Source: Bryopsis sp. KO-2023
Lineage: Eukaryota > Chlorophyta > Ulvophyceae > Bryopsidales > Bryopsidaceae
Length of the DNA stretch: 64,000 bases
Direction: 5' to 3'
NCBI GenBank assembly: GCA_030272585.1
Contig: BSYQ01000012.1
Coordinates: 1,550,001 to 1,614,000 of the forward strand
The notes beneath the pieces were generated by a model. The model saw nothing but the letters and a program-made list of their open reading frames with translations, searched no databases and was not told the origin of the DNA. How positions within the stretch are numbered: the stretch's first letter is position 1; every line of letters begins with the position of its first letter. A program made the position numbers and the translations under genes. Positions 1 through 64,000 of this stretch are shown here, in pieces.

Positions 1-84
1 TGAGTCTCTCCAGCATTGTAGAGAAATACATAGGACCATGGATTCCTCGCAAGAAACAAAGAAGGGGTGGCATGTTGCTCCTAC

Positions 85-3000
85 TTTGGATTTGATTCGT
101 AGAGCTGATCAGCCATGGAGAGGACAGCCGGCAGGCGCCCCACTCCAGCTTGGATCGCGATTGCTCCGCTTCCAGGGACAGCTTGAGGCAGCTGCAATCC
201 CTCTTGCCACTGGCTGCTTGAATTTCCATCGATGGCAAAAGAAGTAGCGACAGTCACCGCCTCTTGCAAGCCCTCCACCGGAAAGTTTATGACCAAGGCA
301 TCACTGGCACCTTGGCTTACAATTTCTTCCAGAAAAACACCCACACATCGAAAAGTTAACACAGATAAAAGACACCCATGCATAAAAAACTCCAATTTGG
401 GGTGGTGTTGCATAGCTCCATCATCATGCATGTCTCTGTTTGGTGAGGGGGGGTGGGTGGCAGGCCTGAAACAGGTCAGTGTTGTTCCATATGTGCACAG
501 AAAATCTGACTTAGGTTTCACATACCAGCGGTGATCTTGAATTTAGCATCCCCCATTTGCTTGGCTTTGAACCGGAATCTAACTTCCTCCGTGCCATCTT
601 CTCCCAGTTTGACGATCCTTTTAGATTTCCCAACAATTTCCAAGAATGCCCCCTCCAGCAGATCGATGGCAACCGAAACATTGGTTCTGGATGGGTTGGT
701 CCCAGAAACAGTGACCACTGCTCCCGCCTCAAATTCATCCCCCACTCGGGCAAATCTGGGTGCCGATGGTGTCAGCGAAACCACTCGCCTCACAATAAGC
801 TCCCTTTCCACGCTGCCATACTTTTCGGTTGCTGCAACAAGAAGTTGGGAAAAAAAACCCACTAAGGCATCTTTACCGTGGAGAAAAATATATGAGACAA
901 ACAAGCCAAGGGAATGAAAAGACATAACATCCAAGTTAGCACATCTTTGGGATTTTATGGTGGAGGAAAAACGAAAATAGGAGAGGTGGTTGGAAGTGTA
1001 CCCAACGCCCCCCACCCACCAGTTGCGACGTAAGCTCTGATGTTGAACGTCCCAAGGTTATCGGGTGCCGTGAAATTGACGGTGGCGATCCCACCCTTCG
1101 CAATCACGGTTTCGAACAGCGCCGTCGACACGAAGTCCTCCAAAACTCGAACGCTGCCCGAAGGGGTGGGTGCTGCATCAGGTATTGCCGCTGCTTCTTC
1201 TTTAGAAAGAGCGCCGCCGCCACCAGCCTCCTTCTGTTTCATGTATTCGTCGAAACCAGACCGTGACCTCACGACACCTGCTTATTAGGTATCATGCATG
1301 ATAACTTGATCTGATGAATGACAAAATGAATCAGCCCCTATTTTGATAGCTTTTTCCCTGGAAAAATCTGCTACAAATATTGTATCTAAGATACATGTGT
1401 GTGTTCAATGCATGTAAATTCTCTGAATTGTTTTGTTGTCTTGGTTCATTTATTAGAGGTGTACTTCTTCCGATCTGTTCACTACAACAGGTGTTGAGTC
1501 ATGGAGATACCCATTACATTATGCCATTTGTTTTCCATTTTTGACTACATATATTTTCAATCAATCATTCAATATTAACAATAATTGATAATAATAACAA
1601 AAATAACATTCATGCGCAAAAGCCCAGGCCCCATTTTTTTTTTTTTCATTTTTTTGGAAGAAAATAGTGATAGTGATGGACTCTCATTCTTGAATCGTAC
1701 CTATTGATGCTCTTGCGTCAGTCTCGTAGTCATAGTCATAGACATAGTCATAGTCATAGTCCAGCTCATCAACCACAGAGTCTCCTCCATTCACAGTCAC
1801 GAATTTGCTTCTCGAATTCACATATTCTTCTTCTGTTTTATCCACAATTGAAGAATGATACTCTGGATACAGCTGCAAAAAAAATACGAAAAAGGCAATC
1901 AATCAAAATAAATAACGTAACAGACTCTGACACCTCGGAGGTGCAGCAATGGCATGGAGACAGGAAGTTGATTCCAGAAATAAAGTAAAATCAACATGCA
2001 GGTGGAGGAATCTTTGCTGGTTGAATTTGATAATGAAGAAGAAGTTACCTGACTGACTGGCTCGAACCATAGATCTATTTCCCTTTTTCTTATGAAATCT
2101 TGGATCAAGGTTTCTATGGCCCTTGGAGATACCAGGTCAACCCCTGAACTCGAAAATCCGATGGGGAAAAAATCGGTGAACTCCAGAAGATCCGTCAAAT
2201 CCTTGAGGGGATAGGGCAGCAGCTCGAGGATGGCCCTGTCCACAGCAATCACTGTGACTTCCGCCTCGTCGATTTCTGAATCGGTGATATTGACTTGGAT
2301 GGCCGTGGATTCCCCAGGGGAAATCACAAAGTCTTTGGATGCATCCTCTTCAACATCTGGAAACGTGATCTCCACATCCAAGGGCAAATCCTGCAGCAAT
2401 ATTAATCCACACAAATATCTCAGAGAAAAACCACTCGATATTACCAAATAAGACAGTTTGGATTGATGCACCTGTCCAAGTCCCCCCCCCAAAAAAAAAA
2501 AATCAAAAAAAGGAGTAGAGTTGGCACATCTATCTGGAGATGTCGAAATTTAGCGACGCATTCACACAATCTTGCATGTCCAATCCCCCCAAACAGCTCC
2601 TACAATATTTTCGACCCCATCCACGCACCGTTAAAACTTCAATGTTGCTTGAGAGGTCAGTTGAATGGGGCATTGCCAGATCAAACAATTTCGAAACGGG
2701 GACTCCCTTGGGATTGAGAGCAGTGCCCTCCGTCTGTCTGGGGACCATCACTCCCACACTCAGCCTGCAACCCCTTTCGCAATTATCCCCCACATCGATC
2801 GAGAATTCATGCAAACTGCTGTCGTTGATGGGCATAATCTATAAAGACACACAGTCACAATTTGGATGCAATCCCAGATGTTCCATAAAAAAAAAAAACA
2901 GTTTTTTTCAGCAGCACTCCATTGAGAATAGTAAGACTTTTTACTGAGCAAGGTTCGTCTCCGGAAGTGATTTTTTGGAAAGGAGATTAATTATTATTCT

Positions 3001-6000
3001 TTTTTTTTTTTTGGGGGGGGGGGGGGGGGTATTACATACCTTGTGATTGATTCCAGAGCGACTCCCCCACATGACGAGCGCCTTCACATTCTGGTAAGGG
3101 TTTTCGATGCCGAACGTCAGTCGGTCTCCAACTTTGTGGGGGCCCTCTGTCAGACTCACAAGGCCAATTGGCAGATGGTCCTCAACTAATCTGGGTTTAA
3201 ACCAGACCCAAAACAAATTGTTGTTAAAATCTGCATTCCTGGATAACCGTGGAGCTACAAAAAGAACAACTAAAAAAGACAGCACCCATTTCTCTTCACC
3301 TGGGAAATTTTCTGGACATGGAAAACCACCGCAGCTTTCTGTTTTCCGAAAGAAAAAAAAAGAAACTTGACACATTTGCAAAATTCACTCACCCATCTTC
3401 TTTCCACATTTCTGCTGATTTTCCCATTCCCAGAATTCTGCATACGTTGTCTTTTGAATTGGTTTCAATTTCAATGCATGTTTCCAAGACGAAATAGCCC
3501 AAATCAGGGATCGAAAATCGACAGTCAAACCCTTTCGAATCTGGGAAAAAAAAAATTAAAAAATTTCACACATTTGACAGTTCATTTCACTTTGAATCCA
3601 ATGTCATGAGAAACAGTCTGTTTGTTTTTAACGATAAACTTGCTGGAGAAGTGGTGGAGAAAAAAAACTGGGAAAGACTCTAAAATTTTTACTTCGCCCT
3701 CACGTCTCTGAAAGAAATAAAAAAGTCAATAATACCTGTGGTGTTCGAACAATAAGAAAAAGATAAAAACATAAGGATGTTTTGGGTTAAATTCCCTAAG
3801 AAGAAATGCAGTTTAGTTACTAACTTTCTGTGTAGGTGAGCTAATAACTGGATTAAACCCCCAAGAAACAATAAACACAAAAAACATCGCACTTCTTCCC
3901 CCAATAAAAATTTGAACTGAAGAAAACTTCTCCCTCTCTATCTATAGATATTCTTCAGTTGAAAACTTACTCGATTGGATTTTGCAAGAATCGACGAGGT
4001 CCCCATCCACAGGTTGAGAATTTTTGAATAGAACATCAATTTTTTCAGGGGGGGGAATTTGTTTCAAAGCCACAACCAATGTTCTGCTTTCGATAGGCTC
4101 TCCTTTGAGGTCAGTCATAGACACTTTAACGCCAAACTCTTGACCAGGGAAATCGGTTTCAACGGTCCGATCGAAATCAATATCCACATCAGCATTCCTC
4201 AACCTGTGAGATTTGAAAAGTTGAAAAAAAAAAAAAGTTAAAAGGTTCCAAAAAAAAAACTTGTTCAATAATCAGGAATCAACGGAGTGAAAAGATGCAG
4301 ACAGAAATGGGCACACAAATTTAAAAAATCCATATAGAGATTTTGATCTCAAGAAAACCTTCCAACGTCAGATATAGCAACAATTTCAATGTCAATTTCA
4401 ACAAGAAATTGAATAAAAAAACAACTAAATACTCACAGGACTGATGCGCTTTCCTCGAGGAGCTCTCTGGTGGGTCCCACCCAAGAAACCTTAATTTTCA
4501 GACTTTCGTCTGAGGGAGGCGTTTTTTCCAGCGAGCCCAGATCTATTTCTGTCGAAACTTTTCCCGAAGAATCTGTGATCAACTCCACCTCTCCTTCCAA
4601 GGGTTCCCCTTCATCTAAGTACAGATGAGTAAAAATCTGTCAGAATTTTTGGAACAAAATGTGCTGTAATAACGTGCAATGACTCGACTTCTCGTTCCTG
4701 ATTTGATTCACAAAAACTGAAAAACAATAAAAGACCCCACCCATTGAAGAGAGCAAATTTATTTATTACCTGGGATGGACCACGTGAGTGTTATTTTTGT
4801 ATCCCCAACAACAGCTCCAATGAAACTCTCTGCTGTGATGTTCACCATAACCTTTGAATTAGGCTTAGCCTGAAAATTCCATAAGCAAAAAACATAAAAA
4901 CAATCTGATTGTTCATTTTTTAAAACCATCCCAGATCTGAGAAATTTCATGTAGTCACGAACAAAATGACAAAATCAAGTCATCCAGTAAAATAATAAAA
5001 AAATAAAATTAATCAATTTTAATTTTATAAAATAAAAAACAAAACAAAAAATAAATAACAATAAATAAGAAAAGGGTTTAGCCGGAGAGCTACAAAATCA
5101 ACGATAATCAACTCACCCAAAAGGGGGCATCCACAGTCAGACCCACAGTGGGTGGCCTCGGATTCCCCACCGTAAACCTTTCCGTTTCAAGATCATGATC
5201 TTGATTTAACGCAATGTTATACTCTGTATTGGTTGCATTTTCGGGGATCGGAATTTTCAGCTCAAAGGTTCCAAATTTCTCATCAAAATCGATGGGAAAA
5301 ATTGGATATTCAGAGGTTTCGGCGTCAAATGCAGGATAAAGGGAAATTTCGGCAGATTCAGTCAGACCAGGTCCTCTCGAGTAACCTGTGGTCAGAAAAC
5401 AGAAAAAAAAAACAAGAAAACATGACATCTTTTCTTTGTCTTTTTCAAGCAATCGAACTATGTGAAGATTGCGCTATGAAAACAAAAAAAAGAAAAAAAG
5501 AAAACTGTGCGCTCCCTCCTCCCAGGGTTGTCTTCAAGCTCCAAAATTCAGAAAAAAAAAATAAAAATTGAAGAACTTTTTTAACCTTGATTATTGTGGG
5601 AATCAGAGTTGAGGATAATGCCAAACATATAGAAAAAAAACTATACGTAAAAAATACACTTGATGAAAAGGTTTTCTTCATGATGATGATGCCTACCTTT
5701 GATGTGCAGAAAAATTTACATAAAAAATACAGCTGAAAAAATTTTCATCATGAGAATGCCCTACCTTTGATGTACAGGGTGTCTCCAGGTTTCACCAACC
5801 TTCTGTCCAAAACCAAAGAGGCCGAAATTTCTTCCAACAAATCGTCATATCCACTGTAGACCCTTCTCACGAAAAAGGATTTTTTTTTATATTCCACATG
5901 GGCGAAATCAGCAGATAATAGGCCATCAAAGAAGAAAGCTCTTCCTTCCACATCCGTTACGTTGGCCGCCACTGATTTGACCTCCTGCATTTTCAACAGA

Positions 6001-9000
6001 TAAATGAATTTGTACTGTTGTAATGATTCAAAAGGCAATAGTGCTTTGCCAAAACCCCCAATGGGGTTTTTACCAGCCAGCTGAGAAAAATTAAAACAGC
6101 ATCATCACAGGAAAGGTACTCTGTTTCTACTTGGAAGTTTTTTCAAAGTTAAAATCTGACAAAATCGTAGTTGTCCTGGAATAAGGAAAAAACTTGACTC
6201 TTTTCACTTATTGGAAATTGTACTGTTTTTGTGATTTGTTTAGCTGTTTTTCTGTTTTGTTTTATTAGGGCACTGCTTCTTCACCTCATCATAAATCTTT
6301 TGAAGTATCGTAACCTTTGCCCCTCGGACCGGTTTTCCAGTTTTCATGGAAGTTACCCACACAATGCTCTGGCCATTCTCGGATCCCAGAATCAATGCTT
6401 GCATGTCAGACTCGTTTATCAGCATTTGCGAAATGGAGTCATCCCTGAAATCACCCAGAGCAACTAATAAAAACAAAAGTAACTTCGGAGCAATTCATCC
6501 AGATCCAAGGGAATTTTCTTTTCTTTTTTTTTCCAGATAATCGGTTAGGTGGGCATTTTCTTTCTTTCTTTTTTCTTTCTTTTTTTTTCCAGATAATTGG
6601 TTAATAGGTGCTTTACCTCATTACCTGCAGAATTCAGCAGCGACCAGTCCCGACGAGTTGAGATATTTTTTGAGATCAAATTCCACCAGCTTGGTAGACC
6701 CTTTGGTTTCTTGCTGAAGTTTTCCGACTGCAAATTGCAAAATCACAAAAAAAAAAAGATGTGACGATTTAATTGAAGAAGAACATCAATCTATTTTCAC
6801 CAGTTTTTTTTTTTTTTTTTTTCAAACATGATTCTAAGAGCAGGACTGATAAGAAAAAAACAGAAAAAAAAACAGAAATAATACGAATAAAAAAGAATAG
6901 AAAAAATTGAAAGAAAAAACATGAACCCACAAAAAACATTCATGGAGAAAACAAAAAGTTTTCGTCAGCAGCATGAGGTAATTTTTTAAAAGTCCAGTTA
7001 ATTGAAAGCAGCATATTTGGACTCTTTTTTTCTCTAAACCACAATTTAAAACAGAAAAAATCAAGTATAGTTCTTGAGACTCACTGGGATGTTTGATATC
7101 GTTTCGCAATGGATTCGGATTGGACCGATAAACAGACGCAAAAAGATTGGAGATCGTTTCAATATTTTTTGACCCAGAAATTGGAAAAAGGCTGAGTGTG
7201 TTTGCTTCGATTAAGGGGCAGCTGATGTCAGGATCTCCTTTGAAAGCTGCGACGACTTTTTGACCCCAATCTTCGCCAGCTTCGAAAATAGCGTAACTAG
7301 AAAAAATAAAAAATAACAGTAAATAATAAAATAATAAGAACAAAAGTAAAACTGAAATGAATTTAGGATAATAGAGTCCAAATTAAAAAAAAAAAAGCAA
7401 ACTACTAGGAAGAATATAACAGTGCTTTTCTGAATATAGTGGTCTATACACATACAACGCCATGTTGATTTGCCAACAGTATTTTATGGGAAAATAAACA
7501 GATTCGTCTTTAATTTTTTTTTTCCATTTGAAAAAAATATTGGTAAAAGCGATATGTCCAATATCGTTTCTTTTTGGTATAAAAACAACACACCTATTCT
7601 CCATCCTGAAGGGCTCGAACACACCGCCAACTTTTTCGGTAAGAATTTTGATCGATGAAGATTCCAAAGGTAGACCGAATCCATCCAAAATCTTGCTCGA
7701 TCCATTGACAGATATCCTGGTCGGTTAAAAAAAAAACAGAAAATTTTAGTGGAGGCGAAAAGCCGTCGTCCAAAACTATACCAAGCAAGATAGTCTGCAA
7801 GTTTGATATTTAAAAAAATATAGAAAGAAGAAAATTGAAAAAAAAGAAGGGAACTGGTTGAAAAAAAAGGAGAAAACAGGTGCTGAAAAAGAGAAAAAAA
7901 AAGCACAAACCTGTACAGAGGCAGGAAAAAAGGCAGCATGTTTTACAAATATGTCTTTTCCTAAAAAAAATAAAACCAAAAATAAATAAATAAATAAAAC
8001 CTTTCCCCCCTTTGATTTTTTACTTCTAAAACCTCAGGATTCTTCTCACGTGTAAACTGTCTCAGGAGTAAAAGATGTCGAAATCCTCAATGTTGAATTA
8101 TTCTCCAGCTCCAATTCAAAATCCACCTGTGGGAAAACAAACAACATCGAACCCAATTTTTTTTCTTTTCAATATATATATATATGCGCCTGGGGGAAGG
8201 ACTCTACAGCTCGGTGGCTGTCGACGCCGCTTTGGCGTGGGGTCGGATTCTACCCGCGTTTTTTCGGATTCATAATCGATTGGGAATGCACTATTACAAG
8301 GAGCTGTGGGCAGGGAGAGATCTGTTGGAGGCCCCTCCCAACACCACCCCATACTTTACGAGTGCCTTGGATGTGTTGCGAGCAACGCAAAGGGAATGGA
8401 TGCGAGATCATGCGACCGCCCAAAAAAAAGAGGAGTGGATCCAACTCCGGGAACTCCCTCGGGATTTGAGACCGCGCTCGCCCAAGACGGTTTATCAGGA
8501 GCTCCTGCAATTAATCTCAGAGTGGATTGCAACGAGCTGGCGCGCTCAGTGGCGTAATACGGAGAAAGGCCGATTGCTTTGGCAGTTGCGCGATGCCCCT
8601 TACGTGGATCGTGATAACTCGTGGCGATGGAATTACACGAGACAACAATTAGCACGGGCAGCCCAGGTCGCAACGGGACATGGAAACTTTCCAGTGTACA
8701 ACAACAGGGTTTGGGGTGAGGACCCGGACTGTTGGTTTTGTGCGCATCGGGACCGAGTGGTGTTGGGATCTAGGAACCATTTACTATGGGATTGTCCGGG
8801 GCTCGAGGATTGCAGGCGGGATAGTATCGCGGTGGTTCAACTTTTTTCATCGGAACCCCTGATTTGGCAGGAGGGGATGTTTGCTTCGGAAATTGGGTTA
8901 AGGGTACTAGTGGAATTTTGTGTTCGTATGTACAATTTACGCGCTGACTCGGAAGAAGGGTGATTTTTATTTTAGCAGGTTGTTTTTGGGAGTAAATTCG

Positions 9001-12000
9001 GGACAGGGGTAGTACAGACAATTATTATTAGAGTGGAGGGCCCATATCACTCATCTGTATGGTGGACGGGCTACATGGGGCGGTTTGCCTCGATGTAACA
9101 CATTTGAAAAAATATATATATATATATTTTTAAATTGATAAATTGCACTGAACGACATATTTGAGTAAGAATTCTCGAAGTTTCTGCTAGATGGCTGAAA
9201 TTTGCTAAAAATAAATAAAAAAACTGTCAAGGACTCGAAATCTCAAGAATCATGCACAAGGGTTGTTTCATTCAGGGAAGATTTAAAAAAAAAAAAAAAA
9301 AAAGATAAACCATGCTGGAGTTTTTTTTTTCCTTACTGTGAAAGTATTCTCCCCCCCCCCTTCGAAATGAATTATTTTTATTTTTATTTTTTCTCAACTA
9401 ATTAGTTTCACCCACCTCTTCTCCAGCCTCATTCATTACCATTAACTGTTTCTTCAATGCTTGTATGTCTGACTTTGTGTTCTTTTCCAATCCATGTGGA
9501 AGCTGCATCCGGAGAAAATTCGTACCGATAACATAAGGACCTCTGCAAAACAAATTTTAACACCACTCTCCACCTCAACCTCAAGAAGTCGCTGAAAGAT
9601 TTTGTATTAACACCAGCATTAAATGCTGCACAGTTCCATGTCTTTTCGAAAACGATGTTGGTTTTGTTGATGGCAAAAAAAATAAATTATGGAAGCAGTT
9701 CAGCATAAAATGCACATTTTAATATCAGGCCATAGATTAGTAATGATAAAACTGTTCTCCAAAAAAAAGTAAAGGTGCAGGTGTAGGTTGATTTCATAAT
9801 ATTTTTTGGATTTCATACTATAGTTATATGTTTCTATGGGGCGGAAAATAACTTACCCATCTGTTGTGTTGAAGAAAGGAATTCTGAATCTCCTCAATCC
9901 TCCGAAAGTGACTTTTTTTTCGGCTTTCAACGCACCATCTTTTTTGCTGTACTCAACCCCTTTGAACAAAGAAAGAGCATATCTGCAACCAACCCAAAAA
10001 AAAAAAAATGATTTCCTACACCTCCCACTTTCAAAAGCTGATGCTGCAAAAAGGATTCACTAAGGTTGCTGTCTTTTTTTTCCCTCGAGTTGAAAAACTA
10101 TGCATATGAGAACATTCTCCTCACCTCGTTTCCATTTGAACGTCCCCATGGATCGACACCTCAGCACAGTCACTTTCTTCGTCGCTTTTTTCAGATTCCA
10201 TCGATACCTTGCACTTTTAGGGAAAGGAAAAACCCACCATCACAGTCAGCTTTCAAAAAAAACATCATGGCAAAAGCTATGCATCCGCACCAGAAAATAA
10301 TAGTTCAAAGAAACAAGTACACTGTTAAAACTGTCAAATGCAGTTTACATGTATTATTTTGGTCCCCTTCGTTTTTTCTTGTTTTTCCTTTTCGAGAAAA
10401 GGGGGGTGGGGGAAAAGGCTGGCGATAACGGTGCAGCCCACCACTGAAAGTATCCAACAGCAGCAAGAGAAAATACATCCAATTTATTCCTTCGCTTATT
10501 TTAGAAACCACGACAATGATCAAAATGCCCCGAGAGACTTCTTACTCTGAGGCAAGGCTTTGGAGAAATAATTGTGTCAGACTCAGGATCACAAGGCTGC
10601 ACGTTAACTCCCAACCCTTCGACCGGCTCCTCAGAAGAATCATTTAAAACCTAAAAGTAGAACAAAACTGCTCAAAAAGGCATGCCAAAAAATAAATGCC
10701 ATAAGAAAAGGACATTGTCTTTCGCAACCCTTCCCACAACATACTCGTACATCGTTAAGTGGCCTGCTTTTTCTCAGATGCGTATGCGTTTTTGAAAACA
10801 CAGTTTTGACATCAAAATATGGGCTACTACTCGAGCAACAAAAAAGAAATTTGAAGAAAAAAAAAAGATCCTAAAACACAAGAGTCACTTCATACAAACT
10901 GTTTCGGGGCTGTTGTTTTTTTTCACCTTCAAATGTTCTTGTAGAGCTGTCAAAGAAACTTTGGTGTTGAAGGTCAGTCTGATGACACCTGGACAGGGGA
11001 GTGGGGGAAAGTAAGAGTGCAGAATTGTTTAAAAATTGCTTTCAGCAGAGAATCTTCCAGTCGAGGAAAAAAAAATTCTGCCTTCAGTTTACCTAACAAA
11101 TAGCCGACAGCCGTTTCGAAAGAAACAGACAAGAAAAAAAAAATAAAAATCACCGTTTACAAATCAGAGTAAATGACATTTAATGAGCAAAATCACTCTC
11201 TATCGGTTTGCCCAAGGTGACTGACAAACTCAAGTTACGGGTGACTCACCATCCGGTGGGACTTCTGGCAGTATGTCAGACTCCAAACCGATGCTGGCAC
11301 CCCAATCATCATCAGTGAGATTGGGTGCCTTTTCAGACTGCACACTTTCAATATCCATGCTCAAAGAGGGGGTGGTTAAAATGACTGATCCTGCTTCTCC
11401 ATCCGATCGAAACAGAATTCCTGCCAACGAACCAAAAAAGTAAAAACAACGGGCTTCCAGACTGAAAACATTCTCATGGGACATGTCACATTTTAACAGA
11501 ACAGGTACGTACCGTCATGTGTTTTCAGATTTTCATTCAATGTGAATTTGACCTCAGAATCCAGGGGCCAACTCTCATCGGGATCCCATCGGGCAATGTA
11601 GGTGGTAACCCAGCGAAATCGACCAGGAATCTCCGGCTCCAGAAAAAAGGGAACCTGCAGCGGTCAAATCAAATATATATTTTCTGCAGCCCAGATCAAA
11701 TTTGTTTTTTACAGCAGAACTGTTGATAAGTGAAGCCAGCATGCTGTGTTTTGTTCGAATTTCGACTGGTGCTCCCACCTTGTCGGCTGGCAGCGATGTC
11801 ACTCCAAAATCTTGACCCAAAGCAATCACAGATCGGGAAAAAACCACCTGGAAAAATGCACCATCAACAATTCTTGAGTTGAAATTGCTGTCTTGACATC
11901 ACATCCGCCAACAACTCAGAATATGTTTTAAAAACTATTTTCACTGAATTCTAAATGCTTCAATACGGACTGGATGATTCCATAGGCAAAGAAATTTTAA

Positions 12001-12461
12001 CAACAAATATGCACACAACGAAGAATCGCAATCCTGAGTTGGAATCTGATTGGGGGTGATTTTTTTATATATTATTTTTTTAATATATTTTTCTTGGGAT
12101 TTATTACTAATTGTTTCCACATGACCACTGATGGAAAATCATGATCCGCCACAAGTAAGTAGTCGGGATGTACAAGCCGCGATGCGTAATTTTTGGCAAA
12201 AATTCATTCAATCACGTAATGCGAGGATGTGTCGTCTGACAGGTTCGATTTTTGGACGCCGCACCGTGAGCGCTTGCTGATCTTCCACTCTAAGTCGTCG
12301 GGTGGAATTATCGGCAAGCTCCGAAGGGGTGGTCACCAAGATTTCCAAAGGTAGCTCGTTCGATAGGAAACCTTCGCCCTCGGCCGTCGCAGAGACGTTC
12401 TGTTGTAAGACTCGCGCCGAGCAAAACCCCGACGTCAATAACAAAAAGGCCGCCAGCGTCC
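85..12461 (-). CDS. Bacterial-type alpha-2-macroglobulin-like gene, paralogue A (3' part beyond window)
   Basis: Spliced gene encoding an A2M/MG-domain protein, cut by the window edge after exon 27. Exons, 5' to 3': 12461-12265, 11847-11779, 11654-11513, 11420-11250, 10988-10927, 10650-10546, 10213-10125, 9982-9857, 9542-9416, 8126-8050, 7716-7594, 7296-7085, 6727-6625, 6444-6285, 5984-5765, 5385-5117, 4869-4770, 4614-4437, 4203-3971, 3540-3393, 3190-3040, 2838-2629, 2390-2049, 1872-1701, 1277-1020, 831-526, 325-85. All introns are GT-AG and in phase. Diagnostic motifs: a secretion-signal-like stretch in exon 1 (FLLLTSGFCSA), RFRWVTTYIARWDP in exon 3, VWVTSMKTGKPVRGAKV in exon 14, LDRRLVKPGDTLYIKG in exon 15, and PRFARVGDEFEAGAVV in exon 26. 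These match the bacterial A2M family. No in-frame ATG precedes the signal-like stretch, so a further 5' exon is likely. Intron 9 carries a LINE fragment. Exon choice rests on paralogue B. Confidence 0.85.
1701..1872 (-). repeat. Exon 24 of paralogue A with acidic Tyr-Asp repeat
   Basis: A 6-bp repeat (CATAGT on the plus strand, about 1724-1762) encodes alternating Asp and Tyr (DYDYDYVYDYDY) at an interdomain position. The corresponding exon of paralogue B (38117-38200) is 84 bp and lacks it. Paralogue A's exon is 172 bp, so it ends in phase 1 rather than phase 0. Confidence 0.75.
8184..8963 (+). pseudogene. C-terminal fragment of LINE reverse transcriptase polyprotein
   Basis: The fragment is open to a natural stop. 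It ends with the zinc-binding module typical of the last part of LINE polyproteins (zf-RVT like): CWFC, then HLLWDC about a dozen residues later, preceded by the conserved context WRWNYTRQQLARAAQVATGHG. No reverse transcriptase core remains, as expected for 5' truncation during target-primed reverse transcription. The apparent ATG at 8184 lies at the truncation junction and is not a real start. Confidence 0.75.
8186..9115 (+). mobile_element. 5'-truncated non-LTR retrotransposon (LINE) in intron 9 of paralogue A
   Basis: Inserted in antisense between exons 9 and 10 of paralogue A. The same intron in paralogue B is only 279 bp, so the insertion postdates or is private to copy A. It holds the last 260 codons of a LINE ORF, a 3' UTR and an A/T tail. 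Runs of AATATATATATATA occur at both junctions (about 8170 and 9113) and probably include the target-site duplication, but the repeat sequence hides its exact length. Confidence 0.75.
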
Positions 12462-13674
12462 CTGAGCAGCCATGCCCACTTTTTTCTTGGTACTGAAAAC
12501 GAGTGGTGGGATCGTGACGGTTCTAAGCGGAGCGGAAAAGATCCAGCTCCCTCTCGACGTGACGGTTGCGATTTTGTTTCAGAATATCTTTTGTCGGAAA
12601 GCCTGACGCCTTTCCCACCAATAGAGGTGCTACCTATCGCTGCGGCTGGATGGGCCGGAGGCTGCCGCTGCCGCTTCATTTTTGTCTGTGTTCGGTGGCA
12701 GTTTGGCCTTGCGACTATGGTGCGTTCTAAAGACAGTGGGGGTCGCTCCATTTTCTCACACTTTTTTAAACAACACAGTCGCCATCCAAGGTGCTTGGTC
12801 TTCCGTGTGGAAGGACGAAGTGACGATGCACCCAGAAAAAGCCATTCGACCTCGCTTCCAGTACTTTCATACAATGCGACGTTCACATCTGGCTTTTTTG
12901 CCATAATAAAAAATGGGTTGGGGCCAGAATTTCAACTTTAGAAAACGAAAAAACGAGGAGATAGAAGAGCTGGCTGGAAAGCGAAGAACACATTCACAAT
13001 TATTGAAGTCCTCCAAAATGAGTCGAGCACAGGCTGTTGAGAAACCAAGTGATTGGGGAAACATTCGGATGAATTATCGTGGTTGGTATGGGAAATTCAG
13101 GAGAAATCATCAGTCGACGTTCGAGTTTCTGGCATGTGGCGTTTCGGCCGAACGGTCAGAAAAAGGAAAGGAAACGCAGGAAGAATAGAGCGATGGTGTC
13201 TTTGTCAAAGACCCGTTCCTGAGGTCGGAAGAAAGTCCCGACCAAGCCCCTTCCATATTCCACACTGCGTTCGTTATCGCGTCAAAGGCCAACACACGAG
13301 CGACACAGGCCTGGGTTTTGCCGCAAGTTTGGTTTGTTTTTGGGAACTCCATGGTGAGAATCAAGTCGGAATGAGAGAGTTTTCTGTCGAGTGTTTTTGG
13401 AAATATATGAGTCGAATGCACATGCATGTCTAAAATATCACAGACTTTGAAAAAAGACATCGAGCAGCAAGTGTGTTGAAGAGTTGCATTGTGTCGGTTC
13501 GACTGACAGAATCTAAGGAACGCATGAAAGGAAAGGGGAAGAGCTGTTGGTGGAAGCGAAAGAACGACTGTTCGAGTGCAAGACGTCCGACGCGACGCTT
13601 TTTCTTGGATGCGATCATCTGAGGGTTCACAGCAGTCGTAACATTTCGTATTTAAGTTTCGAAGGAGTGAACGG
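12462..13674. other. Upstream region of A2M paralogue A
   Basis: It must contain the promoter and probably a short first exon, because exon 1 as read (acceptor CTCAG at 12462) has no in-frame ATG. I could not pick the missing exon with confidence. Open frames on both strands here (for example about 13110-13697 minus) overlap one another and show no recognisable domain. Confidence 0.4.
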
Positions 13675-13759
13675 GCACAAGTGGTGGAGTGGTCCAAGGC
13701 GTCAAGCTTAAAACTTTATGGAGAGAGTCTCCGCGTGGGTTCGAACCCTTTCTTGTGCA
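13675..13759 (+). tRNA. Degenerate tRNA-Leu(UAA)-like sequence
   Basis: An 85-nt class II tRNA shape. It has a perfect 7-bp acceptor stem (GCACAAG/CTTGTGC), a D-loop GAGTGGTCCAA typical of tRNA-Leu, an anticodon loop CTTAAAA with UAA at positions 34-36, a long variable arm (GGAG/CTCC) and a TTCGAAC T-loop. The D stem, anticodon stem and T stem each contain mismatches (for example GTGGG against CCTTT). It is probably a decaying copy or a tRNA-derived repeat, with no sign of a flanking SINE body. Confidence 0.45.
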
Positions 13760-16396
13760 GCCATGTCTGACTTTCGAAGCAGATCAAACAGGCACTCCAA
13801 CCGTAATGAAGTTCGCCAAATTGTGAGGAGTGGTGAAAATTCGGGCGCAGCTCGGTTGGCGTGGTGTCGTGTGCGCACAGGATCAATTTGAGAACAAAGA
13901 ATAGTTTTGACAGCTGTGATCAAAGGCATTGGGTGGTGCTCCTGATGTAACTTCTGCTCAGAGAGGCTCCATCAGCCTCTCCCTGTCTCTTCGAAATTGC
14001 CGCCTTTTTCGATTGAGGTTTTGTTGGGGAGGCTCGCGCCCCCCTGGTTTTTTGTTCGGTTGGATTGTCAGCGAGTCGATCGTCGGAGAGAAGGTGTTCG
14101 CTTGATATGGGTGGTAAGTTTGCACTTTTGAACCAATTTGCTGTCGTACGTCGTTTGCGCGCGACTTTTGGTAGACCCCTGGTTGCAGCACCCCACGTAG
14201 CCTGTTTCGTGGCGTCGATTCCACCTGTTTTAGTCTTGTTCGTTGCAGGGTTTTTTTTTTGACGAAAAGAGTGAAGTGTTGGCAGCAGCTCCTTTCTCAC
14301 CGGTTGGGTGGTAGCGAAAGCCGAGGAAAAGATCCGAAAGAGGATCCGGGTGAGTGCCTGTTCGCGGAAAAGCAGTGTCTTCTGAAAAGAATTCCTTTGG
14401 ACTTGGTTGACCTTGTCGTCTATGTTCCTGTGCGGGGTTCAGATAATCGGGGACGGCTTCGGGTGTAATCTATCAGCGATATGGGCTGGACTGCGCGAAG
14501 TTTTCCTTTGCCCAGGAGCTGCCGCACTGGCTTGTCTTGGAATTGGGATGGAGGAGCAGAAACTCACAGACCTTGAGAGGTAATGATTCCCTTTTTTTGT
14601 GGGAGGGGGGTTTCCTGTTTCGGAGGCCCTACAGCCGGCGTCTGTGTAGGAGTTTTTATTTAATACTTCGCCACCGCAATCACCAGACATTCCTAGTTTT
14701 TTTCGCGTTTGGCGACCCGTAGAGAGGCGTTTTCACCGGCGCGCGACTCAGTACATATCTCAAAATAGTTCTGGTCGCCAACCTCCTGTAATGTTTTCGA
14801 GGTCGGGGGCGTTTTTTCAGGTTTTCGCCCTCGCGAAAAAAGGTGCTCAGAGAAGTACCTTGACATCATTTTTTCTTGATAGTGAATAGCCCGCTAAACC
14901 ATTTTGGATTCATCCAAATAGTGGGTGTTTGGATAAATTGGACTGGACTGGACTGGGCTGTTGGTGGGCTCGAAAGGTCCTGTCGCTACAAGAGGGAGCA
15001 GCTCTCTCTTGTTGAGATTTGTATACACTCCACTAGTCCACTACATTGCATTGGATCAGTAAGAACTTCCGGTTGGAAGTTTGGACTAGGATCCAGCAAT
15101 TTGACTACAAATAGCCAATAAAGATATGTACAAGAACAATGTCGTTCCTCTATTTCCGTCTGTTCTTGCATTTAAGCCCTCTAAAATCTAGAACTATCAA
15201 GACAAACTATCAGGCCCCACTCTAGTATGTATTACGATTCTCCTTTGATTCTGCATTTGGTAGTGAAGCCATTATTTACCCAAATATGGGTGAATTAGTT
15301 TTATCATAATTAGATTTATTTGGAGCTTCCCCCAGCATCCATTAACTATCTTTCAAGAATTTTTGAGCTGCATGAGTGGAATTTGGATCTGCTTCAAGCT
15401 AGACCGGACGAATAATCAAATGCCGCCTCTCAATCTTAGATTGGGAATGAAGTTGGCCAATCAGTGTTGATGTTGCTTATTTTACAAGATGATAATTGCA
15501 CCTGTCGTAGCATCCTCTTAAACCTTAGATTCCTTTCTTACGATTCATCGTCTCCTTGCGTGAATGTATGATCGCTTTTGGATGTTGACGTGAGAACTTC
15601 TCGTCTCCTTGTAATGTATGATTGTCCTTGGCTGTTGACGTGAAAACTTCCCACGTACTTCTTAAGCTCTTTTGGATTTTGTGGATGATAGCTCTTCGTC
15701 CTGTTGATTGTCATTCCTTCTTCGCACACTAGTGCCCCTAAATCTGCATCTTCTGTGTTAGGTTGTGTTGACCTCCCCATTCCCATTTTAAATATGAGCA
15801 AGTGCGTGGATAATTTCCAAAGATAAATTATAGATACTTCGGAGAATGTATTACTTGTGGTGAAAGTTTTTTCTTATAGTATAATCTTATAATCTTAGTA
15901 TTTTTTTTTGTTGGTTAGGATGGAAAGAGCATTGCCTCGATCCAATTGTCACCTAATATCTTTCAAATGAATTGTGTGGGATTAGTTAGTTGGTCTTTTC
16001 CTCAATTACATGATCCTTTAGGGAAATATCGTATGGTTTTATGATTATTCAACCAATCTTCATGTTTATTTCTTTTGGGCGATTTTTGGCATTTTGCGGC
16101 CTTCATCCCTATCACCATCAATCGCTTTCTTTTCGACCACCAGTCGTTAAACATGTTATAAATATATACGTTAAAAAACAAGTGGTATTTGTCAACGAAT
16201 ACAAAAAACCCACAGCATATGCAATAAAAAAAAACTCATTAGTACCAACAGACGGTGTGCATTCCTATCACCATCAATCGCTCTACTTTTCGACCACCAA
16301 CCGCTTTTCTTTTTGACCACTAGTCGCTAAGCATGTTTGTTACAAATATATCGATATAAGAGAGTCATGGCTGGTAATATTGTTAATAAGTTCCAC
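13760..16396. other. Intergenic, no gene recognised
   Basis: Only short overlapping open frames are present. Small direct repeats occur: a roughly 50-bp tandem pair around 15550-15650 sharing AATGTATGAT and TGTTGACGTGA, and a pair near 16105 and 16263 sharing CCTATCACCATCAATCGCT. Neither is assignable to an element. Confidence 0.5.
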
Positions 16397-18161
16397 TTAC
16401 GTTTTCGAGTTTTTTAATTGAGCTCGCGTGTTTTTAATTCGAAGTCGTTTGCAAAAGATGTCTATTTGATCCATGCTCTCCAAGCTGCTCATTAGGTCGA
16501 TCTTGTGTCGCCTGAGCAAGTCCCATGCAGTTTGCCCGGTGGCGGTCTCGCTTCTGAAGGCCCGTTTAAGTCGTTCGGTTGCTTTCTCAGTCCTTTTCTC
16601 TAAATCGGACCGAAGCTGCAACAATTCGACCGTCAAACATTCACTCGGTTGTTGCTCTGTCATCGACTTTGTCATGTTGTTTTCAGACGTTCCATCTCTC
16701 GATATGTATCCCCTACTTCTCTTCCTCGCTCTCAAAGCGACTTTAGAAAAATGCAGCGACTTCTCGGGAGTCCTCCATATTGTCAGCTTTGGTCGTCACA
16801 TTTCTCTGTCCTTGGATGGATCGCTAATAGGTATGTCCAAGGTTTGTCGTGAAACTTTTCCAAAGTATTGTTTTCGCTCTTTGACTCTACTCGGGTATGG
16901 CTATGTCCTCGAGTGCCCTTGGATACTCTAACCCGAACTCCTGTTCTGTCTACCTCTTCGACCCGAAATCGCGACTGTGCTTTCACTACTAGCTTCTTGA
17001 AAGTCTTAACTCTTACTAGAATCGAATCTCCTATTTTTTGAGCTTCCATTCTCTTTTCCTTCTGAAGTTTATCATTATAATTCCTATGCTGACGATGCTG
17101 GGCTGTGCCTATGGTTTCCTTAACTCTTTCCTCCATCCTTTTCCGTACTTCATGCAACTGATTTAATTCTTCGTCAGAGGTCAGGACTGGCAGTTCCTGG
17201 ACTACAAGATCTATTAAAACTGCCTCTTCTGTCTTCTGAGCTAGACTCTGGGATCCCACTCCCTCAGGCTGGGATTCTTCTCCTAAATCCCCCTGGGACT
17301 CCTCTGGTTGCTGACCTATCGGATAGGTTGCCCAATCCCTTTTATTCACCTGCCTCCTAATGTATACTAATTTAAATGGGCTGTAACCTGTAACTTCGTT
17401 TATTCGATTGTTTTAGTCTCTCAGACTGTCCAGTAAAGCTCCCTGTAATTCCTGAGCTGAAAATAACAGTTTGCCTGCGGTGGGTGTCTCTTCCACCTGC
17501 TTTCCTTTCAATCTACCCAATATTCCCTGCTTCAGGGTTTGATTTAATCTTTCAGCTAATCCATTGGTCCTAGGGTGATAAGGACTGGATTTCTTTAATT
17601 CTATCCCTTCTTGTTTGCATAAGTCTAGTACCATGCCTTCGAATTCTGTCCCATTATCACACAAGAAAAATCTGGGGACCCCAAACCTACAAATGATGTT
17701 CTGAAATAGGAACTGAGAAATAAAGATTGGACTCTTAGCATCCAATATTCAATGTTCATTCCCCACTCATAAAAAGGAAGTTCAACTGGGGTTTGTAACA
17801 GTCTAGGTTGTATAAGAAACCTTGGCCTGATTTCTTGACAGGTCTCACACTTCTCTAATGTTTCCTTTGTCCGTTCCATTGCATACCAAAAGTACTGCTC
17901 CCTGAGCTTCTCAAGAGTTCCTTTCACAGACACATGTCCCATCGCTGTGTGTGCCTCCAATATCAGCTCTTGTCTCTTAGCCTCAGCTCGCACTTCTCTC
18001 TTTTTATCTCCTCCTGAGTCTCTTAGGAACATGTGCTTTGTTTTAGAATCCCAGGTGTATCTGGACTCCTTTTTCTTGGCTACAGCCCTCTCCTGGCTGG
18101 GGTGTCTAGCATACTGATCAAAGGCTTTCTGCAAAAGACTAGGGTGCAAGGGTCTTTCCAT
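16397..18161 (-). mobile_element. Decayed Ty3/gypsy-type LTR retrotransposon fragment (integrase region)
   Basis: Integrase domains appear in the right order but in broken frames. The N-terminal zinc-binding H2C2 module is at 17750-18000 (AHTAMGHVS, then CETCQE). The catalytic core is at 17413-17745 (FFLCDNGTEF, SSPYHPRTNGLAERLNQTLK). The C-terminal domain is at 16783-17349 (YNDKLQKEKRMEAQKIGDSI). About 50 residues between the first and second catalytic acids are missing, and the first Asp appears as Asn (EWGMNIEYW), so it is inactive. No protease, reverse transcriptase or LTR was found beside it. The 112-codon frame at 16397-16735 is unrecognised. Confidence 0.75.
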
Positions 18162-20499
18162 ATATTATACTTCGCCATCTGTTCACTTCCTTTTCTTAAC
18201 ACTGCTTCCACTTCTATTCTTAGAGCCTCTTGGCCTCTGTAACCTTCTTGTTTTTAAGTTGCTTATCCTGGGGGATAGTGCAAAGTTTGCCCTCTCCTCT
18301 AGTTTTAAGGGTTTCAACTTAAAATACAAGTCCTCCAGATTGGTACAACTGTCACAGCCGGCTGGTGAGTTGGCTGAGTGTTGTAAGCCTTGGGGGTCTT
18401 CTCTTAGTTTTCAAGCCTGCCTTTGCTTAATCCCAGGGTCTGTACTCTCAGTCTTGTTTCTGGGAAAGATCACTTGTCACCCTGAGTGACCTTAACTTCT
18501 GGGCTGGATCTAACACCACACCTCTTTTCTGCTTAGTGGCTGAGGTCCTCACAGGGATTGATTTTGAAAATCAAAGTGTGTACAGTCTTTTCCAAGTCTG
18601 TAGTCCTCTATTCTAAGAGTTTCCCTTTTTCAGGATACCTTATCTAAACAGAATCTGTACATTTGTCTGGGATTACTCCTAATCCTCAGACCTTCACTCA
18701 TCACTCTCTGGGATTGCCTGGTTTGGGCAGAGTGGTTTCCTGCTTTCTAGTGGTGACTTTGAGAAACTTAGATTAGTGTTTTGCCAAGAGGTGGAACTCA
18801 TTTGTTCCAGGAGTCTTGTCTGTATCTGAAGAAACTACTTCACTTGTGAAACTGCAGAATCTTGCTAACAAAACCAGCTCTTCAACCCCCACAATTTCGT
18901 TAACTTTTCATCCTGCCTCCTAGGTCAACCTTCCCTGCACTTCCTCACATCCAATCGTGAGGGAACATGAGTGTTTTTGTCACAAAAATACTTCCTATCC
19001 ATTGGGACCTGGTGCCCCCACATCTCTTCCATTCTCTTCCTCCCCAGAGGAGTGAACCACAATCGGATCGTTAGGCAAAACCTCTTGCATTTCGCCGTCA
19101 CTATTCTCTTCGAATCTTGCTTCGATGCGTGCCACCAAGAAGAATGCTGGCATGTTGGAAGGGTCATGGGATGGCCCCTCATTTCCTCCTCTTTCTGCAG
19201 ACAGATTCTCTCAGTCGAGCGAGCGTCCAGCAAATTGCTGGCGAGTTGGCCTTACAGGGCCGGTCGGTGTTCCCTCTCTGTACTGCTCGAGGAGTATCTT
19301 CAGACTCCTCAATGCTTCTGTGAACTTGGCAAGCACGGAAATGTGCCTCCGCGCTTCTCGGTCTGCCATCAAATTGTGTTGAAACTCTCTTCGAGCCAGC
19401 CTTTCGAGCATCTCGCTCTCATACTCCTCCATATCGACTAGCAGTTCCAACAAGACGGCAATGATATGCGCGAGTGCTGCTGCCTAAGCTGCATTCACCA
19501 TTTTTCCCTTCTTGGGCTCGAACCTTTGACCTTTCGTTTACTAACCATATTCCGTTCCGTCCCCTCTACCTTTGGAGAACCTGGTGATTGTCAGCATTCC
19601 TTCTGCCTGCTTCTCCCTTAAGAGTCGTGAGAACTCCTGGACTCCTCCCAGGTATTCTTCCCCCTCCTCGGGGTTTCTTGGATGATCCTTCACTTCACAT
19701 CTTCAGTCCCAAACCAGGAGACCTCAATGTGGGTCTCCTTCCCTCGTACCCTTTCTTTTTTAACCTAAAAAGATGATCAGTTCTCTTGCACTCGAGTCTA
19801 TCTTACTCAATCCATCATCCAAGATCTAACTCTTAATATGACCTATCAAGAAGGTCTCTTCCGAGCATTTAGTATCTGTACGACATATAGGTCAACTTTG
19901 CCCACATAAGCTAAGCTAACCTTTGAATAAAATATAACCATAAAAGTTCGAATGATACCACATTGATTCGTAATCACGCGTGAAAAAAGTTCCCATGGAC
20001 ATTCCTTCTGAATGACTTGATCGAAGAGTCAGTTGCCCCACAATCTAGCACTTTTCATCCTTCTCCCAACATTGAGCTTTTTATTATAATCAGCTTGTTT
20101 GTGTAGTTTTCGACTTCAGTCAAATTAACTAATCTATCCCTATCAGTTGAAAAGATGATGTTCCTTTGTTTTCAATATTCTAGGCTTATTATTTTTCTTC
20201 GACGTTTCTTACGCCACAAGGCTAGATACCTAGTATTGATCACCTGGCTTTTTATTACCTTCCAGACCAGCGATGTTCAGGCATTCGGCCACCTTAAGAG
20301 AGTCGCCGCGTGGCTCTCTGGCCCGCAAACAATATTCGAAACATGTTTCGTTGAATCAGGTGATATCGCTTCACTCGTCTGGTTTTCAACCACCACAATA
20401 ATATTACAAACTTGTTTTTTTCCAATACATACAAACACCTCACGTAAGTCCCATATGTTCCTTATTCACTCTTTTCAGTATACACAAGTTTTTGAACAT
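18162..20499. other. Transposon-derived or intergenic, no gene recognised
   Basis: Short frames only. One minus-strand frame at 19211-19453 has a Gag-like, charged helical composition (MLELLVDMEEYESEMLERLA), and its downstream frames look shifted. I cannot place it in a family. The rest shows nothing recognisable. Confidence 0.4.
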
Positions 20500-21310
20500 T
20501 CAAACCCTAGATAACGACGTGTACCAAATTGCTCTAACGGTCGGAAAGTTTGTTGGATCTATGACTATCAGATTTTCAAATGTTTTACCTTCTGCCTTGT
20601 AGCATGTCAAAGCTAAAGCCGGCCTAAGTGGGAATTGTTTTCTAATGACCTTATAAAAACGGCCAAACAATCTAGTCCAAGATCTTCTCATCATTCTTTT
20701 TTTCTCTCCATTAGACACGATTTTGGTATCAATGTAATCATCGTGTAAAGCCAAAACTGTAGCTATAGAGCCGTTTGTAACACCCATTGGAATGTTAATA
20801 TTTTCCGTAAAAAGAACCGGCATTCCAATCGCTAGGACTATTTTTTCTAATAATCGACATTTGTCCCGCATAAAACACTTGTATCGATTCGCTAATTCTC
20901 GAGGGATGGCTACATGTTTATTCTTCACTTGAATTCGATCTACACTATCATATTCCTTGCTTTCTTCGTAATGTTCATCTACTGGTATCGAATTGTATAA
21001 AATCACATTGTCATTATTCCACGCTATAAAGCAAACACCCGGTATACTGATCGCTTCTTCTAACCTAATTTCTTTTTCGTTAATCTTTTCAATATCACTA
21101 TCTTCAAAATTCTCATATCTAAGTCTACCCATAAGGTCCTCCATTTCGAGACAATCTTTGAAACGCATATTGGTTGTTAACTCATAACGAGTAGCTTCCT
21201 TATAAATCGGCAAACTCTTAATCTAGAAGCTACAATCCGTTGCATTGCAATTTTTATGACGACAAATTGCAGACAATTGAAACGGATCACCAACTAATAT
21301 GATTATTTTT
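20500..21310 (-). pseudogene. PIF1-type helicase C-terminal remnant (Helitron-like or viral-type)
   Basis: Conserved blocks of the PIF1/RecD superfamily-1 helicases occur in order: LVGDPFQLSAI (motif III-like, at about 21270-21305), ELTTNMRF, LAIGMPVLFTENIN (motif V region), RKQFPLRPALALTCYKAEGK (about 20580-20650) and a terminal WYTSLSRV (motif VI). A stop codon at about 21223 separates the GDPFQL block from the rest, and the ATPase Walker A part is absent. Helitron RepHel proteins end with this domain, as do some large DNA virus helicases. I cannot separate these by eye. The surrounding DNA is AT-rich with no Helitron hairpin identified. Confidence 0.65.
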
Positions 21311-22440
21311 CCCCCATATAAAATTTTTCTTTTGTTGTTTGCACCATTGATAATCTAGTTGATGTTAACATGTATAAAAACACACTTTGGTTCCCACTTT
21401 GGCGGTGTACTTTGGTTCTTGCCAGGTGTGTCAAGAACTTACAAGAGAGGATAAGATAAGAACAATAAAAGAAGAAAGGAATAGAAAGTTCTCCTACATA
21501 TAATCCCTGTCCTAGCTTCTCACCAACTACCCAGTAATCCATTGTAATACATGGTACTCTTAATATAATCTTATGTCATGATGACTCACACCCACATCAT
21601 CATGATGACTCATATCCTCGTCATGTTGACATCACCAGAAACTCGGCTCTTGTAACCTATTCATTTGTTAGCAAGGCAATCCCTCGCCTAGTGCCCCTTT
21701 CTTTGACATTTGAAGCATTTTAAGTTGTGACCGGAATTTGCCTTGTTCCGTGAACCTTCTTAGGTTTCACTTGTTCAGTTCTGTTGCGTTGGCTTCTTCC
21801 TTGTAGCGACGTGGTCGACTTGTATCACATTCGTCTTGCATTTTTGTCTAGTTTCCTAGACTCCACCCTTTCTTTATACCACTCTGATTGCTTTGTCGAG
21901 AGTCTTAGGGTTCTTCGAATCTATTTCTCTTCCCATTCTTTTACTCTGGCCATCAACATATCAGTGAATCCGCTCGTCTTCAACATTGATAGGCGGCAAC
22001 AAAATTGGGCTTATCCTGTTTCATCATGTCTCCAAAAAGTTTGCTCTTGCGCAAAGTTCATAATATTCTTGACAGGCCATAGTAAATTGCATGAGCTCAA
22101 CCTACTACGCCTTAATGCGTGCATCTTTATTTTTTGGCATTGTAGAATCGCTTTCCGGACTCGACCCTTGTGTTGTTAATGCCGGCCGCAACGTGAATCA
22201 CCATACGCAGCCGCTCAAGTGTAGCTGATTTGATCTCAATCTTCTGGCTCTCGAGTGCCCCTATGGCCTGTCGTTTCCTCTTCACACATTGAATTGAAAG
22301 AGAGCTAAGAAGTCTCTTACCTGGCTCCGCAACCAATATTTGGGAGTGACAACCGCATCCTTTAACTATCAACGTTATACCACCTCGTAAACACGGTATT
22401 TTCCAGAGCTTCGGGTCTTTGGACGGGGCGTTGGTGAAAT
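21311..22440. other. No gene recognised
   Basis: Contains tandem TCATGATGACTCA-type motifs near 21577-21615 and several short frames. The frame at 22127-22372 minus might belong to a retroelement Gag but has no diagnostic motif. Confidence 0.4.
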
Positions 22441-23186
22441 CAGTGGTTTAATACTGCAACAGCTGCGACTCCATCTGCCTCGTCGCCTGCAAATCGAAAG
22501 GGTCTGGGGCTGGTACCCCCATCTGCTCCTCTCCGCCTGACATTCCTTCTGTTCCTCAGATCGTCCTGCTCACGTCTTTCTTGTGCAGCTCTCTGCGATC
22601 TGTAGATAGGGCACTCAGGATCAAAACAGTCGTAGTATCTGACAATATTCCCAATGCGTTCTGCCTTCCTGTGGCCGTGAGGAGGTGCCCTGAGAGGAGG
22701 CGGTGCAATCACTGCCAGTGGGTGCCTCACTGGACCCAAAATCTGCACAAGAAACCTGAAAGGGGCTGGAACCCAATCCCCTGAGAAAGTAAACAAGTCA
22801 GGTGGCAGCCCTAGAAACTCTGCCTCACACTGTATCACAATCTCTTCGTCTGATTCCGCCTCACTTCAACTACTTTTCACTGCTACAGGTCTACCAAAAC
22901 TCATATAACAATCAGGGTCAGAGGATCTCTTTTACAGGCTGCTAGTCCTTATCCTTTCCCTCTCAAGCCACTCTAACAACCGAGGGCAGTTCGGACTCCT
23001 ACAAGAAACAGAATATATCCAGGTACCCTGCGGCTGGTTCTCACTAGGAAACCCGTCAGATGACACTTCCTCTTCCTCGGAACTGACAACTGTAAAACCT
23101 GAACCCACAATGCTCATGAACTGCCAAACCTAGTTCCGCTGCGCAAAAACTGCGACTCGCAAACTCTACTACTCAAGGCTGCGCAA
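22441..23186 (-). repeat. Dispersed repeat with paired Cys-x4-Cys-Pro modules, copy 1
   Basis: Nearly identical in inverted orientation to 63260-64000. On this strand it holds two short open frames separated by two stops that both copies share. The first has YSVSCRSPNCPRLLEWLERE and an acidic start. The second has IVRYYDCFDPECPIYRSQRA, then an Arg-rich tail. The two modules share a Y-x2-C-x4-C-P pattern. It could be part of a retrotransposon Gag or leader, or a spliced gene family. I do not recognise it. It abuts a gypsy-like zinc knuckle at 23186. Confidence 0.6.
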
Positions 23187-23545
23187 ATAACTGTTGGAAA
23201 TATTTCTTTCCCGAAACAAGGAAATACACCCTTGCTTACCGTTCCAGACGCACACACGTGACCTGGTTGGTATGGTGCACCGCACTTGAAACACAAACTA
23301 GTTGCTCTACGCCTTTCGAGTTCCTTGGGACTCGAGCCAAAAGAGCGTTTCTCATTTCCCCGACGCATCCGCGTTGGTTGAGAATCACCACCACGATCTG
23401 GTGTGAAAGCCGGAGCCGATCGAAACTTCTTTCGACTATTCGACCCTCCTTTGCTCTTTTCGTTTGTTTCATTGCGCCTTTTGCTCTTTTTGTCCTCTTC
23501 GTCACTTTTCTATGACAACAAAAAAAAAATAATTCTAAGGTCACC
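23187..23545 (-). pseudogene. Ty3/gypsy Gag zinc-knuckle remnant
   Basis: The frame contains ATSLCFKCGAPYQPGHVC (about 23250-23300), the CCHC-type knuckle seen in Gag of Ty3/gypsy elements. Basic sequence precedes it (KRTKRAKGAMKQTKRAKEGR, in a shifted frame). Frames are interrupted. It lies head to head with the plus-strand integrase fragment at 23.6-24.4 kb, so the two come from different insertions or a rearranged one. Confidence 0.6.
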
Positions 23546-23629
23546 TTGTGCTCAACCCATGGACATTGTCCATCGAACTTATCCGGTTTTCCAACCGCGG
23601 ACCTTTTAGCACCTCTGCGGCTTTCGACC

Positions 23630-24380
23630 TCTTCCTGAATTTTTTTTTGGGGGAATCAGTATCAATGGATTTGATTATTAATTTGCCTAAGTCGGGTCCA
23701 AATGGATTTGACGCCATCATTGTCTTCGTAGGCAGGCTCACAAAGATGGTTCGATGTGTTGCTACACATACGACTTGTGATGCAACTGAATCGGCGAGGC
23801 TGTTTGTTGGCGAGATTTTCCGTTCACACGGTCTTCCTAAGACTCTCATCAGTGACAGGGATACAAGGTGGACTTCGAAATTCTTCAAGGAATTGTGTCG
23901 TACCTTGAGAGTCACTCGAGCGTTATCGACGGCTTTCCATCCACAGACTGATGGTGAGACCAAAGCGATGAATAGGGTCCTCGAGGATACCCTGAGACAT
24001 TTCGTTGGATCGCGCCAGAATGATTGGAGTGATTTTTTACCAGTGGTGGAATTTGCATTGATTAGTTCCAAGTCAATGGCCACTGATGAGACGCCGTTCT
24101 TCTTGAACTACGGTAGAGATCCGTGGACGCCGTTGACGGTGTAACTCCCTACTGAAGGATCAGGTGATCAAGGTGGGACGAGTAAGACCCAAGTGGGGGT
24201 ATCGGCGGTGAAGAAAATGATTGAGGACATTCGCGAGGCAATTGCCAGAGCAAAGCGATGTTTGGAAGCGGCTCATCAATCTTATGCTGATGTCCGGTAG
24301 ATGTTCAAGTGGGAGATATGGTCTTGCTAGATGCTAGACATATTAAACTGAAACATCCCGGTTTTTTGCTGCCGGTCCGG
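23630..24380 (+). mobile_element. Decayed Ty3/gypsy integrase fragment
   Basis: The integrase catalytic core is open to 24144: MDLIINLPKSGPNGFDAIIV, SHGLPKTLISDRDTRWTSKF, FHPQTDGETKAMNRVLEDTL. The catalytic triad would be Asp (MDLI), Asp (SDRD) and the Glu of the usual GQTER. Here that block reads GETKA, so the catalytic Glu is Lys with a Glu two residues earlier. A later frame-shifted piece (VGDMVLLDARHIKLKHPG, about 24310-24360) is the integrase C-terminal domain. Stops and shifts mark it as dead. Confidence 0.75.
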
Positions 24381-24892
24381 TCGGGCCCAGGTCTGCCACT
24401 CAGTGAAAAAGAAAACCCAAGTTTTCCCTCCACGAACCCAAACGAACTAAAATAGGCCACCTTGACAGCCGTTAGGATCTTTAAATAGCCATAACTCGCT
24501 TGTCTGAACTCCGATTACAAAACGACGAAATGTTCTGGAACGCTCTTTCTCTGTAGATACTGTTTGGAACCTTGGAATCTAAATTCCAAGTTCTGTTCGA
24601 CCCGTAGCAGTCGAAAACGTGCGTCAGTCGTCACTTGATCCGAAACCAACTGTTTAGAACCTCTCTTCACGACCTTGTCGCCAAAAGAAGCCCCTTGGAT
24701 AGCCTTTTGAAGTCCTTTAAGCCTCCAACCCCATGGGTCCCATCAACCACGTGGAGGAACCTAGCAAGCTAGGCGGACACCCTATCCCGTCACATCACCT
24801 ATCAAGGGGATGTGACATTGACCGCCCAATACACCATGTCACTGACATGGCTAGTGAAGGCGGCACACTGAGGCAAGGAGAGCATAACATTG

Positions 24893-25050
24893 AGGTTTTT
24901 TCGGTTGAGAGGTGTGGAAGTGGGTTGGTGATTGAGTTTTTTTCGGTTGAGAGGTGTGGAAGTGGGTTAGTGATTGAGGTTCTTTTGGTTGAGAGGTGTG
25001 GAAGTGGGTTGGTGATTGAGGTTTTTTCGGTTGCGAGGTGTGGGTTGGTT
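24893..25050 (+). repeat. Minisatellite, 42-bp unit, about 3.7 copies
   Basis: The unit begins GAGGTTTTTTCGGTTGAGAG and ends GGGTTGGTGATT. The last copy is truncated. It happens to be open in one frame, giving a repeated ERCGSGLVIEVFSV peptide, but there is no other coding sign. Confidence 0.8.
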
Positions 25051-26425
25051 GTTGACAATTGCGTGGTTTTCGTGTTGATTTCAGTTTTTATACTTTCACA
25101 CATTTACTTTTTCCAATTATGTGTTGGTTTTTTCTTCAAACAATTTTTTTGTCGACGTTGTTTTAGCATGGTTTTGTTTTCGTAGACTTTTTGTTTTCAA
25201 TTGTCGTCAAGCCTTTTTATTCTTGTCCATGCAAGTAGAAATTGACTTTCGATGATTGTTTTTTTTTCAAGGCATCGGTTTTCGTTTATTTAGCTTTTAG
25301 CAAGGCAAGCCTACCCTCTGGTTGATGTACCGTTCAAGGAAAATTTTTCCCCGGAGTTATTTAAAAAAACTCTTGAATCGACAGCAGTTTTTCGGGATCG
25401 CTTAAAAAAAAACTCCAAGGCTTTGTTGGATCATTTTGAGCAAAAAATGGAGTTTTAAGAAGCAAATACACAAGAATATCTTCTCAAAAAAGACACAATC
25501 TAAAAAAAGTATTTAATTTTTCAAACAAAAAACTGGCGGTTCTGACCGGATATCCTGTGGTGTCAAAAATTTTCTCGGTCAATTGTGAAGGTTCAATGAC
25601 ACACGACATCGCAAAGTTCGTGGTTAGGACATGAATAATGGTTTCAAACCCGGCTAGTCATTGCGGCTGAGGACTCTTGAGTCAGAATTTTTCGATTAAA
25701 TATTCAACGAGTCTAATGCTAAATGCCCAACTCGCTCGAAAAAAGCCACCAACATAAGGTAGAGATCAACGAGCATAAATTCTGTCAGTTGCAACTAGGA
25801 AGTGACGCCGCTAGTGTGCGAACGACATATCAACCAGTTGTTCATATCAAAACATATTTTTCCGCTTCTTTTCCTGTTCCAGGGTCACTCTATTTGTCTC
25901 TTTGCTTGGGGTTTGGGGTTTTCCTTGAACAGTATGGGCACCCTTGGATCTCGTTTTCCAATTAGAAACCTCTTTCCTGGGGAAATTTTGCTTCCATGGG
26001 GACAATCTCCCCCCCCCCCCAAAAAAAAACAAAAACAAACAGAAAGGTACATTCCTCCACGAGAATTAGTCATGATAATTACGATTAGTCATGGTAACGT
26101 CCAGCTTCCTGTTCTGGAAGATCTCTTGAGCATTGGTCTGACCATTGCTGCCATCGTCACGGCAGGAATTGTCACACAAAACGCACCCCGTTCCCACGGC
26201 AACCGCTCCACTTTTTTTAATCCTCTAAACACCAAAACCTACTCGAGCAGAGTTTTCACGCTTCGGATTTTTTTTTCTGGTAAACAGAAAAAAGTTGTTC
26301 AAGACTCCGTTTCTCCTGTTCGCGTAACAGAACAGGTCCGACTAATTTTCCCGATTTCGCTCCCTCTTTTGCGTGGGGACTCAAAGAGCCGCCTGTGTTT
26401 TCTTTATGATGGCGGGTCAGCGAAA
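25051..26425. other. No gene recognised; upstream of F-box gene
   Basis: AT-rich with homopolymer runs. An open frame extends upstream from the F-box gene (from 25802) but has unlikely composition, including a poly-C/poly-A junction at about 26010. It is probably 5' UTR or promoter. Confidence 0.4.
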
Positions 26426-27442
26426 ATGAGCGATAACGTGAGTGTTGAGTGGGAGCTCCCGAGTGGCGTTCTCGATCGAATTTTCGACGAGTTCTGCCCC
26501 AAAACTCTGGCCAGGTGCTCCTGTGTTACTAAAGCTTGGAACGATGTCACCAAAGACGACCGTTTCGCTGAAAAAGTTGGTCTAGAGAAAGCCTGGCGAT
26601 GTGGGGTGGTTGCGCCGAAATGTATCGAGTTCCACAAGACTGGGTGGACTGACAGTTGTGATATGAGGGGCGAGAAGCTCGCGATGGTCAAGGGCACGAA
26701 GATTATCTTGGTGAACGCTGAAACCGGCGAGGTCTTCACCACCACAGACGATGCCACCAGGGGGAGTTCTTGTTTGTGTTTCATCGATGGACTGCTCTTG
26801 TGCAAGTCCAGCGAAGATTTCAAAATCATGTGCGTGTTGGAAGTGCCCGAACTCGAAAAAACCTCAACTCAAGAACTCAAGAAAATCGCCTCTCTGAGGC
26901 TTCGTTTCGCAGTTGATGTGATCGTGGACGTTGGAGGATACGTGGCCTTTGCTGGTGTTGGGGGGGGGTCGAACTGTGGAGCAAGACGGATTGGACACGT
27001 GCAAAGGTTTTGAACGAGGGGGATTGGGTGTTGTCGCAAAACGATGTCCTGTGCGCGGCTTTCGCTAAGGGGGCGGCCTTGTTGATATGTGGGTTGATTA
27101 TTGGGCATCTCCAAGTGTGGAGCTTGACGCTCAAGGGGCACTCTGGTCCCGTCGAGGGCGTTGGCGCGTGTTTGTGTTTTGTTGCGTATAGGTCTTTTTT
27201 TGACGGAGGATAAGCTCACAACTGCAAGGGATGACGGGAAAATTTTGGTTTGGGATTTCTTTGCGCACTCTAGCATGCTACAAAGAGTAAGAATTTTTGA
27301 TGTGTGTTATGAGAAACTTTGTTCATATGGTTTGTTTCTGTTATCTTATGTTGTTGAAATATGGCGCCAAGAGACGAGGCTCATGAATTTCAAAGTATCG
27401 CACAAAGTATCAAAAAACACTAGAATTTCGATATCGAAATAG
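26426..27442 (+). pseudogene. F-box/WD40-like gene with two homopolymer frameshifts
   Basis: The ATG at 26426 opens directly into an F-box (LPSGVLDRIFDEFCPKTLAR, then CSCVTKAWNDVTKD, residues ~11-45). A propeller-like part follows (GTKIILVNAETGEVFTT). The frame must shift at the G run near 26959-26967 to continue into VELWSKTDWTRAKVL and LKGHSGPVEGV. It shifts again at the T run near 27193-27199 to reach LTTARDDGKILVWDF, a typical WD40 repeat end. F-box/WD40 proteins are substrate receptors of SCF ubiquitin ligases. The repeat number is too low for a full propeller, so the gene is either truncated and dying or intact with sequencing errors at homopolymers. Confidence 0.6.
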
Positions 27443-28059
27443 CGGAGCGGTGCAAAAAATGAACAAGTCGTTCGTGTGATAGAGAAGTATTCGAAATTCT
27501 ATGTGCACCACTTTCCAAGTGTGTAGGTGATGTGAATGACTCATGTTTGGAAATATCTAACGGGGGTGATATATTTTGAACGATAAAGCAACAACTAGTA
27601 TTTGGTGATGTTTCACCCAATTGATATGATCAACAAGAAGAGACTTTGCTTCCATATGAATCATCTCTTTGCTTGATGGGAAACGGAAGGACGAAACGGA
27701 AGGACAAGAGATTGGTGGGGTTTTTTTTGTTTTCCTCTTCTTCTTTTGGATTACAGCGGTGGTGTAGTTACTCATGGATATATGGTGGCATAAAAGGACA
27801 AGAGATTCCGCTGCTGCCTTCAGAATTTTTTAATATAATTATAATTATTGCTTATAAGCAAGCAAGAGGCCAAAGAAAAAAAAAGGGAACAAGAGAAAGT
27901 TATAGCGATTTTTTTCTTGGAAATTTTTCACAAACCCCTGCACAAGTTCCATCCAGCAACACGTTTGTCCTCATCGTTCCTAACATCATTTTAGAACAAT
28001 TCACCAACATCAATACGTGTTTTAAATTTCAACACAACCGTCCATTCCCCATACCCTCC
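27443..28059. other. No gene recognised
   Basis: Short frames and AT-rich sequence between the F-box gene and the left end of the DIRS element. Confidence 0.4.
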
Positions 28060-28144
28060 CATTAACCCACTTCATGAGGATCCCACCCAGAAAAGCTGGA
28101 GGAGTTCTCTTCACAAAAGGCTAAACATATTAATACTAAATGCC
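28060..28144 (-). repeat. DIRS split repeat B2 (3' end of element)
   Basis: The terminal copy of B1 over 85 bp. The outer flank (CCCATACCCTCC) has no duplication at the other end. Confidence 0.9.
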
Positions 28145-28392
28145 ATATTGGTTTACACTTCGAACTGTTTGTTTGTTTGTCCCCAAACCTAACCATTCCA
28201 AACCCTCATTAACAAGCATAAATTTGACAGACTCATTTTCCACCAAACAAAATGGACTGGAAAAAACAAAAACACAAACTTTCAGGGGAGAAAGCCCACC
28301 AGGCTGACTACCCAATATAAACCGAACAAAAAAAGGGGGGGAAAATTTTTTCCACTGAGTCCCGCGAAAAAGGAAAAAAATATATGGGCGGG

Positions 28393-28572
28393 AGAAAAAC
28401 CTCGATTGTAATATGAAAACCGCCCTCTTTTAAGCGAACTACTCCCTTGATCATTCTAAGATCCAGCCCAACTGGATCCCCAACTGGCGTCACCTGTCCC
28501 TTCCAGGGATGGCTTTTCGTCCCACCCTGAGTCATTGCGTTCTTTAACCTATCGTACTAACCGTACTAGCCA
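28393..28572 (-). repeat. DIRS split repeat A2
   Basis: The internal copy of A1. It overlaps B1 by two bases (CA), forming the B1-A2 junction expected to template the circle junction. Confidence 0.9.
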
Positions 28573-28655
28573 TTAACCCACTTCATGAGGATCCCACCCA
28601 GAAAAGCTGGAGGAGTTCTCTTCACAAAAGGCTAAACATATTAATACTAAATGCC
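28571..28655 (-). repeat. DIRS split repeat B1
   Basis: An 85-bp repeat lying just 3' of the recombinase ORF. On the plus strand it reads CATTAACCCACTTCATGAGG onward, like B2. Confidence 0.9.
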
Positions 28656-28746
28656 CCTTAACTCACAAGTAAGCAGTAAGGAATCAAATACCATGAAAAA
28701 AACGGTCCCCAGCTGTCCCTAATAACTACTTAATAAAATAATTCAG

Positions 28747-31700
28747 CTACCGTTTTTTCCATGCAAAAAATAACAAGTCGGACTCCGTCGCGACCTGCGC
28801 TTTGTCGATATACGACCAAACGGCCGTCGACGATGCAGACCACCCCCCCCAGAATTTAATGTCCCCTTCACTAATCCCAATCGCATACATTGCGGATGCG
28901 CCGCCCCGACGAAGAGAGTGATGGCCATACACACAACCCTTAGGCAATCCACTTGCGTCTCCAAAATTCAAGATAACTCTGGAGAAGCACTTCGCCACAA
29001 ATTTCGCATCCAATGAAACTGGCTCGCCAGGCAATCGCCATAATGAGGCGAGTGGAGACGTCGCCATTTCGTGATCCTGGCCCCAGTTTTCTTTCCGCGC
29101 TTTCAAAAACTTTTCAAACGCCCCGAAAACCTCTGGGCACCCCGAACAAGGAAAAAGCCTCGACCGTCGCAACTCAAAAGCATTATGCGCTTTATAGCGT
29201 CGCTCGATAAAATGTATCGTGCACTCACCCGCATCCAGTTCCAGATCCTGCAGGCGAACCGCGAACGCCGTATCCGCCCGAGCGAAGAAAAGGAAATCGA
29301 ATACCATCAATAAAAGATCTCTGACTTGAGGAAGGGTCAGATCCTGTTCCCGAACCAGAGATAGCCAAAATTGGACCGCCCTGGAGGGCACTGGCGAGTG
29401 CTGCACCGGAATCTTCTCCGGTGATTGTTCCGCCAAATCCTTGCCCCATCCCGCGATAAACCTCTTGGTCACCTCGTCCGAAAGTTTCAAGGCGCCCAAC
29501 ATAGTCCACGAGTGCATGGATTGGATCGCCGTCCAATACTGGCGCGCGGACACAGGACTCACTTTTCCTTCCTCTTTCAAAAAAGTCAAGTACTCATAAA
29601 TCTCCGGGGTTAATACAGGAAACGGGGGTTTCCCTTTGGTAGACTGCATAAAATGCCAAAATTTTCTAAACTTTGCAAAAATAGTATCCCGTCCAGACGG
29701 CGCATTCGATGCAATAATCTTGCGAACCAAATCGGGCACCACATGCAGCCGCAAAGCCACAATCTCAGACGGCCATTGTATATCCACTTCTAGCAAACGC
29801 TCCCAATCATACTGTTGCTGTCCAAACTCCTCGTTTAATACTGCGAGGACAATCTTTCGAAGGGAATTACCTTGTCCTTCCAGAACCAAACCTTCTTCGG
29901 TTTGTTGATAATCCACACTACCGAACGCCAAGGGGGGTACGGGGTCTGGTTGCACGTCCCCGGATGAGGTAAAAATGTCCCTGCTCGATCCGGGAGCCAA
30001 ATCCCTCCTTGGGCTAGGCTCATCACGTGGCGACACCACACTGCTCCGGGCCACCAAGGCAGTACCAACAGGGCACGAACTCGCGGTAGGTTGTTGAGGA
30101 AGTCGATAGTTTTCTCCAACAATCCCCAGGGTGGGTGAACGAACGAAACGCCTCTGTCCCAATCCCTCTGGGAGAGAGCATCGATGCCTGAGCTCTCGTG
30201 TTCCCAAGTTCGTGAGTTGTATTCCTCCACTTGCCGATCCCTGAGCGTGGCAAACCGGTCTATCCGAACCGGGCCAAAGTGAACCTCCAACCGACGAAAA
30301 ATAGCCGGATTGAGTCTCCAGCCATGAGACTGGAGGCGGCTCAATGCGTCTGCCTGGAAATTGTCCTGGGAGGCCACCCAACGTGGGCACAACCGCGCCC
30401 CCGTCCGCGTCAGAAATTCGACGATCTGCTGTAATACAGGAACCAGAGTCGGCTCGTACACCCGTAGCTTCTTGAGCGCCCAATAAGTTACCCTGGAGTC
30501 CGTAACCACGGATACCAGACATTTGTCGAGGCATGGTTCCCAATGCTCCAAGGCGCGCGACACTGCCGTCAGCTCCTTCCAATTGATTGACTGTTGCTGA
30601 TAGTCGGCCTGAAAAGAGCCGTGACACACTGCCCCCTGTGCTCGTCGCTCCCGCTCGTCGGTCTCCACCAAGCCTTTCAACAACGAGGCCCCCCAGCCGG
30701 TGAGGGAGGCGTCGGTTTCCAGCGTCCAATGGATCTTCCCGGCTTTCCACCGAGTTCCATTCCAGGACGCGGGAACGTTTCGCCACCACTGCAACTCCCT
30801 CCTCGCGGCTGCAGATATGGGAACCCATGAATTCCAAGTCTTCTTTTGACCGATCTGAGCGTATAAATGGCTCAAATAGAACCTGGCGGCGCTTAACGCT
30901 GGGCTGGTGCTCTGGCAAAGGCCACAGAACGATGCCACCAGTCGAACTGGGAGCTTCCAACGCTGTCGGCGCCCCCGATCGAGCAACAACCGTGCCAACC
31001 CCTGGATCCGACACAACCTTGTAACCGGTACTCGTAAAAGACATTGATTGGTATCTATTTCTAATCCCAAATGAATCCTCCTCCTGGAGGGCGAAAAATC
31101 GCTCTTGATGGGGTGGACTAACAGGCCTAAAGCCTGGAAAAATTTCTGAATCCACCTGCCCCATCGAGACAAAACCTTTTTCCCCTTGTATAACGCTAGA
31201 AAGTCGTCTAAATACACTAAAAGCGTGACGGGAATATCGGCTTTCCAAATTTTCTTCAAAATGCCCCCTGGCGGACAAGCCACTTGTCGCGGAAAACGTA
31301 AAAAGGACGACACATCCTTCATCACCTTTGTCCATACAAAGGGCGAAATACACAAACCAAACGGCAATGCACAACACTCGAATAGACGACCATTTACCAT
31401 AATCGTCAAATATTTCCTCAGCTTGGGGTGGATGGGCACATGGAAGTACGCATGTTTCAAGTCCCATTGAATCATGTGGGCGGCTTCTGGAAAATGGCCG
31501 ACCGCCGACTGCAGAGTCTCGAACCGGACTTTGGGAACCTGAATCCACTGATTGATTGGTCGTAAATCCATGATGAGCCTGTAGTCGGGAGAATCGCGTT
31601 TCTTGATCAAGAAGGCCTTGGACACCCAGCGATTCGAACGGGCCGGCCGTAACACCCCGAGATCCAAATACTCTTGTAAAATCTTGTCCCATGCTTGACC

Positions 31701-31911
31701 AGTTGCCCCCTCCATCACTGAATTCCCCTCGTGGAAGGGGGGCGGCGGTCCTGAGATCCAATTCCAATCCACCCCCTGATGCAACCATTTCATTGTGCGC
31801 CGGGAAGCTCCCATACGTCTCCAAATCGTCAACCGCTTCCTCGGCTGATTGAAGAGAAAAGTCGTCTGATCGCGAACTGGCCATTCTGCTGGCGGCCGAT
31901 ACCGCATTCAC
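28747..31911 (-). CDS. DIRS element ORF3: tyrosine recombinase (frame open far upstream)
   Basis: The recombinase occupies roughly the last 390 codons (about 28747-29920). Its core motifs are the first Arg in FFARADTAFAVRL, HxxR in YGHHSLRRGGASA and the nucleophile Tyr in AVWSYIDKA. It cuts and joins the circular DNA product at the target. The same frame stays open without a stop back to 31911, over the whole RT ORF (offset by one base). The true start is not visible. Expression may need an internal start, a frameshift or splicing. The upstream part has no recognisable domain. Confidence 0.8.
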   Translation of the reverse strand: MNAVSAASRMASSRSDDFSLQSAEEAVDDLETYGSFPAHNEMVASGGGLELDLRTAAPLPRGEFSDGGGNWSSMGQDFTRVFGSRGVTAGPFESLGVQGLLDQETRFSRLQAHHGFTTNQSVDSGSQSPVRDSAVGGRPFSRSRPHDSMGLETCVLPCAHPPQAEEIFDDYGKWSSIRVLCIAVWFVYFALCMDKGDEGCVVLFTFSATSGLSARGHFEENLESRYSRHAFSVFRRLSSVIQGEKGFVSMGQVDSEIFPGFRPVSPPHQERFFALQEEDSFGIRNRYQSMSFTSTGYKVVSDPGVGTVVARSGAPTALEAPSSTGGIVLWPLPEHQPSVKRRQVLFEPFIRSDRSKEDLEFMGSHICSREEGVAVVAKRSRVLEWNSVESREDPLDAGNRRLPHRLGGLVVERLGGDRRAGATSTGGSVSRLFSGRLSATVNQLEGADGSVARLGALGTMPRQMSGIRGYGLQGNLLGAQEATGVRADSGSCITADRRISDADGGAVVPTLGGLPGQFPGRRIEPPPVSWLETQSGYFSSVGGSLWPGSDRPVCHAQGSASGGIQLTNLGTRELRHRCSLPEGLGQRRFVRSPTLGIVGENYRLPQQPTASSCPVGTALVARSSVVSPRDEPSPRRDLAPGSSRDIFTSSGDVQPDPVPPLAFGSVDYQQTEEGLVLEGQGNSLRKIVLAVLNEEFGQQQYDWERLLEVDIQWPSEIVALRLHVVPDLVRKIIASNAPSGRDTIFAKFRKFWHFMQSTKGKPPFPVLTPEIYEYLTFLKEEGKVSPVSARQYWTAIQSMHSWTMLGALKLSDEVTKRFIAGWGKDLAEQSPEKIPVQHSPVPSRAVQFWLSLVREQDLTLPQVRDLLLMVFDFLFFARADTAFAVRLQDLELDAGECTIHFIERRYKAHNAFELRRSRLFPCSGCPEVFGAFEKFLKARKENWGQDHEMATSPLASLWRLPGEPVSLDAKFVAKCFSRVILNFGDASGLPKGCVYGHHSLRRGGASAMYAIGISEGDIKFWGGWSASSTAVWSYIDKAQVATESDLLFFAWKKR
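29835..31907 (-). CDS. DIRS element ORF2: reverse transcriptase, RNase H and adenine-methyltransferase-like domain
   Basis: 690 codons. Reverse transcriptase: LDLGVLRPARSNRWVSKAFL and PDYRLIMDLRPINQWI near residues 85-130, MIQWDLKHAYFHVPIH (~160), CCALPFGLCISPFVWTK (~190) and the catalytic YLDDFLA (~245). RNase H: acidic residues in WTLETDASLTGWGA, INWKELTAVSRALEHW, SVVTDSRVTYWAL and DNFQADALSRL. Last comes the DAM-like methyltransferase domain typical of DIRS elements, with VHPPWGLLEKTIDFLN where active enzymes have Asn/Asp-Pro-Pro-Tyr/Trp. The ATG abuts the Gag stop, suggesting reinitiation. No stop or frameshift was seen. Confidence 0.88.
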   Translation of the reverse strand: MRYRPPAEWPVRDQTTFLFNQPRKRLTIWRRMGASRRTMKWLHQGVDWNWISGPPPPFHEGNSVMEGATGQAWDKILQEYLDLGVLRPARSNRWVSKAFLIKKRDSPDYRLIMDLRPINQWIQVPKVRFETLQSAVGHFPEAAHMIQWDLKHAYFHVPIHPKLRKYLTIMVNGRLFECCALPFGLCISPFVWTKVMKDVSSFLRFPRQVACPPGGILKKIWKADIPVTLLVYLDDFLALYKGKKVLSRWGRWIQKFFQALGLLVHPIKSDFSPSRRRIHLGLEIDTNQCLLRVPVTRLCRIQGLARLLLDRGRRQRWKLPVRLVASFCGLCQSTSPALSAARFYLSHLYAQIGQKKTWNSWVPISAAARRELQWWRNVPASWNGTRWKAGKIHWTLETDASLTGWGASLLKGLVETDERERRAQGAVCHGSFQADYQQQSINWKELTAVSRALEHWEPCLDKCLVSVVTDSRVTYWALKKLRVYEPTLVPVLQQIVEFLTRTGARLCPRWVASQDNFQADALSRLQSHGWRLNPAIFRRLEVHFGPVRIDRFATLRDRQVEEYNSRTWEHESSGIDALSQRDWDRGVSFVHPPWGLLEKTIDFLNNLPRVRALLVLPWWPGAVWCRHVMSLAQGGIWLPDRAGTFLPHPGTCNQTPYPPWRSVVWIINKPKKVWFWKDKVIPFERLSSQY

Positions 31912-32606
31912 TTCTTTGGATGATTCTGATTCTGCGGAGGCTGCTGCTGTTGCTGAGCCCCAGAATTCTCGCCCTGTCCTTGCTGCGCTCCTTTACGAGA
32001 ACGACCTTTTTTCTGATCACCCCGAGAGGGCGTAGTAGCGTGCTTAACCTGCGCCCGCTGCAACTGCTCCCGAAACGAGCCGAAATATTCGTGGGCCACT
32101 GGGGCGGAATATCCCCGGAACTGAGCTCCTTGTAATCGAATCTGATTCTGCAGCCCTGCTGCTGCACCGGGAACGTCAGGGTCTTGGGAACCCCGCGTCT
32201 GTAACACCTGCCACTGGGCAACAGCTAAATCCAAGGTGCGTACTTGCGCAGACACAATCGGGTGGAGATGTTCACGCAGTGCCTTCGGAACTCCAGGGTG
32301 CGCCAAGAACCCAACCAGATTAGCAGTAGTCACAAACAGCGAATACAATACCGGGGCTGTATTCGCAATCTCCTGCCAGAAGCCTGAGCGTTTCCCCAGA
32401 GTCGATTGTAACTCTAGACCGTCCGCCGTTCGCCCGAAATCAAACCAAAGTCCCAAAGTCGCTCCTGTCGAGGGAGCCTCGACCGGGTTATTCGCCGCGG
32501 GCAAAAGGGTTGTATCCGACAATTGTCGATACAAAGCCAAATCTTGCGGGATAGAAACTCCGTAGTTTCGAGCTGCTGTGGTATACAATGGTAAAAGACG
32601 ATCCAT
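31908..32606 (-). CDS. DIRS element ORF1, Gag-like protein
   Basis: A 232-codon protein with no recognised domain, placed first in the element where Gag is expected. It starts MDRLLPLYTTAARNYG, 109 nt inside repeat A1's inner edge. It has a helical middle and ends in a basic, Gln/Asn-rich tail (KGRSRKGAQQGQGENSGAQQ) that suits nucleic-acid binding. There is no CCHC knuckle. Its TGA stop is followed at once by the ATG of the RT ORF. Confidence 0.7.
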   Translation of the reverse strand: MDRLLPLYTTAARNYGVSIPQDLALYRQLSDTTLLPAANNPVEAPSTGATLGLWFDFGRTADGLELQSTLGKRSGFWQEIANTAPVLYSLFVTTANLVGFLAHPGVPKALREHLHPIVSAQVRTLDLAVAQWQVLQTRGSQDPDVPGAAAGLQNQIRLQGAQFRGYSAPVAHEYFGSFREQLQRAQVKHATTPSRGDQKKGRSRKGAQQGQGENSGAQQQQQPPQNQNHPKK

Positions 32607-32714
32607 ACAGATGGATCAAAATGAAAACAACACAACCCTCTGGGTTGGGACGCCGCGAGCGGCAGAAAAACTATCAGTTCGAAGAACCAATACTTTCTTT
32701 GGAGATCCAAAGAA

Positions 32715-32894
32715 AGAAAAACCTCGATTGTAATATGAAAACCGCCCTCTTTTAAGCGAACTACTCCCTTGATCATTCTAAGATCCAGCCCAACTGGATC
32801 CCCAACTGGCGTCACCTGTCCCTTCCAGGGATGGCTTTTCGTCCCACCCTGAGTCATTGCGTTCTTTAACCTATCGTACTAACCGTACTAGCCA
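32715..32894 (-). repeat. DIRS split repeat A1
   Basis: A 180-bp repeat whose second copy is A2 at 28393-28572. It forms the 5' terminus of the element on the minus strand. Confidence 0.9.
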
Positions 32895-33390
32895 AACCCA
32901 ATCTGTTTCAACTGAAAAACTTCGATTGATCTGGTGGCCACCGGTGGTTCAGAGGTGCACCCCTGAACATTTTCGTGATTTTCTTGGTGGTAGACGCCGC
33001 CGCGGCTGGACAAAAGGTCCGTTTCGAGGTCTCGTGCCAAAAAAAAGAAGAAACATAAAGTTGGACACATGCGATAATACACGCAAGAAAGCTTTTCGAA
33101 CGAAAATTAAACTTAGGACCATCCCCTGAAAACACAAGTAGTTCTTTTTCAACCAAAAACGAGTAGATTGGTATGGTTGTACGATCGAGCTGATGCGTAT
33201 ATATACTGTTGCGTTCGGTTAAGTCAATTTTTACCACAGGAAAGTCGGCTGAATTGAGAGGCTGGGTTTGGATGAGTGTATGGTTTACATGAACGGTTTG
33301 GTTGGTAGGACGTAAGTCGTGTGTTTTGACCAAAAAACGTAACAAACAGGAGAAAACTGTTGTGATCGAAGCGACAGGAAAAAAAAAACA
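32895..33390. other. Downstream region of A2M paralogue B
   Basis: Lies between the A2M stop (33391) and the DIRS element. It presumably holds the 3' UTR and polyadenylation site. No further gene was seen. Confidence 0.4.
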
Positions 33391-33552
33391 CTATTTGGTG
33401 TTTTCTGCAAGCTCCAGAGAATTGAAAACCCAACCCTCCAACACAGGAAAGACAATTCCTCCGATAAGCACACCGGCCATCAGTCCGATCGCCCCAACTA
33501 GGAACTCAATAATACATTGACTGATTGTTCTCCAATCAATCTCCATGGACAG
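33391..33552 (-). other. Exon 33 of paralogue B: transmembrane anchor and short tail
   Basis: The 53 codons and stop include one long hydrophobic segment (IEFLVGAIGLMAGVLIGGIV) followed by a short tail ending ELAENTK. With an N-terminal signal peptide this predicts a type I membrane protein with the MG domains and EGF module outside. The acceptor chosen (TTATGGAG|CTG) is the one that keeps frame with exon 32. An upstream AG at about 33562 would need a different phase. Confidence 0.55.
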
Positions 33553-36500
33553 CTCCATAACACTTCAAAAAATTTTAAATGGGTGCAGTTTGGGCAAAAT
33601 CAAAATAGAATCAAAACAAAATAAGCAAAAATAATCCCAAGCCATGCCAGGCACGAATCGTCTAATATTGATTAATTGATTGATTGATTGATCGATCGAT
33701 CCGCGGCATGACTTCGGAATGAAAGAGAAAACGCATGCAGTACAAAATTCCTCTGACCATGAAAAAAGCATCCAAACCATGAATGATCAAACTGTCTCCA
33801 GTTGGCCACAATCCTCCCCCATGAACCCGTCCAAACACAGGCAGACGCCGCAATCCAAATCACAAGCGCCGTTGCCGCTGCAGTCGTTGGGGCAGCTTTT
33901 GGGGGTCTCTGGTGGTGCGTTCTCCACAGCCACGCAGTTTGCACCCGAACAAATTTCCAATCCGCCGCCAGGGCTGAGACCCATCACTTCGGGCTGCTTG
34001 TTGACAAACGCCTTCACGGGCGGCAAAGCGAACGTCCCCGCCGTGGCTGCAACCGCTCGAATCCTGACACTGTGCGTGCCGGCATTCACGCTGTTGTATC
34101 TGAAGGTCACGACCGACGGCTCCGTCTCCTACAAAACACAATCCCTCTCAAGAGTTGGGGATACTGGTCTGAAGAGCGGTCGGAAAAAACGAGAAAAAGA
34201 AAGCTGGCTTTCGCACCTGGTCAGGGCAAGTGAAGAAGAAAGAGGAACCACCCCCCAAGGAGCTCACAAACGGGACTGGGCATGTGCCCCCAGATCCAGC
34301 GATATTTGGATCCAGGGGCTCCAGTCCGGCAGGCATCAACACCCTCACTGTGGTGGGGCCCAGCCTGTCTGGCGTGGTGAACTGCACAGAGACCTCCACA
34401 ACCGAAGTCACGGGGATGGTTTTCAGGGACACCTTGTTTCCATCTTCAGAGTCCGCGATGGATATGGAGCGCTGAACGAAAATGCCCCTGTAGCTTGAGA
34501 AAGGTAGGATATCCGCAGGCACGAATGTGAGCGCTGCCGCCAGCGTGACTTCGCCGATACCATCTGCTCGGAACTCGAGTGGCTCAGGGGGGGAGGCCAG
34601 TGCTTCCCATGGGGTGCTGGAGGACGCCACTGGGTTGGCGTTTCCACTAAACTGAACCTGAGCACACAAACGAAATGAAACACGATATATGGATAGCTTA
34701 TATAGCTTATATAAGGAAAACACAGTGAAACACCGCAAGGCAGTTACTCACATCCAGCAAGTTTGCTTCCCCACTCTTGACCTCCAGTTTGAGGTCCGGC
34801 TGATTGCTACCTCGGTCCAAATCGTAATTCCTCAAGGCGACCATCGCCACAGCCTTGTCGAAGTTCGAAAACACGCGGTAGCCATACTGGCTCACGGGAG
34901 GGCTGCTGACGTAGTTCGCAAGCTTTCCCAGCAACTGATTCTCCACTTTAGCTTTGAGCATCACCATCAGCGCCAGGGAGTTGGCGATATTAGACGCCGG
35001 GGTGGAGGAGCCCTTGGATCGTGCGATGTATGCAGTCCTTCCAGTCACTCTGAAATTGGATGTCCACGATTTGATGGCTTTCTGGATGTCTGGGTGGTTT
35101 TCCCCTCCATCCATCGAAATGCGGGTCAGGATGTAGTATGTCTGACTCTCGACATCCATCGAATCGAACTCTACCGATAGTCTCTCCATGGACAGGTCTC
35201 CCACGATTTGTTCGCTGGTCCCTTCTGGCGGAACCCAGTCCCCACCCAAAGCAGCCCTGAGGCCAACAGAAACATATGCACAGTTACCAGCAAGAAAGAC
35301 AGCAGGAGGATGTTGTTCCCTGGACTTTTTCCACAAATATAATCTCCATGGCTGCACTGCTTTCGATTTTTCCCCTTACCGTGCAAGAGCAACACTTTCA
35401 GGGAGAATGGTCGGGTAATATCTTCCGTATTTCGCCTCCCTGAGAAGGGCTTTTTCCAAGGCAAAAATCCAATCCTCGTTCAAGTTCCTTAGAGAAGGAA
35501 TGCCCTTTCTCACCACCTTTTGCAAGCAAGAAACCATAAGAAAACATCCCACACAAAAGTGATGTTTTTTTTTTCCTTTTTTTTCCGTGAAAGAAAAGTT
35601 TCTTTTGATGTCCGTTCCACATTCAGGCACACTGGCTGATTCATGTATTATTATTCAAAAAAAAAAGGAAAAAACATTTGACAAAGCAAAACACTCCTTA
35701 CCTCTCTTTCAATGGTGTCCAGGTCATGCTTCAACAAACGCAGCAGAAACACCCCTAGTGCATTCATGGCCAGCGATGGCTGTTCGGGAAATGTTCGGTA
35801 GTAACAGTTCAAAACGTAGTCCAGGCCGATCTCATCCCGGGTCATTTCTTGTAAGGACTCCAGGCCACTGGTGAAATTTGACTGGATGCCATTGATGACC
35901 TCCAGAGTATTTCCGTCCAGGCTGGCTGGATCCAGGTCCAACACCTTGTAAGTCTCCGTTACGAAGGGGACGGCCACCAATGCCAAAGCAAAGGTTGCAT
36001 CGATTGGGCACTTGTGCCTAATAAGGGGAAAATTTCAATTCAGAAAGCCGAAATCAGGACAAAGAAGAAACCTGAGGAATAGTGGCTGCTCAAGTGGATC
36101 ATTCTATTGATAAGTAATATAGAAAAATCAATTGGACCTTAAAAAAAGGGGGGGCGGAAGTGGTGTTCCATCCCCACGCCCTTGATTTTCCTATGAACCT
36201 AACCTTTAAGAAAAAAAATGGCTTTCTTTGCAATGAAAAAACAAGAGGTCCTCAGAGAATTATAGTTGATGAAAAATCTGAGGATCTCCTGTTTTCTGTT
36301 CCAATTAAAATATTATTCTTTTTGGTAGTTAATCCCTCCTACTCTGGATTTGATTTGTAGAGCTGATCGGCCATGGAGAGAACAGCTGGCAGGCGCCCCA
36401 CTCCAGCTTGAATGGCGATGGCTCCGCTTCCAGGGACAGCTTGGGGCAGCTGCAACCCCTCTTGCCACTGGCTGCTGGAATTTCCATCGATGGCAAAAGA

Positions 36501-39500
36501 AGTGGCGACAGTCACCGCCTCTTGCAACCCCTCTACCGGAAAGTTTATGACCAAGGCATCACTGGCACCTTGGCCTTCAATTTCTTCCAGGAAAACACCC
36601 ACAGATCAAAACGTTAGCACACAGCTGAGGAACAGTCGTGCAACGAAAGTCAATTCAATTTGAGTAGGCATTGCACAGTTCCATTATCACTTTAATTAGA
36701 ACTATTATTTCATTTTTTTTTGTGTGTGTGTGTGTGCGTGCCCCGGGGGGGGGAGGGGTTATAGAACATCTGAGTCTGACTTGTGGATTCAAGGAAGTTC
36801 CAAATACCAGCAGTGATCTTGAATTTTGCTTCCCCCATTTTCTTGGCTTTGAACTGGAATCTGACTTCCTCCGTGCCATCTTCCCCCAGTTTAACAATCC
36901 TTTGGGATTTCCCTACGATCTCCAAGGATGCCCCCTCTAACAGCTCGATGGCAACTGAAACCTCAGCTTTGGATGGGTTGGTCCCAGAAACGGTGACCAC
37001 TGCCCCCGCCTCAAATTCATCCCCTACTCGGGCAAATCTGGGTGCCGATGACGTCAGCGAAACCACTCGCCTCACAATAAGCTCTCTTTCCACGCTGCCA
37101 TACTTTTCATTTGCTGCAACAACGGGAGGTTGGAGAGAAAAAAACCCCACTAAGCCATCTCCACCGCGGGTAAAAGTATGGAACTTGCGAAAAACATTGC
37201 GAGGTAATGAACTGTTTGAAACAACACAAGATCCAAGCTGGATTCTCTGGTGTAGGAAAACGAAAACAGGAGTGGTGGTCGGAAGTGCCACCCACCAGTC
37301 GCGACGTAAGCTCTGATGTTGAACGTCCCAAGGTTGTCAGGTGCCGTGAAATTGACGGTGGCGATCCCACCCTTCGCAATCACGGTTTCAAACAGTGCCG
37401 TCGACACGAAGTCCTCCAAAACTCGAACGCTGCCTGAAGCTGAAGGTGAGGGGAGGCGGCGTGGTCCAGTGGAGACACGAGCTGAATGGCGTCTCCCACC
37501 ACCACCTCCACCTCCACCAGCACCACCACCACCAGCGCCACCACCACCAGCGCCACCACCACCAGCACTACCACCACCGGCACCTCGGCTGTACGTTGAC
37601 CGCCACTGCATTCACAGTGAAGGTATATTTGTTTATTTTAACTTTTTTTTTTTTAATATATATATTTTTTCGAAGATGGGAACCATTGCTTGAAAGCATT
37701 TTGTGTTTTCTCCAGAGTGGTGGACACTATCATTCATTATAACAAAAATAATGGTTCAAAATTTTTTTCGAACTATTTTTTCTGCCCACGTCTTTTTCTT
37801 CAACGAAACCTCATCACCACCACCAGCACCTGTATTCTAGAGCCATGTAAATCGAACCGAAAAGAAAAGCATACTGGGGCAGATTTTTTTTCATTTTTAT
37901 TTTTCTTTTCATTTTTTTTTTGGGGGGGGGGCTGCAGGGAAACTGAAACTACGGTTCAAACAAGATACTACTTGCTTTTCATGCTTTCTGTTGTTTGGGA
38001 GCGAAAAAAAAAGAAGAAACGAATACCCTGGGAGCGAACCTACTATTTCATTGGTTTTGTCTGTTTTCTAAAAGTAGATAGCTGTGTTCATATTTATAGT
38101 CGAGGTCAGAACTCACCCAGGTATTTTGATGCACGGTTACATATGTGCTCCTCAAATTCACATATTCTTCCTTCGTTTGATCCACGCTCAAGTCATCAAG
38201 CTGATTCGGAAAAAAAAGTGATTTAAGTGTGATTTAACATACTTTGGAAACAAAAATAAACAATCAACGCAAAAAGAACCAAAAAAGCTTCTTTTAGAAG
38301 AAACAGACACAAAGAAAATGAAAAATTTAAATTCGGCGCAGCGAAAGTACAGAACTTGGGGGGGGAGGGGGCAAGAATGAACCGGCAAAAAAAGAAAAAA
38401 AATCGAGAAGTATTGCTGACCTGGACGGATGGCTCGAACCATGGATCCATTTCCTGTTTTCTCTTGAAGTCGTGGATCAAGGTTTCGATCGCCTTTGGAG
38501 ACACCAGGTCGGCCCCCGAATTCGAAAATCCAACGTGAAATTCAGCATCAAGCTCCAGAGCCTCCGTCAAATCCTTGAGGGCATAGGGCAGCAGCTCGAG
38601 GATGGACTTGTCCACAGCAATCACTGTGACTTCGGCCTCGTCGATTTCTGGATCGGGGATGTTTACTTGGATGGTTGTTTTTTCCCCAGGGGAAATCACA
38701 AAGTCTTTGGATTCATCCTCTTCAATATCTGGAAATGAGATCTCCACATGCACAGGCGCATCCTGCAGCAATATTAATCCACACAAAATTTTCCTCCAAA
38801 AAAAGGGCCAATTACTATTAGCAAAGGCAGTTTGAATTGCTGCACATATCCAATTCACTCTCCCCCCCCCCTAAAAAAAATAAAAATAAATAAATATACA
38901 TTGATCATTCGAGAAAATGTCTCACATCAAGCCATTCGAGTGATACATCACTCAATTCTGACCTCATTTTTACACAGCATGATATTCCCCCAAAAAACAT
39001 TTCCCACAATATTTTTACCCCCCCCCCCCCCCCCAACAGACCTTTGTGACGACAATTTCGTAGTTGAGGTAAGTTGAATGGGGCATTGCCAGATCGAACA
39101 TATTCGAAACAGGGACTCCCTTGGGATTGAGAGCGATACCCTCCGTCTGTCTGGGGACCATCACTCCCACGCTCAGCCTGCAACCCAATTCGCAATTTTC
39201 CCCCAGATCGATCGAGAATTCATGCAAACTGATATCGTTGATGGGCATAATCTGCAAATACACACACACACACAGAAGAATTGTGCTCAAGAGCCTACTT
39301 TTTTATTTTTATTTTTTCCACTATTTACATATTTCCAGTGAGTTTTGACTTTTGGGGGAATAAATTTCACCACTGGAGCAGTGCCCAGTTTCATGTGATG
39401 ATTAAAAAAAAAAAAGATTTAAAAAGAAGTGTTAACAATACAAACAACTTCCACCAATTAGTCATTGAATTTTCGTATTTTCCTTCCATACCATTTGATC

Positions 39501-41508
39501 GATCCCAGAAATACTCCCCCACATGACGAGAGCCTTTGCGTTTCTGTAAGGATTTTCGATCCCGAATTTCAATCGATCTCCGACTTTGTGGGGCCCCGAT
39601 GTCAGACTCACAAGGCCAATTAGCAGATGGGACTTGAGTCTGCAAAAGAACAAGAAAATGGAGGAATCTAGTCAATTTGCAAGTGATATGCTTTTGATTC
39701 AAAAGTTAAATGTTTGCCGCCCAACACCTTCCAGAGAGGGATAGGTCCATAGCAATATCAGGAGGACCTTGTTGCTATTCTAAGAAGAAAAAAAAAGTCG
39801 ATGTGGCAGACTTGGGGGGGGGGGGGGGGGGCTTGGGAATTGAAAAGGGCTCTCTCGATCGTCTGCAGTTTTTTCCAGGTTCAAACTCTTCCTATGAATT
39901 TCTGTGAAGTTTTTTTTGACTTCAACTTTTTTTAGTGCTTTAGTTATTTTTCTTATGAAATAGACTTGGCAATTTTCACTCACTTGTCCGATTTTGTTCT
40001 TCCAAAAATGGTGACCCTACAGAGCTGCTCCCCAGAATCAGTGTCAATTACGACGCACGCCTCCAAGGCGAAATAGCCCAAATCAGGGATCGAAAACCGA
40101 CAGTCATACCCTTCCGAATCTGGGGAAAGAAACAAAAACAAAAACATTATTTTGCTCGCACCATTGTTCTTTTTAATAAATTCAAGTTCCATCAATGTTA
40201 TGATTTTTTAGATTTTTATTTTTTTTTCAATCGGTTGAAAAAACAACATATTCCGTACATCAGATCTACTGTGGGTCCCCCCCTCTTTGAATGATGATCA
40301 GAGTAACGCGTTATTTGACTAAAAAAAAAAGAAATGATTTGAGGTTCCATATTCTTTTCGGATAAATTAAAAAGAAAGGCCAAAAAGGAAAAGACCGAGA
40401 ATAACAGGGTCTGGTACATAGGGGTTTTTATTTTACTATTTTATTTTTTTGTTGAAACTCACTTGTTTCGATTTTGCAAGAATCGACGATGGGTCCGTCC
40501 AAAGGTTGGGAAGCCATGTTTGGGTTTTTTTTGAAATGCTCGTCAGGGCTGGAAAAATTTTTAAGGTTCAAAGCCACTGTTCTTTTTTCGACAGGGTTTT
40601 TCTGAAGGTCGGAGAGTCGCAGTTTCGCGCCAAATTCTTGACCAGGGAAATCGCTTTCGACAGTCCGATCGATGTCAATAATCAAATCGGCTTTCCTCAA
40701 CCTGAAAAAATGCAACATTAAGTAAATAAATTAATAATCAAAAAAAAATCCAGGTGATGATTGAAAGAAAAACGACGTACAGATGAGAACACCATTCATG
40801 TTTTTTTTCAAGGGTAAGGAAGAAAGCGGGCGGCTGATTGTCTTGATTGCAAAAAAAAAAAATTCATGTGAGAGTTAAAAACACTTTTAACAATCATTCG
40901 GATGCTGGATGAAAAATAAAAAAAAAGGCACAGAAAAATCACAATCATAGAATTCATCATCTCCTAAAAAATTTGCAAAGACACAAATAGCCTGAAAATT
41001 TCTAAATTATCCACACATGAAAAGATAATTGATTGATAAACAAAACACACACACACAGGTGATGTTATAAAAAATGCTTATTTTAATCAACAATTACAAA
41101 CAATTACCCACACACTCACAGGACTGATGCGCTTTCTTCGAGGAGCTCTCTGGTGGGTCCCACCCAAGAAACCTTAATTTTCAGACTTTCGTCTGTGGGA
41201 GGCGTTTTTTCCAGCGAACCCAGATCTATTTTCGTCGAAACCTTTCCCAAAGAATCTGTGATCAGCTCCACCTCTTCTTTCAACTCTGTACCGTCAGGGG
41301 CACCACCTAAGTGTGGAAAGAGAGGAAATTTGAAAAAAAAGGGAAATTACCATCGATATAATCTGAAAGTCCCAGAGGTTTGGAACAAAAAAAAAAAGCG
41401 ATTAGAGGAGCCTCTGTTTGAAAACCAGAAAAAGACAGACAGACAGACGGAAAAAAACAAAAAACGCAATCCTGCAAGATTTTTTATATTATTTAGGAAC
41501 GTCAAATC

Positions 41509-41550
<42 letters not shown>

Positions 41551-44500
41551 TCTATTTTTTCTCTACTTGAAAGTCGATACCTAGCTCCAAAATTTTCAGT
41601 CCAATCCTATTCACAACAGATTCCAAAATTTCATTTCATCTCCTCCGTATGTTTTTCTTTGTTTAGCTAGCTTTGCTTTTCCATACTATGGATCTCATTT
41701 TAAGATTCTTTATGAGCTGAAAACGAAAAAAAAGGGTGTGGCGAAACATATAGATCATTTATATTTTTTTTGAAACCACTGAAAGAAGAGAGCATGTTTT
41801 ATTTATTACCTGAGATAGACCACTTGAGTGTAATTTTTGCATCCCCAACAGCAGCGCCGATAAAACTCTCTGCTGTGATTTTAATTTCCACCTTCGAATC
41901 AGGTTTGGCCTGAAAAAAAAATCAAACACCCAAACAAAAAGGCGATTTCAAAAAAAAACAAAACAAGCAAATGGTGAAACGACATCTGGCACATGCGGGT
42001 CTATCTCATTTTTAATTTGGATCAATCGATAAACAAGCAAACATTTTCTTGAGGTGAAAAAAGCAAACGTATCAAAGGCACTCAGCAATTCACCCACAAT
42101 TCTCAGCTTTAAAAAACATAAAAGTAAAAATGGTGGCGACCTATCCACCAAAAAAAATAAAATATATATATTGTATATTAGTAATCATAAATTATATTGT
42201 ATAATATATACATATTGTATATTACTAATATTGTTGCAAGAGAAACAAACACATCGTCACGAAACTTCACAAATACCTTAGCAGATGCACACCTACATTT
42301 TCAAGCCGAAAAAAAAAAGAAAAAAGAAACACCAAATTTTCAGAGCGAGAAAAGGAACAAAAAAAAAAAAAGAAACTTACCCAACGGGGAGCATCAACAG
42401 TCAGACCTACGGTGGGTGGCCTCGGATTCCCCACCACGAAATAGTCTGAAGCAATAAAGTGGTTTCTAGATGAGACAGTGATTTGGTGCTGTTTTGGGAT
42501 GGCATTTTTTGGCACGGGGACGTCCAGCTGAAAGCTCCCAAATTTTTTATCAATTTTGATGTGAAAAAATTCCACGTGAGAATCGTCAGGATTCAATCGA
42601 GGAGAAATGCTGACCATTAATGCGTCGGTCGGAGTTGACCCTCTGATGTAACCTGGGGTTTTGAAAAAAAAATGAAATTGGTAGAATTAAAAATAAAAAA
42701 AACTTGGAAATAAATTATCGATGAATATTATCAACAAAGTAGACAAAAAAATGCAAGAAAAAACATGGCACAAAAAAAAACCAACAAAACACCAACAAAA
42801 CAACCAGCGCATCGATCCTTTTCTCCAGTCCCTCACCCCTTTTAAATTTTCTGGTCAACAAAGTTATTATGCTTGGATCATTATCAATATTTATTTATTT
42901 TTATTTAGTAAAACACACCTCAATGAAATGATCTCTGCCGATATTCCCCCCCCCTTTAAAAAAAAAAAAGAAAAACACAGAAGATACCATTTGATGTGTG
43001 TGGATATTTTCATGGTTTTCATACCTTTGATGTGAAGGGTTTCTCCAGGTTTCACCAACCTTCTGTCCAAAACCAAAGACACCGAACCATCTTTGGAATA
43101 AGAGTTTCCTCTCAGGACGTTTCTGATGAACAAGGATTTTTTTCTATATTCCACGTGGGCGTAGTCAGAATTTTTTAGGCCATTTGAAAAAATTCCTCTT
43201 CCTTCCGCATCCGTTCGAATGCTAGGAACTGACTTCCGACCCTACGGAAAAGTTTTCAAAACACGAATCCTGGTTATCATCCTTCGTTTCATTTTTTATA
43301 ATCATTATCATAAAAAAATAAAATAATAATAAAAAAATAAAAATTCTCTCTCTCTATATATATAGATTGTTTTTTTGTATTTTTGAAAATAGTTGGAACT
43401 AAAGGGGAAAAAGAGGGGGGGCGGGGAATTTTGGAAAACAGCATTGAAATGCGCGAGTCAAGAGGAGGGAGGGGAGGAACAGTAAAAAATAGGATCTGGA
43501 ATTTTTCACTCCATAGCAGGGTTTTTCTTGCCCTGTTTTTTTTTTTGTTTGGAAAAGTGGTTTCTCCTGACTGCAATGTATTTTCGAAGCAAAACTTTCT
43601 CTCAAGCAAAAACAGGGGATTTCCCCCCCCCCCCTTCCATGCTGAAATTTTCAAGGTTCTCTTTTTTTGCTTTTCGATATTTTTCTGCCCGAGGAACTTC
43701 TTTTCCGAGATCACATTACCCGGGAAATCAAATATTTTTTAAAAGTATTATGTAAGTTGGACAAGGATACTGCAAACAACAAAAAGAAGCAACCAAAACA
43801 AAAAAAACAAAAAAAAACAGCAATGCCTTACCTCAGAATCAAAAAGTGTAACGCTGGCCCCTTGGACCGGTTTTCCAGTTGTCATAGAAGTCACCCACAC
43901 AATGCTCTGGCTCTTTCTGGTCCCAAGGATGAGCGCTTGCATGTCAGACTCGTTTATCAGCATCCGTATAGTGTAGCGATTGTATCGTCTAGAAAACATT
44001 TCAACATTTCAGCGGTAAAAAAATGCACCATGAGAAATCATCCCAAGTTTCAATCGGGGAAATCTCCAAAATTTACCTAATTTTCTGCATGGTAATTAAA
44101 AAAAAATATATAATAACAATATTGTTTCATCATTTAAGCATGAATGCGATGTGAATGGCACGTTTTTTTTTTTAATTATTATCTCAGCAACAGCTGCACA
44201 CCAATTTCTAACTTCCAAATTTTCGTTTAATTCAAACGACAAAACCCCAGAAAAACTTGCCCATAACCCATGAGAATTTTTTTTTCACTTATGGCTCCTC
44301 AAAAACATGTGGGGCACTATGAGTTAAGAATTCCCCCAGCACCCCCCCCCCAAAAAAAAAAATGAAGAAATGAATAAAATAAAAATTGGATAAGTGAATG
44401 AAAAGCAGAAAGTAAAATATTAACGAGTTCTCTTCTTGTTTCTTTTTCATTTTTTCCACCTGCAATATTCAGTGGCGACCAACCCTGTTGGGTTTAAATA

Positions 44501-45107
44501 TCTTTTAATATCAACCTCCACCAGCTCTGTGGACCCTGGATTTTTTTGCTCCAATATCGCAACTGCCGAATTGAGAAGAAAAAAAATTGAGGAAAAAAAC
44601 AGAAAAGTCGCAACATTGCAACATTCCTCAACAAATTCCAGAAAGAAATATCAAGGGGGGGGGGAAGGTTCCATGTTTACTCATGTACAAAATGATCCAT
44701 ACTGAAGCACCGAAACTGGCCGAAAACTCAATTTGCAAGATTTTTCTAACGTTGTTTTTTTCTTTTCTTTTCCCTTCCCCCTTTTCTTTTTCCGAACTCA
44801 GTTCGAAAAACAGAGTTCTATGTTTTGCATGTGGTCAAAGTTTTTTTGTTTTTTTTCTTACTTGGATCTCCGAGATCCCGGCTTAGTGAGTACATGCTGG
44901 CAGAAAAGAAGGAGCTTTGGAAATCTTTGGTGATCGCCTTGATCTGTCTTGAGCCAACAACTGGGAATATGTTGACCGTATTTGCTTCGAGGCCCGCGCA
45001 GGAGACTTTCGGATTTCCTTTGAAAGCTGCAACGACCTTTTGCCCCCAATCCTCTCCGGCTTCGAAAATTGCATATCTGGAAAGAAACGAGAAATCAAAA
45101 AAAAGAA

Positions 45108-45139
<32 letters not shown>

Positions 45140-48100
45140 GGGCACAGATTCTCAAAAAATTAGTAATGGAAAAAAATCATAATGTTGATGAAACAATAAA
45201 TAATAATGAAAAAAATAAAAATAAAGAAATTCCACACAGGAAGAGAATGAGACAGAAAAAAAGATGTTGGGAGGAACTTGTTTGAAAAAAGAAAAAGAAA
45301 AATTGAGGAATTCCTGCTTTTCTTGTTCTCTGTTTTGCCTGCCATGTAAAAAAAAAAAAAAAAACGGTTGTCCAATATCAAAAGAGCTTGTTAAGCATAC
45401 ATTGATATTTCCTCTGTTTTTGGCTTTTTTTTCTTCCTTCTCGTAAAAAAAAGAGGTGGTGGTGGGGGAGCGTTCGGAAATGAAGAACGAAAGCTAAAAA
45501 TATGTTATTTTTATAAACATACCTGCCCCAAGTATGGAACGGCTGGAACACAGGATCCACTTTTTCCGCCCAGAATTTGATCGATGAAGATTCCAAAGGT
45601 AGGCCGAATCCATCCAAAATGTTGCTCGATCCATCCACAGAAATCCTGATTAGGGAAAAGAAAAAGGAAAGAAAAAGAAACAAGTAAACTACGAGAAATC
45701 CTTTCTTTCTTTCTTTCTTACACAAATACGACGGAGCAGCCAGGATGAATATTCAAAAAAAAAAAAAAGGAGGGTGGAAAAGTACTGAAAAGTATGGGTG
45801 TGGAGAAAAGAAAAAAAAAAAAAAACGATGAAGGATTTTTATTTCTTTTTTTGTATTCCAAGAATGTTTTCTGTACTTTTATATTTGTATGTATATTTTT
45901 TTTCTGGAGAATATGGCAGGAAAAAAGAATTGAATAGGGATGGCGACCTCTTTTTTGTTTTTGAATTCCTTCTGTAATTAGCTTTCACAGGTACCTTTTT
46001 CTTTTCTTTTTTTTTTTCTCTCACGGATGCTACTTCAAGATTTAAGTGAAAAAACAAGAAGTAAAGAAAATAAAATATTCTTACTTGTAATTTGTTTCTG
46101 GGAGGAAAGATGTCACAATTCTCAAAACGCCTTTATTCTCGAGCTCCAACTCAAAATCCACCTTGAAAAAAAAACCAAACACTGTTTTTTTCAAAATGTT
46201 TCATTAAAAAAAAAAAAAAAAGAGAAAAACACATTACTCGATGAGTCATGGGGATATCCCCATGATTCATCCAGAAACAAAAGGAGAGTCTGCCCTGAAA
46301 CACTACATAAAAAATAAAAAAGTGAACCCCATCGAAAAATTGTTTTTCTAATAGAATCAATCAAAAAAAGAAAGAAAAAAAACATGCTACTTGGGTAAGC
46401 AATTCTATTATTTTCATTCTCTGTTTTGTTTTTTTCCCACATCGTCTCCACCCTCAGTCATTAAGGTGAACTGTTGTTTCAATGCTTGTATGTCTGACTC
46501 AGCAGTTTTCTCCAATCCATGAGGGAGCCACATTCGAAGAAAATTCGTACCAAATGAACTGAGGTGCCTGGAAAAAAAAAATCACCACCAGAATTTTTTC
46601 ATCGATTTTCCTTTTCTCCATAGATTACTTGTCATTTCGATTTCAAATTTTCTACCTTCTCTTCTTTCCCAAATGAACAAACATAAAAAAAAAAATGTCA
46701 TTTGCTAGCACTTTTTTGGAAAAAAAGAATTATTCACTTTCATGCAGACAGCCCGCACAATCGACAATTGAGGAAGCGATTGAATCAAATTCTTTTCTCT
46801 TTTCAACTTTTTCTTCTTCTTTTAGCGACTGTGGGTGGGAATGGCGATTTTTCTTATTTTTTTATTTTCATTTTACGAAAAAAAAAGATCTATAATTGTT
46901 CATGAACCTCACCCGCCTTGCTGCTTCCCAAGGAAAGGAATTATAAATTTCCTCAGACCTCCGAATTTGAATTTTTTTTCGGCTTTCAAGGGACCATTCC
47001 TTTTGCTATACTGGACACCTTCAGCCAAAGAAAGAACATATCTGCAAGCGAAAAAGTTAAGAAAAAAAGTCAGTTTCTTTTTCCAATTAATTAATTGTTT
47101 TTGTTTAAACAAAAAAAAAGCTCAATACATGGCCCAACGTGAAAACCAAACCGCTGCCATCGTTTCACAAAATGAAATCCGATTCAATTTAATTATTTAG
47201 AATTATAAAATTGTGATTTTTTATTTGTTATTTATTTTTGACCCGGAGATATATTCTGGTCGGTTAAAAATTTTAGAAGTAAATTGGTACAACATTTTCG
47301 AACCGTTGAGCAGCTTGTTTGCTGCTTTTTTGCCAACCCTAATTTAAAAAAATCACTTTTCAAGATGCAACCCACCCTGTTTCGAGCTGGAGTTCCCCGT
47401 CAAACGACACCTCAGCACAATTTTCTTCTTCCTGACTCTTCTTGGGTTCTATTTTTGGTACCTTGCACTTTCGTGGGAAAAAAAACAAAAGGGCAGGAGA
47501 AAGAAAAGTATCGTTAGGATTAGCCAAAAATACGAAGAGAGTTGGCACCGCAATTTTAATTTTTGTTCCCCAACACAAACAGGCAAACAGATCTTATCAC
47601 CGAAAATTCTCATAAATTTTGAAAATATACATATATTTGAAGTGCATCCTGGAGGCAACTGATTTACCCCATCTGAAAAAAAAAACAGCTTACACCTAGA
47701 TATCATACATTCTTGTGCGTATTTCCCCCTATTTACTTTTTTTTTAGCCGCCTTTTCCCTAATAACGAAATTCCGCTACTCAACCAAAAGAATCATCGTT
47801 GTTTTTTTTTTTCAAAATGATAAAAATCACAAACAACAGATGCAGACACACACACATTCGATGATTTTTTGTTTGATATTGGTTTGTCTCGGTTCGTTTT
47901 TATCATGATCAAGATCCAGAAAGAAAATGTGAAAAGAGTTTTCTTACTCTGAGGCAGGGCTTTGGGGAAACATGTCCACCAGACTTAGGATAACAAGGCT
48001 GCACTTTGACCCCCAACCCTTCGACCGGCTCTTTGGAAGTACCAATAAAAACCTGAAAACACACCCATGAAAATGAGCAACCTCTTCTCTTTCATTTGGT

Positions 48101-50063
48101 TTTTGAATGCATCCACCCCTCAGACCCACATTTCACATTTTCAATTTTTTCTTCAAATTTGAAAATTCTGAGGCTGATCAGAATGCTATTATTAATAACG
48201 CTGTGTTTTCTTGCAAGAGAAACGCAGGGGGGGGGGGGGGGGAAATCTGGACTTTCAGATTTAAAAGTATTGTTTTTTTTACATTTTTTTTTTTCCCAAC
48301 ACTCGACCTTTACACAAAATGTACCTTCTGCTTGTGTTTCTATTGTGCTTTTTTTTTTCCCTTACCTTCAAGTTTTCTTGCAGGGCTGTCAAGGAAACTT
48401 TGGTGTTGAATTTCAGCTTGATCACGCCTGGGCAGAGAGGTAGTGGGGAAAAATTCATAAAAAAAAGTTTTGGATGAAAGGTAAAAAAACCGACTTCGAA
48501 AAAAAAAAAACATGGAGACCGCCACAACACACTCGGGAAAACAACAAGGATCCAAACAAGAAACAGATCTTGACTTGCACCCAAACATCCTTGGAAAAAG
48601 AAAAAATAAAAATAAAAATTATTGATTTTTTTTTCTGTTTTTTTTCTAACCCTGTGGCTTCTTCTTAAAAAGTCAAAATTTTTCTTTTTTCGTGTAGAAG
48701 GGGTGACTAAACCAAATTAGGTTTATGACTCACCATCAGGTGGGACTTCTGGCAGTATGTCAGACGGCAGGCCAGTGTCAGGATCCCATTGATTATCGGT
48801 AAGATTGACTGCCTTTGCAGACTGCACACTTCCAATATCCATGCTCAAAGAGGGCGTGGTTAAAATGACTGACCGTTCATTTCCCTCCGATCGAAACAAA
48901 ATTCCTGCCAACAAACCAAGAAAATATAGAACAACAGCCTTCCAGACTGGGCATATGAAGGGAAGAACATCATATCAGCATAAGAATCTTACGGGGACCT
49001 AACCCACATTGTCATTTCCGTTTCAAACCGGTGGATTACTTGTTGGGAAATCGCGTAAAGCATCGAGGAAATTTTATCTGTAGGGACCTTGCATCAAACT
49101 ATAGAGCGAGTACACCTACCATCATGTGTTGTCAGTTTTTTGTTAAGCGTAAATTTGACCTCAGAATCCAATGGCCAACTCCCATCAGGATCCCATCTGG
49201 CAATGTAAGTGGTGACCCATCGGAATCGACCAGGAACAGCAGGCTCCAAGAAAAAAGGAACCTGCAGCAATTGAATCACACCCAAAAAAAGTGAGAAAGC
49301 CGTGCTACCTCATAAACAAAACAGTTCATGCATATCACTGTCACATTGCAGTGAACTGTGGCTATTTTCCCCTGACTTTTGGCACTGCGTTTAGCATATA
49401 TATATATATATATATATATCGGCCGGTGTTGCTGGTCCAATATTGAAAGTGGCTGCAAGGTTGGAAAACATCTCTCAAGTCTGGGGGCTGAGTCAATCAT
49501 CCAAATGCTGGTCCTCCCACCTTGTCGGCTGGCAGCGATGTCACTCCAAAATCTTGACCCAAAGCAATCACAGATCGGGAAAAAACTACCTGGAACAATG
49601 CACCAGCTAAATCTTTTGAAAAAATTACGAATTAGAGGATTGCATCTTTTCAATCAAATCGTGCGTTATGATGTAATGGCTTTCGAAACAGAGTGAGGAG
49701 ATTCCATCGATCACTCATTCCCATGCAGATGATCTTCATCGGTTGGTGCGTGATCACGACGCAAAAGAGTGAGGCCTTGTCGTGGTGCGGCGTGAATTTC
49801 TGGCGCTCAAATCAAAGATTGCACGCACAGAAGCCTACCGGGCCTCTATTTCGGGCAATGGAGACGCACCGTGAGCGCTTGTTGGTCCTGCACTGCCAAA
49901 CGCTCCGTGCCATCGGCGAGGTTCGAGGGGGTCGTCACAAGGACCTTCAAAGGAAGCTCGCTGGATAGGAAGCCTCCGCTCTCCGCCGCCTCGTTGGATT
50001 CCTCCTGGAAGGCTCGCGCCGAGCAGATCCCCGACGTCAACAGCAGAAATGTTACCCACACCC
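33391..50063 (-). CDS. Bacterial-type alpha-2-macroglobulin-like gene, paralogue B (complete apart from start exon)
   Basis: Paralogue of gene A with the same orientation and exon order. Exons, 5' to 3': 50063-49870, 49589-49521, 49261-49120, 48904-48734, 48427-48366, 48052-47948, 47467-47376, 47041-46913, 46567-46441, 46161-46085, 45645-45523, 45076-44862, 44562-44460, 43988-43832, 43241-43025, 42652-42381, 41909-41810, 41306-41120, 40701-40463, 40119-39984, 39639-39492, 39251-39042, 38762-38421, 38200-38117, 37605-37296, 37113-36808, 36583-36343, 36017-35702, 35516-35380, 35256-34752, 34657-34217, 34128-33793, 33552-33391. About 2150 codons. Layout: signal-like peptide; MG-like domains with VWVTSMTTGKPVQGA (residue ~560) and LDRRLVKPGETLHIKG (~650); Gly-rich linker (~1240); A2M domain (~1300-1430); alpha-toroid-like region (~1490-1840); C-terminal MG-like region; EGF-like module; membrane helix. 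Known A2M proteins trap proteases; that role is inferred here. The weak last donor (GTTTGA) makes the final splice least certain. Confidence 0.87.
33793..34128 (-). other. Exon 32 of paralogue B: C-terminal MG-like end plus EGF-like module
   Basis: The exon is 336 bp and phase 0 at both ends. It first completes a beta-rich domain (VTFRYNSVNAGTHSVRIRAV). It then encodes a Cys-rich module with the spacing and Gly pattern of an EGF-like or tenascin-like repeat, CPNDCSGNGACDLDCG followed by CLCLDGFMGEDCG. In-frame translation would stop two codons after the donor, so reaching the membrane exon requires splicing at GAGACA|GTTTGA. Confidence 0.7.
35999..36010 (-). other. Degenerate thioester site (Cys-Pro-Ile-Asp) of A2M paralogue B
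   Basis: The codons read Cys-Pro-Ile-Asp near the start of exon 28, after GVGRLPAVLSMADQLY in exon 27 and before an Ala/Leu-rich helix. In canonical A2M and complement proteins this position carries Cys-x-Glu-Gln, whose Cys and Gln side chains form the thioester. The cysteine is present, but Ile-Asp replaces Glu-Gln, so a thioester is not expected. The equivalent exon of paralogue A lies outside the window. Confidence 0.7.
37296..37605 (-). repeat. Exon 25 of paralogue B with Gly-rich repeat linker
   Basis: Copies of a GGT-rich 12- to 15-bp unit at about 37497-37580 encode Gly-Gly-Gly-Ala runs ahead of the conserved A2M block RVLEDFVSTALFETVIAKGG. Paralogue A has a shorter linker here (KQKEAGGGGALSKEEAAAIP). 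The conserved block aligns without gaps in the two copies, so only the linker has diverged by repeat expansion. Confidence 0.75.
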
Positions 50064-51110
50064 CTGACGAGCCAACACAGTGTTTTCACGCTGGGGATAA
50101 GAACAGAACGCGGAGGAGGGAAACCATGAACTCACTCCCGACGTCTATGCGACGGCGAGATTCGCCTTTTTGTTTCGGAGTTTTCTCTCCCTGTGTTGTG
50201 TGTGTGTGTGTGTGACCCTTCCGCTTCTGTTACGTTCCTGTCACGAGCAAAGCGTGACGCTACCTCGTGATGCATTCGGGTTGCCTCGAGGCAAGGGCTG
50301 TCGCTGACGTTTCATAGTACTTCCTTGCCGACTTCCGTGATGGGGAGGGTACTCAGGTCATGAACGTAAGCATCGACTTACGACTTAAGTATCGGAAGGT
50401 CTTTTCTTTTACTCCACAGTTGGTTTATGTCGCATTCAGCGAATCGAATTCATTCGTGTTTACTCTTTCACGCAGTCAGTCACAGCGGGGCGACTCATCG
50501 AGCATGTGCGTGCATGCTGAGTGTGGACGTAGGTGCTGCATGGTGGCGACCACTGACGCATGGGGGCTATGATCTGAAAACAAACGTGATAACGTGCGAA
50601 GATGCCGCCCGCTAGCACTAAACCTTGATTTAAAAACCTCGATGAGTGTTCAATCAATCAATATCACATGCGCAGAAGCGCAAAAGCCCAGAGGCCCAGT
50701 GTGGCTGAGGGAGGCGATAGATTGGCGATGAAGGAAAATCACTATAGGGTCCGATGATATATTGAAACTCTCCAAGAGATTCATACATAGTCACCTCACA
50801 GAACCAGTTTCCCAACCGTAACGGTAAAGAGGCCACCTCACAAGGACTTGATTGCAAGAAAAAAATATTTTAGATGAATATTCGCTCAATGAATAGGTTT
50901 CATCTTCATGCACATAGCAAAGTTATTGTAGGGACTAACAAACAATGTGTAATTTTTGGCCCATTGTGGCCCTGAAAAAGTTCAGATGGCAATATTCAGG
51001 GCCATGAGTGGACCACATCTACCTTAAGTTTAAGAAGCCCTTTTCGAGGGCATGTTCTAAACCCCTTCTGAGGCCAGGAAGTTCGTTGAAACATTGACGG
51101 CAGAGGTTAC
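50064..51110. other. Upstream region of A2M paralogue B
   Basis: Expected to hold the promoter and the missing start exon. It contains a (TG)n run at about 50200-50214 and overlapping short frames with no recognisable domain. Confidence 0.4.
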
Positions 51111-51115
51111 CGTGG

Positions 51116-51655
51116 TGATACGGGATAAAGCGAGAAGAGCCCGCAAAGGGGGCGGGCCGGTCCACCAATGTCCCGTATTGTGTATCATTTGGTTTCGGAG
51201 CTGAACTTGCGATCCGAAGGTCACAAGTTCGAGTCCTAGCGAGGCCATGGAAGTTGAGAGTGAGATGGCGCCTCTGACCCAAGAGGGGTAGTAACGAGAG
51301 GTGAAAGGGTGCGACGGTCACTGCGAAGGAGGGGAGGGGGCTGAGATCATCACAGTAGACGCGACGCCGCAAGCAAAGCAAAGACCATAGAGCTCAAGAG
51401 ACTAGACGGATCAAAGGGATAAGAACGAAGGATCAGAGGATCACAAGAAAGATCCTGGAGAACCCCCGAATAGACCCGCGAGAGAACGGTAACCCGGTAA
51501 TCGCAGAGGGGTCAAGGAGAATGGAGTAACGGGCACAAGGAGAAAGTGGTCGAGGGCGACCACTGGCCCGAGGGGGGACGAGATGATACGGGATAAAGCG
51601 AGAAGAGCCCGCAAAGGGGGCGGGCCGGTCCACCAACGTCCCGTATCGTGTATCA
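51116..51655 (+). mobile_element. TRIM (terminal-repeat retrotransposon in miniature), complete
   Basis: A 540-bp element with two 72-bp LTRs (51116-51187 and 51584-51655) differing at about two sites. Both start TGATACGGGATAAAGC and end GTGTATCA, and each includes a hairpin (GCCCGC/GCGGGC). A 5-bp target-site duplication CGTGG flanks it (51111-51115 and 51656-51660). A primer-binding-like site TGGTTTCGGAGC lies 2 bp after the 5' LTR, and a purine tract (GAGGGGGGACGAGA) abuts the 3' LTR. It has no coding capacity, so it needs proteins from elsewhere. Confidence 0.92.
51190..51201 (+). promoter_or_regulatory. TRIM primer-binding site
   Basis: TGGTTTCGGAGC differs at two positions from TGGTATCAGAGC, the common initiator-tRNA-Met primer site of plant TRIM and LTR elements. 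Its position just after the 5' LTR supports the role. Confidence 0.65.
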
Positions 51656-51885
51656 CGTGGCCTAGCTATGTCGCCTGCATCCGGAACTGGTGGATGCCCG
51701 GCTGAAACAATCCTTGGAAATCGTGTGAAAAAGATCTTACAATGAGTGTATTGGATCCCTTATATAGTGGCAAAAGTGTGACGAAATGACACACCCCCAA
51801 GAGTCAACCCAACACGACCAAAAGGTTCGTTTCACCGGCTGAAGGCGTTACGAGTTCTTAAACAACGGTTACCGCGGGTCATCAC

Positions 51886-52678
51886 CAGACATGGGCTGAG
51901 AACCCTGTGCACAGGACAGGACAAGACAGACTGTCTGTGCACAAGACAGGGTCGGACCTGTGCTGCACAGTCGCACAGACTGCACAGCACAGCACAGGCA
52001 TGGTCTGTGCAGATTCTGTGCAGATTCTGTGCAGATTCTGTGCACAGTCTGTGCAGATTCTGTGCACAGTCTGTGCAGATTCTGTGCTGTTCTGTGCAGT
52101 TCTGTGCAGTCTGTGCGCCTGTGCGCACAGGTCCGACTGATACAAACGTTGGAACAAATAGACTAGTCGAGTGGACTTACGTCTAGAGCACGGAATACAC
52201 TTCAAACAAGGAACTTTACAATGTGTCCAAGTTACAATAAGGCTGTGGTCCGGGCCGAATAAGTATTCGGCCGGGCCGACAGCCTGTCCAACCCTTTCAT
52301 CCAACTCAGCGTCCTAATGGCCCCTTGGCCGTGTCCTAATGGACCCTAAGCTGAATGTGAGGCTCCAGGCCGAACTGAGGGTTGCCACCTCAGAGGCGGC
52401 CTGGTCCTCTCCCTTAATGTGTGGCTATGATGATGGTGAGCTGGTTCGGTCCGACTACTGTCAGGCCGAACCACGTGTTGGGTGAGCAGGCCGAACCGCG
52501 TGTCATACGACGGACGTTCGTATCACCGACCCTGTTCCGTGCACAGACAGTCTGTGCTGTTCTGGCCTGTGCAATTCCGCTGCACAGGACAGACCTGCAC
52601 AGGGTGCACTGAACCCGTACAGAACCCTGTCCTGTGCGGCGCACAGGACAGGGGTCTGTCCTGTGCAGCCCATGACTG
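51886..52678. mobile_element. hAT-type MITE copy 1, interrupted by a solo LTR
   Basis: An 8-bp target-site duplication GTCATCAC flanks it (51878-51885 and 52679-52686). Inverted termini are CAGACATGGGCTG and CAGTCATGGGCTG. The interior is full of repeated CTGTGCAGATT and palindromic CTGTGCACAG motifs. After removing the LTR insertion and its 5-bp duplication, the MITE is 400 bp. There is no coding capacity. The 8-bp duplication and CAG termini place it in hAT. Confidence 0.9.
52138..52525 (-). mobile_element. Solo LTR inside MITE copy 1
   Basis: 388 bp, starting TGATACAAACG and ending GTTCGTATCA, flanked by a 5-bp duplication CCGAC (52133-52137 and 52526-52530). The TG...CA ends and 5-bp duplication mark it as an LTR left after recombination between LTRs. 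A diverged relative lies in the opposite orientation at 60993-61319; strand is assigned relative to that copy. Confidence 0.85.
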
Positions 52679-52892
52679 GTCATCACTGAGGAGGAAGTGG
52701 CCACTCGGTACACCGTAACAACGGTAACCGCCAAAATAATGGATCACAAAGTTACATACGTCATTTTGGTCACAAGGGCAAGCGCTTTTGTAATCAAAAA
52801 CAATCCTGGAAACATTTCATCACCGACACCTTATGGAAAAGCCTCGAGGACGATACAAGGATTGCAACGACGACACCCGGGTCGCAGTCATA

Positions 52893-53235
52893 CTATGGAT
52901 CCGATCACGATTTGATCGGTCGCCGATCAAGCAATGCGACCGATCAAATCGTGATCGGCCGATCACCGATCTGATCGGTCGCCGATCAGGTCTGGCAGGG
53001 CCGATCATCGATCAAGATCGGCCGATCACTGATCTGATCGGTCGCCCTACTTGATCGGCAGTTTTTGATCGGCCTGATCGTGATCGGCTGATCAAAAACT
53101 GCCGATCAGGTGCCGACAGGGTGCGGCGCTTGATCGAGATCGTGATCGTGATCGGCGCGATCGACTATAATCGGCTTGCGCCGATCATGATCGGCGCAAC
53201 ACCGATCATGATCGGTGGGTCGTCTGCGTCAAGAA
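52893..53235. repeat. Left subterminal GATCGG palindrome array of the hAT element
   Basis: Dense copies of CGATCA/TGATCGG, many arranged as short palindromes such as CCGATCATGATCGG. Similar arrays occur in mirror position at the right end. Subterminal repeats in hAT elements are transposase binding sites; that function is inferred here. Confidence 0.75.
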
Positions 53236-53348
53236 TCGATCATTGATCGCGGGTGAGATGCAGGTGAGTCACGCGGGCACATCGCATGTTCGGTTGCTGT
53301 TAATCTGGTGAGCGTTTAACTCCACGTCTTATCAGCGCCCCGTTCGAA

Positions 53349-56027
53349 ATGGGCCGGCATGGAAAAAGAAAAGCGCTCGTCACCCCTGCGAGGTCGGGGC
53401 AACGCCCACACACGTCCCAGAGGAGACCAGTTCCGACCGGATCTGGAAGCGGGGGGTTGGAACCTCGTCGCCAGGGCAGCGTTCCATCCGTGGGGCCGCA
53501 GGGGTCGGGGCAAGCATCTGACCTGACCAACAGTGCGTTACTCCCTGATCTGTTCCGCCTTGTTGTACTCTTATGGTTTTGTGGGGGGGTGAGGTGTTCC
53601 CTTGTTGGATTGTGTGAGGTGCTTGTGCTTTCTCCAGTTGTTCTGGTTCTGCTTTTATGAGGTGTTTGTCCTGTCCTGCCCTGCCCTGCAGTGAACAGAA
53701 ATGGAAAGGAAGCTGATCTGCTGGAACTGGGTGCAAGCCCTCCTGTGATTCCTGTTCGGAGAAGTAACACATGGGTTGACAAGATGTATGTCAGCAGTCC
53801 AGAAGGCAAGATCCTGGTGTATAAGGATGATCGGGGCAGAAAGGTGGTGTCGTGCAGAATCTGTCATGAACAATTGTCATGGGTGAAGGGAGGCAGGATC
53901 CCCCTTTTGAATCATGCGGCCAAACACGGTATCCGGATCAGTTCCGAAATGGAAATTGCTGTCGCGGAAGGCTTTGAGGGCTGCCATTTGAAAAGGCAAA
54001 CGGATCAGGACATGAAAACAGGCACACAAGGGGGTCGGATCAGTTCTTTTGGGACCCAGAAAACACTCCCGTTTGTGTCTAAATGGGGACCTACTACCCG
54101 GGAGTTCCAGTCGTACCGGCACAAGGTTATGTGCTATCTGGTCAGCGTCGGGGCCCCCTTCAGGACAGTGGAAGATCAGCACTTCCGAGACATGTGCACT
54201 CAACTGAACGCATCTGCTCCGCCTCTATCAGCGAAATCCATGTCTCACCAGGTCGGATTGTCCTCCAACAGGCTTAAAAAAAAGATGAAGGATATGGATC
54301 TGAGCAGATTCCGACCATGCTTTGTTGCTGATGGTTGGTCTCAGCAGCCCAAGCATTGGTTCGCGATGGGGGCTGTCTACATACACCGGGACCCGGAACA
54401 GGATCTGTTCGAACTCAAGCGGATCAGTCTCGGGACCTGGGAAATGGAGGGTACCGCAACTGCTGTGGACATTTGCACAAAAATGAACGAGATCAGGGAG
54501 GACTTTGATCTGACCGGATATCAGGCCAGCATCGTTACCGATCACGAGTCCAGAATGGGGGCAGCATGTGAAATGAACTACAGTTACGATTGGCACGGGT
54601 GCGGGACACACAGAATAAATTTGGGGGTAAAGAAGGGTCTGAAAAATGCCCCCCAAAGCGTGAACGACCTTGTGGCCAAAGTACACGATCTGTGCAGAAC
54701 AGTGATGGGTGCATCCACTCATTGGGAAAAGCTGAAACAGATTCAGATCGATCGAGCCAAAAGAAAAGAAGCTGATCTGGAACGGCAACAAGCGGAGGCT
54801 GCTCCCCAAGAGTTAATTTATGTGGTCCGGTCCTCGACAGCCACGGGTGCCTCTGGGATTGGCAACGGTGGGCTTGGTGAGAGCCCCGGTCCATCTCAAG
54901 TTGATGAGGATGAACTTCTGGAGGATGCACAAGAGGAATCTAATCAAAACGACCATCAGAGCCAGGAACAGGACGACCCCACATCACATGAAATATATTC
55001 AAGTGATGAAGACGCATGTCCCGATGATGGAGACGACGTGGAGGAGGCAGAAGACTGCCCAGGACCTGTCCGCAGATCTGACAAGGTTCTCAGACTGACC
55101 TTGGCGGTGGAGACTAGGTGGAACAGCATCTGGTACATGTTGCATCGATTGTTGATTTTGAAACCCGATCTGATCCAGCTCTTTCCCCTCCTTCCCCCCC
55201 AATACAATATCAACCCCCAAGAATGGAAAGTGCTGCTGGAACTGTACCTGGTTCTGAGGCCATACAAGGAAGCAACCAAGGTACTGGAGGCAGAAAAGAA
55301 GGTGACGGGGAGTGCCGTCCTGATGCTCATGGCTCGGATCAGCGCTGCGGTAGATGCCATGAACATCGAGGAACCGGATGTGATAGACTTCAGAGATGTG
55401 CTCCGCACAGTCATGGACCATGAATTTGACGATCCCGCATGGCTCCTGGCCGTCGGGTGCATGCAGCATCTGGATCCGACCAAACTATCACTCGAAGACG
55501 CTGAGGTGAATCGGTATTTGTGGGGCACCCCAGGGCGCTTTCCTTGCTTGAGGAAGCAATTCAGCAGACCTGATCTGTGGGTTTCAGATGTGCTGCAAGA
55601 GTGCGTGACTCTGCTGAAGGAGATCCGGCTGCGATCAGATTACAGAGGTGTTGACAATCCGGGGGAAGGCAGAGAGGGAAAAAAAAAGAAAAAGGAAAAT
55701 CTCGAACGGGATTGGCTCAGTGTGTGCCCTCCTCCATCTGCTACGGGCGGTTCTAATTCTGATGAGTGGGAGCGATATTGTGGGGTCAGGAGGGTTATTC
55801 AGAGCACTTCATCTGTTCTGGACTGGTGGAGGGTACACCAGGCGGCATACCCAACAGTTTCGATCCTGGCTGCCGAGTATCTCTGCATCCCAGCCTCCAG
55901 CGCCTCGGTTGAGCGGATGTTCAGTGTCAATGGCCACCAGCTGAACAAGCGCAGGAGGGCGATGGAGGAGAGCAAGGTCAACCAACTGACCGTGCTCCGG
56001 GACAATCTGCATCTGTTCAGGGCATGA
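53349..56027 (+). CDS. hAT transposase (BED zinc finger, catalytic core, hAT dimerisation domain)
   Basis: Cut-and-paste transposase of about 839 residues. Exon 1 is 53349-53532 and exon 2 is 53692-56027, with a GT-AG intron of 159 bp that recreates an ATG codon at the join. A BED-type finger has SCRICHEQL and NHAAKHG near residues 110-140. The first catalytic Asp sits in FVADGWSQQPKHW, the second in SIVTDHESRMGAA followed by the hAT CxxH motif WHGCGTHRINL. A Glu region follows (VETRWNSIWYMLHR, LVLRPYKEATKVLE). The C-terminal dimerisation block has YPTVSILAAEYLCIPASSAS and ERMFSVNG. A long acidic insert (~residues 455-520) separates core blocks. No stop or frameshift occurs, and the length is normal for hAT. 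Exon 1 is less certain. Confidence 0.9.
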
Positions 56028-56239
56028 CCTGAACTGCTTCTGTTTGATTGTGTGGGACAATCTGCAGTCTGATTCAGAACCCTCCTGTTTCGGAGGAACT
56101 CTCCTTTTTTTGGTTTGGGGTGCCGGGTATGTTCTCTGTTTGGGGTGCTGGGTATGGATCAGACAATCTGCATCTTGACCTGGTGTGATTTGCCCCGAGT
56201 TTTGTTTGTTTTGGTATGGGTATGTAATCCAAACTTTTT

Positions 56240-56560
56240 TGAATGCTTGGTAAAAAGTTTCAGAGGTTTCCACAGATTCCAGCACTGATTCAGCCCACAC
56301 AGATAACCCTCTGTTTATGGTTCATGGTTCATTGCATGACTCAAACAAAACAAAAAGTTTCAGAGGTTCCACAGATTCCAACACTGATTCAGCCCACACA
56401 AATAACCCTCTGTTTATGGTTCATGGTTCATTACATGACTCAAACAAAACAAAAAGTTTCAGAGGTTCCACAGATTCCAGCACTGATTCAGCCCACACAA
56501 ATAACCCTCTGTTCATGGTTCATGGTTCATTACGTGAATCAAAAAACAGATAACAGATAC
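56240..56560. repeat. 99-bp tandem repeat, three copies, inside the hAT element
   Basis: Units starting GTTTCAGAGGTTCCACAGAT repeat at about 56257, 56357 and 56456, followed by shorter repeats of TTCATGGTTCATTACGTGAA and AACAGATAACAGATA to about 56620. It lies between the converging ends of the two element genes. The open frame through it results from a repeat length divisible by three. Confidence 0.8.
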
Positions 56561-56649
56561 CAGACTGGTTCATGGTTCATTACGTGAATCAAAAAACAGA
56601 TAACAGATAACAGATAACCCTCTGTTTATGGTGACTCAAAACAGGTTAT

Positions 56650-58493
56650 TTAATTTGGCTCCTCCTCCTCCACCAACCTCCCATCCGGTCCAACCCTGAC
56701 CCGATACACACGTGTGCGGTCTTCAGGGATCGGTGCAAAGTCGACCGAGCCAGTATCCAGGTCCCTCATTACGTTTCGGTCCTCCAAACGGGTCTGATGG
56801 TGGAAGAGGCCTTCACGGACTCTGTGGAGAGCGTAACAGTTCTGCAGATACACGTTTTGCACGAACTGATTCAGATGGGGCATGGAGGCGAAGGTTATCG
56901 GGAATTGGATGGTGAAGTCGGGGAAGAAGGCGTACTCCGTCTGCATGTTGGCTCTCTCTCGCTGGGCAGTTCTGCGCTGTTCCCTGCTCCGTTCAGACAT
57001 GATCCTTCGCAAGGGGGCCTGCCTGCGCCGAGGGTACCCCTCACTGTCGTTGATGCAAGGTTGTCCATCAAAATCCATTGGCCACCTGTCCATCAATGGG
57101 GGTCTGGGGTTTGCCTGCCTCTGACCACCATGACCACCCTGGCCACCCTGGCCACCCTGGCCACCCTGGCCACCCTGGCCACCCTGACCACCCTGACCAC
57201 CCTGACCTGCTCTGTTCCTGTTCCTGCCGCCTCCCCCGAATTCCCATCCACCAACATTCCCCCTTCCACCAGCTCCAGCAGCTCTGAACATGTTTGGGGG
57301 TGGCCCTCTTCCACCAGCTTCAGCAGCTCTGAACATGTTTGGGGGTGACCCTCTTCCACCAGCTTCAGCAGCTCTGAACATGTTTGGGGGTGGCCCTCTT
57401 CCACCAGCTTCAGCAGCTCTGAACATGTTTGGGGGTGGCCCTCTTCCACCAGCTTCAGCAGCTCTGAACAGATTGGGGGGTGGCCTTCTTCCACCAGCTT
57501 CAGCGGGTCTGAACAGATTGGGGGGTGGCCCTCTTCCACCAGCTTCAGCGGCTCTGAACAGATTGGGGGGTGGCCCTCTTCCACCAGCTTCAGAGGCTCT
57601 GAACAGCTTGGGGGGTGGCCCTCTTCCACCAGCTCCAGCAGGTCTGAACATGTTTGGGGGGGAGCCTCTTCCACCAGGGTGAAGCACAGGTTCAGGTTCA
57701 TAAACAGACTCCTCGTCCGTCATACTCCACGGGTTTTCCGGCAGCTGCTCAGAGGATCCCTCAGGTTCAGGTTCAGATTCAGGTTCATCTGCGGTTGGAA
57801 GTGTAGCTTCAGGCAAAATCTCTTGTGCAGGATCAGGTGCTGGAAGACTTGCAGCTTCGATGCTCCAGTCGAACGTTCTGCTCGGATCTAGATCAACCTC
57901 GTGCATGGTTGCAACCTCCTCTCTGAGCTGGTCCAGATGAGGCAATAGCTGGCGATCACGAAGGAGTTCTGCAAAAGACAGAATGTGAATGAGAGGGCAG
58001 AGAGAAAAACAACCTAATTTGAACCTGATGCTGGACTGCTCACCTGTAGGCACCATGTAGGGGTATTCCATGTCCCCCAGGTTGGTGCTCCCCTTCTTGG
58101 TCAGTCCTGGAGGTGTCACCTGAATGGAATCGAGTATGGGGTCGATGCGCCTTTCAGGGGGGTTGCCCGCTCGGTACGCTCGCAAGAAAAGTTCGTCTTC
58201 GCTTCCCGCAGCGCTGTCCAGGGCGGATGCAGCTTTCCAGAACAGAGCCTAGGAAGACAAGTAACAGTAACCCTAAGTCAAAACATTCGAAACAGAAACA
58301 GCGCAGCAGATAGCAGGCAGCATACACTTACATTTTCCAGACCAAAATACGTGTTAGGCGACGTCAAATGCCGGAACACCACCTCGGCGGCATCCCGATC
58401 TACCACCGTCCCGGGCTGGAACAGGTCTGTTCGGTTTTGGAGCCTGTTCCGGAGCCTCACGACATACTGCTGTGCTTTGAGTTCCACGTACAT
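56650..58493 (-). CDS. Second gene of the hAT element: Gly/Pro-rich tandem-repeat protein of unknown function
   Basis: About 561 residues from exons 58493-58332, 58248-58044 and 57968-56650. The introns (83 and 75 bp) are GT-AG and keep frame. The N-terminal ~200 residues are non-repetitive and acidic (TVVDRDAAEVVFRHL, ELLRDRQLLPHLDQL, EPEPEGSSEQLPEN). Nine 15-residue repeats with consensus AEAGGRGPPPNMFRA then span about 57270-57670. A run of Gly-Gly-Gln (57125-57200) comes next, followed by a basic, then conserved-looking C-terminus (EYAFFPDFTIQFPITFASMP). I recognise no family. RGG- and GGQ-like composition suggests RNA or DNA binding or condensate formation. Lying wholly inside the element, it is transposon cargo or an accessory transposition factor. 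Confidence 0.7.
57270..57675 (-). repeat. 45-bp coding tandem repeat in the hAT second gene
   Basis: Nine units, on the plus strand each carrying CCACCAGCTTCAGCAGCTCT and GGGGGTGGCCCTCTT. Most differences between units are synonymous or swap Met/Leu at one position and Ala/Pro at another. The unit stays exactly three-divisible, as expected if the peptide is under selection. Confidence 0.9.
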
Positions 58494-58624
58494 CGCAATC
58501 GATCAGCACTGCAGGCGAGACAACAACAAGATACCACGATACAAAGGCGCACGGTGCGGTGAAGTTGAACAGGGAGCGAAGTCGATATATTCGGGACAGT
58601 ACGGCAGAACTGACTAACTTTGGA

Positions 58625-59085
58625 TTTGATCGGAAGTGATGATCGGCGCAAAAGTCGGTTTTTGATTTCTTGGACCGATCATAATCGGAATTTGAAACCA
58701 AATCCCGATCAACCGACCATGATCGGAGCTGATCGGATCAACGGCCGATTAATCGGCGTTTTACCGATCTTGATCGGCCGATTAGGCGTTTGCATGTCGC
58801 AACGCTTGATCGTGATCGGGATCGTGATCGGAGCAACCGATCAGATCGGTGATCGGCGAACCGATCACGATCACGATCAAGCTTTGATCGGCCGACCACG
58901 ATCATCGATCAGGTTTTGATCGGCCGATCACGATCACGATCATCGATCATGATCGGTAAAAAAAAAAAAAAAAAAGACCGATCATTTTCAGAATCATGTG
59001 GAACGAGATCGTATCAGGTCAGATCGATGAAACGACCTGTCCTGACATCGAAAATGGACGGCCGATCATTTCCGATCACGTCCAT
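58625..59085. repeat. Right subterminal GATCGG palindrome array of the hAT element
   Basis: The counterpart of the left array, with GATCGGCCGATC, ACGATCACGATC and similar units just inside the right terminus. It includes an A run at about 58959-58976. The start codon of the second gene (58493) lies just inside, so the array may also act in its promoter. Confidence 0.75.
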
Positions 59086-59508
59086 AGTATGGTCGCAGTT
59101 GGTTTTCTGCCGACCCTTCCTATTGCTATTAGACAGTGCCGCTTGATGGTTCTTTGTCATGTGGTGACAAGCGGCCACTTCCCACTCCTTCTTGGAACTC
59201 GTTGGTTGGTCGCTCCCCATAGTAGTGCCAAGGCGGAAGGGTTACCCCTATCTCAACGAAGTACGACTGGGGAATGTCCCAATAGACTTCACATATGTTG
59301 CGGAGACGTTCGTGGTAGCTACAGTCTTGGATGATCCTCATGTTGGAGGGTGAGATGGAGGTATCGAAAGCCGACCAGCCGGTAACAGAAGCCGTATCTG
59401 CGGAGCCAGCGGTGGTGATCGCAAGGCCGGAAAGACAAAGGGAAATACATTTCAGAATTCGGGAGAAGTGCCGGAGGAGGAGAGAGCTCAACTAAAGGCA
59501 TTGAGGAA

Positions 59509-59837
59509 CAGTGGTGGGCTGAGACCCCTGTGTACAGGACAAGATAGAGTTTCTGTTCTGTGCACAGGGTTCGACCTGTGCTGCACAGGCGCACAGTCTG
59601 TACAACACAACACAGGCACGGTCTGTGCAAATTCTGTGCAGATTCCGTGCAGATTCCATGCAGATTCCGTGCAGATTTTGTGCTGTGTTGTGCAGTCTGC
59701 GCACCTGTGCAACACGGGTCCGACTTGTGTCGCGCACAGAAACTCGAATTTGTGGAATTTCGCTGCACAGAACAGGCCTGCACAGGGTGCACAGACTCTG
59801 TACAGAACAGGGGTCTGTCTTGTTCATCCCACCACTG
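59509..59837. mobile_element. hAT-type MITE copy 2, complete
   Basis: A perfect 8-bp duplication TTGAGGAA flanks it (59501-59508 and 59838-59845). The 329-bp element starts CAGTGGTGGGCTGAGACCCC and ends in the inverted form (CCCACCACTG). The interior has the same GTGCAGATTC repeats as copy 1. Confidence 0.92.
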
Positions 59838-59926
59838 TTGAGGAACAGTCGAAATGTTGGAATATCTAAGGCAGAAGCACAACTTGGTTCGAGAAGGATA
59901 TGACTGAAGCTTTCTAGTGATAGTAC

Positions 59927-60272
59927 GTGGAAAATATCAGCCGATTACAAGCAAAAGAGACCCCGTGGAAGTTTACTACCAAAGAGAAATTGGACCTGGA
60001 AGAAATGAGAGACCTCAAAAAGCGCTTTAATGGAAAGGAGAAGGCGGAGGCGGAGTATGAGAAGCAATTGAAGGACGATGAGTCGAAACAACGTATGAGA
60101 AACAACAACGATTGCTGGAAGTGAAAGAGAGTTGTCTGAGGAATGGGATGCCAGCCCAGCAAGCCGAGCAACTTTATCGCCAGGAAACCCGTTTACTGAA
60201 GGAACAAGAGGCCGTGGTAGGAAATGAAGACGAAGACCGAGAGATTTTTTCCCCAAAGGCGAAGGAACCTTA
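59927..60272 (+). pseudogene. Charged coiled-coil-like coding remnant
   Basis: One frame gives a Lys/Glu-rich helix (KEKLDLEEMRDLKKRFNGKE) and stops at 60122. A neighbouring frame continues with GMPAQQAEQLYRQETRLLKE and an acidic tail. This fits one helical protein with a frameshift, or exon pieces. MITEs border it on both sides. I recognise no family. Confidence 0.35.
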
Positions 60273-60311
60273 GAGTCTCGAGTGGGAAGAAGACGAGGTG
60301 GCGCTCCACGC

Positions 60312-60490
60312 TAGAGATGTGCGTCGTTGGAACGGGTTTCCGTGATAACGGGTCACGGAACGGGAACGGGTCGTGAAAAACCCGTTCCCGTTCTGGATTT
60401 TTCACTCCCGTTTTTCGGTCATTAACGGATTTTAAGCCGCCGTTAACGGGTCCGTTACTCGGAAACCCGTTGCAACGGCGCACATCTCTA
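60312..60490. mobile_element. Second MITE family, TAGAGATGTGCG termini
   Basis: A 179-bp element with 12-bp perfect inverted termini TAGAGATGTGCG extending imperfectly to about 25 bp. The interior is built of AACGGGT/ACCCGTT repeats. The termini resemble hAT elements of the TAGAGRTGTG type. Flanking octamers do not match, so the duplication has decayed. A related remnant with ACCCGTT/AACGGGT motifs lies at about 61320-61474. Confidence 0.7.
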
Positions 60491-60553
60491 CCCCAAAACC
60501 CGAAAGAACCTAACGAGATTCGAACCTGCGACTTCTAAGACTATAACCATGCG

Positions 60554-60898
60554 CAGTCATGGGCTGCACAGGACAGACCCCTGTTCTGTGCGCCGCACAG
60601 AACAGGGGTCTGTACAAATCTGTGCGGCCTGTGTTGTCCTGTCCTGTTTTTCGAAATTCCACTCTCAAGAATAGGACAGGGTGTCTGTGCGCGGAACAGG
60701 GTCGGACCTGTGCGCACAAACGCACAGACTGTACAGGATAGGACAGAAAGTGCACAGAATCCGCATAGACACGTGCACAGACACGGTCTGTCCTGTGTTG
60801 TACAGTCTGTGCGCCTGTGCGCACAGGTCCAACCCTGTTCCGTGCACAGACACCTTGTCCTGTTCTGTCTTGTGCACGGGGGTCTCAGCCCATCACTG
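60554..60898. mobile_element. hAT-type MITE copy 3, complete
   Basis: A perfect 8-bp duplication ACCATGCG flanks it (60546-60553 and 60899-60906). The 345-bp element has termini CAGTCATGGGCTG and CAGTGATGGGCTG (inverted). It belongs to the same family as 51886-52678 and 59509-59837. The DNA it split (GATTCGAACCTGCGACTTC before, CTCTAAACCACC after) looks like the reverse strand of a tRNA-related sequence. Confidence 0.92.
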
Positions 60899-60992
60899 AC
60901 CATGCGTTCTAACACTCTAAACCACCACGATGATCTAGGGGCTTCCGTAGCTATACCCTAATAAATCGTAGTAAACCGACAACGATTGGAAC

Positions 60993-61319
60993 TGATACGA
61001 ACCTCGTCCAACACGTGGCTCGGCCCACTCACACACTCATACACTCACAGTCACAGGCAGGGAAAAGGGTCGAGACCGCCTCTGAGGTGACAAGCCTCAG
61101 TTGGTACCACACGTTCAGTCAAGGGTCCATTAGGACACGGCCAGGGGGCCATTAGAACGTACATTATGGATTGGGGTTGGACAGGCTGTTCGGCCCGAGC
61201 GAGTACTTATTCGGCCCATCGAAGCCTGATTGTAACTTGGACTATTGTAAAGATCCTTGTTTGGAAGTGTTCCCGTTTGCTCTAGACGTAAAGTCTTTGT
61301 TATTCCAAAGTTCCTAATA
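60993..61319 (+). mobile_element. Solo LTR, diverged copy in opposite orientation
   Basis: A 5-bp duplication GGAAC flanks it (60988-60992 and 61320-61324). It starts TGATACGAAC and shares blocks with the reverse complement of 52138-52525: CAACACGTGGCTCGGCC, TGTTCGGCCCGAGCG near the middle and GCTCTAGACGTAAAG near the end. Its last bases (CCTAATA) have lost the CA end. It sits inside AACGGGT-repeat MITE-like DNA. Confidence 0.75.
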
Positions 61320-61790
61320 GGAACGGCCCGTTCTAACCCGTTCGCGTGCCACAACAGTTTACAACGGGAAGAGCCGCAACGAGCCGCTGCAACTTTAGAA
61401 CGGGTACCCGTTGCGGCCGTTTCCGTTGTAAAGCCCGTACCCGTTCTGGGTTCTTGGGCTGGCTCACAACTCTACTCCAAGCGCAATCTATTCGGGAGCA
61501 AACAGAGGAGGATCGACTCAAGAAGTTTAATATTTTTGTGGAAGTTCCAAAGGTGCGTCTCGAAAGTCTCGTAAGGAAAGGATTCTTCGCATGTTCGGAC
61601 ATGGGTCACGCCTATCCTATTACCAAATGGCGTTCCACCCGATCAACAGCCCCCACAAATATAGATCCATACGAGGTGTCGCAACTCATTGAAGAAGGAG
61701 CCTACAGGGATGTTTACCAAGCAAATAATGAAGCAAATGATAGAAACTTGTTGCGATGAAGAAAACGAAGCCATTGAGTGGTGGCGGTGA

Positions 61791-62149
61791 TTGATCAAAG
61801 GCTTCGACGATATACGTTATATTCCACCACCTGTTGGCGACATGTATATATTTGGGCGCACATTTGATTGCGATTCGATGCACAAGGGGTACATTAGGCA
61901 TTCTGGCATTACGGTGAAAAATGGCATGAAAAACGGGTGTCCAAGATGTCGAAACAAGTGCATGTGCGGCAAATGCATAGAGAAGATTGTGAGATCAAAA
62001 AAATAAAGATTGAGGAAGATTGCAAGAAGAATTGTCCTTGTCATAAGTGTTGCGACAGGGGTGACATTTGGATCAAACCAATACATTCATTATGTCAAAA
62101 ACATGCAAATACAAAACGTGGATGGTTATGCCCCCTGAAGGGGAGTTGA
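61791..62149 (+). pseudogene. Cys-rich zinc-binding-like coding remnant
   Basis: Two overlapping frames carry Cys clusters. 61791-62006 has VGDMYIFGRTFDCDSMHKGY and NGCPRCRNKCMCGKCIEKIV. 61937-62149 has CKKNCPCHKCCDRGDIWIKP and a C-terminal HANTKRGWLCPLKG. One protein with a frameshift between the clusters would explain both. No family recognised. Confidence 0.35.
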
Positions 62150-63259
62150 TTTACATAAAGCCCCCTGACGGGGAAGTAATGACTTGCGGTATTCGCGATT
62201 TTGATTTTTTTTTATTATGTTTTTAATGTGACGTATGTTTAACATGGATAAGTGTGGCGTTTTTTGCTACATTGAAACGTGGATATCGTCGAAGGCGTTG
62301 GTTTTGGAGCTTTTTAATGAGTGTCAATGGTGTTTCTTTTGGTGGTGTTAATGTCGGTGACCGCCGCATGAAAGAAAAAACGTTTGAAAATCTCAAACAA
62401 AATTAAAATCCCACAACCAAGCATTTCGGCTAGTGGTCAAGCCGAACATACGTCGCCCATTAAGAAACGTGTGAAAACCTCGAACGTGATAAGCATATGA
62501 TATTTTGTCTAACAAATAAAACCAAGCGTATAAACTAACCATATACAATAAGAATAGGTGGTAAAGTAGCCTATTTCGGTCAACACCTTCATGAAAGGAA
62601 GTTTAACTTCTAAGCATACCAAGTTGGTATTTGTAGTGAATCGCCAAACAGCAGCCCTGAACCAGGAGATCTGACTGTAGGCTGGCGAGCTGGCAGCTCA
62701 GTACGTTTTGAGATCTGACCTGACACAGTGAAGGGTCCACAGGGTCAGCTCAGTATCAGTAGCTGTCTGATCAAGGGATCAGGTCTTGTTAGAGGCGCTG
62801 CAGCGGGGTATTTGGGCAGCGCCTCTAGGGTAATTGGAACCTTGTTTTTGAGCGCTTTGCACCTTGGTCTCCTTTTGTTTCCCCTTCAGCCCGGCTGGCA
62901 GACTTGCAGAGTCGCAGCTGATGCATTGGTTTCGGAGCAGGACTTGTGGCAAGATCACAAGCGACATTGGAAGGTTTCTGGGAAGAAGCAAAGAGTTCTG
63001 GTGAAACTGCAGTCACAGTATCAGGCGCAGAGTTCAGGCGCAGGTTTCACAGAGTTGATCAGGGCGCAGTCTAGTGCTGAGTGCAGGCACAGTTGATGCA
63101 GCTTTCACACAGATTTGTGTAGACGCAGTGCTGCACAGAGGTCGTTTTGTACGCAAGGTTGTAGTAGAGTTTTCAGGCGTTGCCTAGCACAGAACGTTGT
63201 CAGGCGCAGGTTTTGCGCAGCAGTAAGGGGCACAGTTCAATGCGGGCACAGACGCAGAT
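62150..63259. other. No gene recognised; hairpins and CAG-rich sequence
   Basis: Two adjacent short hairpins CCCCTGAAGGGG and CCCCTGACGGGG lie at about 62132-62177. From about 62640 the sequence is rich in GGCGCAG/GCGCAG motifs, in the style of LTR or leader DNA, leading into the dispersed repeat at 63260. Confidence 0.4.
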
Positions 63260-64000
63260 TTGCGCAGCCTTGAGTAGTAGAGTTTGCGAGTCGCAGTTTT
63301 TGCGCAGCGGAACTAGGTTTGGCAGTTCATGAGCATTGTGGGTTCAGGTTTTATAGTTGTCAGCTTCGAGGAAGAGGAAGTGTCATCTGACGGGTTTCCT
63401 AGTGAGAACCAGCCGCAGGGTACCTGGATATATTCTGTTTCTTGTAGGAGTCCGAACTGCCCTCGGTTGTTAGAGTGGCTTGAGAGGGAAAGGATAAGGA
63501 CTAGCAGCCTGTAAAAGAGATCCTCTGACCCTGATTGTTATATGAGTTTTGGTAGACCTGTAGCAGTGAAAAGTAGTTGAAGTGAGGCGGAATCAGACGA
63601 AGAGATTGTGATACAGTGTGAGGCGGAGTTTCTAGGGCTGCCACCTGACTTGTTTGCTTTCTCAGGGGATTGGGTTCCAGCCCCTTTCAGGTTACCAAGA
63701 CCTGTGCAGATTTTGGGTCCAGTGAGGCACCCACTGGCAGTGATTGCACCGCCTCCTCTTAGGGCACCTTCTCACGGCCACAGGAAGGCAGAACGCATTG
63801 GGAATATTGTCAGATACTACGACTGTTTTGATCCTGAGTGCCCTATCTACAGATCGCAGAGAGCTGCACAAGAAAGACGTGAGCAGGACGATCTGAGGAA
63901 CAGAAGGAATGTCAGGCGGAGAGGAGCAGATGGGGGTACCAGCCCCAGACCCTTTCGATTTGCAGGCGACGAGGCAGATGGAGTCGTAGCCATTGCAGTA
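63260..64000 (+). repeat. Dispersed repeat with paired Cys-x4-Cys-Pro modules, copy 2 (runs off window)
   Basis: An inverted near-copy of 22441-23186 starting at TTGCGCAGCCTTGAGTAG. It carries the same frames with YSVSCRSPNCPRLLEWLERE (63329-63514) and IVRYYDCFDPECPIYRSQRA (about 63800-63870) and the same two intervening stops. Shared stops in both copies mean they are ancestral: either spliced out or part of untranslated element DNA. The window ends inside it. Confidence 0.65.

Follow-up and report, generated by a model that had tools for sequence, protein, structure and literature searches.

The window, a stretch of 64,000 nucleotides (C12:1550001-1614000) in a genome of 91,088,769 bases and 28 contigs, carries a hAT transposon that is likely complete, autonomous and recently mobile and that represents a two-protein lineage, in which the product of the second gene (ORF2) would serve as a dedicated accessory factor. 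This reading is drawn from comparisons of sequence within the genome and with protein libraries. The accessory factor probably acts at the GATCGG-rich ends of the element. The element belongs to the hAT superfamily, as is evident from its 8-bp target site duplication (TSD), its short terminal inverted repeats (TIRs) and the dimerisation domain of its transposase. Its features are as follows.

52881 to 52888: left TSD, 8 bp, GTCGCAGT, as read in the sequence
52889 to 59091: hAT element, 6,203 bp, with perfect 11-bp TIRs and an 8-bp TSD
52889 to 52899, plus strand: left TIR, 11 bp, CATACTATGGA, a perfect inverted match to the right TIR
52889 to 53288 (first 400 bp): left subterminal region, dense in GATCGG/CCGATC by motif count
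53349 to 53532, plus strand: predicted transposase exon 1; a similar exon in family B has the same donor, acceptor and phase
53533 to 53691, plus strand: predicted transposase intron of the two-exon model, GTGCGT...CCCTGCAG
53692 to 56027, plus strand: transposase exon 2, with a BED-like finger, the catalytic region and the hAT C-terminal dimerisation domain
56240 to 56640: direct repeats in the intergenic stretch that separates the stop codons of the two convergent genes, read by eye
56650 to 57968, minus strand: ORF2 exon 3, which encodes an acidic stretch, two sets of repeats (GGRGPPPNMFRAAEA and GQG) and the conserved C-terminal domain
58044 to 58248, minus strand: predicted ORF2 exon 2, from a model with GT-AG introns and cross-family comparison
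58332 to 58493, minus strand: predicted ORF2 exon 1, with the start codon at 58493, from the same model and comparison
58592 to 59091 (last 500 bp): right subterminal region, dense in GATCGG/CCGATC by motif count
59081 to 59091, minus strand: right TIR, TCCATAGTATG on the plus strand, the reverse complement of CATACTATGGA
59092 to 59099: right TSD, 8 bp, GTCGCAGT, as read in the sequence

The boundaries, TSD and TIRs claimed in the first-pass annotation proved exact to the base. The density of GATCGG/CCGATC is 47.8 per kb over the first 400 and last 500 bp pooled versus 0.9 per kb in the middle of the element. Across the genome CATACTATGGA occurs 264 times in the forward and 264 times in the reverse orientation, as against 5 and 11 for a reversed control pattern, and many of the first 100 places listed pair as opposite ends that lie about 1.0, 1.1 or 6.2 kb apart. 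As for the host, contig C28 (91,672 bp) resembles a plastid genome in which accD, tufA, rpl19 and clpP were read by eye, a gene content that presumably points to a green-lineage plastid. A search of the genome for the Phycobilisome family gave no match, and a red alga as host was rejected on this result and on the green-lineage type of the C28 genes.

The family to which the element belongs (family A) is present in many near-identical copies. Transposase copies were drawn from the best 60 of 249 candidate matches, and 25 of the 26 full-length transposase frames, the window's own included, differ from the window copy by at most 21 of 2,259 nt, with a median pairwise divergence of 0.27% among the 25; the remaining frame (L034) differs by 68 of 2,259 nt. 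The two-exon model gives an open gene in 24 of the 26 long copies; in L030 the start was not found, and in L034 the model failed. Some transposase matches carry stops or are fragments. The TSDs were checked at both ends in 23 of the 25 other copies (L016 and L034, which have no predictable right end, were left out) and are perfect 8-bp duplications in 19 of the 23. These represent 18 independent sites, because L021 and L027 have a site and its flank in common. The four copies that have no matching TSD at the predicted place are L012 and L023, with no right end in the sequence taken around them, L025, with no left end, and L030, with no match. The first-pass annotation had named copies with different boundaries as evidence that would speak against it; the boundaries are the same in 19 of the 23. 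The search of the whole genome for copies thus supports recent mobility, and by the closeness of the copies to one another the family has multiplied recently, in what appears as a recent burst.

Sites without the element are documented as well. The site that copy L015 occupies, within a DIRS-like element, has an empty counterpart in the window at 31078-31157, with identity at 80 of 80 bases. For L019, empty sites occur in a repeat near L034, with 2 mismatches over 80 bases, and in another near L037, with 1. The window copy has no paralogous empty site because its target site is single copy, and so the empty sites suggested in the first-pass annotation are represented by that of L015 within the window and not by one for the window copy itself. 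Of its description of a recently active autonomous element, the completeness, the recent mobility and the two-gene structure are upheld by these comparisons.

All gene models are predictions made without transcripts. The main exon of the transposase gene is an open frame of 778 aa, and the two-exon model gives 839 aa. The model joins 53349-53532 to 53692-56027 because a 5' exon is common to families A and B, and the transposase is therefore probably not one single open frame. A transposase open throughout had been proposed, which is correct for the main exon, but the gene is probably spliced and the 5' exon had been overlooked. The Pfam domain Dimer_Tnp_hAT (PF05699) is found in the window transposase with E=3e-18 and in the transposases of all six families described below. 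A profile of the six-family transposases matches Hermes with E=3.2e-16, in which the C-terminal stretch alone is significant and two collinear upstream stretches are weak (i-Evalues 490 and 0.77). Residues D214, D284 and E741 (numbered in the 778-aa frame) are invariant in the six families and are taken here to be a candidate DDE triad; the Hermes alignment includes the stretches around E741 and D284, the latter without significance of its own. The alignment shows a C-x2-C and H-x3-H pattern in the five families that extend to the N-terminus, and Pfam reports zf-BED in one of the six, weakly (E 0.027). An N-terminal BED zinc finger is common in the hAT superfamily, though not universal.

Relatives of ORF2 are found in five more families, B to F, which makes six families in all. 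Both ends and a TSD are seen in family B (6,850 bp, TSD ACGACGAC), family D (6,965 bp, TSD CTTTTGAG) and family E (5,991 bp, TSD GTTGTATC). Family C contains a nested derivative, and no exact TSD flanks its own ends; family F was followed to one end, its right-hand end not being reached. The TIRs read CATACTAKGGA in families A, B, D and E and at the one end of F, and CATACCWGGGA in C. Dense short repeats mark the ends in all six families, those of family D being shifted towards (A/G)TCGG. In a tree of the dimerisation domain, built from 12 short rows and carrying a warning of long branches, the six families lie on one side of a branch with five other hAT types of the genome and Hermes on the other (support 83/85). 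The unfamiliar hAT lineage suggested in the first-pass annotation thus finds support within this genome and in the library searches. No hAT element with an ORF2-like protein was recognised in the literature at the level of titles and abstract openings, a scope that presumably leaves Repbase Reports outside.

ORF2 is tail-to-tail with the transposase gene, and the earlier description of a second gene converging on the transposase is borne out. It runs from 58493 to 56650 in three predicted exons with GT-AG introns and encodes 561 aa, laid out as an N-terminal region followed by the acidic stretch, the two sets of repeats and the conserved C-terminal domain. In families B to F, tblastn finds the C-terminal domain together with exon 2 or exon 3. 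Exon 1 is barely detectable in C, D, E and F (tblastn E 0.17 to 1.9), where its assignment relies on position and on an FGLE-donor motif, which is present in A and in C to F, with a GC donor in C; B is not resolved. Family F is read as having no intron 2, and the exon layout is similar across the families. The C-terminal domain has an identity to that of family A of 62% in B, 46% in C, 36% in D, 38% in E and 35% in F, with 28 invariant columns. The proportion of replacement differences is lower than that of synonymous differences in 15 of 15 family pairs, synonymous differences being near saturation in most of them, which indicates that ORF2 is under constraint across the families. Pfam gave no match for the spliced family A ORF2 at E up to 1, and the PDB gave no credible match for a profile of the C-terminal domain (best E 0.55). 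The structure model of the ORF2 C-terminal domain is poor (mean pLDDT 52.4). A search of IMG/VR gave no relative for the transposase or for ORF2, and a viral carrier was rejected for this reason.

The distribution of ORF2 in the genome follows that of the hAT domain. The ORF2 C-terminal domain gave 119 genome rows, of which 106 were assigned to families A to F by identity and 13 were weak; the rows are fragments, and therefore several can stem from one element. Their positions were compared with hAT domain places from the best 150 of 185 candidates and with some of the transposase matches. A convergent hAT domain lies within 4 kb of 91 of the 106 clear rows and within 15 kb of 98, and none lies within 15 kb of 8. 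Among the 13 weak rows, a hAT domain is present within 4 kb of 2 and within 15 kb of 1 more, and is absent from 10. Some of the lone rows do lie in elements: C16:323259 sits inside copy L028, which has a matching TSD and about 31 kb between its ends, and C2:4332893 is in a family E copy that starts with its TIR and matches E at 98.5% identity across 1,766 bp, the similarity stopping 261 bp into the sequence taken beyond the gene. Three others have stops or are short pieces: C11:26936, which has a stop, its neighbour C11:27208, and C8:3874258, which has two stops. Two rows are open frames, C3:514760 of 193 aa and C2:3342649 of 180 aa. Row C9:4176902 is a 382-aa open frame with no convergent hAT domain within 15 kb, and the nearest match to the family E transposase listed on its contig (best 57 of 292 candidates) is about 38 kb away. 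The first-pass annotation had considered that the second gene might also be found outside such elements as a host gene; ORF2 instead tracks the element, in 91 of 106 rows. ORF2 as a coincidental frame or a host gene is judged unlikely from its conservation and co-location, with C9:4176902 as a possible exception.

The duplications also reveal a preference in target choice. A mild palindromic pattern, S-Y-n-n-n-n-R-S, is seen in 45 duplications. The form SYYRYRRS, read from 19 family A sites, was scored on 22 sites of short derivatives and had a mean of 5.82 versus 3.85 for random 8-mers of the window, with 0 of 20,000 resamples as high, the window background being a rough control. The shorter form SYnnnnRS is used because the inner four positions are weakly biased in the derivatives. 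The target consensus is nTnnnnAn in Ac and nnnTAnnn in Buster; T2 with A7 occurs in 10 of the 45 sites and a central TA in 1.

The short derivatives are themselves numerous. A 1,025-bp derivative has at least 41 full-length matches at 97-100% identity, a count that includes the query's own place and for which the best 40 of 334 candidates were scored. Perfect TSDs flank 22 of 22 derivatives (20 of the 1,025-bp matches, the query copy and one derivative of 1,088 bp). At its ends the 1,025-bp derivative most resembles family B (95% across the first 265 bp), whereas a 1,131-bp derivative most resembles family A there. The derivatives retain the TIR, the subterminal repeats and the 8-bp TSDs and have neither gene, and therefore the proteins of the element presumably act in trans. 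The core of the 1,025- and 1,131-bp derivatives contains an inverted pair of modules that are called tRNA-like only, because ARAGORN at default settings found no tRNA in 6 derivative loci and none of 6 loci gave a match at the Rfam tRNA gathering score.

In the mechanism that we propose, the element itself makes the ORF2 protein, which would bind either the subterminal arrays rich in GATCGG or transposase already attached to them. It would then either aid the assembly of the synaptic complex or keep the ends of the element free of silencing, and the derivatives would be moved in trans by the proteins of the element. A bolder version has somewhat less than an even chance of being right: the lineage would be unable to move or to escape silencing without its own ORF2, which would be a new class of factor that recognises GATCGG arrays, has co-evolved with the transposase in at least six families and has no relative in the libraries searched. 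It is possible, if doubtful, that ORF2 is purely anti-silencing, in the manner of VANC from the Arabidopsis VANDAL elements or of the Spm protein TnpA, and that it binds the end repeats and removes repressive marks outside the cutting machinery. Against this, subterminal repeats are typically bound by hAT transposases themselves, as in Ac, and no Pfam family was matched. The dense short repeats at the ends of the six families, with their shift in D, agree with an anti-silencing role, as does the somewhat faster divergence of ORF2 than of the transposase (62% versus 65% identity between A and B, 36% versus 54% between A and D), which would be expected of a protein in an arms race. The VANC proteins bind tandem repeats in the non-coding regions of their own family, according to an excerpt of PMC10398659.

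ORF2 could instead be a captured host gene, a passenger with no role in transposition. Its want of a known function would suit a passenger, as would the 8 clear and 10 weak rows that stand apart from a hAT domain, above all the long open frame at C9:4176902. However, ORF2 persists with constrained replacement sites in six families among which identity falls to about 35%, its exon layout is similar among them, and the lone rows C16:323259 and C2:4332893 lie in elements; conservation makes the passenger reading improbable. The element as a whole might be a young fossil that multiplied recently and is now silenced or inactive, which is rather unlikely: the stops and fragments in some copies would fit, but the modelled gene is uninterrupted in the great majority of long copies, and copies and derivatives are near-identical. 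That a chance TSD and TIRs surround unrelated reading frames has a vanishingly small probability, and such a chance repeat or artefact was rejected, being refuted by the TIR counts against the control and by the recurrence of TSDs in copies and derivatives.

The element of two proteins, with ORF2 as its probable accessory factor, raises the question of why some hAT elements keep a partner protein. That this lineage has retained a second gene across deep divergence suggests that there is a step, whether end recognition, synapsis or anti-silencing, for which other hAT elements need no partner. Direct tests of the system are possible with its many near-identical copies, its short natural derivative and the empty site described above, and hAT transposition systems serve as tools. 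To our knowledge, hAT elements are generally regarded as single-gene transposons.

Element-encoded proteins besides a transposase occur in VANDAL (VANC), Spm (TnpA) and MuDR (MURB), which belong to other superfamilies (MULE and CACTA). No Pfam match links ORF2 to their proteins, and VANC would be the clearest analogy for ORF2, yet no relation was found. Like Ac/Ds-type derivatives, the shorter elements described here keep the TIR, subterminal repeats and 8-bp TSDs, but those of 1,025 and 1,131 bp differ in the inverted tRNA-like pair in their core. The window element shares with the hAT superfamily (Ac, Hermes, Tol2, BuT2/Tip) the 8-bp TSD, the short TIR, the dimerisation domain and the profile match to Hermes, and it is unlike them in its second conserved gene, its CATACTAKGGA termini and its SYnnnnRS preference. 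The superfamily is characterised in an excerpt of PMC3942097 by 8-bp TSDs, TIRs of 10-25 bp and a length of 2.5-5 kb, whereas the window element is 6.2 kb long. The closest parallel in gene content comes from the Puccinia rust fungi, where, according to an excerpt of PMC12730594, hAT7 TET+ elements bear a TET/JBP dioxygenase gene beside the transposase. Those elements resemble the present one in having a second gene next to a hAT transposase, and differ in their TSD (7 bp there, 8 bp here) and in the gene itself, which is TET/JBP there and encodes a protein with no Pfam match here. Since TET/JBP hAT elements have been published for Puccinia, a second gene in a hAT element is not new in kind.

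The transposases of L042 (family E) and L043 (family F) differ little, at 83% amino-acid identity and a dS of 0.15. Their ORF2 C-terminal domains have diverged much further (57%, dS 1.22). Since the transposases are close while these domains lie far apart, it is possible that modules have been exchanged between elements. In L041, which represents family D, the subterminal motif has shifted from GATCGG towards (A/G)TCGG, and GATCGG occurs there at 16.7 per kb compared to 31-48 per kb in the other families.

An ORF2 of the family E type is found on contig C9:

G000:C9:4176902-4177339, family E type ORF2, a 382-amino-acid open frame

Among the matches scored, no convergent hAT domain was found within 15 kb of this ORF2. 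Eight of the 13 weak ORF2 matches are located on G000:C2, a contig that makes up about a tenth of the genome, and two of these eight are neighbours. The family A copies L021 and L027, also both on C2, share an identical flank, which suggests a segmental duplication.

In each of the two shorter derivatives, tRNA-like modules occur as an inverted pair, and 20 copies of the first were fetched:

L006:1501-2525, 1,025-bp derivative
L040:6716-7846, 1,131-bp derivative
L077-L096, fetched 1,025-bp copies (n = 20)

The modules of both derivatives carry A-box- and B-box-like sequences, and the B box is present on both strands in 19 of the 20 fetched copies. Exact matches to the B box plus tail pattern numbered 66 + 74 genome-wide and 0 in the control. 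In six loci, the modules were called tRNA neither by ARAGORN at default settings nor by Rfam.

Other features of the window are the following:

13675-13759, tRNA-Leu gene
25802-27013, F-box reading frame
28747-32606, DIRS-like retroelement with reverse transcriptase and RNase H

The integrase-type signal of the retroelement is weak and falls below its cut-off. The empty target site of L015, another family A copy, sits inside this retroelement. The same genome harbors at least five further hAT types (L099, L101, L102, L103, and L104), and the 350-amino-acid type among them occurs at about 30 places in the matches scored.
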